DNA from: Prevotella sp. tc2-28
GTDB taxonomy: Bacteria; Bacteroidota; Bacteroidia; Bacteroidales; Bacteroidaceae
Assembly (NCBI RefSeq): GCF_900107705.1
Contig: NZ_FNRE01000009.1
Span: 1-64,000, forward strand
DNA length: 64,000 nt
Reading direction: 5' to 3'
Shown here: in pieces, positions 1 to 64,000 of the stretch
Position numbering within the stretch: the stretch's first letter is position 1
Layout: every line of letters starts with the position of its first letter
Translations under genes and position numbers: made by a program
Notes under the pieces: model-generated
The model's input: the letters and a program-made list of their open reading frames with translations, nothing else
Databases searched by the model: none
What the model was told of the DNA's origin: nothing

Positions 1-313
1 GATGGCAGTACCAGCATTACGGATATTGCAGAAAACTACAAAGCCATGATATCATCCAAAGCATGTCAAGGAAAGGGAACTGCTTAGACAATGCTGTGGC
101 TGAGAATTTCTTTGGGATAATGAAGTCGGAACTGCTATATGCAGAAAACTTTGATTCCCCAGAAGAATTTATCAAGGCTTTAGAAGAATATATTGACTAT
201 TATAACAATAAAAGAATAAAAATCAAGTTAAATGGTATGAGTCCAGTACAATACAGAATGACTCAATTAAATACGTAAATGTTTAACCCGTCCAACTTCT
301 TGGGGTCACTTCA
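1..313 (+). mobile_element. IS3-family (IS150-type) insertion sequence, right end only
   Basis: The segment holds the 3' part of an IS3-family transposase, a short tail and a terminal repeat ending in ...GGGGTCACTTCA at 313. Read on the other strand that terminus begins TGAAGTGACCCC, a usual start for IS150-group ends. The left end and the rest of the transposase lie outside the window, so target duplication and intactness cannot be judged. Immediately to the right is the promoter of an ompH-like gene, so the element inserted just upstream of that gene's -33 box. In related genomes ompH is normally preceded by another ompH or bamA, so the IS probably separates former neighbours (inference). 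Confidence 0.85.
3..278 (+). CDS. IS3-family transposase OrfB, C-terminal fragment
   Basis: The reading frame is open from base 3 and continues off the left edge, so this is the last 91 or so codons of an integrase-core (rve, DDE) transposase. The visible block MSRKGNCLDNAVAENFFG is the diagnostic IS3/IS150 signature; its glutamate (in AEN) is the third residue of the DDE triad. It is followed by KSELLY and, near the end, YNNKRIK and MSPVQYR, the typical OrfB C-terminus. There is no frameshift or internal stop in the visible part. The first two catalytic aspartates lie outside the window. Confidence 0.9.
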   Translation, partial: WQYQHYGYCRKLQSHDIIQSMSRKGNCLDNAVAENFFGIMKSELLYAENFDSPEEFIKALEEYIDYYNNKRIKIKLNGMSPVQYRMTQLNT

Positions 314-377
314 AAGGTACTCACGCTCGGAAATGCTCAAATAAATTTGGCATTTCGCTCACTTATTCGTACCTTTG
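312..377 (+). promoter_or_regulatory. ompH promoter inside an imperfect dyad
   Basis: A Bacteroidetes-type promoter is visible: TTTG at 346-349, a 20-bp spacer, then TACCTTTG at 370-377, about 19 bp before the ATG at 396. The region is an imperfect inverted repeat: CAAAGGTAC (312-320) mirrors GTACCTTTG (369-377), and AAATGC (331-336) mirrors GCATTT (350-355). The leftmost CA of the dyad is the last two bases of the IS end, so the outer arm is partly supplied by the insertion. Confidence 0.7.
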
Positions 378-395
378 TCGGCGAATAACATAAAA

Positions 396-965
396 ATGAG
401 AACGATGAAGAAGATAATGATGATCCTCGTAACGCTTCTGGCAGGACTGACAACCTACGCACAGGAGCTGAATGCCGACAGCTTGACTGCTGTGATGAGA
501 TATGGTTTCCTGAGCTACGACTCGGTAATGGTAGCCATGCCCGAATATGCCGAAATGACCACCAGTATGGCAGAGTTGCGCAAGCAGTATGAGGCCGAAC
601 AGAAACGCGTGGAGGATGACTTCAACAAGAAATATGAGGAATTCCTGGACGGACAAGCCACTTATCCGAAGACCATCCTGCAAAAGCGCCAGAGCGAACT
701 GCAGGAAATTCTGGACAAGAACATAGCATTCAAGAAAGAGAGTCAGTTACTGCTTGACAATGCCGAGAAAAAACTGACAACGGAGATCATCAACATGATT
801 GACCAGGCTGTAAGCAGCGTTGCACAAGAAAACAAACTGGCTTTTGTATTAAACATGGATAAGGGTGCCGTTACTTATGTCAATCCCGCCCAAGGAATAG
901 ACATTACAGAGGCCGTAAAGAAAACGGTAACCAATAAACAAGAAACAATAAACGTTAAACAATAA
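396..965 (+). CDS. ompH: OmpH/Skp-family periplasmic chaperone
   Basis: About 189 residues with an N-terminal signal peptide (MRTMKKIMMILVTLLAGL, cleavage probably after TTYA-Q). The rest is a long charged helical region (about residues 60-120, rich in E, K, Q) typical of the Skp/OmpH tentacles that hold unfolded outer-membrane proteins in the periplasm. The frame is open from 375, but that start would lie inside the promoter -7 box (370-377); the ATG at 396, or 405 (MKK), fits better. It is followed 4 bp later by murI, an arrangement common in Bacteroidales. Any upstream bamA/ompH partner has been displaced by the IS element. Confidence 0.88.
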   Translation: MRTMKKIMMILVTLLAGLTTYAQELNADSLTAVMRYGFLSYDSVMVAMPEYAEMTTSMAELRKQYEAEQKRVEDDFNKKYEEFLDGQATYPKTILQKRQSELQEILDKNIAFKKESQLLLDNAEKKLTTEIINMIDQAVSSVAQENKLAFVLNMDKGAVTYVNPAQGIDITEAVKKTVTNKQETINVKQ

Positions 966-969
966 GATC

Positions 970-1809
970 ATGGCAGTTCTCCCCAGCGAACCAGGTCCGA
1001 TTGGCATCTTCGACAGTGGATACGGCGGATTGACCATTCTGCATGGCATTCGACAGTTGCTTCCCCAATACGACTACTTGTATCTGGGCGACAATGCCCG
1101 TGCGCCCTACGGAACACGCTCATTCGATGTGGTGTATGAGTTTACGCGCCAAGCGGTAACACGCCTGTTTGAAATGGGGTGTCACCTGGTCATTCTGGGG
1201 TGTAACACGGCTTCGGCAAAGGCCCTGCGCACCATTCAGGAGAACGACCTGCCTAACCTGGACCCCAACCGGCGCGTGTTAGGCATCATCCGTCCAACGG
1301 CAGAAGTCATCGGTCAGCTGACGCATTCTCGTCACGTTGGCATCTTTGCCACAGAGGGTACTATCAAGAGTGAGTCGTACAATCTGGAGATTCACAAACT
1401 GTTCCCGGACATACAAGTAAGCGGTGTCGCCTGTCCCTTCTGGGTTCCATTGGTAGAGTACAACGAGGCAGACTCGCCGGGTGCCGATTACTTTGTGAAG
1501 AAGCGTATCGACCAGTTGATGCGCTTAGACCCAGACATCGACACGATTATCTTAGGTTGTACACACTACCCGCTCCTACTGCCGAAGATTCACAAATACA
1601 CACCTCGTGGCATCCGCATCGTGTCACAGGGTGAGTACGTGGCAGGAGCATTGCAACGCTATTTCGTCCATCATCCCGCCATAGAGGAGCGTTGCACAAA
1701 GGGCGGACACGTTCACTACCTGACCACTGAGAACCCCGAGAAGTTCAAGGAGTCAGCGCAAATCTTCCTCCACGAGCCTGTAGAGGTGGATAACATCACA
1801 CTTGCTTAG
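970..1809 (+). CDS. murI: Glutamate racemase
   Basis: 279 residues. It interconverts L- and D-glutamate to supply D-Glu for peptidoglycan, in the cytoplasm and without a cofactor. The two catalytic cysteines are present: C78 in GCNTASA and C197 in LGCTHYPLL. The N-terminal IFDSGYGGLTIL block carries the substrate-binding Asp/Ser. Length is close to the family norm. It lies 4 bp after ompH and is probably co-transcribed with it. The 3' end converges on the RNase R gene with only 15 bp between. Confidence 0.97.
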   Translation: MAVLPSEPGPIGIFDSGYGGLTILHGIRQLLPQYDYLYLGDNARAPYGTRSFDVVYEFTRQAVTRLFEMGCHLVILGCNTASAKALRTIQENDLPNLDPNRRVLGIIRPTAEVIGQLTHSRHVGIFATEGTIKSESYNLEIHKLFPDIQVSGVACPFWVPLVEYNEADSPGADYFVKKRIDQLMRLDPDIDTIILGCTHYPLLLPKIHKYTPRGIRIVSQGEYVAGALQRYFVHHPAIEERCTKGGHVHYLTTENPEKFKESAQIFLHEPVEVDNITLA

Positions 1810-1824
1810 CAAAACGGCTGAGAA

Positions 1825-3978
1825 CTAGTCAGCAATGGTAAAGTCGAGCTGACGTTTCTCCAAGTTGGCACGCGCCACCTTGATACGCACAGCGTCGCCC
1901 AACTGATACTTATGATGATGGCGACGGCCTACCAGACAGTAGTTGCGCTCGTCGAAGTCATAGTAGTCATCATCCAAGTCGCGCATGGGCACCATGCCTT
2001 CGCAGTGGTTCTCGTCTATCTCGCAATAGATGCCATACGACTGAATGCCGGAGATATGGGCATCGTACTCGTTACCGATCTTGTCTTCCATGAACTCCAC
2101 CATCTTGTATTTGATAGAGTCGCGCTCAGCCTGCTGGGCAACCTGCTCCATGTCGGAACAATGCTCGCACAGCTCTTCATACTTTTCCTGATTAGCCGAA
2201 CGACCTCCGTCCTGATACTTGGTGAGCAGACGGTGTACCATCGTGTCGGGATAACGGCGGATGGGTGACGTGAAGTGGGTGTAATATTCGAAAGCCAGTC
2301 CGTAGTGTCCGATGTTATGGGTAGAATACTTGGCCTTCATCATCGCACGCAATGCCACGGTCTCTATCAGCTTCTGCTCTTTCTTGCCCTGACAGTCCTC
2401 CATCAGCGTGTTCAGCGAACGGGAAATGGCCCCCTTCGTACCACTGGTCTTCATCTTGTAGCCGAACTTCACCACAAACTCACGCAGGGTTTCCAGTTTG
2501 GTGGGGTCTGGCTGGTCATGGATACGGTATGGCAGCGTCTTGGCTTTTGACGGCTGACCTTTACCAGCTGGTTTCTTAGCCTTACCGATACTTTCCGCTA
2601 CGGTACGGTTGGCCAACAGCATGAACTCCTCAATGAGTTGGGTAGCATCATTCGACTTCTTGAAATAGGCACGGACAGGTTTTCCGTTCTCATCAATGTC
2701 AAAGTGAAGCTCCTCACGGTCAAACTTCACGGCACCGCCCTTGAAACGCTTCTCACGCAATTTCTTGGCCAAGCGGTCGAGGGTACGAAGTTCATTGGCA
2801 TAGTCGCCGTCCTTGCCCATTAGGATATCCTGTACCTCCTCGTACGCGTACCTTCTATTACTCTTGATCACCGTGTGAGCAATATGATAGCTCTTGACAT
2901 TGGCTTCTTCGTCCAACGTGAAGATAACACTATAACAGAGTTTCTCCTCGTCGGGACGCAGCGAACAAATGAAATTACAGAGGCGCTCGGGGAGCATCGG
3001 TATGGTACGGTCGACCAGATAGACACTAGTGGCACGCTTCACGGCCTCTTTGTCGATGATAGAGCCCTCCTTGACATAATGGCTGACATCAGCGATATGT
3101 ACACCGACCTCGTACTTTCCGTTTGCGATGGGACGAAAACTCAGTGCATCGTCAAAGTCCTTAGCATCCTTGGGGTCGATGGTACAGGTAAACACCTCAC
3201 GGAAGTCCTCACGACGACTTATCTCCTCCGGGGTAATGCCTGGTTCAATCTTCTCGGCAGCCTCTTCAACCTGTTTCGGATACTTGTAAGGCAGTCCGTA
3301 TTGAGCCAGGATGGCATGCATCTCCACATTGTTGTCGCCCTCTTTACCCAGCACGTCAATCACTTCACCCACGATATTCTTGGAATCCTTCGAAGGCCAC
3401 TGCGTAATCTTGACGACAGCCTTCTCGCCGGTCTTTCCGCCTTTCAGCTTCTTTTTCGGTATCAAGATATCATGCACGAAGATGTTACCCTCAGTCACCA
3501 GGAAGGCATAGTCCTTCTCCACCTTCAGTTTACCAACAGCCTGGTCCATCTTGTGCGAGAGGATCTCAACCACCATCGCTTCCTTGATATGACGCTCACG
3601 GCGAGCCATCATAGCAACCTTCACACGGTCGCCGTTCAGTGCGAACATGGAGTTACGTTCCGAAACGAAGATAGGCTTTCCGCCATCGTCAGGCTGGAAA
3701 GAATTCTTGCCGTTGGCCTTTCGGATAAAAGTACCTTCCTGCACCTGCGTCTTCAGATTCAACCGATAGGAATTATCAGAAGCCTTGGTGAGAAAGTCGT
3801 CCCACGCCATCTGATCCATCAGGTCGACAGCCATCATCTTGACGGGATGCGTATCGAACTTCAACGCTTTGAATATCTGCTTTAACGAGAATGTCTCATT
3901 GGGATTCTGCTGAAACAATGTCTGGAGCATTTCCGCAATCTGTTTCTTGTTCAGTCGTTTGCCTTTTCCTTTACTCAT
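1825..3978 (-). CDS. rnr: Ribonuclease R (RNB-family 3'-5' exoribonuclease)
   Basis: 717 residues, cytoplasmic, degrading structured RNA processively from 3' ends. An N-terminal winged-helix-like segment (first 70 or so residues) is followed by cold-shock/OB domains, then the RNB catalytic domain with TIDPKDAKDFDDALSF, which supplies the metal-binding aspartates, and RYPDTMVHR near its end. The S1 domain at the C-terminus (DAHISGIQSYGIYCEI) binds RNA. A lysine-rich start (MSKGKGKRLNKK) is usual. The start at 3978 lies about 30 bp downstream of a minus-strand -7 box. The long open frames on the opposite strand are shadows of this gene. Confidence 0.96.
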   Translation of the reverse strand: MSKGKGKRLNKKQIAEMLQTLFQQNPNETFSLKQIFKALKFDTHPVKMMAVDLMDQMAWDDFLTKASDNSYRLNLKTQVQEGTFIRKANGKNSFQPDDGGKPIFVSERNSMFALNGDRVKVAMMARRERHIKEAMVVEILSHKMDQAVGKLKVEKDYAFLVTEGNIFVHDILIPKKKLKGGKTGEKAVVKITQWPSKDSKNIVGEVIDVLGKEGDNNVEMHAILAQYGLPYKYPKQVEEAAEKIEPGITPEEISRREDFREVFTCTIDPKDAKDFDDALSFRPIANGKYEVGVHIADVSHYVKEGSIIDKEAVKRATSVYLVDRTIPMLPERLCNFICSLRPDEEKLCYSVIFTLDEEANVKSYHIAHTVIKSNRRYAYEEVQDILMGKDGDYANELRTLDRLAKKLREKRFKGGAVKFDREELHFDIDENGKPVRAYFKKSNDATQLIEEFMLLANRTVAESIGKAKKPAGKGQPSKAKTLPYRIHDQPDPTKLETLREFVVKFGYKMKTSGTKGAISRSLNTLMEDCQGKKEQKLIETVALRAMMKAKYSTHNIGHYGLAFEYYTHFTSPIRRYPDTMVHRLLTKYQDGGRSANQEKYEELCEHCSDMEQVAQQAERDSIKYKMVEFMEDKIGNEYDAHISGIQSYGIYCEIDENHCEGMVPMRDLDDDYYDFDERNYCLVGRRHHHKYQLGDAVRIKVARANLEKRQLDFTIAD

Positions 3979-4007
3979 AGTATATCATGTTTTTAGTATT
4001 CTAAGCG

Positions 4008-4015
4008 CAAAGATA
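4008..4015 (-). promoter_or_regulatory. rnr promoter -7 box
   Basis: CAAAGATA on the plus strand is TATCTTTG on the minus strand, the Bacteroidetes -7 element, about 30 bp before the rnr ATG. No clear TTTG is visible at -33: that region falls inside the 7-bp tandem array at 4022-4056. Confidence 0.6.
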
Positions 4016-4021
4016 AGAAAT

Positions 4022-4056
4022 AATTATGAATTATGAATTATAAATTATGAATTATT
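4022..4056. repeat. Five tandem 7-bp units (AATTATG) between divergent promoters
   Basis: Units are AATTATG, AATTATG, AATTATA, AATTATG and AATTATT, with no gaps. The array fills the space between the minus-strand -7 box of rnr and the plus-strand -7 box of the next gene, and covers the -33 region of both. Similar period-7 arrays occur at five other places in this window. Confidence 0.85.
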
Positions 4057-4059
4057 TTA

Positions 4060-4067
4060 TACCTTTG
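4060..4067 (+). promoter_or_regulatory. -7 box directly before the ATG (near-leaderless)
   Basis: TACCTTTG ends only 5 bp before the ATG at 4073. With transcription starting a few bases after the box, the mRNA would carry almost no 5' leader. No TTTG is present at the -33 distance, which lies in the 7-bp repeats. Confidence 0.55.
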
Positions 4068-4072
4068 CACCC

Positions 4073-5077
4073 ATGAATCCGAAAATACTCATTACAGGGG
4101 CCAGTGGTTTCATTGGTTCTTTCATCGTGGAGGAAGCACTCAGACAGGGCTTTGAGACATGGGCAGCCATCAGGAAAAGTAGTTCGAAAGCCTTCCTGCA
4201 GGATGAGCGCATCCATTTCATCGAGCTGAACCTCTCGTCGGAAGAACAGCTACATGAACAGTTGAAAGACCTGCAGTTCGACTATGTGGTACATGCTGCG
4301 GGTGTAACCAAATGCCTGCATCCAGAGGATTTCTTCCGCATCAACACCGAAGGCACGAAGAACCTGGTGCGCGCCCTGCTCGACTTGCAGATGCCCCTGA
4401 AACGCTTTGTCTATATCAGTTCATTGAGCATCATGGGGGCTATCCGCGAAGAACAACCCTATCGCGAAATCAACGAGCGCGACAAGGCACAGCCTAACAC
4501 GGCCTACGGTAAAAGCAAGCTAGAAGCCGAGCAATGGCTGGATTCGCAAAAGGAGAAATTGTTTCCGTATGTGATCCTTAGGCCCACAGGCGTCTATGGT
4601 CCTCGTGAGCGCGACTATTTCATGATGTTCAAGAGTATTCAGGCACATACCGACTTCGCCGTAGGATACAAACAGCAAGACATCACGTTCGTTTACGTCA
4701 CAGACGTCGTGCAGGCCGTATTCCTAGCTTTAGAGAAAGGAGAAACCGGTCGCAGATATTTCTTGTCAGACGGTGAAGTCTACCAGTCGAGCACGTTCAG
4801 CGACCTGATACGCAAGGAACTGGGCAACCCCTGGTGGATTCGTATCACGGCTCCTTTGTGGCTGCTTCGCATCATCACATTCTGTGGTGACCGCATCGGA
4901 CACATGACGGGGAAGATAACCGCATTGAACAATGACAAATACCATATTATGAAACAGCGTAACTGGCGGTGCGACATTGAACCCGCCAGACAAGAACTGG
5001 GCTTCGAGCCTCAGGTTCAGTTGGCAGAAGGCGTGCGCCGTTGCGTAGCATGGTATAAGAAGAATAAATGGCTTTGA
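4073..5077 (+). CDS. NAD(P)-dependent epimerase/reductase (extended SDR family)
   Basis: 334 residues. The N-terminal Rossmann fold shows ITGASGFIGSFIVEEA (GxxGxxG, residues 6-21). The catalytic YxxxK is AYGKSK, with the SDR serine in VYISSLS upstream. The C-terminal half is the variable substrate domain. Substrate cannot be read from sequence. The next gene, 3 bp on, is an AUR1-like PAP2 enzyme. In sphingolipid-making bacteria an SDR of this broad type (eCerR in Caulobacter) reduces a ceramide precursor, so a role in sphingolipid or other lipid head-group synthesis is a reasonable inference. A nucleotide-sugar epimerase is the alternative. Confidence 0.8.
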   Translation: MNPKILITGASGFIGSFIVEEALRQGFETWAAIRKSSSKAFLQDERIHFIELNLSSEEQLHEQLKDLQFDYVVHAAGVTKCLHPEDFFRINTEGTKNLVRALLDLQMPLKRFVYISSLSIMGAIREEQPYREINERDKAQPNTAYGKSKLEAEQWLDSQKEKLFPYVILRPTGVYGPRERDYFMMFKSIQAHTDFAVGYKQQDITFVYVTDVVQAVFLALEKGETGRRYFLSDGEVYQSSTFSDLIRKELGNPWWIRITAPLWLLRIITFCGDRIGHMTGKITALNNDKYHIMKQRNWRCDIEPARQELGFEPQVQLAEGVRRCVAWYKKNKWL

Positions 5078-5080
5078 AAA

Positions 5081-6034
5081 TTGAAGATTAAGGACTTATT
5101 CATCATCGAGAAGAAACCTCAGCGCGGACTGCTGGCAGTGGAATGGATCACCATGAGCTACATGGTGTTTACGTTGCTGATGATGCTTTTCATGTGGACC
5201 AAGCTGGTCAATCCCGAACCCATGCTCTGGGGGCGTTTCCAATATACTGCAGTGACATTGGCCATGTGGGTAGTGTACAGGATGGTACCCTGCAGGCTGA
5301 CCATGCTGGCTCGCATCATCGCTCAGATGGCTTTCTTGGGATGGTGGTACCCTGACACCTACGAACTGAACCGCTTGCTGCCCAATTTGGACTATGTGTT
5401 TGCCCAATGGGAACAAAATCTGTTTGGTTGTCAGCCATCATTGCTCTTCTCTCAGGTAGTTCCCTACGGGTGGTTCTCGGAACTGATGTGCCTGGGATAT
5501 GTGTCGTACTTCCCCCTCATTGCCACGATTACCCTCTACTATTTTTTTAAGCGATACAAAGAGTTCCAACTGGCTACCTTTGTCATCCTGACATCTTTCT
5601 TTATCTATTACTTTATCTTCATCCTACTGCCCGTCACAGGACCTCAGTTCTATTACCTGGCTGTTGGTACGGATAAGATAGCTGCAGGCATCTTCCCCCA
5701 TCTCGGTGACTGGTTTCTGACGCACTCAGAGCGTATGGCAGCCCCCGGATGGAATGAAGGATTCTTCTACCACCTATTGGACATCACCCACGATGCAGGC
5801 GAACGACCGACAGCAGCATTCCCCAGCAGTCATGTCGGTGTCACCACCGTCCTGATGATGTTAGCCCTTCGCACACGCAGTCGCAGGCTCTTCTTCGGCA
5901 TGTTACCATTCTATCTATTGATGTGTCTTTCTACCGTTTACATCTACGCCCATTACGCCATCGACGCTATAGCCGGACTTATTACTGGCATTTTATTATA
6001 CTATATCTTGTGCTTCTGCTACAAAAAGACATAA
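5081..6034 (+). CDS. PAP2-superfamily membrane enzyme, AUR1/inositolphosphotransferase-like
   Basis: About 317 residues with around six hydrophobic segments. PAP2 motifs are FPSSHVGVTT (phosphatase C2) and STVYIYAHYAIDAIAG (C3, with catalytic His and Asp). The latter resembles PAP2_3/AUR1-type phosphotransferases more than classical lipid phosphatases because the usual Arg after Ser is missing. Likely role: transfer or removal of a phosphorylated head group on a membrane lipid. The start is TTG at 5081, 3 bp after the previous stop and in the same frame, so the two genes are separated by one UGA codon; the first internal ATG would remove the conserved N-terminus. The stop overlaps the end of a candidate minus-strand terminator. 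Confidence 0.78.
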   Translation: MKIKDLFIIEKKPQRGLLAVEWITMSYMVFTLLMMLFMWTKLVNPEPMLWGRFQYTAVTLAMWVVYRMVPCRLTMLARIIAQMAFLGWWYPDTYELNRLLPNLDYVFAQWEQNLFGCQPSLLFSQVVPYGWFSELMCLGYVSYFPLIATITLYYFFKRYKEFQLATFVILTSFFIYYFIFILLPVTGPQFYYLAVGTDKIAAGIFPHLGDWFLTHSERMAAPGWNEGFFYHLLDITHDAGERPTAAFPSSHVGVTTVLMMLALRTRSRRLFFGMLPFYLLMCLSTVYIYAHYAIDAIAGLITGILLYYILCFCYKKT

Positions 6035-6098
6035 AAAAATGGGGCTCCGCTGAACCCCTAACCTTTGTTAACCTTAAATCTAATACTATGAAAAACAC
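6033..6098 (-). ncRNA. Candidate small RNA of about 65 nt with its own promoter and terminator
   Basis: On the minus strand a -7 box (TATCTTTG, 6110-6103) is followed about 45 nt later by a strong intrinsic terminator: GGGGTTC-AGCG-GAGCCCC (7-bp stem with one G-U pair, 4-nt loop, 6058-6041) and then ATTTTTTT (6040-6033). No open reading frame of note lies between. The plus-strand reading of the same DNA has a near-consensus AACCTTTG (6060-6067) and a 7-codon frame at 6088-6111, so a divergent leader is an alternative. Function unknown. Confidence 0.5.
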
Positions 6099-6102
6099 AT
6101 TG

Positions 6103-6110
6103 CAAAGATA
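6103..6110 (-). promoter_or_regulatory. -7 box for the candidate small RNA
   Basis: CAAAGATA on plus reads TATCTTTG on minus. The -33 site shows CAAG (6130-6133) instead of the ideal CAAA, 19 bp away, so the match is good but not perfect. Confidence 0.45.
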
Positions 6111-6212
6111 AGTTTTTTAGGGGAAACTCCAAGAAATCGCCTCCCGAAAATAGTGTCCACATCACACTTTCTTGACTTAAATCAAGCAAAAATTAAAGTT
6201 TTTTGCCGAAAA

Positions 6213-6244
6213 TTTGGTCGTCAACAAAAAAATCACTACCTTTG
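6213..6244 (+). promoter_or_regulatory. greA promoter
   Basis: TTTG at 6213-6216, 20-bp spacer, TACCTTTG at 6237-6244: a full match to the Bacteroidetes consensus. It predicts a transcript start near 6250, so greA has a leader of about 120 nt, long for this window. Confidence 0.75.
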
Positions 6245-6274
6245 CAAACGAAAATAGGACATAGAGAGATTCAG

Positions 6275-6324
6275 GGATTCCGACGATAAGATGGGTCGGA
6301 ATTCTTTTATTTTTTACGTCCGAC
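6275..6324 (+). promoter_or_regulatory. Terminator/antiterminator-like structure in the greA leader
   Basis: GGATTCCGAC (6275-6284) pairs with GTCGGAATTC (6295-6304) to give a 10-bp stem (one G-U) with a 10-nt loop, followed by TTTTATTTTTT (6305-6315), a textbook intrinsic terminator inside the leader. Directly after the U-run, TCCGAC (6319-6324) can pair with the same GTCGGA (6295-6300), which would break the terminator. The two pairings are mutually exclusive. The arrangement would let most transcripts stop as a short RNA of about 65 nt unless an alternative fold forms. Confidence 0.55.
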
Positions 6325-6328
6325 TTAA

Positions 6329-6370
6329 AATTGTAAATAGAAAAAGTAAAATAGTAAATTGTAAAAGTAT
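6329..6370. repeat. Six degenerate 7-bp units before the greA start
   Basis: Units AATTGTA, AATAGAA, AAAGTAA, AATAGTA, AATTGTA and AAAGTAT run without gaps up to the ATG at 6369. The same frame is open upstream, so an apparent N-terminal extension (KIVNRKSKIVNCKS) is an artefact of the repeat. Confidence 0.7.
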
Positions 6371-6836
6371 GGCTTACATGTCACAAGAAGGCTATGACAA
6401 ACTCATAGCCGAACTGCACCGCCTAGAAGCGGTAGAACGCCCCAAAGCCTCAGCAGCTATTGCAGAGGCACGTGAGAAAGGCGACCTTAGTGAGAACAGC
6501 GAGTATGATGCCGCCAAGGAGGCACAGGCTCATTTGGAAGATAAGATCAATCGTCTGAAAGCGACCATTTCAGAAGCCAAGATTGTAGACACCTCCCGCC
6601 TGAGCACCGACTGCGTTCAGATTCTGACCAAAGTGGAGATGACCAACTTGACCACCAAGGCCAAGATGTCATACACCATCGTCAGTGAGAACGAGGCTGA
6701 CCTGCGTGCAGGCAAAATCTCTATCAAAACCCCGATTGCACAGGGACTGCTGGGTAAGAAGGTAGGCGACGAGGTAGAAATCACCATTCCTCGTGGCACC
6801 ATCAAACTGCGTATCGAGAACATCTCAATTGCATAA
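6369..6836 (+). CDS. greA: Transcription elongation factor GreA
   Basis: 155 residues, the usual GreA size. GreA enters the RNA polymerase secondary channel and stimulates cleavage of backtracked RNA. The N-terminal coiled coil carries the signature EAREKGDLSENSEYDAA, which holds the acidic tip; the C-terminal FKBP-like domain ends in GTIKLRIENISIA. The frame extends upstream to 6291, but those 26 codons are repeat sequence; the ATG at 6369 (MAYMSQEGYD) matches the family. It is followed 2 bp later by a HIT-family gene. The leader holds a possible attenuator. Confidence 0.96.
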   Translation: MAYMSQEGYDKLIAELHRLEAVERPKASAAIAEAREKGDLSENSEYDAAKEAQAHLEDKINRLKATISEAKIVDTSRLSTDCVQILTKVEMTNLTTKAKMSYTIVSENEADLRAGKISIKTPIAQGLLGKKVGDEVEITIPRGTIKLRIENISIA

Positions 6837-6838
6837 TT

Positions 6839-7231
6839 ATGGATATATTCAGTAAGATTGCTGCCGGTGAGATTCCCAGCTATAAGTGTGCGGAGAACGA
6901 CGAGTTCTATGCTTTCCTAGACATCAATCCTCTGGTAAAAGGTCACACATTGGTCATTCCGCGTCGTGAGGTAGACTACTTCTTCGATATGGACGACGAT
7001 GAGCTGGCCCGCTATCAGCAGTTTGCCAAGCGCGTAGCCATTGCCATCAAGAAGGCCTTCCCCTGCAAGAAAGTCGCCCAAGTGGTACTTGGATTGGAAG
7101 TGGCTCATGCCCACATCCACCTTATTCCCATGCAGAGTGAGGCCGACGCCGACTTCCGTCGCGAGAAACTGAAGCTGACCGAAGAAGAGTTCAAGGAGAT
7201 TGCCGACAAGATTCAAAAAGCATTTGTATGA
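6839..7231 (+). CDS. HIT-family nucleotide-binding protein (Hint-like)
   Basis: 130 residues. The histidine triad is HAHIHLI near residue 96, the active site of this purine nucleotide hydrolase/transferase family; the N-terminus (DIFSKIAAGEIPSYK) is typical of Hint proteins. Soluble and cytoplasmic. Biological substrate in bacteria is poorly known. It sits between greA and a polysaccharide deacetylase, overlapping the latter by 4 bp (ATGA), so translation is probably coupled. Confidence 0.93.
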   Translation: MDIFSKIAAGEIPSYKCAENDEFYAFLDINPLVKGHTLVIPRREVDYFFDMDDDELARYQQFAKRVAIAIKKAFPCKKVAQVVLGLEVAHAHIHLIPMQSEADADFRREKLKLTEEEFKEIADKIQKAFV

Positions 7232-8007
7232 TATTACTCAGTTTTGATACGGAGGAATTTGATGTTCCTCGTGAGCATGGTGTAGACTTTACCTTGGAAG
7301 ACGGCATGAAGGTGTCAGTAGAAGGCACCAACCGCATCCTCGACGTCCTGAAACAGAACGGGGTGAAAGCCACGTTCTTCTGTACGGGCAACTTCGCCAA
7401 GAATGCCCCAGAGGTGATGCAACGCATCATGAACGAAGGGCACGAGGTGGCTTGTCATGGTGTAGACCATTGGCAACCCAAGGAGACCGACTTCGCCGTA
7501 TCAAAACAAATCGTAGAACAAGTGACCGGGCGCCAAGTATATGGTTACCGACAGCCACGCATGTTCCCCGTCAGCGACGAGGAGATAGAAAAGGCGGGCT
7601 ACCGATACAACTCCTCACTGAACCCCGCTTTCATTCCTGGGCGCTATATGCACCTGACAGAGCCCCGAACCTGGTTTATGAAGGGTGGTGTCATGCAGAT
7701 TCCTGCATCCGTCACACCACTCATCCGATTCCCGCTTTTCTGGTTGGCATTACACAATCTGCCACAAGCACTCTACCATTGGATGGTACGACGCGTGTTA
7801 AGCAAGGACGGCTATTTCGTCACCTATTTCCATCCCTGGGAGTTTTACGATCTGAAGGAGCATCCTGAATTTAAGATGCCTTTCATCATCAAAAACCATA
7901 GCGGACGCCAGATGATGCAGCGCTTGGATAGCCTCATCAAGATGCTGAAAGACCGCAACCACGAGTTTATCACTTTCACCGAATTTGTTAACCGACAACA
8001 TGTCTAG
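7228..8007 (+). CDS. Polysaccharide deacetylase family protein (NodB domain, CE4-like)
   Basis: 259 residues. NodB-fold motifs: LSFDTEEFD near the N-terminus (catalytic and metal-binding aspartates), then TFFCTGNFAKNAP and EGHEVACHGVDHW, where the histidines of the H(S/G)xxH metal site lie. The C-terminal TYFHPWEFYD is the fifth motif. No signal peptide, so the substrate is probably cytoplasmic or lipid-linked. The GT87-like gene follows with an 8-bp overlap. Likely deacetylates a sugar during surface glycan synthesis (inference from neighbours). Confidence 0.88.
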   Translation: MILLSFDTEEFDVPREHGVDFTLEDGMKVSVEGTNRILDVLKQNGVKATFFCTGNFAKNAPEVMQRIMNEGHEVACHGVDHWQPKETDFAVSKQIVEQVTGRQVYGYRQPRMFPVSDEEIEKAGYRYNSSLNPAFIPGRYMHLTEPRTWFMKGGVMQIPASVTPLIRFPLFWLALHNLPQALYHWMVRRVLSKDGYFVTYFHPWEFYDLKEHPEFKMPFIIKNHSGRQMMQRLDSLIKMLKDRNHEFITFTEFVNRQHV

Positions 8008-9256
8008 CAACTACTTTTCTGGCATGAGCAGTGCCTGTCTTACAATATGTCGTAACAACATCTCACAGTTGCTTAGGAAACCTTTTTTTCACGACTTTCG
8101 AACCATCCTTCTGCTCTGGGTTCTGATTTGCTTGATTGTTTCCTTGACTAAAGTCTACAATAGCGACAATAACTTCATGGTATTCAGAGGTGTCTGGGAA
8201 CATACCTTGGCACAATTACCCTTATATGACGCATACCCACAAGAATATAACGACATCAACCACTACGGTCCGTTTTTCTCTTTAGTCATAGCTCCTTTCG
8301 CACTCATGCCAAGATGGATTGGACTCTTATGTTGGCTCCTATTCTTAAGCCTGTTCCTGTACATTGGCGTTCGTCGCTCAGACCTGGCTAAGTTCCAACA
8401 GCTTTTTATCCTCTGGTTCTGTACTCATGAGTTACTTAACGCCCTCTTCATGCAGCAGTACAACATCGCAATCGTTGCAGGTATCTTATTGACATTCACC
8501 ATGATAGAACGTGGTAAAGATTTTTGGGGAGCATTCTTTATAGTGTTAGGAACCATGATAAAGCTCTACGGTATTGTTGGACTTGCATTCTTTTTCTTTT
8601 CCAAGAATAAAGTGACGCTAATCCTCTCATGCCTATTTTGGGGAATTGTCATGTTTGCTGCCCCCATGTTGATATCAAGTCCTGAATATGTTGTACAACA
8701 GTATGGCGAGTGGTATACTAACCTTATCGAGAAAAATGCCGACAACACCAACGTATTAACAGGCAACATGGCTGACCTCTCAACAAACATCTCACTATTG
8801 GGCATCGTGCGCAGGACTACTCAGATTATCACGTACAGTGATCTTTGGCTCATCATCCCTGGTGTCATTGCATTTGGCATTCCCTATCTGCGCATCAGCC
8901 AATACAAGAATATCGCTTTCCATCAGACGTTATTAGCTTCTGTATTGATGTTTACGGTATTGTTCAGTACTGGTTCAGAGAACAGCACCTACATCATCGC
9001 CTTCGTTGGAGTTGCCCTTTGGTATTGTTGTGCTCCTTGGAAGCGTTCAAGATGGGATGTGGCGCTAATGGTTATCGTTTTTATATTCTCCAGTCTTTCC
9101 CCTGGCGACCTTTTCCCAAAAGTTATCTATCGTGAGATTATACAACCTTATGCGCTGAAAGCCCTGCCAGTCAGCATTGTTTGGTTTAAACTCTGTTACG
9201 AGATGTATAATCGCGACTATTCGCCTCAGAGACCAGCAACCTCACTGACCACATAG
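8000..9256 (+). CDS. GT87-like (DUF2029) polytopic membrane glycosyltransferase, copy A
   Basis: About 418 residues with many hydrophobic helices. Family members use polyprenyl-phosphate-linked sugars outside the inner membrane. Conserved pieces shared with copy B (10787-11953) include FRGVW, YNDINHYGPFFSL, HELLNALFMQQYNIA, KLYGIVGLAFFFFSK and APMLISSPEY. The aspartate in DINHYGP is a candidate catalytic residue. The ATG at 8000 is chosen over a TTG at 7985. The 3' end overlaps the convergent GtrB-like gene by 31 bp. The two copies are clear paralogs in opposite orientation around the GtrA/GtrB pair. Confidence 0.8.
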   Translation: MSSNYFSGMSSACLTICRNNISQLLRKPFFHDFRTILLLWVLICLIVSLTKVYNSDNNFMVFRGVWEHTLAQLPLYDAYPQEYNDINHYGPFFSLVIAPFALMPRWIGLLCWLLFLSLFLYIGVRRSDLAKFQQLFILWFCTHELLNALFMQQYNIAIVAGILLTFTMIERGKDFWGAFFIVLGTMIKLYGIVGLAFFFFSKNKVTLILSCLFWGIVMFAAPMLISSPEYVVQQYGEWYTNLIEKNADNTNVLTGNMADLSTNISLLGIVRRTTQIITYSDLWLIIPGVIAFGIPYLRISQYKNIAFHQTLLASVLMFTVLFSTGSENSTYIIAFVGVALWYCCAPWKRSRWDVALMVIVFIFSSLSPGDLFPKVIYREIIQPYALKALPVSIVWFKLCYEMYNRDYSPQRPATSLTT

Positions 9257-10155
9257 ACCGGGCGCCCTTTGGTTTCATAAAAAATACGTCCCAAGTACTC
9301 ACCGATGATTCCAAGCGACAAGAGCTGGATTCCCCCTAAGAATAGGATTACGGTAATCAAGGTCGGATAACCTTGCACAGGGTCTCCCCAAACCAAAGTG
9401 GTAAGCAACACATAGCACATGAAAGCAAAGGCTACCAACGACACGATGAGCCCTAATAACGTTGCCAAACGTAAAGGAGCCGTCGTAAACGAGGTTACTC
9501 CGTCAATAGCCAGATTGAGCAGTCGGAAGAAATTAAAGGAAGACTTTCCCGCAAAGCGGTCACCTTGTTCAAACCAGATTTCATGCTTTCTGAAGCCAAT
9601 CCAACAATACATGCCTTTTGTATAGCGCTGTGTCTCACGCAGTTCCTTCAGTGCATTGATGCACTTACGGTCCAACAGGCGGAAATCACCTACATTTTCT
9701 AAGATTTCCACACGTGTTGCATGCTGCAACATACGATAGTAGAGCAAAGAGAACTGCTTGCGCAACCAACTTTCCTTTCCGCGCGTTATTCTTCTGGCAT
9801 ACACATCTTCGTAACCTTCTTCCCACTTTGCCAACATATCAGGGATTGCCGTAGGGGGATGCTGTAAGTCTGCATCCATAATGACCATACAATCACCTGT
9901 GGCATAATCGAACCCCGCCAACATCGCATTCTCCTTTCCGAAGTTTCTGGAAAGATTCACATAGCAAATTCGTGGATCCTTCTCACGCAGTTGTTTGATA
10001 ATATCAAACGTATAATCCTTACTGCCATCGTTAACCATTATGACCTCCCAATCATAGTTCTTCTGGCTATCCATCAACTCCTTCAATGCCTCATAGAGTG
10101 CATGCAAGGAAGCTTCTTCGTTATAACACGGGATAAGAATCGAGACCTTTTTCAT
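9226..10155 (-). CDS. GtrB/DPM-like polyprenyl-phosphate glycosyltransferase (GT2)
   Basis: 309 residues. GT2 domain: VSILIPCYNEEASL at the start, MVNDGSKD, and DADLQHPP as the metal-binding DxD region. Two hydrophobic helices at the C-terminus (APLRLATLLGLIVSLVAFAF and the following VILFLGGIQLLSLGIIGEYL) are typical of GtrB. It loads a sugar onto undecaprenyl phosphate on the cytoplasmic side. The frame extends to 10245, but the promoter -7 box at 10180-10187 and the family N-terminus fix the ATG at 10155. Together with GtrA and a GT87-type enzyme it makes up a three-component Gtr glycosylation system. Confidence 0.9.
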   Translation of the reverse strand: MKKVSILIPCYNEEASLHALYEALKELMDSQKNYDWEVIMVNDGSKDYTFDIIKQLREKDPRICYVNLSRNFGKENAMLAGFDYATGDCMVIMDADLQHPPTAIPDMLAKWEEGYEDVYARRITRGKESWLRKQFSLLYYRMLQHATRVEILENVGDFRLLDRKCINALKELRETQRYTKGMYCWIGFRKHEIWFEQGDRFAGKSSFNFFRLLNLAIDGVTSFTTAPLRLATLLGLIVSLVAFAFMCYVLLTTLVWGDPVQGYPTLITVILFLGGIQLLSLGIIGEYLGRIFYETKGRPVYVVSEVAGL

Positions 10156-10179
10156 TTCTTTTATTAAATTAACGCACTG

Positions 10180-10187
10180 CAAAGATA
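10180..10187 (-). promoter_or_regulatory. -7 box of the gtrB-like gene
   Basis: CAAAGATA on plus is TATCTTTG on minus, 25 bp before the ATG at 10155. It shows the longer upstream frame is not the real start. The 240 bp between this gene and gtrA (10156-10395) hold no convincing gene; apart from this box nothing else recognisable is seen. Confidence 0.6.
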
Positions 10188-10395
10188 TGGATATTTTCTG
10201 AATATTCCAAGGAAATTTGCTATATAGTGCAAGTTCTTCTGGCACAAGACAGGAATAACATCAGCCAGATTCCAGAACGAACAATCTACTATCTTATCGC
10301 TTCATGGTTCTTAATATAAGAATCAGAACATCCAGAGAGTTTACATTTAAAACTACAAACTATTGGCGATTTTAGTCTCCCTCGCCATCCTGTCT

Positions 10396-10809
10396 TTACC
10401 TCTTCTTAAAGGCGAAGAACTTCTGTCCTACGTAGTTGATAAGCATAAACAGACCCGTACCTACCAGCATGGCGATATTCTCAACAATAGTCTTGCTGAA
10501 GTGCATACTCTCCAGCGCATAACGCGTCAGAGGCAATGCCAAGCTATAGGCTATCAAGTAGCACACCACGATGTTCAGTGCAAACTTCACGATGCTTCGC
10601 CAGTCAGTGCCCTGATAGTGGAACGTGAAATGTTTGTTCAGGAAATAGCTTAGGATACTGCCAAAGAAATAGTCACAAAAAGAACTTACCCAATAACTGC
10701 AGCCAAAGACGTTGTAAAGCACAAACATGATAGCGGTACCGAACAGCGTATTAACCACCCCCACCACCAAAAAGGTCAGAAAGGTCTTATCGAATACTTT
10801 TTGCTGCAT
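10396..10809 (-). CDS. GtrA-family membrane protein
   Basis: About 137 residues with four hydrophobic helices and the GtrA signature: LVVGVVNTLFGTAIMF near the start and YFFGSILSYFLNKHFTF in the middle. GtrA proteins are thought to flip the polyprenyl-linked sugar across the inner membrane. The ATG at 10809 (MQQKVFDKTF) is preferred over 10830. It overlaps the end of the upstream GT87-like gene by 23 bp, so the two are probably translated together, with the GtrB-like gene downstream. Confidence 0.88.
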   Translation of the reverse strand: MQQKVFDKTFLTFLVVGVVNTLFGTAIMFVLYNVFGCSYWVSSFCDYFFGSILSYFLNKHFTFHYQGTDWRSIVKFALNIVVCYLIAYSLALPLTRYALESMHFSKTIVENIAMLVGTGLFMLINYVGQKFFAFKKR

Positions 10810-11953
10810 AGTCCTTAGTATACATCTCAAAACATAACTTCAACCAGATAAGCGTGACAGGCAGAGCCTTCAGGGCATAGGGTTGTACCCACTCCTTGCG
10901 GAGATAGGCGGGGAACAAGTCGCTGGGAGACAAACTGCTCAAGATGAAGGCAAACACCAACAGCGCCACATCCCAACCGTTACGTTGCCACGGAGCTGCA
11001 GTATACCAAATCACTATACCTACGAAGGGAATGATATAGCCACTCGACTCACTGCCGGTAGAGAACAGCACTACGAACATCAGCACCGAAGCGAGCAGGG
11101 TCTGACGGAAAGCCACATGCTGATATTGGCTGAAACGCAGATAGGGAACTGCAAACATCAGAAGTCCAGGAACGATGAGCCACAAATCACTGAACGTCAC
11201 GCCAAAGATACGATGTACCATACCTAAGACTGAGATATTCTGCGCTATGGAGTCTATATTATCGCCATTCTTAGCCACGATGTTGGCATACCACTCCTGG
11301 TATTGACCAATAATGTACTCGGGGCTACTAATCAACATAGGAGCCACGAAAAGAACAATGCCCCACCCTATCAACGACAAGACAAAGCGCACCTTATGCT
11401 TGGAGAAGAAGAAGAACGCCAAACCCACTATACCATAGAGCTTCACAAACGTACCCAGCATGATAAAAAAGGCCGCTTCCGTATCTCGCTCCTTCTCAAT
11501 CAGGAAGAAGGCAAGCACGATGATGGCAGCTATAGCGATGTTAAACTGCTGCATATAAAGGGCTGTCAACAGTTCATGGGCACAGAACCACAAAACGAAC
11601 AACTGCTGGTATTTCGTCATGTCGGAACGACGGATAGCCACATACAGGAACAACGACAGAGCCACACACCATAACAGCATGCCAAGCCACTCTGGCACAA
11701 CGGCAAACGGAGCGAAAACGAGTGAGAACAGCGGACCGTAGTGGTTGATATCCCAATACTCGGCAGGATATTCCGCAAAGAGTGATACCTGTTGCCATGT
11801 ATGCCAGAAGACACCTCGGAAAACAAGGAAATTATTATGACTATGCATCTTCATGACAGCTGCCAGAACACCTAACAGCAACCACAACCCTAACAGGGTG
11901 CGATAGTCATGAAAAAACGGTTTGGCGAAAAACGCCTTGCACTTATCTTTCAT
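10787..11953 (-). CDS. GT87-like (DUF2029) polytopic membrane glycosyltransferase, copy B
   Basis: 388 residues, multi-helix membrane protein, paralog of copy A (8000-9256) along its whole length: PFFHDYRTLLGLW, VFRGVFWHTW, DINHYGPLFSLVFAPFA, HELLTALYMQQFNIA, KLYGIVGLAFFFFSKHK and LISSPEYIIGQY align directly. It is shorter because a stretch of about 12 residues after the NADN/NGDN motif is missing. Likely the periplasmic sugar transferase that uses the lipid-linked sugar made by GtrB and flipped by GtrA. The start at 11953 follows a -7 box (TAATTTTG, 11980-11973 on minus). Confidence 0.82.
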   Translation of the reverse strand: MKDKCKAFFAKPFFHDYRTLLGLWLLLGVLAAVMKMHSHNNFLVFRGVFWHTWQQVSLFAEYPAEYWDINHYGPLFSLVFAPFAVVPEWLGMLLWCVALSLFLYVAIRRSDMTKYQQLFVLWFCAHELLTALYMQQFNIAIAAIIVLAFFLIEKERDTEAAFFIMLGTFVKLYGIVGLAFFFFSKHKVRFVLSLIGWGIVLFVAPMLISSPEYIIGQYQEWYANIVAKNGDNIDSIAQNISVLGMVHRIFGVTFSDLWLIVPGLLMFAVPYLRFSQYQHVAFRQTLLASVLMFVVLFSTGSESSGYIIPFVGIVIWYTAAPWQRNGWDVALLVFAFILSSLSPSDLFPAYLRKEWVQPYALKALPVTLIWLKLCFEMYTKDYAAKSIR

Positions 11954-11968
11954 TATTTACATATTTTG

Positions 11969-12000
11969 TTTGCAAAATTACAAAAAAATCCCTAAATTTG
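11969..12000 (+). promoter_or_regulatory. Near-leaderless promoter of the GT2 gene
   Basis: TTTG at 11969-11972, 20-bp spacer, TAAATTTG at 11993-12000; ATG begins at 12006. The transcript would start at or within a few bases of the start codon. A minus-strand -7 box (11973-11980) for the divergent GT87-like gene lies inside the spacer, so the two promoters overlap and should compete. Confidence 0.65.
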
Positions 12001-12005
12001 CACAC

Positions 12006-12767
12006 ATGAACGAGAAAAATAAGATATCAGTAGTCATCAACACCTATAATGCCGAGCAGCATCTGGACAGGGTGTTGACTGCAGTCAAGGACTTTGACGA
12101 AATACTGATATGCGACATGGAGAGTACGGACCACACACTGGAAATCGCCCGAAAACACCATTGCCGCATCGTCACGTTCGAACGCAAGCAATACAATATA
12201 GTGGAACCTGCCCGTGAATATGCCATTCATGAAGCCAGCAACGAATGGGTACTCGTAGTAGATGCAGACGAAGTGGTTACACCCGCACTGAAAAACTATC
12301 TCTACACGCTTGTTCAGCAGGAGCATTGTCCTGACGGATTATTCATTCCACGCAAGAACTACTTCATGGGACGTTTCATGCGTTGCCACTATCCTGACCA
12401 CATCCTACGTTTCTTCCGTAAAGACAAGACCCACTGGCCTGCTATTATCCATTGTGTACCTGAGGTAGCAGGACGGGTGGAGAAGATTCCCGCCAAACGA
12501 AAAGAGTTGGCATTTGAGCATTTAGCCAACGACACTATAGAGAACATTGTCTACAAGACCAACCAATACACTCGCAACGAACTGGAACGGAAGCAGCATA
12601 AGCACTATGGGACAATGGCTTTTTTCTGGCGTCCCTTCTTCCGTTTTTTCAAAACCTACATCCTGAAAGGCGCCATTCTTGATGGTCGTCCAGGATTTAT
12701 CAAAGCCGTATTGGAAGGCTATTATCAGTTCATCTTCCTCGCCAAGAAATACGAGCAATCTATTTGA
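12006..12767 (+). CDS. GT2 glycosyltransferase, WaaE/KdtX-like (LPS core)
   Basis: 253 residues. GT2 fold with ISVVINTYNAEQHL at the start, CDMESTDHT, and VVDADEVVTP as the metal-binding DxD. This pattern (EPAREYAIHEASNEWVLVVD) is typical of the WaaE/KdtX group, which adds a sugar to the LPS inner core. The C-terminus has a hydrophobic segment. The open frame starts at 11922, but the promoter at 11969-12000 sets the ATG at 12006. Its end overlaps the convergent GT6 gene by 8 bp. Confidence 0.85.
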   Translation: MNEKNKISVVINTYNAEQHLDRVLTAVKDFDEILICDMESTDHTLEIARKHHCRIVTFERKQYNIVEPAREYAIHEASNEWVLVVDADEVVTPALKNYLYTLVQQEHCPDGLFIPRKNYFMGRFMRCHYPDHILRFFRKDKTHWPAIIHCVPEVAGRVEKIPAKRKELAFEHLANDTIENIVYKTNQYTRNELERKQHKHYGTMAFFWRPFFRFFKTYILKGAILDGRPGFIKAVLEGYYQFIFLAKKYEQSI

Positions 12768-13533
12768 TTAGTCCGATTCTACGTATCAGCTTACGAAACC
12801 AGGTATTGGTGTGTTCACGCCCTTTGTAATTACGGAGCCAACTACGTCCCAACACATCTTCTTTGCGTCGGAGAATTATTTTGGCATGACGAGGCTCGCT
12901 CCAGTTGGCAGGTTTACCCATCACACGTGTCATGCGCTTCACGCTTTTACCGACTAAGAATCGATTAAGAACAGACTCGTCGTGCCAAATCGGCATAATG
13001 CCATGTTCCAAATCTAAATCAACCAATCGGTTACATTCCTCTATCAGCTGTAAATAAGGGCGGCACTTTCCACCGTTCAAAGCTCCTGAGAAGTAGTAGT
13101 CAGTTTCTCCAGGAGCGACACAGTTCACAGACGCCATACGCGATTCGTGCCCGAGATGATCTGGAGCCTCCGCCATGCATAGGGCAGAATAATCCTCATC
13201 GACAGGCAGCAGGTCGCTTGCTGTAACCTGTGCTACAATCTCTGCATTGGCGTTAAAAAAGAAAAGATAGTCGTTATCTTGTAACTGTTCTTTGATTCTA
13301 TTAAATATTTTAAAACGGAACAAGGAGTTGCACGGCCAACCCATATCGTCTTGATGGAATACCTGCACCTGCTCATTGGACTCAATATCCGCTTCTTTAT
13401 CTGTAAAAACGTAGTAATGTTTCTCTGCCTCCGTAACCAAGAACTGTTCACAACTCTTATAAAAACCAGACCAGAAACAAGCATAACGTCCTATCCCTAT
13501 ATATAGTATTCCTATCTTCATATCCGTAATCAT
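12760..13533 (-). CDS. GT6-family glycosyltransferase (ABO/alpha-1,3-Gal(NAc) transferase-like)
   Basis: 257 residues (or 253 from the ATG at 13521). GT6 contains the human ABO enzymes; bacterial members transfer Gal or GalNAc in alpha-1,3 linkage to fucosylated or plain galactose. Visible: FFFNANAEIV with N94-A95-N96, the NxN that replaces the metal-binding DxD in most bacterial GT6 proteins; YYFSGALNGGK; and HGIMPIWHDESVLNRFL, matching the WHDES acceptor/catalytic region of ABO (Glu186 here). No membrane anchor, so it acts in the cytoplasm. The start codon overlaps the stop of the acyltransferase gene (TAATG), implying coupling. A GT11 fucosyltransferase lies 2.3 kb away. Confidence 0.88.
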   Translation of the reverse strand: MITDMKIGILYIGIGRYACFWSGFYKSCEQFLVTEAEKHYYVFTDKEADIESNEQVQVFHQDDMGWPCNSLFRFKIFNRIKEQLQDNDYLFFFNANAEIVAQVTASDLLPVDEDYSALCMAEAPDHLGHESRMASVNCVAPGETDYYFSGALNGGKCRPYLQLIEECNRLVDLDLEHGIMPIWHDESVLNRFLVGKSVKRMTRVMGKPANWSEPRHAKIILRRKEDVLGRSWLRNYKGREHTNTWFRKLIRRIGLIK

Positions 13534-14456
13534 TATAGTTTGTTTAATATACGCTCACGCTCCTTCTCATCGGGGAAATAATCCACAAAATCTTTCCACT
13601 TTCTTTTCCATCGGTTATGGCTCCACAACCAATACTCTGGATTACGCATAATGCTCTCCTCTAATAAACGATAGTATTTTTCGGTTATCGCAAACTTGGG
13701 AACATTCTCCAGGTCATCACACATCTTTATCACCTTGGCGACATAGTAACCCCTACGGGGTCTGTAGATATCCAAATAATAGACGGAAGTGTTCAACAAG
13801 CGAGCTATACGTTCTGCGCCAGTGTATGTAGGAGTCTCATGATGTAAGAAAGTAGGCCAGTAGTGCATACTGCTGAATCCGGGAACTTGATCAGAGATAT
13901 ATCCCGTCACAGACAAGCGTCCCTCCTTCTTCCATTGTCGCAGTATGGAAAAAGCTTCTTTCATTATCAGTGAATGTGCTCCGAAACGTTCTCGTGAGCG
14001 AAGGAAGAGTTTATCTATTGACTTATTTTCTATAGGATGATACAATTGAGCAAAGGTTCCTTTATCTTTGACATGAAGTGGCAACGAACTTATCCACTCC
14101 CAATTACAATAGTGTCCCAGATAGATGGTTATATCACGACCGTTATCCAGTTCTGCATTGAGTTGCTCCACACCTTCAAATTGCATACGACGACGCATCT
14201 CATCTCGGGATATAGAAAACATCTTAACAGTTTCTACTATATAATCACAAAACCAATGATAAAAGCCGTGTTCAATATGTCTAAGTTCAGCGTCAGATTT
14301 CTCTGGAAACGATGTTGACAGATTATTTCTTACCACCTTCTTCCGATATCCGGCTATTCGATATATAAAGAAATACAATATATCTGAAATCACATAATGC
14401 ACTCGAAAAGGCAGCAATGAGAAAATATACCAGAAAGCAAAGATTATATAATACAT
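13533..14456 (-). CDS. Lipid A biosynthesis acyltransferase (LpxL/HtrB family)
   Basis: 307 residues. An N-terminal hydrophobic helix (IIFAFWYIFSLLPF) anchors it in the inner membrane. The acyltransferase core shows LGHYCNWEW with the catalytic His and acidic residue, and later SDQVPGFSS. It adds a secondary acyl chain to the lipid A precursor. A -7 box (CAAAGATA on plus, 14479-14486) lies 22 bp before the ATG. Translational overlap with the downstream GT6 gene puts a sugar transferase and a lipid A enzyme in one unit, in keeping with LPS assembly. Confidence 0.9.
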   Translation of the reverse strand: MYYIIFAFWYIFSLLPFRVHYVISDILYFFIYRIAGYRKKVVRNNLSTSFPEKSDAELRHIEHGFYHWFCDYIVETVKMFSISRDEMRRRMQFEGVEQLNAELDNGRDITIYLGHYCNWEWISSLPLHVKDKGTFAQLYHPIENKSIDKLFLRSRERFGAHSLIMKEAFSILRQWKKEGRLSVTGYISDQVPGFSSMHYWPTFLHHETPTYTGAERIARLLNTSVYYLDIYRPRRGYYVAKVIKMCDDLENVPKFAITEKYYRLLEESIMRNPEYWLWSHNRWKRKWKDFVDYFPDEKERERILNKL

Positions 14457-14478
14457 TATTTCCCGTTTTTAACTTTTG

Positions 14479-14486
14479 CAAAGATA
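14479..14486 (-). promoter_or_regulatory. -7 box of the lpxL-like gene
   Basis: TATCTTTG read on minus. The interval 14487-14674 contains no gene; it is AT-rich and includes a direct repeat of ATCCTAAAT at about 14619 and 14629, just upstream of the GT4 promoter, of unknown role. Confidence 0.55.
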
Positions 14487-14674
14487 CATAATAATGAATA
14501 AAAGACCTAATTTTATGGGACTTTTCTTTCATTTTTGTAGAAACACACCCCTAAACCCTTCACGCTTATCGAAAAAAAATGAAAATTCTGGCAGACAAGG
14601 AGAAACTCATGAAGAGAAATCCTAAATTATCCTAAATAGAAATATTATAACTTGGATAATCAGCGCGAAAGAAG

Positions 14675-14682
14675 TATCTTTG
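14675..14682 (+). promoter_or_regulatory. -7 box of the GT4/GT11 operon
   Basis: TATCTTTG, 17 bp before the ATG at 14700; the -33 site is CTTG/TTGG (about 14651-14655), a weak match. Confidence 0.55.
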
Positions 14683-14699
14683 TACCAAAAAGAGCGATC

Positions 14700-15863
14700 A
14701 TGAAACATATTTTGTTCATCCTCAGCAGGTTCCTTGACGGAGGCATTGACATAGTACTGGTCGACTACCTACGTCAATTGGCGCAATGCCCTGATTATCA
14801 GATAGGATTGGCTGTCAGCACGAAGATGGACGAACTGGAAGTTTTCTCTGACATCGTACCTCGGAACGTCAGTGTATATCATTTAGTAGAAAGTAAATAT
14901 CTGACCCGTTGGCGAAAACAAAAAATTGTCAGCAAGCTGCCCCTTATGACTAAGATATACGACGAGTTACTACTGTCACCTATTCGTCGTTACCTCATCA
15001 AGAAAGGATTAAACGAGCTTGCACGCAAATATGACATACTGATAGACTTTGACTGTTGCCATTACGCCTATCTGAAGAGTATTCCTAAAAAGAAAATTGC
15101 ATGGTACCACTTTAGTTTCAAACATCTCATGGAACAAAATCCACGCAGGACGACGCGAATAGGGAAGTATCTGACCTATTACGACCACATCGTCGTCATC
15201 TCCAAAGCTATGAAAGAAGAAGGAGAGGAACTATTCCCGTGGCTTGACGGAAAGTGGAAACTCATTTATAACGCTAAAGATAAGCTATTACTTGAACAAC
15301 GGGCAAACGAAGCCATTGACGACCCACGTATCCATCAGTCTTATATTCTAGCCGTAGAACGGCTGGAAGAATCTCAGAAAGACACGTCAACCCTACTTCA
15401 AGCATACAAAATATTAAAAGAAACCTATCATCAGCCCGAGAAGCTTTTCATCCTTGGAAAAGGGCGTGACAAAGACATGCTACAACAGCTTGCCGTAGAA
15501 TTGGGAATCCCGGAGAATGTCGTTTTCCTAGGGTTCACCGCTAATCCATATCCTTGGATAAAGCACGCCAAGATGATAGCCCACAGCGCAAAAATGGAGG
15601 GACTGCCCACCGCTATGATAGAGTCACTCATCCTCGGAAAACTGATTGTTGCCACAGATTGTCCAACAGGGCCTCGTGAGATTCTCGACGACGGGAAAGC
15701 AGGATTGTTGGTGCCTGTAGGAGACGCACGAGCAATGGCAGAGGCCATTCATCAGCTACTGTCTGACAAGCAACTGCAACAACATATACACCATCAGGCA
15801 GAAAAGCACCAACAAGAATTTCTCTTTAAATCCACTCTTAAACACTTCAATGAACTGATATGA
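14700..15863 (+). CDS. GT4-family glycosyltransferase (GT-B fold)
   Basis: About 387 residues. The C-terminal nucleotide-sugar domain has LAVERLEESQKDTSTLLQAY, LFILGKGRDKDML, and AHSAKMEGLPTAMIESLILGK, which holds the EGLPTAMIE version of the E-x7-E motif. The N-terminal acceptor domain is more variable. The open frame starts at 14652, but the promoter and MKHILFILSRFLDGG fix the start at 14700. The stop overlaps the GT11 start (ATGA), so both are made together. Donor and acceptor cannot be predicted. Confidence 0.88.
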   Translation: MKHILFILSRFLDGGIDIVLVDYLRQLAQCPDYQIGLAVSTKMDELEVFSDIVPRNVSVYHLVESKYLTRWRKQKIVSKLPLMTKIYDELLLSPIRRYLIKKGLNELARKYDILIDFDCCHYAYLKSIPKKKIAWYHFSFKHLMEQNPRRTTRIGKYLTYYDHIVVISKAMKEEGEELFPWLDGKWKLIYNAKDKLLLEQRANEAIDDPRIHQSYILAVERLEESQKDTSTLLQAYKILKETYHQPEKLFILGKGRDKDMLQQLAVELGIPENVVFLGFTANPYPWIKHAKMIAHSAKMEGLPTAMIESLILGKLIVATDCPTGPREILDDGKAGLLVPVGDARAMAEAIHQLLSDKQLQQHIHHQAEKHQQEFLFKSTLKHFNELI

Positions 15864-16678
15864 TATTTGTCTCAGACAAAGGCCGACTGGCCAACAACAT
15901 CTTCCAATACGGGCAGTTATACGCCTGGGGACGTGAGCATGGACGGAAAACAATGTCTATGCGTTTTGCGTACAAATATCCAGATTTCAGGATATCACAT
16001 ACACGTTACCACCATTTCTATATGTATGTAGTTGGGAAACTAGCAGCCAAAATGCATCTCATTCCCACGGTAGTCTTTGATGGTAAGGACAGAAAACAGA
16101 TTGAGGTGATGGAAAAACACCACCATGTGTTGGCTATAGGATGGAGTGTCAGATTCCCAGAATTGTTTCAGAAATACAAAAAGGAGATTGTTGAATTGTT
16201 CGATTTTGCTCCTCAAGTACGAAACAATGTGGAGAAGGTCCTGGAATCCTCAGACAAAGATTCCCTAAAATTGGGCATTCACATCCGTCGAGGAGACTAT
16301 AAGACTTGGTGTAATGGACGATTCTATTTCACCGACGAAGAATACATCAGTGTCATACAACAGTTCTGCCAACTACATCCAGACAAAAAGGTCGATGTGT
16401 ATGTCTGCAGTAACGATCCTCAGCTAAATCAGTTAATATTCAGCCAACGACTGGGTAATGCCGAGGTCTTCTTCCCTAAAGGCACACCAGCCGAGGACCT
16501 CTGCCTGCTCTCAGAATGCGACTACATCATCGGACCAGTCAGCACCTTTACGCTGATTGCCTCCATGTATCGTGATGTACCACTCCATTGGCTCGCCGAC
16601 CACGACTTACAGTTCTCCATGCAGTCGTTCCGTCTTTTCGATTATCAATCTCGCCACTACGACGAATATTTCAGATAA
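15860..16678 (+). CDS. GT11 alpha-1,2-fucosyltransferase
   Basis: 272 residues. GT11 motifs: GRLANNIFQYGQLYAW at the N-terminus (GDP-fucose domain start) and HIRRGDYKTW at 141-150, the HxRRGDY signature of alpha-1,2/1,6-fucosyltransferases. The third motif FFPKGTPAEDLCLLSECDYIIG follows, with GPVSTFTLIAS near the end. Soluble, cytoplasmic, uses GDP-fucose. No GDP-fucose synthesis genes are in the window. It would make an H-antigen-like Fuc-alpha-1,2-Gal, the acceptor that some GT6 enzymes need. Confidence 0.92.
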   Translation: MIFVSDKGRLANNIFQYGQLYAWGREHGRKTMSMRFAYKYPDFRISHTRYHHFYMYVVGKLAAKMHLIPTVVFDGKDRKQIEVMEKHHHVLAIGWSVRFPELFQKYKKEIVELFDFAPQVRNNVEKVLESSDKDSLKLGIHIRRGDYKTWCNGRFYFTDEEYISVIQQFCQLHPDKKVDVYVCSNDPQLNQLIFSQRLGNAEVFFPKGTPAEDLCLLSECDYIIGPVSTFTLIASMYRDVPLHWLADHDLQFSMQSFRLFDYQSRHYDEYFR

Positions 16679-16720
16679 TTATCAAGTGTATATAACCAAC
16701 TAACCACTATTAGCATTTAT

Positions 16721-17650
16721 ATGAATATCACATGTGTTATTGTAACCTACAATCGTTTAGCGCTTCTCACAGAATGTATTGAAAGTGTACTGAAACAAAC
16801 TTACCCCGTCAGTCGTATCATCATTATTGATAACCATTCTACAGATGGAACTTCCGACTATCTCTCATCTTACAAGAACGACCCTCTATTTCATATCATC
16901 ACAATGACTGAAAATATAGGCGGAGCAGGAGGGTTTTCCGAAGGTATTAAGCAAGCAGCACTGACTCACGCTGACTGGATTTGGATTATGGACGATGATA
17001 CTATACCTCATCCTGACACATTAGAGCAGATGATACCATACACCCAAATAGAACGTTTGGGCATTATTTGTAGTAAAGTTGTATGGATTGATAATACTAT
17101 CCATAAAATGAATGCCCCAAGGGTTATGCTAGATCAAAGCCTCAAACCACAAGTTTTTGAATCTGTAGCTCTTCCTTACGATGATGTAACATTAATTGAG
17201 CATGCTTCATTTGTATCAGTGTTAATTAAAGGAAATATTCCTTGGGAAGTTGGCTTACCCTATAAAGAATTTTTTATATGGTGTGATGATTCAGAATATA
17301 CAAATCGCATAATACAAAGTGGGTATTATGGTATTTATGTCCCAAAAAGTGTTGCCTTGCATAAAACGGCAGAAAACTACGTTTCGTCATTGTATACCGT
17401 TCCTGCATCTGCTGCATGGAAAGTGTTTTATGGTGTACGAAATGAATCTTTTTTACGTCGTAAGAGAAAAGGATGGTTAAAATTCTTCTTCGCACAAATA
17501 AATTGCTTCCATTCCCATGCCCATCATATAAAAAAACGCAATTTGCCGAAAGACGAAGAAAAGAAACTGCTAGATGCCAATAGGAAAGGGCTACTTGCAG
17601 GTTTTACATTTAGTCCCAAAATAGATTTCCTTCATCAAGGAAAAGAATAG
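16721..17650 (+). CDS. GT2 glycosyltransferase, probable galactofuranosyltransferase
   Basis: 309 residues. GT2 core: ITCVIVTYNRLALLTECIES, NHSTDGTSDYL, NIGGAGGFSEGI and IWIMDDDTIPHPD (DDD metal site), then FFIWCDDSEYTNRI with the WxDDxE catalytic block. GGAGGF plus WxDDxE is seen in GlfT-like Galf transferases. Its end is 2 bp from the convergent glf gene, which supplies UDP-Galf, supporting this assignment (inference). The gene is visibly more AT-rich than its neighbours, suggesting acquisition by transfer. Confidence 0.8.
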   Translation: MNITCVIVTYNRLALLTECIESVLKQTYPVSRIIIIDNHSTDGTSDYLSSYKNDPLFHIITMTENIGGAGGFSEGIKQAALTHADWIWIMDDDTIPHPDTLEQMIPYTQIERLGIICSKVVWIDNTIHKMNAPRVMLDQSLKPQVFESVALPYDDVTLIEHASFVSVLIKGNIPWEVGLPYKEFFIWCDDSEYTNRIIQSGYYGIYVPKSVALHKTAENYVSSLYTVPASAAWKVFYGVRNESFLRRKRKGWLKFFFAQINCFHSHAHHIKKRNLPKDEEKKLLDANRKGLLAGFTFSPKIDFLHQGKE

Positions 17651-17652
17651 TT

Positions 17653-18786
17653 TTATCCACCTATCTTGATTGAAAAAGCTTTCTCCATAGTTGGAGCCAT
17701 ATCATAGTACTTATACTCAGCCAAACGGCCTCCAAATATGATATTAGTCTCCTGGTCAGCTAATTGCTTGTATCTATCAGCTATGTCTTGATTATATTCA
17801 TCATTCACGGGGTAATAAGGCTCCATTCCTGGCTGCCATTCCGTAGAGTATTCACGCGAGATGACTGTATGAGGATTCTTGTCTACGTCTGCTCCAAAGC
17901 ATTCAAAGTGTTTATGCTCTATAATACGCGTATAAGGGACATCGCGCTCGGTATAGTTGACCACCGCATTACCCTGATAGTTTGACATACTCATAACTTC
18001 AGTATCAAAACGCACAGTCCTCCATTGTAGTCTACCAAAACGATAATCATAGAAGCGGTCTATTTCACCCGTATATACTATCTTCTCAGCCAAGTTATCA
18101 AGTTCTGTACGATGAGTAAAATAGTCTACTCCCAATCTGACCTCACAACCCTCAAGCAATTTGTCTACCAACAGATTATAACCTCCAATAGGTATTCCCT
18201 GAAAAGCATCATTAAAGTAATTATTGTCAAACACCATGCGAACAGGCAACCGACGGATTATGAAGGCTGGTAATTCCGTACAATCCCTTCCCCATTGCTT
18301 TTCCGTATAGCCTTTTATTAGTTTTTCATAGATATCCCGACCAATAAGGAGTAAAGCCTGCTCTTCAAGGTTACGCGGTTCATCCACCCCCTGTTCTGCC
18401 AACCGCCTTCGAGCCGCTGCACGTTGTTCTTCCAATTTGACTAAAGCTTCCGCAGGAGTACATACACGCCACATCTGATGGAATGTATTCATGTTAAATG
18501 GCAGATTATACAATTCGCCCCTGTAATTAGCCAGTGGACTATTTGTGTATCGGTTAAAGGGAACCAGCGAGTTGACAAATCTCCACAACTGCTCATTATT
18601 CGTATGGAAAATATGTGCACCATAACGGTGTACATGAATACTTTCAATCTCTTCACAATAGATGTTTCCGCCCGCATGCTCACGACGGTCAATCACCAAA
18701 CAGGTCTTACCCGCCTGACGAGCTCGCCAAGCAAAAGATGCCCCGAATAGCCCTGCTCCTACAATAAGGTAATCGTACTGTTTCAT
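17653..18786 (-). CDS. glf: UDP-galactopyranose mutase
   Basis: About 377 residues. A flavoenzyme that converts UDP-galactopyranose to UDP-galactofuranose. FAD site: YLIVGAGLFGASFAWRA at the N-terminus; then HAGGNIY, YGAHIFHTNNE and RYTNSPLANYRGELYNLPFN fit Glf exactly; the C-terminal part shows NIIFGGRLAEYKYYDMAPT. The open frame extends to 18852, but the ATG at 18786 (MKQYDYLIVG) matches the family and overlaps the upstream stop (TAATG). It is transcribed with the upstream GT2 gene. Confidence 0.97.
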   Translation of the reverse strand: MKQYDYLIVGAGLFGASFAWRARQAGKTCLVIDRREHAGGNIYCEEIESIHVHRYGAHIFHTNNEQLWRFVNSLVPFNRYTNSPLANYRGELYNLPFNMNTFHQMWRVCTPAEALVKLEEQRAAARRRLAEQGVDEPRNLEEQALLLIGRDIYEKLIKGYTEKQWGRDCTELPAFIIRRLPVRMVFDNNYFNDAFQGIPIGGYNLLVDKLLEGCEVRLGVDYFTHRTELDNLAEKIVYTGEIDRFYDYRFGRLQWRTVRFDTEVMSMSNYQGNAVVNYTERDVPYTRIIEHKHFECFGADVDKNPHTVISREYSTEWQPGMEPYYPVNDEYNQDIADRYKQLADQETNIIFGGRLAEYKYYDMAPTMEKAFSIKIGG

Positions 18787-19928
18787 TAGTGGAATATATA
18801 AAATCTTAGTATTACAAACATTAATATTACCAGCAAAAGAGATGAGATACACGCAAACAACTTGGTCAATTTACGGTATTTTGCCAATTTCCCCGTTAGT
18901 TTCAAGGCCAATGGCGAAATATCTATTCCAACACCTTTTAAACCCTTATAGGCTTCCATAAATATCTCACTCTTTGAGATCTCGTCATAACGTGCCACAT
19001 ATTGCAGTGCAGGAGAAGTCGTTGTGTCTATTCTTTGCTCACGTAATATACGACACATCGTGCTAAATATCTCTTCGTAATCGCTTGACGGAGCCATGTT
19101 GTATGCATTCCAGAAATTATCCTCATATAACTTCGTCATCTTGCTTCGTAGTATGTGCTCAGAATGATGTAATACGGCAAAGTTGAAAATGTCTTCTAGA
19201 ATAAATATATGATTGATGCTCATTCTGGGACTTTTCTTGAACGTATCGCTCATGATGGAGCCTTCCATATGACGATGGTACTTAACAATAGGTGTCTTAA
19301 CCGTATGAATATAAGGAGCTACCAGCAAATATTTCCATAAGAAACATGCATCTTCATATAACAGCCCTGAAGGGAATTTCACCTCGTTAGCCTTGATGAT
19401 GGACATACGCCACAATTTTCCCCAAGCATTGACAGGTAGGTTCATCGTGGTACTGATGTCAGATAAAGCATTTGTTTTTATTTCATGTTTTATCGTAAAA
19501 TAATTCTTGTCATTATCTACCAAAATCCCATACTGCTCCTTGTCTTCCTCATAGTTAACAATTGCCCCACCTACAACAACGCAGTCGTCATCGTCCATAG
19601 ACGTGTAAAGTTTGGATATACTCTCTGGCAACAAGCAATCATCACCATCGACAAACATTACGTATTCCCCTTGACAATACTCAAGCCCCAGATTGCGCGA
19701 ATCAGAAAGGCCGCTATTTTTCTCCGTTGACAACCATTTTATACGGTTGTCCTTCTTCATTGTCTGTCGAACCAGCCTTTCCGTATCGTCCGTCGAGCAG
19801 TCATCTACACATATTATCTCAATATTGCTGTAACTTTGATGAAGTATACTGTCCATACATGACTCAATATACTTTTCCGTGTTGTAACAGGCAACCACAA
19901 TAGATATCAGAGGTTTGTCAAGCATCAT
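18786..19928 (-). CDS. GT2 glycosyltransferase with C-terminal membrane helix
   Basis: About 380 residues. GT2 motifs: PLISIVVACYNTEKYI, CVDDCSTDDTE, SGLSDSRNLGLEYCQG and MFVDGDDCLLP (DxDD metal site). A single hydrophobic helix at the extreme C-terminus (LFACISSLLLVILMFVILRF) could anchor it. Start taken as ATG at 19928; ATG at 19925 and TTG at 19937 are possible. It leads the operon with glf. Sugar specificity unknown. Confidence 0.85.
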   Translation of the reverse strand: MMLDKPLISIVVACYNTEKYIESCMDSILHQSYSNIEIICVDDCSTDDTERLVRQTMKKDNRIKWLSTEKNSGLSDSRNLGLEYCQGEYVMFVDGDDCLLPESISKLYTSMDDDDCVVVGGAIVNYEEDKEQYGILVDNDKNYFTIKHEIKTNALSDISTTMNLPVNAWGKLWRMSIIKANEVKFPSGLLYEDACFLWKYLLVAPYIHTVKTPIVKYHRHMEGSIMSDTFKKSPRMSINHIFILEDIFNFAVLHHSEHILRSKMTKLYEDNFWNAYNMAPSSDYEEIFSTMCRILREQRIDTTTSPALQYVARYDEISKSEIFMEAYKGLKGVGIDISPLALKLTGKLAKYRKLTKLFACISSLLLVILMFVILRFYIFH

Positions 19929-19955
19929 AATGTGCAATAGATTATATTAATTATG

Positions 19956-19986
19956 CAAAGATACGGAGTTTTTTTTATACGACAAA
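19956..19986 (-). promoter_or_regulatory. Promoter of the GT2-glf operon
   Basis: CAAAGATA (19956-19963) and CAAA (19983-19986) on plus read on minus as TTTG-N19-TATCTTTG, a full consensus. The transcript should begin about 20 bp before the ATG at 19928. Confidence 0.7.
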
Positions 19987-20055
19987 GAAAAAAACTATTT
20001 ATCAAAGATTTTTCGTGACTTTGTATGACACCCTTTTCTCCCCTTATTTTGAGTT

Positions 20056-20109
20056 GAGTTAACTCGATTAATCAAATGAGTTAACTCAATCAACCATTTG
20101 AGTTAACTC
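20056..20109. repeat. Three perfect GAGTTAACTC palindromes at exact 22-bp spacing
   Basis: GAGTTAACTC occurs at 20056-20065, 20078-20087 and 20100-20109. The 12-bp spacers differ (the first contains its own palindrome GATTAATC). A further half-site GAGTT lies at 20051. A T-run follows on the plus strand (20111-20116). The region lies between two minus-strand genes: downstream of the ABC exporter and upstream of the GT2-glf promoter. Operator array, phased terminator or mobile palindrome are all possible. Confidence 0.85.
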
Positions 20110-20188
20110 ATTTTTTAGAAGGCTTTTTGCTAATAGTTGCCAAACGCCTAGAAATATCAAGAAAATTTACCTGCTTAAGTCTGCATTC

Positions 20189-22024
20189 TTACAGCTGCTG
20201 CATGTCATAGAGGCGCTTATAGTATCCGTTCTTGGCAATGAGCTCGTCATGCTGGCCGCACTCCACGATTTCGCCCTCATAGAGAACATATATCTCGTCG
20301 GCATTCTTGATAGTAGAGAGGCGGTGGGCAATGGCGATGGTTGTGCGACTCTTCATGAGGCGCTCCAGAGCCTCCTGCACGAGTCGCTCCGATTCGGTAT
20401 CAAGGGCTGAGGTAGCCTCATCGAGAATAAGAATGGGCGGATTCTTCAGAATGGCACGGGCTATGGATACTCGCTGGCGCTGACCGCCTGATAGGCGTCC
20501 GCCACGGTCGCCTATCATCGTATCGTAGCCCTGCTCGCTCTCCATGATGAAGTCGTGGGCATTGGCTATCTTGGCGGCCTCTATGACCTGTTCCATCGTC
20601 GCATTCTCGACACCAAAAGTGATGTTGTTGTAGAAGGTGTCGTTGAAGAGGATGGCCTCCTGGTTTACATTGCCGATGAGGGTGCGGAGCTCTGAGATGC
20701 GCACGTCCTTGATGTTCCGGCCGTCAATGAGCACCTCGCCGGCACAGACATCATGATAGCGGGGGACGAGATCGACCAGTGTCGATTTGCCTGAGCCTGA
20801 CTGACCTACGAGGGCAATGGTCTTGCCCTTGGGCACCTTCAGGTTGATATGCTTCAGCACCTCACGTCCTTCTGTATAGCTGAACGACACGTCACGCAGC
20901 TCGATTTCTTTCTCGAACGACGGCATGGGCGCAGGATTGGCAGGCTCCTTGATAGGGTTCTCAGCCTTCAGGATGAAGTCGATACGATCCATGGAAGCCA
21001 GTCCGACAGGTATCTGATAGCTTGCCTTCGACAGGTCTTTCAGCGGGTTGATGACACTATAGAGAATGACCATGAAGAAAATGAAAGTGGAGGCGTCTAT
21101 CAAATGGGAGTCGCTGAGGATGAGAAATCCTCCGAACCACAAGACGACCACGATGATGACCGTGCCCAGGAATTCGGACATAGGGTGAGCAGCACTTTGG
21201 CGAATCGTCATCGCATTGGCCTCCCGACGATAGTCGTCGTTGATATTGATGAAGCGCTGAAGCATCTTGCGCTCAGCAATGAAAGCCTTGATGATGCGCA
21301 GTCCACCGAGTGTCTCGTCAAGCTGAGCCAACATGTCGCCCCACTTGCCTTGTACACTGGCCGACTGGCTTTTCAGTTTCCGGCTGACAGTACCCATGAT
21401 CCATCCAGCCAGAGGTGCTACGACAATGACAAACACCGTCAGTTGCCAGCTGACTGTCAACATGGTGGCGAAACACACAATGATGGCTATCGGTTGACGT
21501 ATCAGCATATCAATGCTGCTGGTGATGGAGTTCTCCACGGCACTCACGTCTGCTGACATGCGGGCAATGATATCACCCTTTCGCTCTTCGGAGAAGAAGC
21601 TCAGTGGGAGTTTCAGGACTTTCTCGTATACCTCGATACGAATATCGCGGACAACACCTGTACGCAAAGGTATCATCACAGCCGAAGAAGCAAAATAGCC
21701 CAGTGTCTTCAATCCAGTCATAATCACCAATGCAAGTCCCATATACACCAGCGTCAGGAAGGCACCATTGGTATTGATTAACTCCTGCACATAGGCATAG
21801 GCATTGTTGACCACGAGGTCTTTGTCCAGCGTGTCCCATGTCCAGGGCTTATAGGTATATACTGCCGTATCGATCTTGAATAGGATGTTCAGGATAGGGA
21901 TCAATACTGCAAATGAGAAGACATTCATCCACTGTGACAGGAAGTTGAGCACTACTGACCAAGCAAGGTATTTACGATAAGGCTTGAGGTAACGCCCCAT
22001 GACGGAGAAAAACTGTTTCAGCAT
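20189..22024 (-). CDS. MsbA-like ABC exporter (membrane plus ATPase domains)
   Basis: 611 residues, one half-transporter. About six membrane helices in the first 320 residues, then an ATPase domain with Walker A GQSGSGKSTLVDL, the signature LSGGQRQRVSIARAIL and Walker B PPILILDEATSALD. This architecture and its place among lipid A and core genes point to flipping lipid A-core across the inner membrane. Other half-size exporters cannot be excluded by sequence alone. The start at 22024 follows an AT-rich segment with repeated ATTTACA units; no clear -7 box is seen, so it may be transcribed from the upstream sulfatase-like genes. Confidence 0.85.
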   Translation of the reverse strand: MLKQFFSVMGRYLKPYRKYLAWSVVLNFLSQWMNVFSFAVLIPILNILFKIDTAVYTYKPWTWDTLDKDLVVNNAYAYVQELINTNGAFLTLVYMGLALVIMTGLKTLGYFASSAVMIPLRTGVVRDIRIEVYEKVLKLPLSFFSEERKGDIIARMSADVSAVENSITSSIDMLIRQPIAIIVCFATMLTVSWQLTVFVIVVAPLAGWIMGTVSRKLKSQSASVQGKWGDMLAQLDETLGGLRIIKAFIAERKMLQRFININDDYRREANAMTIRQSAAHPMSEFLGTVIIVVVLWFGGFLILSDSHLIDASTFIFFMVILYSVINPLKDLSKASYQIPVGLASMDRIDFILKAENPIKEPANPAPMPSFEKEIELRDVSFSYTEGREVLKHINLKVPKGKTIALVGQSGSGKSTLVDLVPRYHDVCAGEVLIDGRNIKDVRISELRTLIGNVNQEAILFNDTFYNNITFGVENATMEQVIEAAKIANAHDFIMESEQGYDTMIGDRGGRLSGGQRQRVSIARAILKNPPILILDEATSALDTESERLVQEALERLMKSRTTIAIAHRLSTIKNADEIYVLYEGEIVECGQHDELIAKNGYYKRLYDMQQL

Positions 22025-22031
22025 ATAACTT

Positions 22032-22060
22032 ATTTACAATTTGACGATTTACAATTTACA
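22032..22060. repeat. Degenerate 7-bp array (ATTTACA) upstream of the exporter gene
   Basis: ATTTACA occurs at 22032, 22047 and 22054, with ATTTGAC at 22039: mostly period 7 with one 8-bp step. On the gene's strand this reads TGTAAAT, close to the units before greA. It fills the 51-bp gap between the exporter and the upstream gene. Confidence 0.55.
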
Positions 22061-22075
22061 ATTGATTTTGCGATT

Positions 22076-24037
22076 TTAGGGTTGCAGACGGTCTTGCGTC
22101 ATGCGACTCATATACTGCTGGATGATGGCTTTCACCTCACGTTCCATCTCAGAGGTAAGCGGCGAGGGGTGAGAGGTGAGAAGATTGTGCTGCATCAAGG
22201 AATCAGTAAGGGCATAGACTGCTTTTGTCTTTTGTCCATCAAACTGGATGACATGTCCATGCTTGACATACTGATAGATGCCATTAAGATAGTTCACTGC
22301 CCAGGTGTCCTCAGCAGGTGTGTTCAACACATCGATGCCGAAACCAAAGTAAGGCTTGGGATAATGCAGACGCCCCATCACCGTTGGCAGGATATCAATC
22401 TGCTGGGCAATCTTCTGCTGTACCTCTGGCTGGCTGTCCGTAACACCAGGCTCGTAGATAATAATCGGTGAGCAGAAACCACCTAAGTCGGTCTGGTATT
22501 CCTGATGGTCAGAGAGGTTGGTGTGGTCACTGGTCAGCACGAAGATGGTGTTCTTGAACCACGGCTGACGACTGGCCGTCTGGAAAAAGCGGCCCAAAGC
22601 CATATCTGTGTAACGGATGCACTTATGAATGATGATGCCTTCCTCCGGATAGACATCCTTGTATTTCTCAGGAATAACATAGGGATGATGGCTGGAAGCC
22701 GTAAAGACAGCAGTCATAAAGGGTTGCTTCATCTCTGACATCTTGGTGGCATAGTACTGCAAGAACGGTTCATCCCAGATAGCCCATATGCCATCGAAGT
22801 CGTCATCTCCTCCGAAACGGCTATCAGCGTCATAGTCCTCGCGCCCATAATAGGCCTGGAAACCTGTGCTTCGTGCAAAGGCCTGGAAACCCATTGAACC
22901 ACGCTGAGCCCCATGGAAAAAGGCCGTCTGGTAGCCTTCGCCTGCCAACAATGATGCGATTCCGCTGACATGGTTCATCGAAGCTGGAGTCAGGAAGAAG
23001 GGTTCGACGAACATCGGGATGCTCGACAGGATAGAAGGCATGCCGTCGATGCTCTTACGTCCGTTACAATAACTATGACTGAAGGTAATGCTTTTGGCTA
23101 TCAATGAATCGACATGAGGGGTGTATCCTTGATATCGGCTGTTATCGAGTGTGCGGTTTAATGCGCCGATATACTCGCGTCCAAAACTCTCCACAATCAA
23201 TACCACCACATTCTTCTTCATCATGGGCACGGAATCGTTGGGGACATGAACAGGCGAATAGACGGCGTCCACCTCTGCTGCATCCCGAAAGTAGTCGGGT
23301 ACGACAAAGACAGCCTTACCAATGGTGCGATATAAAGAGAAGGGGGTATTGAGCACCAACGCTGCATCAATAGGACGATTGACGTACTGATTGGCATTGC
23401 TGATGGTGATAGGACGAACAGCTGTGGTAAAGCCACCTCGGATGCCTGCCACCACGAAAGGGGCAAAGGCTGCCAGAGAAAGCAGCGTTGCCAAGTCATA
23501 GTGCCACCACTTTAGAGGTGAGTGGTGAGAGGCAAGTGGCGAGAGGCGATATAGGCGGTACATTGCCCATACGATAAACACAAACAAGATGACAAGATAG
23601 AAATGACGGAGGGTCTCTGTCATGAAGATACCACCTAAGTTGCCCTCGTTAGAGAACTCACTGAACACGGTGGTGGTGGTTCGACGCATCGTGAAGCGGA
23701 AATAGACGGCATCGCAAAGGTTGATAGCCAATGCCAGTCCGTTTATCAGCAGAAAGATAAAGCGGCACAACTTCTGATAGAATATTGTCTCCTTGAAATG
23801 CAAGGGGAACAACATCAGCACGATATAAGGAATATTAGTTACGAGAATGGCACTCGTATCGAACACCAAGGCACCTCGCATCATCTCCATGATATAGGAA
23901 AAAGACAGACCTTGCGAGAAGAAACTATAATTCTCACAAAAATAGATGATACGAGCCAAGAAATAGGCTCCATAGGCTATCAGCAAGTTGCAGAGCGTAG
24001 CCGCTAAAGGTGATAATAGTCCGAGTCGTTTCATCAT
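22076..24037 (-). CDS. LtaS-like membrane phosphotransferase (sulfatase fold), copy 1
   Basis: 653 residues. Five membrane helices in the first 200 or so residues, then an extracytoplasmic sulfatase-fold domain: VVVLIVESFGREYIG (metal-binding Glu), NGRKSIDGMPSILSS with the expected nucleophile position occupied by Ser (about residue 329), and LTSDHTNLSDH (Asp-His metal ligands). Relatives transfer phosphoglycerol or phosphoethanolamine to surface glycans. Two period-7 G/A-rich tandem repeats lie inside the gene (22153-22180, 23516-23550), coding SPLTS-like tracts. The start overlaps the stop of copy 2 by 4 bp (ATGA). Confidence 0.85.
   Translation of the reverse strand: MMKRLGLLSPLAATLCNLLIAYGAYFLARIIYFCENYSFFSQGLSFSYIMEMMRGALVFDTSAILVTNIPYIVLMLFPLHFKETIFYQKLCRFIFLLINGLALAINLCDAVYFRFTMRRTTTTVFSEFSNEGNLGGIFMTETLRHFYLVILFVFIVWAMYRLYRLSPLASHHSPLKWWHYDLATLLSLAAFAPFVVAGIRGGFTTAVRPITISNANQYVNRPIDAALVLNTPFSLYRTIGKAVFVVPDYFRDAAEVDAVYSPVHVPNDSVPMMKKNVVVLIVESFGREYIGALNRTLDNSRYQGYTPHVDSLIAKSITFSHSYCNGRKSIDGMPSILSSIPMFVEPFFLTPASMNHVSGIASLLAGEGYQTAFFHGAQRGSMGFQAFARSTGFQAYYGREDYDADSRFGGDDDFDGIWAIWDEPFLQYYATKMSEMKQPFMTAVFTASSHHPYVIPEKYKDVYPEEGIIIHKCIRYTDMALGRFFQTASRQPWFKNTIFVLTSDHTNLSDHQEYQTDLGGFCSPIIIYEPGVTDSQPEVQQKIAQQIDILPTVMGRLHYPKPYFGFGIDVLNTPAEDTWAVNYLNGIYQYVKHGHVIQFDGQKTKAVYALTDSLMQHNLLTSHPSPLTSEMEREVKAIIQQYMSRMTQDRLQP
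22153..22180. repeat. In-gene 7-bp tandem array
   Basis: Units AGGTAAG, CGGCGAG, GGGTGAG and AGGTGAG without gaps, inside the 3' part of the sulfatase-like gene; on the coding strand it encodes a SHPSPLTSE tract near the C-terminus. Confidence 0.7.
23516..23550. repeat. In-gene 7-bp tandem array, second site
   Basis: Units AGGTGAG, TGGTGAG, AGGCAAG, TGGCGAG and AGGCGAT. Codes LSPLASHHSPL in the loop between two membrane helices of the same gene. The units are nearly the same as at 22153-22180. Confidence 0.75.
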
Positions 24038-25848
24038 TGCATGTCTTTTAAGTCTTTTGTCGTGGCCTGTAACACCGCTTTGCCCAACTGTTCAAGTCGC
24101 TGGGCATCGCTGCTACGGTTCACCATTATCTGTTTGGAATTCAGGTCGTAGACCATGAAACCTGTAGAGTCAATCATCGTAAAGCCGTTGTTGAAATTAT
24201 GAACAGCCAACGGATACTGATAAGTCTTGCTGAGCACATCACGGCTCCAACGAAAATCATCGTGCGGGAGTCCGAGTTGTGCCAACAACGTTGCTGCCAG
24301 GTCGGTCTGGTTGCAAATCTGACGAACGTCCCTTGGAGCCTTCACTACCCCACCCGTCCATACCATCGGGATACGATTGCGCGCTTCTTTCGACTCATTC
24401 AATTCGCCATAGTCAATGCTATGGTCAGGTAAGAGCACGATAAGCGTGGAGTCCCACTGTGGTGTCTGACGCAACTGATCGATGAAATGTCCGATACAAT
24501 CATCCAGATAATAAAAAGCATTCTTGATAGGCTCATCAATCTTTTGCAGGGGGACATCCCAGGGCTCGTGACTGCTTAACGTTGAAAAGCCTATCAACTG
24601 TGGCTTCTCGTGGTGGTTTGTCAGCTTCTGATAAACAGCCTTAAACATGATATCATCGCGTACTCCCCATTCAGAGGTCTCTTGCTCGGCCTTGCTGAAA
24701 TCCTTCATCCACGTCAATTGCTCAAAGCCCGTACCTACCAGGTAACTGCGCATATTCGTGAAATTGATGTCACCTCCATAGAAATAGCTGGTCTGATAGC
24801 CTGCTTTCTGCAATGTACGGGCGATGCTGGGAAGATGCTGGGTCTTGCTGGGCATCTTCATCACAGAAGATGTGGGAAATGAAGGGTAACCGCTGTAGGT
24901 ACAAACCGTTCCTCGGTCAGTACGCCAAGTGTTACCATAGCAGTTTGAGAAATTGATGCCTTCCTTCTTTAACTGCTGCAAACGAGGCATCACATCAGCC
25001 AGAAAGTCACCAGCACTCTCCATCAGGATAATGACGATGTCAGGTCGTTGCATTGTCAGCAAGGTATCAGTATCGACGGAAGTAACGGGATAGACGCCTT
25101 CCAACAGGCTATTGCACGCTTCCTGTGAATAATAGTCGTAGTCTACAATATTATTTGCCGTCTTCTCGAAAGAAGCCAGGAAACTGAATACGGGATTAAC
25201 AGCAGAGTGGTTGAGGAACTGGTTCTGCGAATAATAAACCTGTCCGATATTCGTCGTCGACTCACCCAAGCCACCTCGTATGCCAATAACAAAAACAGGA
25301 ATGGACAATATGAACGCTAATAGTCCGAGCAAGGCGGACTTGTAGTCCGCCCGGGGCGGACTGGCAGTCCGAGCAGGGCGGACTGTTTTCTGGTATGCTT
25401 TAAATATCAGCCAGGCAACCAGCACGAATATCACCAGTCTAATGGCAATATATCCCCAACTGACACTTGCCATTGCCTCTGTGGGTGTTTCCAGATATTG
25501 CAGGCACGAGGCGTCAAGTTTGAAATGCCAGAAACCATATAGGCTGGTATCTGCTACAAAAGCCAACGCAAAGGCTATGGCAATGATAAGATGGTAAACA
25601 CGCAGAAGAACAAACAAGGGTTTCTTCTGCCAATAGATGCTGATGATGGTGATAAGGAAGGGCAATATCAGAAAATAGAGAGCCGTACTGAGGTCAAGGC
25701 TGATGCCGTGGTATATGACGTCTACGACATCACCAGCCTTGAACGGGTTGCCTGCTGCGTTGCATAGCATGAATAACACCTTGGCTGCTATAAACAACAG
25801 CAATGTTAACAGATAGAACCTCAACAGATATTCTGCTCTCTTCAACAT
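24034..25848 (-). CDS. LtaS-like membrane phosphotransferase (sulfatase fold), copy 2
   Basis: 604 residues, same architecture as copy 1: about five N-terminal membrane helices and a sulfatase-fold domain with IVIILMESAGDFLAD (metal-binding Glu), NTWRTDRGTVCTYS, where Thr occupies the nucleophile position as in true LtaS, and VLLPDHSIDYGE (metal ligands). Probably adds a phosphorylated alcohol to a periplasmic or surface glycan. A 66-bp, three-unit repeat (25322-25387) sits in frame between membrane helices and encodes a 22-residue Arg/Ala/Pro-rich loop (RPARTASPPRADYKSALL). It overlaps copy 1 by 4 bp and follows miaB by 8 bp. Confidence 0.85.
   Translation of the reverse strand: MLKRAEYLLRFYLLTLLLFIAAKVLFMLCNAAGNPFKAGDVVDVIYHGISLDLSTALYFLILPFLITIISIYWQKKPLFVLLRVYHLIIAIAFALAFVADTSLYGFWHFKLDASCLQYLETPTEAMASVSWGYIAIRLVIFVLVAWLIFKAYQKTVRPARTASPPRADYKSALLGLLAFILSIPVFVIGIRGGLGESTTNIGQVYYSQNQFLNHSAVNPVFSFLASFEKTANNIVDYDYYSQEACNSLLEGVYPVTSVDTDTLLTMQRPDIVIILMESAGDFLADVMPRLQQLKKEGINFSNCYGNTWRTDRGTVCTYSGYPSFPTSSVMKMPSKTQHLPSIARTLQKAGYQTSYFYGGDINFTNMRSYLVGTGFEQLTWMKDFSKAEQETSEWGVRDDIMFKAVYQKLTNHHEKPQLIGFSTLSSHEPWDVPLQKIDEPIKNAFYYLDDCIGHFIDQLRQTPQWDSTLIVLLPDHSIDYGELNESKEARNRIPMVWTGGVVKAPRDVRQICNQTDLAATLLAQLGLPHDDFRWSRDVLSKTYQYPLAVHNFNNGFTMIDSTGFMVYDLNSKQIMVNRSSDAQRLEQLGKAVLQATTKDLKDMQ
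25322..25387. repeat. Three 22-bp dyad units inside a coding sequence
   Basis: Each unit is AGTCCG-N7-CGGACT-N3. AGTCCG starts at 25322, 25344 and 25366; CGGACT at 25335, 25357 and 25379. Three units make 66 bp = 22 codons, so the host gene stays in frame although a single unit would not. The same repeat family lies between genes at 45019-45084. Confidence 0.9.
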
Positions 25849-25856
25849 CTCATCAT

Positions 25857-27158
25857 CTATATGATTTCTCCTAATAATGTGGCACTGGTAGAGCCGGTGA
25901 TACGTACCCGTACGGTTTCACCGATATGGCGGGAGCCCTTGTCTACGACGACAGCTTTATTCTGCTCAGTACGACCCATCAGTTGGTTGCGACTGCGCTT
26001 CGAGAAATTCTCCAGCAACACATCGAACTCCTTACCTTCATCCTTCTTATTTTGCAGGGCAGAAATTTCCGTCTGCAAGGCTATCAACTCGTTCAACCGG
26101 CGAATCTTCTCTTCTTCGGGAACATCGTCGGGAAGGTGTTTGGAAGCATAGGTACCAGGACGTTCGGAATATTTGAACATAAAGGCAGAGTCATAGCCCA
26201 CCTCACGCATCAGCGAAAGAGATAGTTGATGGTCTTCCTCCGTCTCAGAATGATAACCCACGAAGATATCCGTCGACAGACCACAATCAGGGATGATACG
26301 ACGGATAGCCGCAACCCGGTCGAGATACCACTCACGGGTATATTTGCGATTCATCAGTTTCAATATACGGTCTGAACCGCTCTGCACCGGCAGATGGATA
26401 TGTTTGCAGACATTAGGCATTTCCGCTATCACATGCAGTGTCTCGTCACTCATATCCTTGGGGTGTGATGTCGTGAAACGTACACGCATGGTTGGTACTT
26501 CTTCTGCTACACGACGCAGCAGTTCGGGGAAACCTATCTCCTCAAAATGGTAAGAGTTGACATTCTGACCAAGCAGGGTAACCTCTTTAAATCCACGGTC
26601 CCGCAGATCTCGTACCTCACGCAGGATGCTTTCTATATCTCGACTACGCTCTCGACCACGGGTATAAGGAACGATGCAATAATGGCAGAAGTTGTTACAG
26701 CCTCGCATGATGCTGACAAAACCACCTATCTTCGCTCCATGCAAGCGTTGGGGTACAACGTCTTTGTAAGTCTCACTGGTCGACAACTCGATATTGATCG
26801 CCTTATGACCGGTTTCAGCCTGTGCTATCAGATCGGGCAGAGAGAGATAGGCATCAGGGCCGGCAACCAAGTCGCAATGATGATGCTCCAGCAGGTCTTC
26901 CTTCACACGTTCAGCCATACAGCCCAACACACCGATAATCATGGGATGTTTGCGACGCATGGCATCGAGTGCATCCAGACGGTGATAGATTTTCTGTTCG
27001 GCATTATCTCGTACGGAACAGGTATTCAGGAATACGGCGTCAGCCTCCTCAAGGACCTCTGTCGACTCATAGCCTGCCATCTGCATGACAGAGGCAACCA
27101 CTTCAGAGTCGGCCACATTCATCTGGCAACCATAGGTCTCGATATACAGTTTCTTCAT
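25857..27158 (-). CDS. miaB: tRNA-2-methylthio-N6-isopentenyladenosine synthase
   Basis: About 433 residues. Radical-SAM methylthiotransferase that adds a methylthio group to A37 of tRNAs. N-terminal MTTase domain ligates a second cluster through cysteines in ETYGCQMN, NTCSVRD and GCMAERV; the radical-SAM core has CNNFCHYC (CxxxCxxC) near residue 155; a TRAM domain closes the protein. The open frame runs to 27191, but that start would lie inside the rpoC terminator; ATG at 27158 (MKKLYIETYG) is right. CNNFCHYCIVPYTRGRERSR distinguishes MiaB from RimO. Confidence 0.95.
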   Translation of the reverse strand: MKKLYIETYGCQMNVADSEVVASVMQMAGYESTEVLEEADAVFLNTCSVRDNAEQKIYHRLDALDAMRRKHPMIIGVLGCMAERVKEDLLEHHHCDLVAGPDAYLSLPDLIAQAETGHKAINIELSTSETYKDVVPQRLHGAKIGGFVSIMRGCNNFCHYCIVPYTRGRERSRDIESILREVRDLRDRGFKEVTLLGQNVNSYHFEEIGFPELLRRVAEEVPTMRVRFTTSHPKDMSDETLHVIAEMPNVCKHIHLPVQSGSDRILKLMNRKYTREWYLDRVAAIRRIIPDCGLSTDIFVGYHSETEEDHQLSLSLMREVGYDSAFMFKYSERPGTYASKHLPDDVPEEEKIRRLNELIALQTEISALQNKKDEGKEFDVLLENFSKRSRNQLMGRTEQNKAVVVDKGSRHIGETVRVRITGSTSATLLGEII

Positions 27159-27168
27159 CTTTCGTTGA

Positions 27169-27202
27169 AAAAAGCACCGCCACAACAGCATGCGACGGTG
27201 CC
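27169..27202 (-). terminator. Intrinsic terminator of the rpoBC operon
   Basis: On minus, GCACCG (27202-27197) pairs with CGGTGC (27180-27175), a 6-bp stem with a 16-nt loop, followed by TTTTTT (27174-27169). It lies 30 bp after the rpoC stop and 11 bp before the miaB ATG, so miaB depends on read-through or an unseen promoter. Confidence 0.8.
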
Positions 27203-27231
27203 TTCTTATTTATGAGTTAATGATTACTAGC

Positions 27232-30200
27232 TTACTTCTCGTCAAGAACGGCCTCTTCAGCGTAGTCGAGCACATTCTTTTTGTTAGCCTGCATACGCTC
27301 GTACTCTTCCTTCGAACCGACAATGATCTTGTCGAACTCACGAAGACCTGTACCAGCAGGAATCAGGTGACCGGCAATCACGTTCTCCTTCATACCCTCC
27401 AAGTGGTCTTCCTTACCACGGATAGCGGCTTCGTTGAGCACTTTGGTGGTCTCCTGGAACGATGCAGCAGAGATGAACGACTTGGTCTGCAGAGCTGCAC
27501 GGGTAATACCTTGCAGAATCTGCGTTGACGTTGCTGGAACGGCATCACGCACCTGTACAAGTTTCAGGTCACGGCGCTTCAACATGGAGTTCTCATCGCG
27601 CAGCTTACGAGCCGTGACAATCTGACCCTTCTGCAGATTCTCAGAGTCACCGGCGTCAACAACGACTTTCTTACCCCAGATGCGGTCGTTCTCCTCAGCG
27701 AAGTCAAGCTTGTCGATGATGTCGGACTCAAGGAACGAGGTATCACCGGCATCGTTGATCTGTACCTTACGCATCATCTGACGGACGATAATCTCAAAGT
27801 GCTTGTCATTGATCTTCACACCCTGCAGACGATAAACGTCCTGTACCTCATTGACGATGTACTCCTGAACGGCCGTAGGACCTTTGATGGCAAGGATGTC
27901 GGCAGGAGTGATAACACCATCAGACAACGGCGTACCAGCACGTACAGCATCATGCTCCTGTACCAGGATCTGCTTTGACAAAGATACGAGGTATTTACGC
28001 TGCTCGCCTGTCTTAGAGGTTACGATAATCTCACGGTTACCACGCTTTACCTTACCCATGGTTACCTCACCGTCGATTTCAGATACGATAGCGGGGTTAG
28101 ATGGGTTACGAGCCTCAAACAACTCTGTAACACGAGGCAGACCACCGGTAATATCACCACCCTTGGCTGCAGCACGAGGAATCTTAACGAGAGTCTCACC
28201 TGTTTTGACGGTCTGGCCGTCTTCTACGACAACGTGACCACCCACAGGGAAGTTATAGGTACCAATCACATCACCATTAGCATCAATGATGTCACAAGTA
28301 GGAACCTTTGACTTATCTTTCGACTCTGTAACAATCTTCTCGGTCAAGCCGGTTGTCTCGTCAGTCTCAGCGCGGAAGGTGATACCCTCTACTACATCAT
28401 GGAACTTCAAAGTACCTGCGTATTCCGTAACGATAACGGCATTGAACGGATCCCACTGAGCAACCTTGTCGCCTTTCTTCACGGTATCACCGTTCTTGAA
28501 ATAGAGCGAAGAACCATAAGGAACGTTAACTGTAGACAATACGATATTGGTGTGCGTATCAATAAAGCGCAATTCACCCAAACGGCTCACTACCATCTCG
28601 CACTCGCGACCATCCTCGTCGAACGGTACAACACGTACTTCTTCCAACTCGATCTTTGAGTCGTTCTTAGCCACAATGCTGGCATTTGCTGCTGCGTTAG
28701 CAGCCACACCACCAGCGTGGAACGTACGCAGTGTCAGCTGAGTACCTGGCTCACCAATAGCCTGTGCAGCAATCACACCAACGGCCTCACCCTTCTGTAC
28801 CATACGACGGGTTGCGAGGTTACGTCCGTAACACTTCATGCAGACACCATGCTTTGACTCACAGGTGAGTACGGAACGAATCTCGACGCTCTCAATAGGA
28901 GAGTCTTCGATAGCCTGAGCAATAGGCTCCGTAATCTCCTCACCGGCAGCTACAATCAGTTCACCCGTAGAAGGATGGATGATGTCATGAACAGATACAC
29001 GGCCAAGGATACGCTCATAAAGGGTTGAGATGACCTCATCACCATTCTTGAGAGCAGTGCAGACAAGACCACGAAGGGTACCACAGTCTTCTTCGTTGAT
29101 AATCACGTCATGTGATACGTCGACCAGACGACGTGTCAGGTAACCGGCGTCAGCCGTCTTCATAGCCGTATCGGCAAGACCCTTACGGGCACCATGTGTA
29201 GAAATGAAGTACTCCAACACGGACATACCCTCCTTGAAGTTTGACAGAATCGGGTTCTCAATAATCTGAGCACCCTCTGCACCGGCCTTCTGGGGCTTGG
29301 CCATCAGACCACGCATACCAGAGAGCTGACGAATCTGGTCCTTACTACCACGGGCACCGGAGTCAAGCATCATGAATACGGCATTGAAGCCCTGGTCTGC
29401 CTCAGTCATTTCCTTCATCAGCACATTGCCGAGGTCATTATTAATATGCGTCCAGGTATCAATAACCTGATTATAACGCTCATTATCGGTGATGAAGCCC
29501 ATATTGTAGTTCTCAGTAATCTGACGAACCTCCTCGTTACCTTTCTCTACTAGGTCTTTCTTGGCCTCAGGGATAATGATGTCGTCAAGGTTAAATGACA
29601 AACCGGCCTCATAGGCCATACGATAACCAAGGTTCTTAATACCATCCAAGAACTCACATGCCTCTGCGAAACCTACGTTCTTAATAACGTCAGCAATGAT
29701 GTCACGCAGTGACTTCTTAGAGATAATCTTGTTGACATAACCTACTTCCTTCGGAATGATGCCATTTACAATGACACGGCCGACAGAGGTCTCAACCATA
29801 TGCTTCTGGGGCTTTCCGTCAACAATATCATCAACCATTACCTTCACCTGAGCATGCAGGTCGCACTTGCCCTCGTTGTGGGCAATGATAGCCTCTTCTG
29901 GGCCATAGAACGTCAGTCCCTCACCCTTTGCACCTGGGCGGATCTTTGAGATATAGTAGAGACCGAGCACCATATCCTGTGAAGGAACGGTGATAGGAGC
30001 ACCATTGGCAGGGTTCAAAATATTATGGCTCTGGAGCATCAGAATCTGAGCTTCCAGAATGGCTTCATTTGACAAGGGAAGGTGAACAGCCATCTGGTCA
30101 CCGTCGAAGTCGGCATTGAACGCTGTACAAGCCAATGGATGCAACTGGATTGCCTTACCCTCAATCAACTTGGGCTGGAAGGCCTGAATACCCAGACGGT

Positions 30201-31560
30201 GCAGTGTTGGTGCACGGTTCAAGAGCACAGGATGACCCTTCATCACATTCTCCAGGATGTCCCAGATGACAGGCTCACGACGGTCAACTATCTTCTTAGC
30301 GCTCTTCACCGTCTTTACAATACCACGCTCGATGAGCTTACGGATAATAAACGGCTTATAGAGCTCTGCTGCCATCAGCTTAGGAAGACCGCATTCACCC
30401 ATCTTCAACTCAGGACCTACAACGATTACCGAACGGGCTGAGTAGTCGACACGCTTACCAAGCAAGTTCTGACGGAAACGTCCCTGCTTACCTTTCAGTG
30501 AGTCAGAGAGTGACTTCAACGGACGGTTTGAGTCGCTCTTCACTGCTGATGACTTACGGGAGTTATCGAACAATGAGTCAACTGCCTCCTGTAACATACG
30601 CTTCTCGTTACGGAGAATCACCTCAGGAGCCTTAATCTCCATCAGTCTCTTCAGACGATTGTTACGGATGATGACACGACGATAAAGGTCGTTCAAGTCG
30701 GAAGTGGCGAAACGACCACCATCCAGCGGAACGAGCGGACGCAACTCGGGAGGAGTTACGGGAATAATCTTCATAATCATCCATTCAGGACGATTAATGC
30801 CCTTCTCAACACTGGTGCGGAATGACTCAACAACTTGCAGACGCTTCAGTGCCTCGTTCTTGCGCTGAACTGAAGAGTCGCTGTTGGCACGGTCACGCAA
30901 CTCATATGAAAGCGAGTCGAGGTCAAGACGGATGAGCAAGTCGTAAATGGCCTCAGCACCCATCTTGGCGATGAACTTATTAGGATCACTGTCATCCAGA
31001 TAGGCGTTCTCAGGAGAAATCTGATTGTCGACAATGTCGTTATACTCATCCTCTGACAGCAAATCATACATATTAGCACCAAGGGCATCATTTCCCTCTG
31101 CGTCTTTCTTACCTGCCATAACGCCTGGCTGGATAACCACATAACGCTCATAGTAAATGATGGCATCGAGCTTCTTGGTGGGAAGACCAAGGAGGTAGCC
31201 AATCTTATTTGGAAGGCTACGGAAGTACCAGATGTGGGCAACAGGAACAACCAGTTCGATATGACCTGTACGCTCACGACGTACTTTCTTCTCAGTAACC
31301 TCTACACCACAACGGTCGCAGACAATACCCTTATAACGGATACGCTTGTACTTACCGCAGGCACACTCGTAATCCTTGGTAGGACCGAAGATGCGCTCGC
31401 AGAACAAACCGTCACGCTCAGGCTTGTAGGTGCGGTAGTTGATGGTCTCAGGCTTTGTCACCTCACCAAAAGAACTTTCGAGGATTTCCTCAGGAGAAGC
31501 CAGTCCGATGGTAATCTTGGTGAAGTTTGTCTTTATCTTTGAATCTTTCTTGAAAGCCAT
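27232..31560 (-). CDS. rpoC: RNA polymerase subunit beta'
   Basis: 1442 residues. N-terminal zinc-binding cysteines in [20 protein letters not shown]; catalytic magnesium site [12 protein letters not shown] in the middle; second zinc site [13 protein letters not shown]; bridge/trigger region [16 protein letters not shown]. Size is normal for Bacteroidetes. It is separated from rpoB by a 38-bp 7-bp-repeat tract and is the last gene of the operon, ended by the hairpin at 27169-27202. Confidence 0.99.
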
Positions 31561-31602
31561 AATTTTCTATTTTCTTTTTTTCAATTATCCATTATCTATT
31601 AG
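31561..31602. repeat. 7-bp array exactly filling the rpoB-rpoC junction
   Basis: Six units on plus: AATTTTC, TATTTTC, TTTTTTT, CAATTAT, CCATTAT and CTATTAG. The array begins at the base before the rpoC ATG and ends one base past the rpoB stop codon. On the mRNA strand it gives an A-rich leader in front of rpoC, which can serve as the ribosome-binding region in this phylum. Confidence 0.65.
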
Positions 31603-34600
31603 TCCATCTTGATGCTGAGGCCTAGACCCTTCAACTCATGCAGCAACACATTGAGTGACTCTGGAATACCAGGAGTCGGCATCGGGTCACCTTTGACAAT
31701 GGCCTCATATGCCTTAGCACGACCCACAACATCATCAGACTTGATGGTCAAGATCTCTTGCAGTACATGGCTGGCACCGAAGGCTTCCAGTGCCCAAACC
31801 TCCATCTCACCAAAACGCTGACCACCAAACTGTGCTTTACCACCGAGGGGTTGCTGTGTAATCAGAGAGTACGGACCGATGCTACGTGCGTGCATCTTAT
31901 CCTCTACCATGTGGCCGAGTTTCAAGAAGTAGGTAATACCTACCGTTGCAGGCTGGTCGAACTTCTCACCCGTCTCACCATCGTAAAGATGAGTAGAGCA
32001 AAGACGAGGCAGGCCAGCCTTATCAGTCCATTCTGCGAGGTCGTCAAGTTTTGCACCATCAAAAATCGGAGTAGCAAACTTCACACCCAGACGCTTACCT
32101 GCTGCACCAAGAATAGCCTCGAAAATCTGACCGAGGTTCATACGAGAAGGCACACCCAGTGGGTTAAGTACCAAATCAACAGGACGACCATCCTCCAAGA
32201 ACGGCATATCCTCCTGACGTACCACCTTCGATACAATACCCTTGTTACCGTGACGACCGGCCAGCTTATCACCGACACCAATCTTACGTTTCTTGGCTAC
32301 ATAAACCTTTGCCATCTGCAAGATACCTGAGGGCAACTCGTCACCAATGGTGATCGCAAACTTCTTACGCTTCATCTCAGCGTCAAGCAGTTTGAACTTC
32401 TTCATATAGTTAATAATCAGTTTGGCGATAAGCTCATTCTTGTGCTCATCACTTGTCCAATGACTGATCTGTATATCACCATATTCCAAATTCTTCAGGT
32501 TGGTAACAGTAAACTTACTGCCCTTCGAGATAATTTCTGCACCAGTATAATCTTTAACACCCTGTGAGGTCTTACCCTTGGTGAGCGTCATGAGTTTCTC
32601 TACCAAGATATCCTTCAGGTCGTCAATCTTTGCCTGATGCTCTTCGTCAATCTTAGCCAGGGTAACTTTATCCTGTTGCTTTGTCTGACGTGTCTTAACG
32701 GCACGGGTAAAAAGTTTCTTGTCGATGATAACACCAGTCAACGAAGGATTGGCCTTCAAAGAAGAGTCCTTCACATCACCAGCCTTGTCACCAAAGATGG
32801 CACGCAGCAGTTTCTCTTCTGGTGAGGGATCGCTTTCACCCTTCGGTGAGATCTTACCAATAAGGATATCACCAGGCTCTACACGAGCACCGACACGGAT
32901 AACACCGTTTTCGTCGAGATCCTTAGTAGCCTCTTCGCTAACGTTGGGGATATCTGCGGTAAATTCCTCTGCGCCACGCTTTGTCTCACGAACATCCAGT
33001 GAGTACTCATCAACGTGTACAGAAGTTAAGACGTCCTCACGAACAATACGCTCATTGAGCACGATAGCATCCTCATAGTTATAACCCTTCCAAGGCATGT
33101 AAGCCACAAGCAGGTTACGACCGAGTGCCAACTCGCCATTTTCTGTAGCATAGCCTTCTGTCAGGATATCACCCTTCTTGACACGCTGGCCCTTATCACA
33201 AATAGGACGCAGGTCAATGGTCATGTTCTGGTTAGTACGACGGAACTTCGGAATACGATATTCCTTCAATGCCGGTTCGAAGCTGACAAACTCTTCATCC
33301 TCAGTACGGTCATACAGAATGCGGATTGTTGTAGCATCCACATAGTCTACGATACCATCGCCCTCGGCAGTAATCATTGTACGAGAGTCCTCGCACACCT
33401 GTTTCTCAATACCAGTACCAACAATAGGTGCCTCGTTGTGAAGCAGAGGAACAGCCTGGCGCATCATGTTCGATCCCATCAGCGCACGGTGAGCATCGTC
33501 GTGCTCCAGGAACGGAATCAGCGAAGCAGCAATTGAGGCAATCTGCTGTGGAGAAACATCCATCAAGTCAACCTGCGTAGGAGGCACGACAGGGAAGTCA
33601 GCATCCTGACGGCACTTGACAACAGGACGGATGAAGGTACCATCATCATTCAATGGTGCATTACCCTGTCCGATTACGTGATCTTCCTCTTCTTCGGCTG
33701 TCAGGTATACGATGTCATTATTATTCAGATTAGCGACACCGTTTTCAACCTTACGATATGGTGTCTCGATGAAGCCAAGTTCATTAATCTTTGCATATAC
33801 GCACAATGATGAAATCAGACCGATGTTTGGTCCTTCAGGGCTCTCAATAGGACACAAACGGCCATAGTGTGTATAGTGTACGTCACGAACCTCGAAACCT
33901 GCACGTTCACGCGAGAGACCACCAGGACCCAGAGCGGAGAGACGACGCTTATGCGTTACCTCAGCCAACGGATTGGTCTGATCCATGAATTGTGACAACG
34001 GGTTCGTTCCGAAGAACGAGTTAATAACGCTGGAAATAGTCTTGGCGTTAATAAGATCTGTCGGCGTAAACACTTCATTATCGCGGACATTCATACGTTC
34101 GCGAATGGTACGGCTCATACGGGCCAAGCCAATAGAGAACTGGTTAGACAACTGTTCACCGACTGTACGTACACGACGATTAGACAGGTGGTCAATATCA
34201 TCGACGGTAGCCTTTGAGTTTATCAATTGAATCAAGTACTTGATAATCTCAATAATATCTTCCTTTGTCAGGACACGAACATCCATCTCCGTGTTCAGGC
34301 CCAGTTTCTTGTTGATACGATAACGACCTACATCACCCAAGTCATAACGCTTGTCTGAGAAGAACAGGTTCTGGATAACCTCACGTGCGCTTGCATCATC
34401 GGCAGGATCTGCATTACGCAGCTGACGGTAGATATAGAGCACGGCCTCCTTCTCCGAGTTCGACGGGTCCTTTTGCAGGGTATTGAAGATAATAGAGTAG
34501 TCTTGTGCTACCGACTCGTCTTTGTGTACGAGAATCGTTGAAGCACCACTCTCCAGGATCTCCATCATATTATCATCGGTTATCTCCGTCTCACGCTCCA

Positions 34601-35411
34601 TGATGACTTCGTTACGCTCAATAGATACAACTTCACCTGTATCCTCGTCAACGAAATCCTCATTCCAGCTCTTCAAGACACGAGCGGCAAGCTTACATCC
34701 GACAACCTTCTTGAGCGAAGCCTTATTGACTTTCACTTCCTCTGCAAGGTTGAAAATCTGTAAGATATCCTTATCAGTCTCGAAACCAATGGCTCTCAGC
34801 AGTGTGGTAACAGGTAACTTCTTCTTACGGTCAATGTAAGCATACATGACGTTGTTGATATCAGTAGCAAACTCTATCCATGAACCTTTGAATGGAATGA
34901 TTCGTGCAGAATAGAGCAAAGTACCATTGGCATGTACGTTCTGTCCGAAGAACACACCAGGAGAACGGTGCAACTGTGAAACAACGACACGCTCGGCACC
35001 ATTTATCACAAAGGTACCATTAGCTGTCATATATGGAATAGGGCCAAGGAATACATCCTGTATCACTGTTCCAAAATCTTCATGGTCAGGATCAGTGCAA
35101 TAAAGTTTCAACTTAGCCTTCAAAGGTACGCTATAAGTCAGGCCGCGCTCAAGACACTCGTCAATGGTGTAGCGGGGCGGGTCAATATAGTAGTCCAAGA
35201 ACTCAAGAACAAAGTTGTTACGCGTATCTGTAATGGGGAAGTTCTCTGCGAACACCTTATACAGACCGTCGTTCTTGCGTTCCTCAGGTGGAGTGTCCAA
35301 CTGTAGGAAGTCTTTGAAAGACTTTAATTGCACATCGAGAAAATCCGGAAACGGCATCGGATTCTTGACGCTGCCAAAGTTTACTCTGTTATCTATTACT
35401 TTTGAAGCCAT
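31599..35411 (-). CDS. rpoB: RNA polymerase subunit beta
   Basis: 1270 residues. Unmistakable motifs: [21 protein letters not shown] near the N-terminus, the rifampicin region [32 protein letters not shown] (no classic resistance change is evident by eye at D516/H526/S531 equivalents D, H, S), and [19 protein letters not shown] in the C-terminal half. The leader between rplL and rpoB carries an attenuator-like hairpin and a 9-bp tandem repeat. Confidence 0.99.
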
Positions 35412-35433
35412 ATATTATTGTTTTGATTTATAA

Positions 35434-35469
35434 CCGGAAATTCCGGAGAATCCGGACAGCCCGGATTAT
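35434..35469. repeat. Four 9-bp CCGGA-N4 units in the rpoB leader
   Basis: Units CCGGAAATT, CCGGAGAAT, CCGGACAGC and CCGGATTAT run without gaps from 35434 to 35469. The first two form a small dyad (CCGGAA-A-TTCCGG). They lie between the attenuator-like hairpin and the rpoB start. Confidence 0.7.
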
Positions 35470-35517
35470 AAAAGACAAGAAAATGGTCGGGAACCCTCTA
35501 CTGGAGAGCTCCCAACC
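35470..35517 (-). terminator. rplL-rpoB attenuator-like hairpin
   Basis: On minus, GGTTGGGA (35517-35510) pairs with TCCCGACC (35492-35485; one G-U pair), with an inner CTCT/AGAG helix, followed by ATTTTCTTGTCTTTT (U-rich, 35484-35470). It sits 23 bp after the rplL stop. A partial terminator at this position is known in E. coli and sets the ribosomal-protein to polymerase ratio; the same role here is inferred. Confidence 0.65.
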
Positions 35518-35540
35518 ATATTTATTGTTGTTGTGCTAAA

Positions 35541-35921
35541 TTATTTCAGCTCAACTACGGCACCAGCCTCTTCGATAGCCTTCTTCAGGTTCTCAGCCTC
35601 GTCCTTAGACAGGCCTTCCTTCAGAGTAGAAGGAGCACCGTCTACGAGATCCTTAGCTTCCTTCAGACCCAGACCGCAAGCTTCCTTAACGGCCTTAACT
35701 ACCTGGAGCTTAGCAGCACCAGCTTCCTTCAGAACAACGTCGAAAGAAGACTTCTCCTCAGCAGCAGCGGCAGCGCCACCAGCTGCGGGACCAGCAGCAA
35801 CAGCAACAGCGGCTGCAGCGGGCTCAATTCCATACTCGTCCTTCAGGACTGTTGCCAACTCTTGTACTTCCTTAACTGAGAGGTTTACCAACTCTTCAGC
35901 AATAGCTTTAATATCTGCCAT
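35541..35921 (-). CDS. rplL: Ribosomal protein bL12 (L7/L12)
   Basis: 126 residues. N-terminal dimerisation helix ([20 protein letters not shown]), an Ala-rich hinge (about residues 36-53) and the C-terminal factor-binding domain ([21 protein letters not shown]). It forms the ribosome stalk with L10, encoded next upstream. Usual length. Confidence 0.98.
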
Positions 35922-35973
35922 TTTATTTAAAATTTTAATTGTTTTTTAATGTTAATGTTTTTACTCGTTCGCA

Positions 35974-36489
35974 TTATTTGTTACGCTCTGCGATAGCGTC
36001 AAGCAATCCGTGAATCTTGCCACCAGCATTCAAGCCAGACACCACAGTCTTGATAGGAGATTGCAGCAATGTGACAACGTCGGCAATAAGTTCGTTCTTG
36101 CTCTTGATAGCAACCAGCTCTGACAGCTTGTCTGCACCTACGAAGAAGCCCTCTTCGGCATAAGCAGCCTTCAATGCGGGAACACCTTCCTTGGCATATT
36201 CCTTCAAGAGCTTAGCAGGTACGTTAGCTGTATTTGCGAACATCACAGCTGTACTGCCTTTCAGGCTATCATAAAGAGGTTCAAAATCTACATCAGAAGC
36301 CTCAAAAGCCTTGTGGAGAAGCGTATTCTTCACTACGACCATCTTAATCTCATTCTTGAAGCACTTACGACGAAGGTCGCTAGTCTGCTCTGCATTCAGT
36401 CCGGCAATATCAACCAGATAGAAATGAGGATATTCCTTCAGCTTCTGTCCAAGTTCTACTACGATAGTATCTTTTAATTCCTTTTTCAT
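35974..36489 (-). CDS. rplJ: Ribosomal protein uL10
   Basis: 171 residues. Binds 23S rRNA and anchors L12 dimers through its C-terminal helix. RRKCFKNEIKMVVVKNTLLHKA is the conserved N-terminal block and KGSTAVMFA follows. Only 19 bp separate it from rplA, too short for the usual L10-leader structure. Confidence 0.97.
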   Translation of the reverse strand: MKKELKDTIVVELGQKLKEYPHFYLVDIAGLNAEQTSDLRRKCFKNEIKMVVVKNTLLHKAFEASDVDFEPLYDSLKGSTAVMFANTANVPAKLLKEYAKEGVPALKAAYAEEGFFVGADKLSELVAIKSKNELIADVVTLLQSPIKTVVSGLNAGGKIHGLLDAIAERNK

Positions 36490-36508
36490 TTTACTAAACT
36501 TTTACGAG

Positions 36509-37201
36509 TTATTCAACTGATTTAGGATCTACCTTGATACCAGCGCTCATCGTGCTGGAGATAAAGACACTCTTCATATAGGTACCCTTGGCAGCAGCCG
36601 GCTTCAGCTTGATAATAGTCTGCAAGAACTCTTTTGCATTCTCGAAAATCTGCTCGGGAGTGAAAGAAACCTTACCGATTGAGGCGTGTACAATACCTGC
36701 CTTGTCAACCTTGAAGTCAATCTTACCTTGCTTTACTTCCTTGACTGCCTTAGCAACGTCCATAGTAACAGTACCGCTCTTGGGGTTAGGCATCAAGCCA
36801 CGAGGACCCAATACACGTCCGAGAGGACCTAACTTACCCATGCATGAGGGCATTGTAATAATCACATCAACATCAGTCCAACCCTGCTTGATCTTCTCGA
36901 TATACTCGTCAAGACCAACGTGGTCGGCGCCAGCTTCCTTAGCAGCAGCTTCCTGATCGGGAGTACAGAGAGCGAGGACACGTGTAACCTTACCAGTACC
37001 ATTCGGCAGTGATACAACACCGCGAACCATCTGGTTAGCTTTACGCGGGTCAACACCCAAGCGTACATCGATATCGACAGAAGCATCGAACTTAGTAGTG
37101 GTAATTTCCTTTACCAGCTCTGCAGCTTCTTTCAAAGAGTATGCTTTCCCTGCTTCAACCTTATCAGCTACCAACTTTTGATTTTTTGTCAGTTTACTCA
37201 T
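36509..37201 (-). CDS. rplA: Ribosomal protein uL1
   Basis: 230 residues. [17 protein letters not shown] and [16 protein letters not shown] are the L1 signatures; the latter contacts rRNA at the L1 stalk. L1 is usually the repressor of its own rplK-rplA mRNA. Encoded 25 bp after rplK. Confidence 0.98.
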
Positions 37202-37226
37202 TTTCTTAATTGAAGTTATTTGTTAT

Positions 37227-37664
37227 TTAACCAGGGAAGTCCCCTTTAACAGTGATACCCATGCTTCTAGCTGTACCAGCAATCAGCTTCATAGCTGACT
37301 CAATTGTAAAGCAGTTCAAATCGCTCATCTTATCCTCAGCGATTGCACGTACCTGATCCCAAGTAACGGTAGCAACCTTCTTACGGTTAGGCTGAGCAGA
37401 ACCACTCTTCACCTTAGCGGCCTCCAGTAACTGTACGGCAGCAGGGGGAGTCTTGATAATGAAGCTAAAAGACTTGTCTGCATAGTATGTGATAACAACA
37501 GGAAGAATCTTACCTGCCTTATCCTGGGTTCTGGCGTTGAACTCTTTGCAGAATCCCATAATGTTAATACCCTTCGAACCCAGTGCAGGTCCTACGGGAG
37601 GAGAGGGATTCGCAGCGCCACCTTTAATCTGTAATTTGATTAATCCAGCAACTTCTTTAGCCAT
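37227..37664 (-). CDS. rplK: Ribosomal protein uL11
   Basis: 145 residues. N-terminal [23 protein letters not shown] and [15 protein letters not shown]-terminal rRNA-binding domain with [25 protein letters not shown]. Part of the GTPase-associated centre. Preceded by a 96-bp leader containing a small hairpin. Confidence 0.98.
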
Positions 37665-37760
37665 TTCTGTTTATTAATATTTATTGATTGTTATATAAGC
37701 CGCAGGAGTGGAAGCCTCCTATGACCGTATATAGAACAGGTGTACCGTAACATTTACACC
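37665..37760 (-). promoter_or_regulatory. nusG-rplK intergenic leader, possible L1 regulatory site
   Basis: The 96-bp gap contains, on minus, AGGAG-GCTTCCA-CTCCT (37720-37704), a 5-bp hairpin in a G-rich setting. In E. coli L1 represses translation by binding the rplK leader; position fits but no sequence match to the E. coli site can be claimed. No -7 box is seen. Confidence 0.3.
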
Positions 37761-38309
37761 TTATTCTTTCTCAACTTGTGTAAAAGCCAACTCCAAAGGA
37801 GTCTTACGTCCGAAGATCTTTACCATCACCTTCAGTTTGCGCTTCTCTGCGTTAACCTCTTCGATAACGCCACTGAATCCACTGAACGGCCCATCAGTAA
37901 CCTTGACTGTTTCATCAACACTGTATGGGATATTAACCTCAGCACTTTCTATTGTCGTCTCCTCGGCTGTACCCAGAATGCGATTGATGTCCGACTGACG
38001 TACGACCTGAGGATTATCCATTCCACCAAGGAATCCTAAGACATTAGGAATAAAGCGAAGCATATGGGCAACCTCACCTTGGAGATGAGCTTGAACAAGC
38101 ACATAACCCGGAAGGAAGAGCTTCTCCTTGATAACACGCTTTCCATTACGGAGCATGGCATATTTCTCTGTTGGAAGAAGGACTTCACCAACGTGACTTT
38201 CGAGCACATCATTATGCTTCTTTGCAGCATCGATGAACTCTTTAACTTTTCCTTCTTTTCCACTAACAGCACGTAGAACGTACCATTTCATCTCTGAAGC
38301 CTCTGCCAT
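37761..38309 (-). CDS. nusG: Transcription termination/antitermination factor NusG
   Basis: 182 residues. N-terminal NGN domain ([20 protein letters not shown]) contacts polymerase; the C-terminal KOW domain shows [18 protein letters not shown]. Start at 38309 or the in-frame ATG at 38291 (MKWYVLR), which is the more usual N-terminus. It lies 15 bp after secE. Confidence 0.97.
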
Positions 38310-38324
38310 CTTCCGTTCTATTCT

Positions 38325-38522
38325 TTAGTTAGGATAAACTGAACTCATGACTGCCTTGAACGCAACGTCCATCAGCCATACTACTATTGCAATAATAAGC
38401 GAAGCAGACAACACAACCACTGCACTTTGTGTCAGTTCCTTATAGGTTGGCCAAGTCGTCTTGTGCGCAAGCTCTTCATAGCAAGCTTTGCAATAATTGA
38501 TGAATGTCTTAAAAATCTTCAT
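38325..38522 (-). CDS. secE: Preprotein translocase subunit SecE
   Basis: 65 residues, the short single-helix form. EELAHKTTWPTYKELTQSAVVVL holds the conserved amphipathic WP motif, followed by one membrane helix (SLIIAIVVWLMDVAF). The open frame runs to 38630 through the tRNA gene, so the ATG at 38522 (MKIFKTFINY) is the start. It follows tRNA-Trp by 17 bp. Confidence 0.94.
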   Translation of the reverse strand: MKIFKTFINYCKACYEELAHKTTWPTYKELTQSAVVVLSASLIIAIVVWLMDVAFKAVMSSVYPN

Positions 38523-38539
38523 ACTATCTTCTTTCTTAG

Positions 38540-38612
38540 CACGGGAAGGAGGACTCGAACCCACGACCCTCGGTTTTGGAGACCGATGCTCTACCAACTG
38601 AGCTATTCCCGT
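38540..38612 (-). tRNA. trnW: tRNA-Trp (CCA anticodon)
   Basis: Acceptor ACGGGAA/TTCCCGT, D-arm TAGCTCAGTTGGTAGAGC, anticodon arm TCGGT-CTCCAAA-ACCGA with CCA at 34-36, T-arm GGTTCGAG. Discriminator G as expected for Trp. The CCA end is not encoded. The usual Bacteroidales place, between tuf and secE. Confidence 0.95.
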
Positions 38613-38617
38613 ATAAA

Positions 38618-38641
38618 AGCCCCCACCCATAAGCGGGGGCT
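38618..38641 (-). terminator. Hairpin between tuf and tRNA-Trp
   Basis: On minus, AGCCCCC (38641-38635) pairs with GGGGGCT (38624-38618), a 7-bp stem with a 10-nt loop, followed by TTTAT. It looks like a weak terminator for tuf, but tRNA-Trp and secE-rpoC begin 5 bp beyond it with no promoter seen between, so read-through or processing is needed. Confidence 0.6.
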
Positions 38642-38689
38642 ATTTTATTTAGTTGAGTGTATTGCGAATAATCGCAATCTATTGAACAA

Positions 38690-39874
38690 TTAGTCTTCGA
38701 ACACCTCAGTGATCTGACCAGAACCAACGGTGCGACCACCTTCGCGGATAGCGAAACGCAGACCCTGGTTCAGAGCAACAGCGTAGATCAACTCAACAGT
38801 GATCTCTACATTATCACCAGGCATTACCATCTCAACACCTGCAGGCAGAGTGATCTCACCGGTGCAGTCCATAGTGCGGAGATAGAACTGGGGACGATAC
38901 TTGTTTCCGAATGGTGTGTGACGGCCACCCTCTTCCTTCTTCAGGACATAGATAGAAGCCTTGAACTTCTTGAAGGGCTTAATCTGACCCGGATGGCAAA
39001 GTACCATACCACGCTTGATTTCGTTCTTGTCGATACCACGGAGCAGCAGACCTACGTTATCACCAGCCTGTCCCTCATCAAGGATCTTACGGAACATCTC
39101 AACACCAGTAACAACAGACTTCTTGTCTTCACCCAGACCGAGGAGCTCAACTTCATCACCTACGTGGATAACACCAGTCTCGATACGACCAGTAGCAACA
39201 GTACCACGACCAGTAATTGAGAACACGTCCTCAACAGGCATCAAGAAGGGCTTGTCGGTAGCACGAGGAGGCTCCTGAATCCAAGTATCACAGGTATCCA
39301 TCAGCTCCATTACCTTCTGCTCCCACTTCTCAACACCGTTCAGTGCGCCGAGGGCAGAACCACGGATGATAGGAGTATCGTCCTCGAACTCATACTGAGC
39401 GAGAATCTCCTGAACCTCCATCTCTACGAGTTCCAGCATCTCCTCATCCTCAACCATATCACACTTGTTCAGGAACACAACCAGACGGGGAACGTTTACC
39501 TGACGAGCGAGCAGAACGTGCTCACGAGTCTGAGGCATAGGACCGTCAGTAGCAGCAACAACAAGGATAGCACCATCCATCTGAGCAGCACCAGTTACCA
39601 TGTTCTTCACATAGTCGGCGTGTCCCGGGCAGTCAACGTGAGCGTAGTGACGCTTAGCTGTCTCGTACTCAACGTGAGCGGTGTTAATGGTGATACCACG
39701 CTCCTTCTCCTCAGGAGCATTGTCGATCTGGTCGAAAGACTTAACCTCAGAAAGACCCTGCTTAGCCAGTACAGTAGTAATAGCAGCGGTCAGAGTAGTC
39801 TTACCGTGGTCAACGTGACCGATAGTACCAATGTTTACGTGCGGTTTGGTGCGCACAAAATTCTCTTTAGCCAT
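38690..39874 (-). CDS. tuf: Elongation factor Tu
   Basis: 394 residues. GTPase motifs: [10 protein letters not shown] (P-loop), DCPGHADYV (G3), NKCDMVED (G4) and GSALGAL (G5). Domains 2 and 3 follow with [20 protein letters not shown]. It delivers aminoacyl-tRNA to the ribosome. Only this copy is in the window. The leader between tRNA-Thr and tuf has a 12-bp palindrome CGATTTAAATCG (39914-39925). Confidence 0.99.
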
Positions 39875-39942
39875 AGCTTTTCTTTGTTTATTGTTTTATT
39901 AAATGAATTATTCCGATTTAAATCGTTTTCACTAACGTTTTG

Positions 39943-40014
<72 letters not shown>

Positions 40015-40022
40015 GAGCATTG

Positions 40023-40095
40023 AGCGGAAAACGGGGCTCAAACCCGCGACCCCCAGCTTGGAAGGCTAGTGCTCTATCAACTGAGCTATTTCCGC
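40023..40095 (-). tRNA. trnG: tRNA-Gly (TCC anticodon)
   Basis: Acceptor GCGGAAA/TTTCCGC, D-arm TAGCTCAGTTGATAGAGC, anticodon loop CTTCCAA giving TCC, T-loop TTTGAGC. Eight bp upstream of tRNA-Thr(GGT). Confidence 0.94.
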
Positions 40096-40119
40096 AACAT
40101 TAACTTCCTCTTTTGGAAG

Positions 40120-40202
40120 TGGGTGGTGATGGATTCGAACCACCGAAGTCGAAAGACAACAGATTTACAGTCTGCCCCATTTGGCCGCTCTGGAAACCAC
40201 CC
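40120..40202 (-). tRNA. trnY: tRNA-Tyr (GTA anticodon)
   Basis: 83 nt with the long variable arm of tRNA-Tyr. Acceptor GGGTGGT/ATCACCACCC region, anticodon arm CAGAC-TGTAAAT-CTG with GTA, T-loop TTCGAAT, discriminator A. Confidence 0.95.
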
Positions 40203-40249
40203 TCAATGTTTTTGCCTCGTCTCAGCCTTTTATTGGCCTCGTCCTTCCG

Positions 40250-40323
40250 AGCCTCTTGTCGGATTCGAACCAACGACCCCGAGATTACAAATCACGTGCT
40301 CTGGCCAACTGAGCTAAAGAGGC
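40250..40323 (-). tRNA. trnT: tRNA-Thr (TGT anticodon)
   Basis: Acceptor GCCTCTT/AAGAGGC, D-arm TAGCTCAGTTGGCCAGAGC, anticodon loop TTTGTAA giving TGT, T-loop TTCGAAT. First gene of the tRNA-tuf-rpo transcript. The order Thr-Tyr-Gly-Thr-tuf equals E. coli thrU-tyrU-glyT-thrT-tufB. Confidence 0.95.
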
Positions 40324-40329
40324 ATTTAA

Positions 40330-40402
40330 GCATCCGCTCCCCGATGGAGTCTGAATGTCGGAAAGCGGATGCAAAGGTAGGCATTATTTTTGAATTACCA
40401 AA
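40330..40402 (-). promoter_or_regulatory. Promoter and hairpin heading the tRNA-tuf-rpoBC transcript
   Basis: On minus, TTTG (40402-40399), 19-bp spacer, TACCTTTG (40379-40372): full consensus. Just downstream, GCATCCGCT (40372-40364 on minus) pairs with AGCGGATGC (40338-40330), a 9-bp perfect stem that begins at the end of the -7 box. The RNA from about 40367 would keep only part of the 5' arm, so the dyad may act at DNA level or as a processing site. Confidence 0.7.
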
Positions 40403-40419
40403 ACTTTTCGAGATTTTTT

Positions 40420-40719
40420 TTATCTATTACGCATTTTTTCCTTCATTTTCTGTAGCTGGACCTTCATAGAATCAACACAAAGGTCCACACTTTCCTCAAA
40501 TGTATCGCTCACTTTCTCAACAAAAAGCGTTGATCCAGGAACGGACACATTCAGGCTGACCTCCTTATTTTGTGCCGTAGCTGGCTTTACAACCTTACAC
40601 TGCACTTCGACGGTTTTGATGTCTTCAAAAGTTTTTTCCAACTTGGCGACCTTTTTTTCGATGAACGCCTCGAGTTTCTCAGTTGCGTCAAAATGAATTG
40701 ACTGAATCTTAATTTCCAT
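40420..40719 (-). CDS. hpf: Ribosome hibernation promoting factor (short HPF/RaiA type)
   Basis: 99 residues of the S30AE family: MEIKIQSIHFDATEKLEAFI at the start and VEVQCKVVKPATAQNKEVSL in the middle. It binds the 30S subunit of stored ribosomes. Only the N-terminal domain is present, so it is the short form. It follows the Xer recombinase gene by 34 bp. Confidence 0.93.
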   Translation of the reverse strand: MEIKIQSIHFDATEKLEAFIEKKVAKLEKTFEDIKTVEVQCKVVKPATAQNKEVSLNVSVPGSTLFVEKVSDTFEESVDLCVDSMKVQLQKMKEKMRNR

Positions 40720-40753
40720 AGTTACCTCCTATTTTTTAGGGTAAATAATAAGG

Positions 40754-41653
40754 TTAAGCCCTTGGATGGGCATTCTCATATACTTTTTTTAGTTGTTCAA
40801 ATGTCGTGTGGGTATAAATCTCGGTTGTGGCAACACTCTCATGACCCAAGAGCAGCCGTACACTCTCCAGCCCGGCTCCGTTGTTTAACATGGCTGTCGC
40901 GAAGGAATGCCGCAAAACATGAGGCGACTTTTTCTTCAGCGTCGTCACCAGTGAGAGACACTTCTTCACAATCATCTCTACCTGGAAACGACTCATCCGC
41001 TGACCTTTGTCACTTAGAAAGAGTGCATCATCAGCTGGATTGACAAATTTTTGGTTCCGATGCTCGATATAGGTCTTCAAAGCACTTTCGAGTTCTTGCC
41101 CGAAAGGGACTATCCGCTGTTTGTTGCGCTTACCAGTGACTTTCAGCTGACGGGTTGCAAAGTCAATGTCATTATCTTTCAGTCCAATCAACTCAGCCAA
41201 ACGGATTCCTGTCTCATAAAATAATATAATAATAGTACGCGCGCGAAGATCTTGATAGGTATCGCTCCACATTTCCGAAACGTCTATCAACCGATCCATT
41301 TCATCTTCACGTACAAACTGGGGAAGTGGCTTTTGTTTCTTAGGACCTTTAATGGCATAGGCAGGGTCACGTGACACCAAGCGACGGCTCATCGCAAAAC
41401 GAAAAAAGGAACGCACGGCACTCAAACAGTTATTCACTGTTGATGCCATGTCGCCTTTATCCATCATACTCTCCATCCAGTCACGGATGATATCCGAGTC
41501 TACCGACTCCCACGAGAGATGACTATCTCGATTTTTGAAGTACGACTCAAAGTCTCTCAGACTTCGCTCGTAGGTGCGCACCGTTAACTCCGAACGGTTT
41601 CGCTCATAACGGAGGTAGTTTAAGAATTCTTTCGTCATATTCATTCGTTGCAT
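40754..41653 (-). CDS. xerC: Tyrosine recombinase XerC/XerD family
   Basis: 299 residues. N-terminal SAM-like core-binding domain, then the catalytic domain: Arg in ETGIRLAELIGL, HVLRHSFATAML with the H-x-x-R pair, LLGHESVATTEIYTH with the second His and nucleophilic Tyr. Resolves chromosome dimers at dif. Chromosomal context between rpsU and hpf, conserved in Bacteroidales, argues against an integrase of a mobile element. Start 41653 or 41638 (MTKEFLNYL). Confidence 0.9.
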   Translation of the reverse strand: MQRMNMTKEFLNYLRYERNRSELTVRTYERSLRDFESYFKNRDSHLSWESVDSDIIRDWMESMMDKGDMASTVNNCLSAVRSFFRFAMSRRLVSRDPAYAIKGPKKQKPLPQFVREDEMDRLIDVSEMWSDTYQDLRARTIIILFYETGIRLAELIGLKDNDIDFATRQLKVTGKRNKQRIVPFGQELESALKTYIEHRNQKFVNPADDALFLSDKGQRMSRFQVEMIVKKCLSLVTTLKKKSPHVLRHSFATAMLNNGAGLESVRLLLGHESVATTEIYTHTTFEQLKKVYENAHPRA

Positions 41654-41715
41654 CTCTTTTTCGGCAACGAATTTACAACTTTTTCTTCAAACCACCAAAT
41701 AATTCCGTGATTTTT

Positions 41716-41907
41716 TTACTCTTCAGTGGCGCGCAACTTCTGTACGTAAATAGCGTGCTCCATCTTCAGGCGCTTGAGTACAGAAGGTTTGTCGAACTGC
41801 TGGCGTGCACGGAGTTCCTTGATGACACCGGTCTTTTCAAACTTTCTCTTAAACTTCTTGAGGGCCTTCTCGATGTTCTCGCCTTCCTTTACTGGTACGA
41901 TAATCAT
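41716..41907 (-). CDS. rpsU: Ribosomal protein bS21
   Basis: 63 residues: IIVPVKEGENIEKALKKFKR and a basic C-terminal half. Binds near the anti-Shine-Dalgarno end of 16S rRNA; in this phylum, which seldom uses Shine-Dalgarno pairing, it is reported to help hide that sequence. First gene of the rpsU-xer-hpf unit. Confidence 0.96.
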   Translation of the reverse strand: MIIVPVKEGENIEKALKKFKRKFEKTGVIKELRARQQFDKPSVLKRLKMEHAIYVQKLRATEE

Positions 41908-41977
41908 GTTCTTTCTTGATTTTAAAATTTTACGTTAAACTTATGCCTTCGGGCACAGGTGCCACGAAAAGCGGGTG

Positions 41978-42009
41978 CAAAGTTACAACATATTTTGCAA
42001 CCCACCAAA
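41978..42009 (-). promoter_or_regulatory. rpsU promoter
   Basis: On minus: TTTG (42009-42006), 20-bp spacer, TAACTTTG (41985-41978). Leader of about 65 nt. Confidence 0.7.
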
Positions 42010-42028
42010 TTTTTCCATCGTTTTTTCT

Positions 42029-43816
42029 TTACCAAGGTGTTGTTGACTGTCTCAACCACGCTTTCTCATCTTCGTCCAGATAAGGCGAAAGACGCTCATA
42101 AACCATGCTGTGGTAGTCGTTCAACCATTGTATTTCCTCTGGTGTCATCATCTCTTTTATCACTGGTGACAAATCAATTGGACAAAGGGTCAATGGGGCA
42201 AACTTCAGGAATTGTCCACATTCTGTCTTGTCTGCAGGCACGACAAGCAGAACATTCTCTATCCGGACCCCGAATCGTCCCTCCAGATAGACACCTGGTT
42301 CATCAGTTACTGTCATACCCTCACGCAACTTTGCCGGACGCCACTCCATGCGTATCTGATGAGGTCCCTCATGTACATTCAGATAACTCCCCACCCCATG
42401 ACCTGTACCATGCAGATAGTTCAAACCTGCTTTCCACAAGTCTTGTCTGGCTACAGCATCCAGTTGGGTACCACTCGCCCCGTCAGGGAAGTGAAGATTC
42501 TGCAATTGCAGATGACCTTTCAGAACCAGGGTATAGACCCTTCGCTGTTCCTCGGTCAGCGGTCCCAGCGCTATAGTACGGGTAATATCCGTCGTGCCAT
42601 CTTGATATTGCGCTCCACTGTCAATGAGCAACAAGCCCTTTGCTTGCAACTCCACATCTGTTTCCGGGGTAGCCTCATAGTGGACGATAGCCCCATGTTC
42701 CTCATAGCCAGCTATAGTGTCAAAGGAGAGGCCCCGATAGAGTGGTTGTTCCGCACGCAATGACTCCAACTTGTCGGAAACGGAAATCTCCGTCAACTTC
42801 TCTTTACCGATTCGCTCATCCAACCATTTCAGGAATTTAACCAAGGCGATGCCGTCACGCAGCATCGCCGACCTAAAACCCGTCAGTTCCCTTTCATTCT
42901 TTATAGCCTTCAAGGCAGGAATAGGCGATGCTTCCCTTACGATATGACGCGTTACCTGCTGATAGAGCGTATAACACACTTCGTCAGGGTCAAGCAGGAT
43001 ATTGTATTCGAAATAGCCTTTCAGTCCTTGAACGATTTCTGTGTATTCAGCCACCTCAACGTCTTGGCTCTTCAGATAGGAAAGCACCTCGTCCGACACT
43101 TTTTCCTTATTAATATACAGCGTGGTCTTATTAGATGCTATCAGCAAGTAGGAAACAAACACCGGATTGCAATGCACGTCACTGCCTCGCAGATTAAGCG
43201 TCCAGGCTATCTCATCCAATGCCACCACCAACATTCCATCAGCATGTAGCTTGCGGAGAGCTTGACGAATGCGATGAATCTTCGATTTTGCCTCTTCGCC
43301 AGCGAATTCAATAGGCTGTATCACGACAGGGTTCTGAGGTATCGCCGGACGGTCCTTCCATATCCGCTGTAAAGGGTCGAAGTTAGTACGCACGGTGATG
43401 CCACCCCTACGCTTCACTTCCTCTTTCAACTGTTCCACGTCAGCTACAGAAGTGACCGAACCATCTACTCCTATTTCCTTGTCTCTCATATCAGTCAATT
43501 CGCCGGATATCCACTCACGAATAGTAGGTGTTCCATCCACTTTTCGCTTCATCAACTGAAATTCCGTCCCTTTGAGTTGCTCTTCCGCTTGAATGAAATA
43601 GCGCGAATCCGTCCATAGTGCTGCACTTTTCAGCGTTACCACGGCAATACCGGCTGAACCAGTAAAGCCACTAATCCACTCACGACCCTTCCAATGGTCC
43701 GCCGTGTACTCACTGTTATGAGGGTCACTGGTAGGAAAGATGAAAGCACTGAGGTGCTCGCGTCGTAATTCTTCTCGTAAAAGCGCTAAACGCTCTCTAA
43801 TCATTGCCTTATCCAT
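42029..43816 (-). CDS. pepP: Xaa-Pro aminopeptidase (M24B)
   Basis: 595 residues. Two creatinase-like N-terminal domains, then the pita-bread catalytic domain: LLLIDSGAQYQDGTTDITRT (two metal-binding Asp), YLHGTGHGVGSYLNVHEGP (His) and TVTDEPGVYLEGRFGVRIEN (Glu ligands). Removes N-terminal residues before proline. The long form of about 600 residues resembles eukaryotic APP1. Start ATG 43816; a GTG at 43819 is in frame. Confidence 0.94.
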   Translation of the reverse strand: MDKAMIRERLALLREELRREHLSAFIFPTSDPHNSEYTADHWKGREWISGFTGSAGIAVVTLKSAALWTDSRYFIQAEEQLKGTEFQLMKRKVDGTPTIREWISGELTDMRDKEIGVDGSVTSVADVEQLKEEVKRRGGITVRTNFDPLQRIWKDRPAIPQNPVVIQPIEFAGEEAKSKIHRIRQALRKLHADGMLVVALDEIAWTLNLRGSDVHCNPVFVSYLLIASNKTTLYINKEKVSDEVLSYLKSQDVEVAEYTEIVQGLKGYFEYNILLDPDEVCYTLYQQVTRHIVREASPIPALKAIKNERELTGFRSAMLRDGIALVKFLKWLDERIGKEKLTEISVSDKLESLRAEQPLYRGLSFDTIAGYEEHGAIVHYEATPETDVELQAKGLLLIDSGAQYQDGTTDITRTIALGPLTEEQRRVYTLVLKGHLQLQNLHFPDGASGTQLDAVARQDLWKAGLNYLHGTGHGVGSYLNVHEGPHQIRMEWRPAKLREGMTVTDEPGVYLEGRFGVRIENVLLVVPADKTECGQFLKFAPLTLCPIDLSPVIKEMMTPEEIQWLNDYHSMVYERLSPYLDEDEKAWLRQSTTPW

Positions 43817-43839
43817 CACGTTTTGTCATTTCCACTTTG

Positions 43840-43871
43840 CAAAGATACACTTTTTCAGAATAAATAACAAA
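43840..43871 (-). promoter_or_regulatory. pepP promoter
   Basis: On minus: TTTG (43871-43868), 20-bp spacer, TATCTTTG (43847-43840). Confidence 0.7.
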
Positions 43872-43911
43872 TAAATTTCCATTTCACAACGGTCAATTCA
43901 CAATTATTTTA

Positions 43912-43919
43912 TAACTTTG
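43912..43919 (+). promoter_or_regulatory. mdh promoter -7 box
   Basis: TAACTTTG, 40 bp before the ATG at 43959; no TTTG at the -33 distance. Confidence 0.6.
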
Positions 43920-43958
43920 CAGCACAAAGAATAGATAATTATAATAATACAACGAATT

Positions 43959-44951
43959 ATGGCATTTTTAACTAACGACAAACTGACCATCGTCGGCGCA
44001 GCTGGCATGATCGGTTCAAACATGGCTCAGTCTGCCCTGATGATGGGTCTGACAAGTGAAATCTGTCTCTACGACGTATTCTCTCCCGAGGGCGTTGCAG
44101 AGGAAATGCGCCAGAGTGGCTTTGACAATGTGAACATAGTAGCCACCACCAATGCCGAAGAGGCATTCAAGAACGCTAAGTACATCATTTCTTCCGGTGG
44201 TGCACCTCGTAAGGCTGGCATGACCCGTGAGGACTTGCTGGCTGGTAACTGTAAGATCGCTGAGGAACTGGGACAGAACATCAAGAAATACTGCCCCGAC
44301 GTAAAGCATGTTGTTATTATCTTCAACCCTGCTGACCTGACTGGTCTGGTTACCTTGCTTTATTCAGGTTTGAAACCCGGACAGGTTACCACACTGGCTG
44401 GTCTGGACACCACTCGTCTGCAGTCTGCACTGGCCAAGAAGTTTGGCGTAATGCAGAGCGAGATTGAGGGTTGTGCTACCTATGGTGGTCACGGCGAGCA
44501 GATGGCTGTATTCGGTAGCCACGTTACCATCAAGGGCCGCAAGTTGACCGATATCATCGGCACCGCAGAATTCCCCGCTGAGGAGTGGGAGCAGATGAAA
44601 GTTGACGTCACCAAGGGTGGTGCCAAGATCATCGAGCTTCGCGGACGCTCTTCTTTCCAGAGCCCCTCTTACCTCTCCGTAGAGATGATTCGTGCCGCTA
44701 TGGGTGGTGAGGCTTTCCGCTTCCCCGTAGGAACATACGTTAAGACTGACAAGTACGACCATATCATGATGGCTATGAAGACCACTATGACTGCTGAGGG
44801 TGCCAAGTACGAGATTCCTCAGGGCACTCCCGAGGAGAACGCCAAGCTCGACCAGAGCTACGAGCACCTGTGCAAGATGCGTGACGAGTTGGTTACACTG
44901 AACATCGTTCCCCCCATCTCAGAGTGGAACAAGATCAACCCGAACTTGTAA
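43959..44951 (+). CDS. mdh: Malate dehydrogenase
   Basis: 330 residues. Rossmann start KLTIVGAAGMIGSNMAQSAL, substrate site GGAPRKAGMTREDLLAGN (mobile-loop Arg) and active-site His in TYGGHGEQM. Interconverts malate and oxaloacetate with NAD; in Prevotella this serves the reductive branch to succinate. Monocistronic, ended by the terminator at 44971-45000. Codon use looks highly expressed. Confidence 0.94.
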   Translation: MAFLTNDKLTIVGAAGMIGSNMAQSALMMGLTSEICLYDVFSPEGVAEEMRQSGFDNVNIVATTNAEEAFKNAKYIISSGGAPRKAGMTREDLLAGNCKIAEELGQNIKKYCPDVKHVVIIFNPADLTGLVTLLYSGLKPGQVTTLAGLDTTRLQSALAKKFGVMQSEIEGCATYGGHGEQMAVFGSHVTIKGRKLTDIIGTAEFPAEEWEQMKVDVTKGGAKIIELRGRSSFQSPSYLSVEMIRAAMGGEAFRFPVGTYVKTDKYDHIMMAMKTTMTAEGAKYEIPQGTPEENAKLDQSYEHLCKMRDELVTLNIVPPISEWNKINPNL

Positions 44952-44970
44952 TTCAAGATCAACTACAAAT

Positions 44971-45000
44971 AAAAAGCCCGTCATTAACGACGGGCTTTTT
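44971..45000 (+). terminator. mdh terminator
   Basis: AAAAAGCCCGTC (44971-44982), loop ATTAAC, GACGGGCTTTTT (44989-45000). A 7-bp GC-rich stem extended by A/T pairs, followed by a U-run; can act in both directions. Confidence 0.92.
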
Positions 45001-45018
45001 CGTTTATACCTTTATTTT

Positions 45019-45084
45019 TGTCCGAACGCCTCGGACTCCTAGTCCGAACGGCACGGACTAAGAGTCCGAAGCCTACGGACTAAC
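45019..45084. repeat. Three 22-bp dyad units between mdh and the CE15 gene
   Basis: GTCCG/AGTCCG starts at 45019 (with T for A), 45041 and 45063; CGGACT at 45032, 45054 and 45076. Same AGTCCG-N7-CGGACT-N3 plan and same count of three as the array at 25322-25387. The last unit overlaps the stop codon of the CE15 gene (45080-45082). Confidence 0.88.
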
Positions 45085-46279
45085 GGGTAGCCTTTAGAAG
45101 AAAAATATTCGACTCCAACCATGAGAGGAACTGGTCCCAATCGTAAGGCAACACAGTATGTCCCCCCGCTCGTGTATGATACGCAATACCATCTTTTTGA
45201 TACAACAGATATACCGGCTTTGCACCCTCTGCTCCCAAAAATTCACCACGAGGGTCAGACCAACGGTCATCCGAAGCACTAGAGATATACACAAGACGTG
45301 GTGCTATCATTGCAATTACTTCATGTTGGTCAAAAGGCATAAACTGCTCACGACCGGAGAATTGTTTAAAATTACCACAGAACCAATAAGGAAGAATCGT
45401 GTTTACAGACTCTACCGTCTCTCCTATTCCGCGTCGCGACAATGCAGCACCACAACAACCAGACTGTGCTGCAATGACTGCCGCAAAACGCTGATCTGTA
45501 GCACCTGTCCACAACGCGACCTTCCCTAAACGGGAATGTCCCATCACCACAATCTTTTCTCCGTCTACTTGATTGTCCGTCTGCAGATAGTCCATAGCCT
45601 TGCTTGCAGCCCATGCCCAAGCAGCTATACTTCCCCACTGGTCTGGATCAGGATACATCTGACCTTTTCTGTAAAAGTATGGGATAATGCCCTGCTGGTA
45701 AGCAAGTGTTGTATTGGGGTTGTCAGGACATACATCTTGATAATAGAAGGTTGCCAGTCCCACACCACTACCAAGAAGTTTCTTTAATGGCCATTCCGTT
45801 GCATTTTCGATTTGCTCATTCCGTTTGAAGGATAGACCAAGTATAACAGGCATCTTACCCTTTGCAGCATTCGGAAGAAATAATTGTAGATTGAAAGAAG
45901 GGCCATCGATATCATCTGTCATACAAATTTTGATGGACTTTCTAACAGCTTTTCCCCCAAAAGCGTTATGTTCAACAACTTCCACCCTATGTGGGAAAGG
46001 TTGGTTTGCAGCCTTAGGAACACGGCCATACATATATGTCGTCAGCATCTCCATCAGCTCTGGCCTCCTTTTCTGCTCCCATTCCGTGACAGTGGTCACT
46101 ATACTGCCATCCAAATAGCATAACGGATCGGGCAAGGTATACTCAGGAATAAGATTCTCATCATAAACAGCCGTCTGAAAGAAATAGTTGAAATCCTTCT
46201 TGACAGGTTGTACAGCCTGAGCCTCACAGAGACTGCAGACAGCCAACAACCACAATCCTATTATTTCGCGAATCATCAT
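45080..46279 (-). CDS. CE15-like glucuronoyl esterase (secreted)
   Basis: 399 residues with a signal peptide (MMIREIIGLWLLAVCSLCEA). CE15 enzymes split the ester between lignin and 4-O-methylglucuronic acid of xylan. The nucleophile Ser lies in VVMGHSRLGKVALW, followed by AAQSGCCGAALSRRGIGE and a C-terminal His in RAGGHTVLPYDW. The motif is GHSRLGK where fungal enzymes have GCSRxGKG, as in many bacterial members. It is the last gene of the PUL, 64 bp after susD. Start 46279 or 46276. Confidence 0.85.
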   Translation of the reverse strand: MMIREIIGLWLLAVCSLCEAQAVQPVKKDFNYFFQTAVYDENLIPEYTLPDPLCYLDGSIVTTVTEWEQKRRPELMEMLTTYMYGRVPKAANQPFPHRVEVVEHNAFGGKAVRKSIKICMTDDIDGPSFNLQLFLPNAAKGKMPVILGLSFKRNEQIENATEWPLKKLLGSGVGLATFYYQDVCPDNPNTTLAYQQGIIPYFYRKGQMYPDPDQWGSIAAWAWAASKAMDYLQTDNQVDGEKIVVMGHSRLGKVALWTGATDQRFAAVIAAQSGCCGAALSRRGIGETVESVNTILPYWFCGNFKQFSGREQFMPFDQHEVIAMIAPRLVYISSASDDRWSDPRGEFLGAEGAKPVYLLYQKDGIAYHTRAGGHTVLPYDWDQFLSWLESNIFLLKATR

Positions 46280-46343
46280 TGCCTGGTTAAAGATGTTGCC
46301 ACGGAATTAGCATCAATCCCGTGGCAACCATATATACATCAGT

Positions 46344-48053
46344 TTAGTTCTTATACTTTATATAACGAGAATCCTCTACATTGTTGGGATTCTGGATCAA
46401 ATCTGAGTTTGCACTCAGATCGGTATTAGAAATCCACCACAAGTGAGTCTTACTAGGAACGAATTCCAACGGAAGCACCTGGTTATAGCCCATCTTATTG
46501 TACTTCTGAACAAAATAGCCCACGCGTTTGCCCAAACGGTCTGTACGGAGTTCGTCGAAATAGATGACTCCCTCACCGATAAACTCGCGTCCGCGCTCCT
46601 GGAAAATGGCCTCGTCGACAGCATCAGCATCACTTGAAATGCTGCAACGCTCATCATTCTGCCAAGTGGCCTTAGCAATAGCAGCTGTCATTGCAGGTAA
46701 GCCGGCACGTTGATGAACCTTGTTGAGATAAGTCAGAGCTGTAGCCTGATCACCTAAGCAGTTCATTATCTCAGCATAATCCAACAATACCTGCGCATAG
46801 CGCATTACCATAAAATTGTTGCCTGAGCGCAATGCGGAACGTGCCTCCTTGGAAAAATCATGAACTTTAATGTTACCAGGACAGCAACTTCCCCAACCCA
46901 AATGACCTTTCAAGGAGCCCTTGTCTACATCAGGGTCAAAGATGCAATGTACAGTATTACCACCTTTGCTATACGTTCCCTCTGAGATAAGCACCTTTAG
47001 TCGCTGGTCTGCTGCATCATAACTCTTCCAAGCTTCTACGGAAGGACCTGTACGCAGATAGTAATAACTACCACCACCACCTGTCGAGATGGTCTTGCCG
47101 AATGAAACGAATTCCTCAGGATAAGTAGAATCGGCAAACATACCAAAGTTTTGGTGCATACCATTCTGCTGACCATTCAAAGTTGAGAACTGAAGTTCTA
47201 CTATAGATTCCTTATTATTACGGGCATTGTCGCCATTCAGCGAACACCAGAGGTTCCCAAAGTCAGACTCCAAGTCATAAGCATTTGACTGTATAACCTT
47301 CTCACAATACTCCTTAGCCTTTTTCAACAATTCCTTGTCAAAAGTGGTATAGCCTCCAGAACCTGCCATAGAAGCACGATAGAGATAGAGATTAGCCAGA
47401 TAAGCCTGGGCTGATCCCTTAGAGAAACGCCATACATCATAACCATTGGTGCCCCGTACGGGAAGATTTTCCTCTGCATACTCCAAGTCCTCAATGATGA
47501 ATGCATAAGTATCATCCAGACTTGCGCGTGGGAAGCTAAGATTGTCAATACTGGTGGTAACAGTTTTGATGATAGGAGCTCCACCATAGATACGGGCTAT
47601 TAGGTAATAAGCACCTGCTCGCATGAACTTTGCTTGAGCAATGGCTCGCTTTTGCAGGGTCGGTTCCATGTTGGCAGCCTCAAACTGTGCAATCACATTA
47701 TTTGCACGATTGATACAGGCCATGCCCTTTGTCCATATAGCAGTGAATGTTCCTGCATTGTTGGCCTGGTTTTGGTATTTCCAAGCATTGATGTCGTTGA
47801 TGTTGTTCTTATTACCTTCACGGTTGGGCTGTCCATAGTCTGTGCAACCTTCCAGGCGCATAAACGTACCTCCATCATTGTAAATAGAACGGAACGAGTT
47901 ATATACCGTGTTTAAAGCAGAGTTCAACTGTTCCTCATTCTGATAATACGAAGCTGGATCAACGAACGTATAAGGTTTCTCCGTCAAGTCGGTACAACCG
48001 CTAAGCATGGTTGCGCCAAGGAGTCCTGCTGCAATATATTGATATAGTTTCAT
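46344..48053 (-). CDS. susD: SusD/RagB-family glycan-binding lipoprotein
   Basis: About 569 residues. Lipoprotein signal MKLYQYIAAGLLGATMLSGC with Cys 20; then YYQNEEQLNSALNTVYNSF and TPR-like helices, ending LRTDRLGKRVGYFVQKYNKM-type SusD repeats. Surface lid that captures oligosaccharide for the SusC partner. The frame is open to 48083, directly after the susC stop, but the lipobox fixes the start near 48053. Ligand not predictable from sequence. Confidence 0.94.
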   Translation of the reverse strand: MKLYQYIAAGLLGATMLSGCTDLTEKPYTFVDPASYYQNEEQLNSALNTVYNSFRSIYNDGGTFMRLEGCTDYGQPNREGNKNNINDINAWKYQNQANNAGTFTAIWTKGMACINRANNVIAQFEAANMEPTLQKRAIAQAKFMRAGAYYLIARIYGGAPIIKTVTTSIDNLSFPRASLDDTYAFIIEDLEYAEENLPVRGTNGYDVWRFSKGSAQAYLANLYLYRASMAGSGGYTTFDKELLKKAKEYCEKVIQSNAYDLESDFGNLWCSLNGDNARNNKESIVELQFSTLNGQQNGMHQNFGMFADSTYPEEFVSFGKTISTGGGGSYYYLRTGPSVEAWKSYDAADQRLKVLISEGTYSKGGNTVHCIFDPDVDKGSLKGHLGWGSCCPGNIKVHDFSKEARSALRSGNNFMVMRYAQVLLDYAEIMNCLGDQATALTYLNKVHQRAGLPAMTAAIAKATWQNDERCSISSDADAVDEAIFQERGREFIGEGVIYFDELRTDRLGKRVGYFVQKYNKMGYNQVLPLEFVPSKTHLWWISNTDLSANSDLIQNPNNVEDSRYIKYKN

Positions 48054-48084
48054 AATAATTATTCTTTTAAATTGATTCAACATA

Positions 48085-51000
48085 CTAGAGTTTCAAGTCA
48101 ACACCAAAGATGATAGCTTTAGCCCATGGGTTTGATATATCACCATTAACAGGGTTGTATCCACGATGATTTGCAAAGGTAACAAAATTCTGGAAGTTCA
48201 GATTAACCTTCAAGCCCTTGATTGTCTTAACTTTCAACAACTTTGTAAAATCATAGTTCAACTGGATATTTTTCAGAATAAAATAACTCCAGTCACCGTT
48301 AGTACGATCCGAAAGATAGGTACCATGAGAACCTGCTGCAGGGAATTCGCCATCAGGATTCGTAGGACTCCACATGCGCTCATAAGCATAGGTAGAGGGC
48401 AGATACATACGCTCCTGAATATTATTCTCACCCCAAAGCAAGTAACTTCCATTATCAGCATAACTCAGAGCCCATTCTGTACCATTGTTGCCACTGCTCT
48501 CTGCACCAGCAATAGAGGCATATTTGAAACCTCCCTGTCCATAGATATTAATTGAGAAGTCTTTATAACCTGCGCTAATATTCAGACCATAAAAATGTTT
48601 AGGCTGAACAGAACCAATGCAGATATAGTCATTCAAGCCTATACTTCCATCACCGTCTATATCCTCGTACATCTCATCACCCAACTGTGCGTTAGCTGTT
48701 GTCTTGGGAGCATACTGCTTGTACCAGTCTAACTGCTCCTGAGTCTTGATGATACCAAGCGAATGGCGTGCATAGAGTCCGTCAACAGGTTCACCAACGA
48801 CCAAACGACGATCTAGTCCTGTACCGTCTGAGCGAAGGATAATCTCCTTAGTCTCTACACCACTGACGTTGTAGAGTTCTTTGATCTTATTCGTGTTATA
48901 CGACCAGTTAACGCTAGCATCTACAAACCAGTCCTTGTTCTTGAAGATTGTTCCACCAACGGTCAACTCCCAACCCTTATTCTGCGTAGCACCTACGTTG
49001 CTCAGCAAGGTAGAGAAACCCGTTTCACGAGGCAGGGGCACCTCGTAAAGCAATTTATTGGTATCACGGATATAATAGTCGAAGTTGATATTGAAACGAT
49101 TGAAAAGACCGATATCAATACCGAAATCCCACTGATTGGTACGCTCCCACTGCAGGTCAGGATTGGCCAACTTGGTCTGGGCATAACCAGTCAACTCAGC
49201 ATTGTTATAGACATAATTAGTTGCACTGCCCGAGCTCTCCAATACGGCCAGCGACTTGTAGTTACCAATTTCCTGGTTACCAGTTACACCAAAGCTGGCA
49301 CGAACCTTCAAATCACTGAGCACATCCTTGATGTTCTTCATGAAGTTCTCCTCAGTAGCTCGCCATGCAAGACCCACAGAGGGGAAAAAACCCCACTTCT
49401 TATCCTCACCAAAGCGTGACGATCCATCCCAACGGGCCGTTGCAGTCAGCATATAACGGTCAGCATAAGCATAAGTAACACGACCTGTATAAGAGATTAG
49501 GCGGTTGCTATAGCGCGTAGAACTCGGGGTATAAGTGCTCGTCTCACCCTTTGTGATATCCCATGCGCCCAACTGGTCGAGCGTGAAGCCACGTGCAGAA
49601 ACGCCTGTGCTTTGGTAGTCATAGTCCTGCCACGAGTAAACACCGGTTGCTGTAAAGCGGTGAACATCCCACTGCTTGCTATAGGTTAGGATGTTTTCCA
49701 TCAGTCGGCTGGCACCTTTATTCCAAGAATGACCACCATTACCGGCTTTACTAGCCATGTTACCTACGAGTTTGCTAGTATTGTAGCTATAACCGCGATT
49801 GATACGAGTATCGTATCCGATGCTGAGGCGATACGTTAATTCAGGCAAGATCTTTGCCTCAGCAAATGTATTGATGATAACACGGGTTGTATTGGTACGA
49901 CTAGTGTGCTCGGGGAAATCAATCAGTGGATTCCATGCATCAGAAATATAAGGATTCGTAGGAACCACAAGATTGCCATTCTTATCGTAAGGAGAGTCTG
50001 TTGCCCAACCATAACGAGCAGCATTACTTACTGCATTATCCTCTGCATTGCGAGTAGAATAGGTGAACTGAACACTACCGCCAACCGTCAACCACTTGTT
50101 GAACTGATGACGCAGATTGGTATGCATGGAGAACTTCTCATAGCTCTGTGTCTCAACCAAGCCATCCTGCTTGTAATAGCCACCTGACAGCATATAATCA
50201 GTACCATTAGCACTACCGTCGAAGCTAAGATTGTAGTTTTGCAGCCAGGCATTGTCACGCAGCAGTAAATCTTCCCAATCTGTGTCTGCGGCAGGGTTTG
50301 TCGTCCAAGAAGTATCACCATTGGGGAACGGAGCCTTTGATGCATCGTTGTTATAGTTCGTATAGGCAGCATTCATAAAGTTAATGAAGTCCTGACCTTT
50401 CACAATGTTTAATTTACGGCCTGGCATCTGCGTTCCTACTGATGCATTGAATGTCAAGTTCTTACGGCCTGCGCGTCCAGACTTGGTGGTAATCATTATA
50501 ACACCATTAGCGCCACGTGAACCATAGATAGCAGTAGAAGAAGCATCTTTCAGCACCTCCATCGACTCAATGTCAGCTGGATTAATGTCGCTAATATCAC
50601 CATCACCCATTAAGGGAAAGCCATCAACAACATACAACGGAGCATTGCTGGCATTGATAGAGCTGGAACCACGAATACGGAGCTGAGGACTTTCACCAGG
50701 CTTGTTGTCATTAAACACAGCAACACCAGCAGCCTTACCTTGCAGGGCTTCCAATGCATTACCTGTTACATTAGCCATGATGGCTCCTGTTTTGACATTA
50801 GCAGTAGAGCCCGTCAAATCCGACTTCTTCATCGTTCCATAGCCCACAACCACAACATCATCCAATCCTAAGACATCTGGTTCCATCTTGACACTCATCA
50901 AACCCTGACCAGCTCGTACAACCTGAGTCTTGTAACCGGTGTAGGAGAACTGAAGCTGTTTGCCTTCTGCACCCTGAACTGAGAAGTCGCCATTAACATC

Positions 51001-51216
51001 CGTAATGGCACCACCATAAGCACCGACGATTTTTACGGATACGCCTATCAGAGGCTCACCGTTCTCGTCCACCACATTACCTTTAACTGGCTTGGCTTGC
51101 TGCTGGGCAGCTGCCTGAGGAGAGGGAGTAACATCATTAGTCGCCATAGCTCTTGTCGGCGTCAACAGAAATGCTACCAAACCAAAAGCCATACAGGTCT
51201 TAATAGTTTTTTTCAT
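48085..51216 (-). CDS. susC: SusC/RagA-family TonB-dependent outer-membrane transporter
   Basis: 1043 residues. Signal peptide; carboxypeptidase-regulatory-like domain (VKGNVVDENGEPLIGVSVKI); TonB box/plug start LDDVVVVGYGTMKKSDLTGS; plug with RIRGSSSINASNAPLYVVDG and YGSRGANGVIMITTKSG; 22-strand barrel ending IIFGVDLKL. Imports the oligosaccharides bound by SusD. Preceded by a 263-bp gap with no minus-strand TAnnTTTG box. Confidence 0.97.
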   Translation of the reverse strand: MKKTIKTCMAFGLVAFLLTPTRAMATNDVTPSPQAAAQQQAKPVKGNVVDENGEPLIGVSVKIVGAYGGAITDVNGDFSVQGAEGKQLQFSYTGYKTQVVRAGQGLMSVKMEPDVLGLDDVVVVGYGTMKKSDLTGSTANVKTGAIMANVTGNALEALQGKAAGVAVFNDNKPGESPQLRIRGSSSINASNAPLYVVDGFPLMGDGDISDINPADIESMEVLKDASSTAIYGSRGANGVIMITTKSGRAGRKNLTFNASVGTQMPGRKLNIVKGQDFINFMNAAYTNYNNDASKAPFPNGDTSWTTNPAADTDWEDLLLRDNAWLQNYNLSFDGSANGTDYMLSGGYYKQDGLVETQSYEKFSMHTNLRHQFNKWLTVGGSVQFTYSTRNAEDNAVSNAARYGWATDSPYDKNGNLVVPTNPYISDAWNPLIDFPEHTSRTNTTRVIINTFAEAKILPELTYRLSIGYDTRINRGYSYNTSKLVGNMASKAGNGGHSWNKGASRLMENILTYSKQWDVHRFTATGVYSWQDYDYQSTGVSARGFTLDQLGAWDITKGETSTYTPSSTRYSNRLISYTGRVTYAYADRYMLTATARWDGSSRFGEDKKWGFFPSVGLAWRATEENFMKNIKDVLSDLKVRASFGVTGNQEIGNYKSLAVLESSGSATNYVYNNAELTGYAQTKLANPDLQWERTNQWDFGIDIGLFNRFNINFDYYIRDTNKLLYEVPLPRETGFSTLLSNVGATQNKGWELTVGGTIFKNKDWFVDASVNWSYNTNKIKELYNVSGVETKEIILRSDGTGLDRRLVVGEPVDGLYARHSLGIIKTQEQLDWYKQYAPKTTANAQLGDEMYEDIDGDGSIGLNDYICIGSVQPKHFYGLNISAGYKDFSINIYGQGGFKYASIAGAESSGNNGTEWALSYADNGSYLLWGENNIQERMYLPSTYAYERMWSPTNPDGEFPAAGSHGTYLSDRTNGDWSYFILKNIQLNYDFTKLLKVKTIKGLKVNLNFQNFVTFANHRGYNPVNGDISNPWAKAIIFGVDLKL

Positions 51217-51345
51217 TTTTGTTAAGTTTTAGTTAATATTAGTAGTATAACGTTAAATAGACGCATAGGGTGTAATATTGTCACCATTTCGCCGAAAAAT
51301 ATTAGGAGTTCGTTGATATTTTTTCCCTATGAACACTTTTCTACC

Positions 51346-51353
51346 TACCTTTG
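51346..51353 (+). promoter_or_regulatory. -7 box facing away from susC
   Basis: TACCTTTG on plus; no TTTG at -33. It would start a transcript running towards the DUF5703 gene's 3' end. Confidence 0.4.
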
Positions 51354-51357
51354 CATT

Positions 51358-51482
51358 ATCATAACAGACAGATTTTTTCATTTGCATAAGCATTAGTTAG
51401 TAGTTTTTTCATAGTAATTGGATAATAGTGAAGGTTTTAACACTTATGAAGAAGGCTCGTCGTGATGACGAGCCTTCTTTTA
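51358..51482 (+). ncRNA. Candidate PUL-associated small RNA
   Basis: Between the -7 box at 51346-51353 and the hairpin GAAGGCTCGTC-GTGAT-GACGAGCCTTC (51450-51476) plus TTTTATTT there is an untranslated AT-rich segment of about 100 nt. That makes a transcript of about 120 nt on the strand opposite to susC and the DUF5703 gene. A 24-codon frame from 51447 is probably chance. The 263-bp gap 51217-51479 otherwise holds only AT-rich DNA. Confidence 0.4.
51450..51476. terminator. Bidirectional terminator after the DUF5703 gene
   Basis: An 11-bp perfect stem, GAAGGCTCGTC/GACGAGCCTTC, with a 5-nt loop. A T-run (TTTTATTT) follows on plus; on minus the tract is weaker (TTCATAAG). It closes the DUF5703 gene transcript and, on plus, the candidate small RNA. 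Confidence 0.8.
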
Positions 51483-53684
51483 TTTCGTTTCATATACGAT
51501 GTCTTGTTGTCGGGATTGTGGGGTGACTTTCACGTTTACCACCTTTCCTCCTTGCAGTTCTGCTTCTACAATAGTATTATCGGAGGCATGGAGCTTAAAG
51601 CGTACATCCCACTCACGAGGCCAGGCCGGGAAGAGGTATATCTTGTTGCCAGCCTCTTGCATCAGCATCTCCTGCATTCCAATCATGCCCGACCCACCCC
51701 AGTTGTGGTCTGGTGACCAATCGAATCCTGGTCCCCAGAAGGCAGGGAATCGATGAGGGCCATCACCCATCTTCAACTCAAGAAGACGACGGGCTTCGTC
51801 AGTCAAGCCCAGACAGGCTGCCCAAATCAAGTCTTGCTTCCAACCAACATGAGAACGGAACTGGATAGCCAGTGAGTCGTTTAAATAGGTATTACGCGCT
51901 ATATCCAAGTTGGGACGTCCTACTCCATACATACGCCAAGGGAATACAGGATAGAGCTGCATCGTTTCCGTATTATTCACGCGTTCATAGTGCAAGGCTG
52001 GTTGGATCTTACCATCACGAATGGTAATGTCGGGTAAGCGACCCAACAGTGCCGTATCGCCAATAGCTTCTGCGACAGTACGAAGAGCGGCAATAGTGGA
52101 CGTAGAATTATAGGCCATCTTATAGGTCTCTCCTCCTGAACCAGGGTAAAGCACCAACTTACCATTGCCATCCAGTCGTTTGGCACCACGCATATTGGCC
52201 AAATACTGATAATGTTCATCAAAGAAACGGAGACAAGAGCGAATCATAGGCAGATATCTATCTATGTTCATTCCGCTATACCGATGAGCCTCCAGTGCCA
52301 TCATACAAAACTCCAGACAAGTATCCCACTCATATTCCAACCAGGCATTACGTTCTACACCTGGGTCAAAACCAGCAGGTCGCTTTGTTCCATATTCTGG
52401 ATAACATGGCAGACCATAGTTCTCTACCTGTTCTGTGATACAGGCACCTTCGTGTCCCCAATAGAGTCGACTACGCTCCTCTGCGTTCGGATAAATACGA
52501 AGATAGAAATCCAATTGTGGACAAAGCATATCGAAATCCCCATTCTTCAGCATTGGCCAGTACACGAGACGTTGGTTCTGTGATGTATGTACACCTCCTC
52601 CCCAGTTACGATAGTCGGGGGTTAGCCGGTATTCCGGTGCCTTTTCTACATATTCCGGATCAAAGGTAAAAAGACCTCCATTAAACTTGGTGGGCCAGCC
52701 GCCTCTACTATTACAGCCCAGCATATAGCGGAAGAGCGTATAGTTGCGCGCCAAAGTTCCTTCTTTCATCTCTACATAACTACGCTGCCAGAACTGATGC
52801 CACCAGTCACGAGTCTGTTTCCAGTCACGTTTTGTCTGTATCTGACGCTCGGTTTCCCGTAACAGCGACAGCCAGTCAGCGAAGGAACCTTGTTTTGTTG
52901 CCAAAGCAATCGTAAAAGCATGGCGTTGAGCAGGGCGTTTGGAGCTGTATGTCCATCCCTGATAATCGCTGCTGGCATATCGTCCCTGCGTAGTTCCTTT
53001 CAATACAAACTGATCCCCATGCAAACGTCCTCCGAAAATGAGATTTTTCAGGGGGTTGTACAGACGGTCTTTCACCGCATCCATCTGCTGCTGAGTCACT
53101 GTTACGTCAAAAATCGTCTGTTCACCATTCTGATGAACAAAGGTCAAGCCATCGGTAGCAGCGATGATGCTGTCACGCTTAGTGGTGAGACCTTGGGGGG
53201 CTGAGAACTTATAGCTAGTTTGAAAACGCTCACGATGGGTAATCTCCCTGTCGTGTGTTCTCCACGACTCATAGGTCACGTCCACGTCTGTAAGTTCCTT
53301 TTCTATAGACACCTCTACATGTACAACGGGTTTGTTGACATCCGCCCATATCTGCACCCACTTCTGTCCATCTGTCACCTGAACATAGCCGTCTTTCAGC
53401 ACCAACTGCTGACGAAAGGAGGAGAGGGCAAAAGGTTTGGACAGGTGAACACGGAAACGTCCCAACTTCAAAAGCGTATTGTTCTCATCAAAGCATCCAC
53501 TTCGTGAAAGATAGAACAACACATCTCCATCCTCTACCCACACATTCATGCCAATGTCGCCACCACCGCAAGGCATCGACTCTGACGAATTCTTACTTGG
53601 CGTACGCCACTCATAGTCCTTTGGTTGGCCATTTACCGACAAAAGGAAACTGATAAAAAAGCAAAAAAGTAATACTCTCTTCAT
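51480..53684 (-). CDS. DUF5703-domain putative glycoside hydrolase (secreted)
   Basis: About 734 residues with signal peptide MKRVLLFCFFISFLLSVNGQ. The N-terminal beta domain shows SMPCGGGDIGMNVWV and a LKLGRFRVHLS segment, the DUF5703_N pattern; the rest is an (alpha/alpha)6-like helical domain with RNWGGGVHTSQNQRLVYWP. The fold recalls GH95/GH65, but the exact family, catalytic acids and substrate cannot be set by eye. It is upstream of susC in the PUL. The frame is open to 53735; MKRVLLF at 53684 gives a proper signal peptide. Confidence 0.7.
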   Translation of the reverse strand: MKRVLLFCFFISFLLSVNGQPKDYEWRTPSKNSSESMPCGGGDIGMNVWVEDGDVLFYLSRSGCFDENNTLLKLGRFRVHLSKPFALSSFRQQLVLKDGYVQVTDGQKWVQIWADVNKPVVHVEVSIEKELTDVDVTYESWRTHDREITHRERFQTSYKFSAPQGLTTKRDSIIAATDGLTFVHQNGEQTIFDVTVTQQQMDAVKDRLYNPLKNLIFGGRLHGDQFVLKGTTQGRYASSDYQGWTYSSKRPAQRHAFTIALATKQGSFADWLSLLRETERQIQTKRDWKQTRDWWHQFWQRSYVEMKEGTLARNYTLFRYMLGCNSRGGWPTKFNGGLFTFDPEYVEKAPEYRLTPDYRNWGGGVHTSQNQRLVYWPMLKNGDFDMLCPQLDFYLRIYPNAEERSRLYWGHEGACITEQVENYGLPCYPEYGTKRPAGFDPGVERNAWLEYEWDTCLEFCMMALEAHRYSGMNIDRYLPMIRSCLRFFDEHYQYLANMRGAKRLDGNGKLVLYPGSGGETYKMAYNSTSTIAALRTVAEAIGDTALLGRLPDITIRDGKIQPALHYERVNNTETMQLYPVFPWRMYGVGRPNLDIARNTYLNDSLAIQFRSHVGWKQDLIWAACLGLTDEARRLLELKMGDGPHRFPAFWGPGFDWSPDHNWGGSGMIGMQEMLMQEAGNKIYLFPAWPREWDVRFKLHASDNTIVEAELQGGKVVNVKVTPQSRQQDIVYETK

Positions 53685-53705
53685 ATTTATATGACGGAAA
53701 AGCAA

Positions 53706-53713
53706 TAACTTTG
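53706..53713 (+). promoter_or_regulatory. -7 box of the metallophosphoesterase gene
   Basis: TAACTTTG, 22 bp before the ATG at 53736; divergent from the PUL. Confidence 0.55.
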
Positions 53714-53735
53714 TACCCAAAAATAACAAAAGCAA

Positions 53736-54839
53736 ATGAAAATGATGTGGATGTTGGCTTTCACACTACTACCTGTATTGGCTATAACCTACATTAGTTG
53801 GCACATATGGTGTCTGCTTCCTTTATCGTGGATTTGGAAAACGATAGCCATCGTGTTGATAGCAGGTTCTTTTCTGTTGATGTTTGCAGGCATTTGGCGC
53901 TCTACCGACCGTATGCCCATGCCTCTGGCTATTACCGTATATGAAATCGGCACGTCAAGCATCTTTATCCTACTTTACCTGTTCATGCTATTCTTGGTGT
54001 TAGACCTTGGTCGCCTGCTACGGATTGTCTCGCGTACCTTATTATATAATAATGGATGGACAGCAGGTGGCATCGCCCTTTTGATGTTCGGCCTGTTCCT
54101 CTATGGCCATCTGCACTATAAGCATAAATACCGTGAAGAAATGACGATAACCTCTGAGAAAGTAACGAAACCTATCAAACTGGTCATGATGAGCGACTTG
54201 CACCTGGGATACCACAACCGTCGTGATGAATTACACCGCTGGGTGGATATGATCAATGCAGAGCATCCTGACCTTATATTGATTGCCGGTGACATTATTG
54301 ACGGAAGCATGCGCCCATTGAAGGAGCAAAAAATGCATGAGGAGTTCCAACGTCTGAACGCACCTGTCTATGCCTGTCTGGGAAACCATGAGTACTATAG
54401 TGGTGAACCTGGTGCCCAGCTATTCTATAAGGACGCTGGCATCCATCTGTTGCAAGACTCAGCAGTTATCGTAGGAGACCTCGGCATCATCGGTCGCGAT
54501 GACCGTACCAACCAGCATCGTAAGTCATTGGGGAAAATCATGGAACTCGCGACTCAACATTTACCGCTTAATACCAAATACACCATTCTACTAGACCACC
54601 AGCCCTATCATCTGGAACAGGCAGAGCGCCATCATGTGGACTTCCAGTTCAGTGGTCACACCCATCACGGACAAGTATGGCCCATCTCCTGGATTACTGA
54701 TGCCATCTACGAGTGTTCCTTTGGTGCATACAAAAGAGGCCACACTAACTATTACATCAGCAGCGGCCTAGGTATTTGGGGCGGCATGTTCCGTATTGGA
54801 ACCCGCTCAGAGTATGTCGTCGTAACTATTCAGCACTAA
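53736..54839 (+). CDS. Membrane metallophosphoesterase (calcineurin-like)
   Basis: 367 residues. About four membrane helices in the first 130 residues, then a phosphoesterase domain: MMSDLHLGYHNR (DxH), LIAGDIIDGS (GDxxD), CLGNHEYYSG (GNHE) and GHTHHGQVWP (GHxH), the full metal set. Similar to YkuE/LpxG-type membrane enzymes. Substrate unknown; lipid-linked pyrophosphate (e.g. UDP-diacylglucosamine) is one possibility in this phylum. Its 3' end overlaps the convergent gamma-CA-like gene by 14 bp. Confidence 0.88.
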   Translation: MKMMWMLAFTLLPVLAITYISWHIWCLLPLSWIWKTIAIVLIAGSFLLMFAGIWRSTDRMPMPLAITVYEIGTSSIFILLYLFMLFLVLDLGRLLRIVSRTLLYNNGWTAGGIALLMFGLFLYGHLHYKHKYREEMTITSEKVTKPIKLVMMSDLHLGYHNRRDELHRWVDMINAEHPDLILIAGDIIDGSMRPLKEQKMHEEFQRLNAPVYACLGNHEYYSGEPGAQLFYKDAGIHLLQDSAVIVGDLGIIGRDDRTNQHRKSLGKIMELATQHLPLNTKYTILLDHQPYHLEQAERHHVDFQFSGHTHHGQVWPISWITDAIYECSFGAYKRGHTNYYISSGLGIWGGMFRIGTRSEYVVVTIQH

Positions 54840-55356
54840 ATAGGCATTCAGGATTCTCTTCCTTATAGAACTTTGCGTACTCAACATAGTGCTTGGCATT
54901 ATCAGTTTGCCCAGGACTGGTTGGCTTAATATACTTGGCTGGTACCCCACCCCATATCTCATGAGGACCTATCTTGGTATTCTGCAATACCAGTGCACCT
55001 GCCGCAACAATAGCGCCCTCGCCTATCTCGCAACCATCAAGTAGTGTGGAACCCATTCCTATCAAAGCACCATCATGGATAGTACAGGCATGGACGGTGA
55101 CATTATGACCAATAGTCACATCACAGCCTATGTACGTGGGACCCGTTTCATGAGTCACGTGGATACATGAACCGTCTTGCACATTGGTCCGGTCGCCTAT
55201 CGTGATAGGTGCCACATCACCACGAACAACGGCATTGAACCACACGCTGCACTCGTCGCCCATCATCACCTCACCGACTATAGTTGCATTCTCACTGAAA
55301 TAGCAGTCCTTTCCCCATTTAGGAGTAAGTCCGCGGTAACTCTTTATTAAAGCCAT
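54826..55356 (-). CDS. Gamma-carbonic-anhydrase-like hexapeptide protein
   Basis: 176 residues forming a left-handed beta helix from hexapeptide repeats (e.g. ATIVGEVMMGDECSVWFNAVVRGD). The metal His positions are seen in CIHVTHE, VTIGHNVTVHAC, as in YrdA/CamH-type gamma-CAs. Catalytic activity in this subgroup is uncertain. It follows waaA by 6 bp and may be co-transcribed with it. Confidence 0.9.
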   Translation of the reverse strand: MALIKSYRGLTPKWGKDCYFSENATIVGEVMMGDECSVWFNAVVRGDVAPITIGDRTNVQDGSCIHVTHETGPTYIGCDVTIGHNVTVHACTIHDGALIGMGSTLLDGCEIGEGAIVAAGALVLQNTKIGPHEIWGGVPAKYIKPTSPGQTDNAKHYVEYAKFYKEENPECLFSAE

Positions 55357-55362
55357 CTTGAT

Positions 55363-56583
55363 TTACAATTGTACATCTTCCAGAATTTTCTGCGTAGCAC
55401 CGGTCATCTGCTTCACAAAGGCGCCTGCTTTCTCACCCAGTTCCTTTGCCAGAGTAGGATTGTCAACGAAGCCGCTCATAAGCCGACGGAAATCGTCAGC
55501 ATTGGCGATTTCCAGTCCTGCACCACTCTGCTTCAGTCCCTGTGCCTCCTGGAAACGCTCGTTGTTAGGACCGAAAAAGACGGGAACATCCCAGACTGAA
55601 GCCTCCAACGTGTTATGAATACCCACGCCAAAGCCACCTCCTACATACGTCACATTAGCATAGCGATAGATACTTGACAAGAGTCCGAAACAGTCAATTA
55701 TCAAGACGTCTGCATCTTGAAGTGACGCATTTGCTGCCTGGCTATAGCGTACAATCCTACGACCTGCCAACAACTTTTCTATCTGCTGCAGATGTTCTTC
55801 CCCTATAACATGGGGAGCGATGATAAGTTTCCACTCCTTATGTTCGTTGAAGAAAGGAATGAATATCTCCTCGTCAGGCTGCCATGACGAGCCGGCAACG
55901 AACACGTTGGCATCCTGACAGAAACTATCTACAATAGGCAACTGCTTAGCAGCTTCCTTGATTTGCAGGACACGATCAAAACGTGTATCGCCCACCACTC
56001 GGACATCTGTAATGCCCAACTTTCCTAACAATTCCCTGCTGACCTCGTTCTGCACATAGAACCGGGTAAAGCACTTCAGTACGTGGGCATACTGTCGTCC
56101 ATACCATCGGAAGAAAATCTGTCCTGGACGGAAGATACTGCTCACACTATATACGGGAATGCCGCGATGACGCAGGATATGCAGGTAGTTATACCAGAAC
56201 TCATACTTGATAAAAAATGCCATCACCGGGCGCACCGTACGTAAGAACCGTCGTGCATTTGTGATGGTGTCAAGCGGCAGATAGCAGATTATGTCGGCTC
56301 CTTCATAGTTCTTTCGCACCTCATAGCCTGACGGTGAGAAAAAAGTGAGGAGGATTTTATACTCCGGATGGTCGCGACGCAGTTGCTCCATCAGCGGACG
56401 CCCTTGTTCGAACTCACCCAGCGAGGCAGCATGAAACCACACATATTTAGCCTGAGGATCCATCTTTTCTTTCAGAATTCGGATGGACTCTCGTTCACCC
56501 TGCCACATCTTGCGAACCTTCTCGTTGAAAAGGCTCGCAACAATAACGCCTAATTGATATATATATATGATCAGATTATACAT
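55363..56583 (-). CDS. waaA: Kdo transferase (3-deoxy-D-manno-octulosonate transferase)
   Basis: About 406 residues. A short N-terminal membrane helix, then the GT30 fold: VWFHAASLGEFEQGRPL with the catalytic Glu, ILLTFFSPSGYEVRKNY, SSIFRPGQIFFRWYG, and VFVAGSSWQPDEEIF plus YVGGGFGVGIHNTLEA in the CMP-Kdo domain. Adds Kdo to the lipid A precursor. ATG at 56583 overlaps the gltX stop (TGATG); TTG at 56586 is less likely. Confidence 0.95.
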   Translation of the reverse strand: MYNLIIYIYQLGVIVASLFNEKVRKMWQGERESIRILKEKMDPQAKYVWFHAASLGEFEQGRPLMEQLRRDHPEYKILLTFFSPSGYEVRKNYEGADIICYLPLDTITNARRFLRTVRPVMAFFIKYEFWYNYLHILRHRGIPVYSVSSIFRPGQIFFRWYGRQYAHVLKCFTRFYVQNEVSRELLGKLGITDVRVVGDTRFDRVLQIKEAAKQLPIVDSFCQDANVFVAGSSWQPDEEIFIPFFNEHKEWKLIIAPHVIGEEHLQQIEKLLAGRRIVRYSQAANASLQDADVLIIDCFGLLSSIYRYANVTYVGGGFGVGIHNTLEASVWDVPVFFGPNNERFQEAQGLKQSGAGLEIANADDFRRLMSGFVDNPTLAKELGEKAGAFVKQMTGATQKILEDVQL

Positions 56584-58100
56584 CAACCCAATATTTCTAT
56601 GGCTCGTTTCATGCGACGCAGTGTCTCTTCCTTGCCCAAGAAAGCTGAGATGTCAAACATACCAGGACCCTTGCCCTCGCCAACCAATGTCAGTCGCCAA
56701 GCATTCATAATGTTACCCAGTTTGTATGCTTTCTGCTCTATCCAGGCATGTACAATCTGCTCCTGGTTTTCCAGAGAGAAGTCGTCAATACCCTCCAGCA
56801 CCTGCATCAACTCTGTCAATTGCTGGGCAGAATCTTCCTTCCAACGCTTCTTGGCAGTCTTTTCGTCATACTCCGTAGGAGCTACGAAGAAGAATGAGCA
56901 CAAGGGCCATAACTCATGGACAAAGGATACTCGATCCTTCATCATCGAGGTTACCTGTAATATGCGCTCAGAGGTCTCATTAGGACAATGTTCCTTGACC
57001 ATCGGTTCGAATAGGGCAGCAATTTCCTCGTTAGACTTCTTCAGGATATACTCATGGTTGAACCAGATGGCTTTCTCATAGGCAAACTTAGCACCTGCCT
57101 TCGAACATTTGGAGATATCAAACAAGGGAACCAACTCGTCCAAGGTAAACAATTCCTGCTCCGTGCCGGGGTTCCATCCCAAAAGGGCAAGGAAATTGAT
57201 GACAGCCTCAGGGAAATAGCCATCCTCACGATAACCACGCGAGGTCTCGCCAGATTTCGGGTCTGTCCATCTCAAGGGGAACACAGGGAACCCCAGACGG
57301 TCACCATCACGTTTCGACAACTTGCCTTTACCATCTGGCTTCAACAGCAACGGCAGGTGTGCGAACTGGGGCATGGTGTCTTCCCAGCCAAAAGCACGAT
57401 ACAGCATCACATGCAAAGGAGCAGAAGGTAACCACTCCTCACCACGGATAACATGCGAAATTTCCATCAAGTGATCGTCAACAATATTTGCCAGATGATA
57501 GGTAGGCAACTCGTCAGCACTCTTGTAAAGTACCTTGTCGTCACAGATATCACTCTTGACACGCACCTCACCACGAATCAGGTCATTTACCAATATCTCC
57601 TGTCCAGGCTCCACCATGAAACGAACCACGTATTGATGACCAGAGGCAATCAGTTGCTCCACTTCTTCTTTAGGAAGGGTAAGCGAGTTACGCATCTGAC
57701 TACGTGTATGGCAGTCGTATTGGAAGTTCTGTATCTCACTGCGCTTCTTCTCCAATTCCTCTGGCGTGTCGAAGGCAATATAGGCCTTGCCTGCATCCAG
57801 CAGTTGCTTGACATACTTCTTATAGATGTCACGACGCTCGCTCTGACGATAAGGACCCTTGTCGCCACCGAACGAGACTCCCTCGTCAAACTGGATACCC
57901 AGCCATTTGAATGACTCGATGATATATTCCTCTGCACCCGGAACGAAGCGATTGGAATCAGTATCTTCAATACGGAACACCAAATCGCCGCCATGCTGAC
58001 GGGCAAACAGGTAATTATACAATGCCGTACGTACTCCTCCTATGTGTAATGCCCCCGTGGGACTCGGTGCAAAACGCACCCTTACTCTTCTTTCTGTCAT
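56583..58100 (-). CDS. gltX: Glutamyl-tRNA synthetase
   Basis: 505 residues. Class I motifs: [19 protein letters not shown] (HIGH type) and [13 protein letters not shown] (KMSKS type). C-terminal anticodon-binding helical domain follows. Whether it is discriminating cannot be told. Preceded by a -7 box at 58123-58130 (minus). Confidence 0.97.
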
Positions 58101-58122
58101 GTATATATATAGATTTTAGGTG

Positions 58123-58130
58123 CAAAGGTA
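58123..58130 (-). promoter_or_regulatory. gltX-waaA promoter -7 box
   Basis: CAAAGGTA on plus is TACCTTTG on minus, 22 bp before the gltX ATG. The plus-strand box for the HD gene is 22 bp to the right, so the two promoters diverge and share their -33 regions. Confidence 0.6.
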
Positions 58131-58152
58131 CAACATTTTATTTTATTTTTAT

Positions 58153-58160
58153 TATCTTTG
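58153..58160 (+). promoter_or_regulatory. -7 box of the HD-domain gene
   Basis: TATCTTTG, 17 bp before the ATG at 58178. It rules out the longer upstream frame (start 58022) inside gltX. Confidence 0.6.
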
Positions 58161-58177
58161 CAAACAAAATAACAAAA

Positions 58178-60229
58178 ATGAGCAGTACATTCCAAAAAGA
58201 CGAATTGAATTGGCGCGATATTCTCATACGTTCCGCATTAATTATCGCGACTGTCATCATTGCAGTGTGGGTCATGCCTCATGACAACCGCAGTTACTTC
58301 CATGTAGAACAAGGTCGTCCTTGGAAATATGCCGACTTCACGGCACCCTACGACTTTCCTATCTACAAGTCGGAGGCTGCCATCGCACAAGAACGCGACA
58401 GCGTCATGCGCAATTACGAACCATATTACAGGCTCGACAGGGAGATGGAACACCGGATGGTTGAGAAGTTCAAAGCCGACTATGCCAATGGCATCCCCGG
58501 ACTGCCCACCGTATTCGTCAGCATTATCTCCAACCGGCTCCACAGCCTATACCAACAAGGTATTATTGAGCAGAAGGAATATGCCAGACTGCATAACGAC
58601 ACGACACAGATGATACATATCGTCAGTGGAAAGGAGGCTGCCAGCATCTCCGTTGAAGAGGTCTATTCCCCCAAAGCTGCCTACGAACAACTTTTTAGCG
58701 AGGAGCAACTTCAAGTGGTACGTCCAATCTTGCAAAAGTGCAACCTGAACACCTATATCGTGCCTAACCTTATCTACGACGCAATACGTAGCGAAACAAG
58801 CCGCAACGACCTGTTGGCAGGCATCGCCTTAGCCAGCGGACTGGTACAGAAAGGACAGAAGATTATCGGGCGCGGTGAAATCGTGACGGACAAGACCTAC
58901 CGCATCATCGAGTCGTTCATGAAGGAGAACGAACGACGCAACGAGGACACCACCCAGAACCGTATCTCTATCCTCGGGCAGGTAATGTATGTTGCCATCC
59001 TCATGTTTTGCTTCACCCTCTACCTGACGCTCTACCGCAAGGACTACTTCGAGAAGCCCCGAAGCATCGCCATGCTTTACACACTCATCATCATGTTCGT
59101 CCTGCTGACGGCACTAGTCATGCGCAACACGTTCATCCACATCTACATCCTACCCTATGCGATGGTGCCCATCTTCGTGCGCGTGTTCATGGACTCCCGA
59201 ACAGCCTTCATGACACATACTATCATGGTTCTCGTATGTGCCACCATGCTGCAACACCCTTATGAGTTTGTAGTCATCGAACTGATTGCAGGTCTGGCAG
59301 CCATCACGTCACTCCGCGAACTATCCCAGCGCTCTCAGTTGTTCAAGACAGCGATTGTCATCACCATAACCAGCGTTATTGTCAACCTGTCTTTCGACTG
59401 GATGACAGCTGACACCATCACACAGATAGATTATAATACCTACAACTCAATTATTGCCAATGGTGTCATTCTGCTCTTTGCCTATCCACTGCTCTATCTC
59501 ATCGAGAAGACCTTTGACTTTACCAGTGACATCACGCTTATCGAACTGTCCAATACCAACAGCACACTGCTTCGCCAGATGAGCGAAGTGGCTCCCGGCA
59601 CCTTCAACCACTCCATTCAGGTGGCTAACCTGGCAGGTGAGATTGCCAACAAAATTGGAGCAAAAGCACAACTGGTACGCACAGGTGCCCTATATCATGA
59701 CATTGGAAAACTGGCCAACCCTATTTATTTTACAGAAAACCAGTCGGGCATTGATCCACATGAAACACTGACCGACATTGAGAGCGCCCAAATTATCATC
59801 AGTCATGTCACTGAAGGGTTGAAGATGGCTGACAAATACGACCTGCCACAGGTCATCCGAGACTTCATTGCCACCCACCACGGACAAGGCAAGGCCAAGT
59901 TCTTCTATATCCGCTATCACAACGAGCATCCCGACGAACCCGTTGACGACCTGCTGTTCACCTATCCTGGGCCGAATCCTTTCACCCGCGAACAAGCCTG
60001 TCTCATGATGGCAGACACCGTGGAGGCTGCCTCACGCTCACTGCCCGACTATACAGAGCAATCGATACGCGGACTAGTAGAACGACTTATTGATACTCAG
60101 GTAGCAGAAGGCTATTTCCGCGAGTGTCCTATCACCTTCCGCGACATCCAATATGCCAAAACGGTACTCATTGAGAAGTTGAAGACCATCTATCATACAC
60201 GCGTCAGTTATCCAGAAAAAAAGAATTAG
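58178..60229 (+). CDS. PgpH-type 7TM-HD phosphodiesterase
   Basis: About 683 residues. An N-terminal helix, a large extracytoplasmic 7TMR-HDED domain (residues about 45-270), seven membrane helices (about 280-450), then a cytoplasmic HD domain with GTFNHSIQVANLAGEIA, GALYHDIGKLANP (His-Asp near 506), IISHVTEGLK and TVEAASRS. PgpH of Listeria hydrolyses c-di-AMP, so this is probably a c-di-AMP phosphodiesterase (family knowledge). The membrane sensor domain implies an external signal. Ended by a nested hairpin at 60273-60312. Confidence 0.92.
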   Translation: MSSTFQKDELNWRDILIRSALIIATVIIAVWVMPHDNRSYFHVEQGRPWKYADFTAPYDFPIYKSEAAIAQERDSVMRNYEPYYRLDREMEHRMVEKFKADYANGIPGLPTVFVSIISNRLHSLYQQGIIEQKEYARLHNDTTQMIHIVSGKEAASISVEEVYSPKAAYEQLFSEEQLQVVRPILQKCNLNTYIVPNLIYDAIRSETSRNDLLAGIALASGLVQKGQKIIGRGEIVTDKTYRIIESFMKENERRNEDTTQNRISILGQVMYVAILMFCFTLYLTLYRKDYFEKPRSIAMLYTLIIMFVLLTALVMRNTFIHIYILPYAMVPIFVRVFMDSRTAFMTHTIMVLVCATMLQHPYEFVVIELIAGLAAITSLRELSQRSQLFKTAIVITITSVIVNLSFDWMTADTITQIDYNTYNSIIANGVILLFAYPLLYLIEKTFDFTSDITLIELSNTNSTLLRQMSEVAPGTFNHSIQVANLAGEIANKIGAKAQLVRTGALYHDIGKLANPIYFTENQSGIDPHETLTDIESAQIIISHVTEGLKMADKYDLPQVIRDFIATHHGQGKAKFFYIRYHNEHPDEPVDDLLFTYPGPNPFTREQACLMMADTVEAASRSLPDYTEQSIRGLVERLIDTQVAEGYFRECPITFRDIQYAKTVLIEKLKTIYHTRVSYPEKKN

Positions 60230-60272
60230 TTCCAGATAACAGGCCGGCCTCTGTTTGCGCACACAAAAACAT

Positions 60273-60312
60273 GCACACTTTCGCACATTTGTGCAGGAAG
60301 TGTGCCATTTTT
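60273..60312 (+). terminator. Nested-hairpin terminator
   Basis: GCACACTT (60273-60280) pairs with AAGTGTGC (60298-60305); inside, GCAC-ATTT-GTGC forms a second helix; then CATTTTTAG. Follows the HD gene by 44 bp. Confidence 0.7.
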
Positions 60313-60367
60313 AGTTAATAAGTATTAATAATATATGCACTTTTAGCGCCATTTTGTGCAATTTCCT

Positions 60368-60375
60368 TACCTTTG
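60368..60375 (+). promoter_or_regulatory. -7 box of the FadL-like gene
   Basis: TACCTTTG, 32 bp before the ATG at 60408. -33 match weak. Confidence 0.6.
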
Positions 60376-60407
60376 CAGCCGTTTTTGGCAAAATAAGTTT
60401 AAAAGTA

Positions 60408-61787
60408 ATGAAAAAGATTTTAGTTTCATTCGTTGTTTTCATGATGACAACAGCCACCACCTTTGCCGGTGGTATTCTTACTAACACCAACCAAAGTGTT
60501 GACTTCTTGCGAAATCCCGCACGCGATGCTGCCATCAGCCTCGATGGTGTCTACTCAAATCCTGCTGGTGTAGTCTTTATGCCAGAAGGCTTCCATCTGG
60601 GTATCAACTGGCAGTATGCTCACCAGACGCGTACCATCACGTCAACTAATCCCCTTTTCCAACTAGGAAGAAAGAACAATCAAACCAGCCCTGTTAAGAC
60701 ATTCGAAGGAACAGCCAATGCACCTATCATTCCTTCTATCCAGGTTGCTTACAACATGGAGAACTGGAGTTTGCAGGCTAACCTGTCCGTTCCTGGTGGT
60801 GGCGGTGCTTGTGAGTTTGAAGATGGTTTGGGTTCCTTCGAGAGCGTTGTCGGCAACATTGCCGCTATGCTGAAACCTTTTGGCGCTCAAGGTTACGATA
60901 TGGACGGATACATGAGAGGTCGCCAGTACTATTATGGAGTCACGGTGGGTGCAGCCTGCAAGGTCATTCCTAACCTCTCGCTCTACGGAGGTCTGCGCAT
61001 GGTATATGGTGATGCTACTTACAAGGCTAAGATCAGCAATATTCAGGTGAAAACAGGTGCCGGTTATGTTGACTTCGGCAGCTACCTTCAGCAGGTTACC
61101 GCTGCCGGTTATGGCGACAAAGTGGCAGAACTGCAGAAGTATGCCGATGGTGTTAACCTCTTGTGTAACCAGGATGGTGTCGGCTTTGCCCCTATCATTG
61201 GTATTGACTACAAGCTGAATAAGTTCAACTTCGCTGCCAAGTACGAGTTCCGCACTCAGATTCGCATGAAGAATGAGTCTACTGTCAACGAGGCCAGCGA
61301 GATTGCTGCTGTCAACAAATTCCGTGATGGAGAGAAGATTAACGAGGACATGCCAGCCCTGCTGACTATCGGTGTTCAGTACTCTCCTATTGACATTGTT
61401 CGCATCAATGCCGGCTGGCACCACTTCTTCGATAAGGATGCCTCATGGTACAACAACTCACAGGAACTGCTGAGCCACAACACCAACGAATTCCTGTTGG
61501 GTGCTGAGTGGGATACCACCGAGAACCTCACTTTCTCTGCTGGTGGTCAGCTGACACGCTATGGTAATACTGACGAATACATCAACGACATGTCGTTCGT
61601 TGTCAACAGCTACAGCATCGGTTTCGGCTTCAACTACAAACTGTCTTCAAAGGTATCTGTAAAGGCAGCCTATTTCCAGACCTACTATGGTGACTACGAC
61701 CGCACATCAGCAACCAATCCACAAGTGAAGGATTCCTTCACCCGCACCAACCGTGTGTTCGGTGTAGGTTGCCAGCTCCACCTCTAA
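60408..61787 (+). CDS. OmpP1/FadL/TodX-family outer-membrane protein
   Basis: About 459 residues. Signal peptide MKKILVSFVVFMMTTATTFA; then the N-terminal NTNQSVDFLRNPARDAAISL-DGVYSNPAGV plug motif (NPAG), and a 14-stranded barrel. Transports hydrophobic compounds such as fatty acids in known members. The frame is open from 60354; the promoter and signal peptide set the ATG at 60408. Codon use suggests high expression. Overlaps priA by 4 bp at the 3' end (convergent). Confidence 0.9.
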   Translation: MKKILVSFVVFMMTTATTFAGGILTNTNQSVDFLRNPARDAAISLDGVYSNPAGVVFMPEGFHLGINWQYAHQTRTITSTNPLFQLGRKNNQTSPVKTFEGTANAPIIPSIQVAYNMENWSLQANLSVPGGGGACEFEDGLGSFESVVGNIAAMLKPFGAQGYDMDGYMRGRQYYYGVTVGAACKVIPNLSLYGGLRMVYGDATYKAKISNIQVKTGAGYVDFGSYLQQVTAAGYGDKVAELQKYADGVNLLCNQDGVGFAPIIGIDYKLNKFNFAAKYEFRTQIRMKNESTVNEASEIAAVNKFRDGEKINEDMPALLTIGVQYSPIDIVRINAGWHHFFDKDASWYNNSQELLSHNTNEFLLGAEWDTTENLTFSAGGQLTRYGNTDEYINDMSFVVNSYSIGFGFNYKLSSKVSVKAAYFQTYYGDYDRTSATNPQVKDSFTRTNRVFGVGCQLHL

Positions 61788-64000
61788 AGCGGGTCTGCAT
61801 CATAATAGATTTGCAACGAGGCATATCGTTTGTCCGCGAGCATCTGCGATTGCGCAAGCAGCAGGTACTTGCGGACTCGTTTCATGTCTATGCCATTCTC
61901 CAGCTTCAGCACCAGCTTGCGGATATTCTGTGACTTCACCTTGGCAACGGAAGGTTTGTCTGGTCCCAGCACGCGTCCTCCGAACCACTGGCGCAGTCGG
62001 CTTCCCATCTCAATGCCTGCCGTATTGACCACATCATCATGACTATGTTTCATGAAGACATATACCAAGTGGTAGTAAGGCGGATAATGGAAAGCCTGTC
62101 GTTCGGCAGCCAGACTCTTATATAAAGAGGTATAGTCGTTGCGAACCACTTGTTGGATGACAGGCAGGTCCTTCTGCTTCGTCTGCAGGATAACCAGTCC
62201 GCGCCTGCCCTTGCGTCCAGCTCTTCCACTAACCTGTGCCATCATCATGAAGGCATGCTCGTAGGCTCGGAAGTCGGGATAGTTCAGCATCGTGTCGGCA
62301 TTCAGGATACCAACCACCGACACTTTGTCGAAATCAAGTCCCTTGGATATCATCTGCGTACCTATCATGATATTCGTACGTCCTGCAGAGAAGTCTGTGA
62401 TGATGCGTTCGTAGGCATTGCGTGTCCGTGTGGTATCCAGGTCCATGCGAGCCACACGCGCTTCAGGGAACACTTCCCTGACCTGTTCCTCTATCTTTTC
62501 CGTGCCATAGCCCTTGGTGCGCAAGTCTGTCGACCCGCAACAAGGACATTCCGTCGGCACACGATAGGTGTAGCCACAATAATGACACGTCAACTGGTTC
62601 AACTGGCGGTGTAGTGTCAAGCTTACATCACAATGCTGACAACGGGGCACCCACCCACACTGCCTGCACTCGATCATAGGCGCAAAGCCTCGCCGGTTCT
62701 GGAAGAGGATAGCCTGCTCTCCACGCTCCAACGCCTCCCTGACCTTTGTCAACAGGAGGGGTGAGAAAGGCCCTGCCATCATCTTACGGTGTTGCAGATC
62801 TGCGATGTCAACCACCTGTATCTCAGGCAGTTCAATGCTTTTGTATCGCTCCGTCAATTCCACCAGTCCGTACTTACTCGTCTTGGCGTTATGGTAGCTC
62901 TCCATCGAGGGTGTGGCAGTGCCCAGTACCACTTTGGCTCCCTGTTGCTGTGCCAGCATAATAGCGGCACTGCGGGCATGATAGCGGGGAGCAGGGTCTT
63001 GCTGCTTGTAGCTTGTCTCGTGTTCCTCGTCGACAATAACGAGTCCTAACTGCTGGAAAGGCAAGAGCACGGCAGAGCGCGCTCCCAGAATCACGTCGTA
63101 GGGATTCTTCGAGAGTTGTTTCTGCCAGATTTCCACGCGTTCCGCATCTGAATATTTGGAATGGTAGATGCCCAACCGATTGCCAAATACTCGCTGCAGT
63201 CGTTGCATCATCTGCACCGTCAGCGCTATCTCTGGTAACAGGTATAGCACCTGTTCCTTGCGTTCCAGAGCCCGTTTGATAAGATGGATGTATATCTCCG
63301 TCTTTCCGCTCGACGTCACACCGTGCAACAGTGTCACGCGGTGCTTCATCATCGACATCAGAATGGCATTATAGGCCGTTTGCTGTGCCTCGCTTAACAG
63401 TTGGATGAGTTCAGGACGATATTCGCCACTATGGTTCAGTCGTCCCACTTCCACCTCATACGTTTCCAGCATCTGGCGCTTCTCCAACTGCTTCAACGTC
63501 TCTGCCGAGGCGTGACTGGCGTTCAGCAGTTCCTCACGCGTCACCTCGACAGGCTTCACACCATCCTCCATCTCGTCCCAGTGAGACAACTCGAGGTAAG
63601 CCGTGAAAGCTTCCAACTGCTTGGGCGCACGTCCCAACACGTTCAGTGCGATATGCAAAGCTGTCACGTTGCAATACTGCGCCGTCAGCCGTATGTATGT
63701 CTCGGTCTTCGGCTTATACCCTTCCTCCGCTTTCAACCCTGATGGCAAAGCCGCCTTATACACGTCGCCGATGGGTGATAGATAGTAGTCGCTGATCCAT
63801 TGCCACAACTGCAACTGTCGTTCGGTTACGATGGGTTCCTCATCCATCACCTGCGCTATCGGCTTCACCTGATAGCCCTCTGGCTTTACGTCGTGCACCT
63901 TAGCAACAATAGCCATATACGTCTTGTTACGGCCGAAAGGCACCAGCACGCGCATTCCAACCCTCACGCTCATCCCTTCAGGAATGGCGTAGGTGAACAA
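61784..64000 (-). CDS. priA: Primosomal replication-restart helicase PriA, N-terminus cut by the window
   Basis: 738 codons are seen; the frame is open to the right edge and the first 10-20 residues are missing, since PriA normally begins before LFTYxIPEG. Helicase motifs: HGVTSSGKTEIY (Walker A), IVDEEHETSYKQQ (DEEH), GTATPSMESYH (III), and GTQMISKGLDFDKVSVVGI plus QVSGRAGRKGRRG (V/VI). Eight cysteines bind two zincs: CRQCGWVPRCQHC and CHYCGYTYRVPTECPCCGS. Reloads the replisome at stalled forks. Confidence 0.97.
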   Translation of the reverse strand: MFTYAIPEGMSVRVGMRVLVPFGRNKTYMAIVAKVHDVKPEGYQVKPIAQVMDEEPIVTERQLQLWQWISDYYLSPIGDVYKAALPSGLKAEEGYKPKTETYIRLTAQYCNVTALHIALNVLGRAPKQLEAFTAYLELSHWDEMEDGVKPVEVTREELLNASHASAETLKQLEKRQMLETYEVEVGRLNHSGEYRPELIQLLSEAQQTAYNAILMSMMKHRVTLLHGVTSSGKTEIYIHLIKRALERKEQVLYLLPEIALTVQMMQRLQRVFGNRLGIYHSKYSDAERVEIWQKQLSKNPYDVILGARSAVLLPFQQLGLVIVDEEHETSYKQQDPAPRYHARSAAIMLAQQQGAKVVLGTATPSMESYHNAKTSKYGLVELTERYKSIELPEIQVVDIADLQHRKMMAGPFSPLLLTKVREALERGEQAILFQNRRGFAPMIECRQCGWVPRCQHCDVSLTLHRQLNQLTCHYCGYTYRVPTECPCCGSTDLRTKGYGTEKIEEQVREVFPEARVARMDLDTTRTRNAYERIITDFSAGRTNIMIGTQMISKGLDFDKVSVVGILNADTMLNYPDFRAYEHAFMMMAQVSGRAGRKGRRGLVILQTKQKDLPVIQQVVRNDYTSLYKSLAAERQAFHYPPYYHLVYVFMKHSHDDVVNTAGIEMGSRLRQWFGGRVLGPDKPSVAKVKSQNIRKLVLKLENGIDMKRVRKYLLLAQSQMLADKRYASLQIYYDADPL

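Follow-up and report, generated by a model that had tools for sequence, protein, structure and literature searches.

A putative promoter-proximal terminator in the greA leader of Prevotella and other Bacteroidota, with no competing RNA fold above chance

What decides how many RNA polymerases reach greA in Prevotella sp. tc2-28, where a hairpin followed by a U-run lies between the promoter and the gene? A reading of the sequence alone had proposed an attenuator, that is, a terminator stem and a downstream antiterminator pairing that exclude each other. We examined the locus in the window, a 64,000-nucleotide stretch of contig NZ_FNRE01000009.1, and compared it with greA leaders from across the phylum.

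The greA gene (6369-6836, plus strand) encodes 155 amino acids and matches NCBIfam PRK00226.1 and TIGR01462, both above cut-off; its product is 99% identical to the GreA of an uncultured Prevotellaceae genome (L032). The predicted greA promoter (6213-6244, plus strand) consists of TTTG at 6213-6216 and TACCTTTG at 6237-6244, which we take to be the -33/-7 promoter type of Bacteroidota, and the start site is assumed to be near 6250. Given this promoter position, the leader is ~119 nt long, so the earlier figure of 120 nt was about right. The order of elements is promoter, 12-bp hairpin, U-tract and greA. An in-frame ATG at 6291, inside the hairpin loop, would add 26 codons to that of greA (6291-6368); it is probably not used as the greA start because the loop varies among relatives. 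We also observed a FopS small RNA (RF04319, 75.2 bits) on the minus strand at 6030-6098, divergent from the greA promoter; of 18 Prevotella loci scanned, 9 have a member of the FopS family next to greA. An action of FopS on the greA leader was considered and is not favoured, since the predicted duplex (-31.5) was matched by 24 of 500 shuffles.

The minimum free energy (MFE) fold of the leader (6250-6368) has -26.4 kcal/mol with a z-score of -2.98, and 1 of 200 shuffles was equally good. It contains the terminator hairpin at 6273-6306 of the plus strand, in which 6273-6284 pairs with 6295-6306 in 12 pairs, counting G-U, around a 10-nt loop (6285-6294). The U-tract (UUCUUUUAUUUUUU) spans 6302-6315 on the same strand and lies partly within the stem base. 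The terminator claimed before greA therefore stands as sequence and as predicted fold, with the stem of 10 bp originally counted extended to 12 pairs with G-U. Its arm pattern, GGATTCCGAC-N(3-14)-GTCGG, has a single genomic occurrence, that in the greA leader.

The hairpin is kept before greA far beyond this species. In the 200 nt upstream of greA we looked for hairpins with a folding energy of -8 kcal/mol or lower and a U-run, which was required, using ten dinucleotide shuffles per leader as background. The survey took in 110 Prevotella loci (some species twice), 37 loci from the family's other genera, 40 from the order's other families and 20 from elsewhere in the class. A terminator-like hairpin was found in 103/110, 34/37, 32/40 and 20/20 leaders, respectively, against 6/1100, 2/370, 3/400 and 4/200 shuffled leaders (0.5-2%). 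Of 20 leaders from the phylum's other classes, 13 pass. The failures comprise seven Prevotella leaders (L028, L082, L091, L098, L099, L107 and L110), three from the family (L135, L144 and L148), eight from the order (L153, L161, L167, L175, L176, L177, L178 and L180) and seven from other classes. By eye, L028, L082, L091 and L099, which are counted as misses, have a hairpin with a mismatch, and several of the seven failing other-class leaders have one with a longer loop, while L130, L160, L164 and L187, which are counted as passes, have a hairpin of another sequence. Some of the other-class hairpins, 110-140 nt upstream (e.g. L249 and L251), could instead end the preceding gene.

That last possibility has to be weighed for the window as well, because the upstream PAP2-like gene (5081-6034) is co-directional with greA and the hairpin could be its ordinary terminator that happens to precede greA. 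However, the hairpin lies downstream of a promoter box in most leaders: TAnnTTTG is found 5-60 nt before it in 98/103 Prevotella, 33/34 family, 21/32 order and 9/20 class leaders, compared with 53/2060, 24/680, 22/640 and 24/400 mononucleotide-shuffled upstream stretches. The low class figure arises because the hairpin often begins within 5 nt of the box; with the box counted at any distance before the hairpin, 17 of 20 class leaders have it. The position behind the box indicates that the hairpin belongs to the greA leader rather than closing the upstream gene, and its place before greA is retained in distant families. Among the other window genes with an upstream gap of at least 60 nt, a terminator was found in 2 of 19, and neither terminator follows a TAnnTTTG box; this control leaves out greA itself, whose start had been called too far upstream at 6291. 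In two leaders of one genus other than that of the window (L130 and L148), greA is preceded instead by another long inverted repeat, which starts GTCATTCTGAAC and has no TAnnTTTG box beside it, as if the repeat had replaced both promoter and terminator.

Many genomes contain a second greA whose product starts MEYMS (here G000:C10:71221-71682, L002; 62% identical) and which has no leader hairpin. Across these paralogues the hairpin was found in 1 of 23 leaders (0/3 and 1/20; one leader, L229, is cut short). The second gene could therefore escape the control proposed for the first.

To the conservation of place is added covariation within the stem. From 159 passing leaders with TTC near the stem foot (101 Prevotella, 30 family and 28 order), redundancy removal left 79, of which L130, L160, L164 and L187 were dropped by hand, giving 75 aligned sequences. 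Over 13 pairs, 95.8% of the cells are paired, and two-sided changes occur in 11 of the 13 pairs (69 cells); none of 500 shuffles reached any of five measures. When the partner strand was slid by 1 to 3 columns, pairing fell to 38-59%, a comparison in which defining the structure on the window's own row favours it over the slid versions. The U-tract is conserved together with the hairpin. At the stem foot, the 3' strand AUUC is kept and the 5' strand wobbles: its two pairs mostly have G on the 5' side against U (46 and 42 of 75), and otherwise A-U (26 and 32). With the U on the 3' side of these G-U pairs, the U-run is one-sided, and we read it as kept for one direction only, which again argues against a terminator belonging to the upstream gene.

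The stem sequence itself is only partly peculiar to greA. A covariance model of the hairpin (R1) has its top match in the genome at the greA leader (44.3 bits), followed by a hairpin with 37.6 bits that is matched on both strands. In the family, 57 of 61 genomes have a match at E ≤ 0.1. For the 58 genomes in which the place of greA is known, the top match lies ≤200 nt upstream of greA in 43 and 213 nt upstream in G170; it lies elsewhere in ten, of which six (G225, G181, G260, G201, G230 and G164) have a weaker match at greA, and four (G160, G197, G211 and G222) have no match to the model. As many of these leaders built the model, their recovery is expected, and what matters is their rank above all other sites of the same genome. 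The model also matches 6 of 20 class leaders (L194, L197, L199, L202, L204 and L208), 0 of 20 other-class leaders and 0 of 23 paralogue stretches. Because model matches fade outside the order while the hairpin persists, the place is more widely conserved than the sequence.

The second-ranking hairpin of this genome, G000:C31:315572-315618, scores 37.6 bits on one strand and 36.9 on the other. It is a two-way terminator whose stem closely resembles the greA one, which suggests a favoured terminator stem in this genome. Such related stems, being ordinary two-way terminators elsewhere, limit how specific the sequence is to greA, and they lend the idea of an upstream-gene terminator some plausibility. 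Set against the promoter box, the retained place and the one-sided U-run, we consider that explanation very unlikely.

We next consider the proposed antiterminator. The letters are there: TCCGAC (6319-6324) and GTCGGA (6295-6300) occur in the window, and exactly the same pairing recurs in one other Prevotella leader, L033. When the 3' arm had to form at least 6 Watson-Crick pairs, 3 or more of them G-C, with the part of the leader that follows the U-tract, such a helix was found in 2/103 Prevotella leaders (the window, L001, and L033), 0/34 in the family, 1/32 in the order and 0/20 in the class. These frequencies equal those obtained by shuffling the downstream stretch (1.6, 1.3, 1.1 and 2.0%, in the same order) or by swapping downstream stretches between leaders (1.7, 0.0, 3.5 and 1.1%). 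A looser count of any 6 Watson-Crick pairs, which missed the window's own TCCGAC/GTCGGA helix, gave 16/103, 3/34, 2/32 and 1/20 leaders, consisting of A/U-rich matches to the stem foot, compared with 208/2060, 111/680, 134/640 and 30/400 shuffles. Forcing the six pairs in the window yields -12.1 instead of -26.4 kcal/mol, a cost of 14.3 kcal/mol, and their ensemble probability is 0.0. In addition, TCCGAC is transcribed after the U-tract, too late to stop release there, and none of 189 leaders has an upstream segment that pairs with the terminator 5' arm. We therefore rejected the antiterminator on its chance frequency, its energetic cost and its late synthesis, and a classical attenuator at this locus is extremely improbable. 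Of the two stems proposed by the sequence-only reading, the terminator is conserved in relatives and the antiterminator is found at chance frequency; the picture of two mutually exclusive folds did not hold, and the same letters are better supported in another pairing.

That pairing is an outer helix around the hairpin, formed by GGAC (6257-6260) and GUCC (6318-6321) on the plus strand, the latter overlapping TCCGAC, with pair probabilities of 0.99-1.0. We compared the outer-helix pairing energy of each leader's own strands with that of strands swapped between leaders. In Prevotella (n = 76), own pairs had -5.17 versus -4.13 kcal/mol for swapped ones, and in other genera of the family (n = 32) -2.94 versus -1.93 kcal/mol; 0 of 2000 permutations reached the difference in either group. 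In the order (n = 32), the values were -1.08 and -1.23 kcal/mol and 1476 of 2000 permutations reached it. The letters differ among leaders, as in ACAGAC/GTCTGT of L024 and AGGGATAC/GTATCTCT of L076. With stricter removal of similar sequences, the permutations reaching the observed value in Prevotella and the family were 0 and 1 of 2000 at a similarity of 0.75, 2 and 12 at 0.65, and 260 and 41 at 0.6. A first, broad test had given 34/103 Prevotella leaders above threshold against 252/1018 swapped and 272/1030 shuffled ones, and the other groups were without notable excess; since the test was narrowed to 10-12 nt behind the U-tract only after inspection of the sequences, the support is partly post hoc. 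We regard the outer helix in Prevotella and the family as likely, but not certain, to be real.

If real, the outer helix is not accounted for by termination, because the polymerase has already passed the U-tract when it makes the 3' strand of this helix. The helix is therefore confined to read-through RNA and may serve the 5' end of the message. This raises the alternative that hairpin and outer helix together are a stabiliser or processing structure protecting the 5' end of the greA mRNA, in which the U-run is incidental. The outer helix encloses the hairpin and withstood the permutations in Prevotella and the other genera, and a role of this kind is also conceivable for a conserved hairpin that has a U-run. 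The outer helix was, however, not seen in the order and fades among very dissimilar leaders, and the U-tract is kept alongside the hairpin, so we regard the alternative as unlikely.

Taken with the conserved place, the covariation and the retained U-tract, these results favour an intrinsic terminator close behind the promoter, within the greA 5' UTR, which probably limits greA transcription, by termination in vivo, without a competing RNA fold. RNA polymerase would start near 6250 and make a leader of about 65 nt; the hairpin and U-tract would then release part of the polymerases, and the remainder would read through into greA. The outcome would be set by the elongation behaviour of the polymerase, not by a competing RNA fold, and GreA itself, through less or more pausing and backtracking, would be the most likely input, giving a feedback as reported for GraL in Escherichia coli. 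From the GraL-like layout and the lack of an RNA switch, we infer that termination is partial and depends on what state the polymerase is in, most likely under the influence of GreA.

In E. coli, about two thirds of transcripts end within the greA leader and yield the GraL RNAs, 37-59 nt long; GreA feedback is reported, and the effect was not seen in vitro (PMC6829880). Like GraL, the element described here is an intrinsic terminator in the greA 5' UTR soon after the promoter. The predicted terminated RNAs have medians of 72, 55, 48 and 39 nt in Prevotella, family, order and class (n = 101, 33, 24 and 17) if transcription starts 6 nt past the box, and are near the GraL lengths. The hairpin begins about 0 to 30 nt past this assumed start, varying among relatives; in Flavobacteriales and other classes it sits right at the start site. 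GraL needs no sequence downstream of the U-tail, and that stretch holds no conserved partner in Bacteroidota. The sequences differ, as the earlier reading had held: model R1 matches nothing in the E. coli greA leader (L214), its one weak hit (3399-3441, 18.7 bits) lying elsewhere, so that the GraL layout is present here with no detectable sequence relation. The Bacteroidota element also differs in having hairpin arms conserved over an order and an outer helix in the family of Prevotella. Control of greA by termination is possibly convergent with that in E. coli.

GraL also acts in trans (PMC6829880), and a 5' UTR-derived RNA, BTnc259, has been seen by Northern blot in B. thetaiotaomicron, its gene not being named in the accessible text of PMC7366714. 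The terminated leader might be made chiefly as a trans-acting small RNA. The loop and the single-stranded 5' stretch are, however, poorly conserved, and no Rfam family lies over the leader, the only matches being below threshold and the best of them on the other strand or eukaryotic; we hold this to be quite unlikely.

Naville and Gautheret (2010; PMC2965389) reported greA-leader attenuators in Proteobacteria as well as in bacilli and Clostridia. They give the greA- and rnk-leaders premature terminators, each with an antiterminator, and name greA among the gene families often controlled by attenuation. The premature terminator between greA promoter and start codon is common to those leaders and ours; the antiterminator given for each of them has no counterpart above chance here. 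The main text of that paper nowhere mentions Bacteroid* or Prevotella, a word search found no mention of greA in PMC8297930, PMC10319736 and PMC7815308, and the open-licence literature, searched apart from supplements, yielded no greA leader from Bacteroidota. The predicted Bacteroidota element joins the greA-leader terminators known from other phyla, without homology to GraL and with no antiterminator above chance.

A wider and tentative extension, which we find rather doubtful, is that across Bacteroidota the terminator behind the greA promoter directly senses transcript-cleavage activity: early elongating polymerases would halt or backtrack at the U-tract, and how many of them pass would depend on the amount of GreA. 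If so, the same layout in unrelated sequence in other phyla would represent the repeated invention of one elongation-factor feedback loop without an RNA switch.

If the terminator works as proposed, premature termination would set GreA levels in Bacteroidota just as it does in E. coli, although the RNA is unrelated. The control by an elongation factor of termination on its own message would then become testable in a second, distant phylum, where the natural variation in hairpin distance is at hand and the hairpin-less greA paralogue would provide a natural control.
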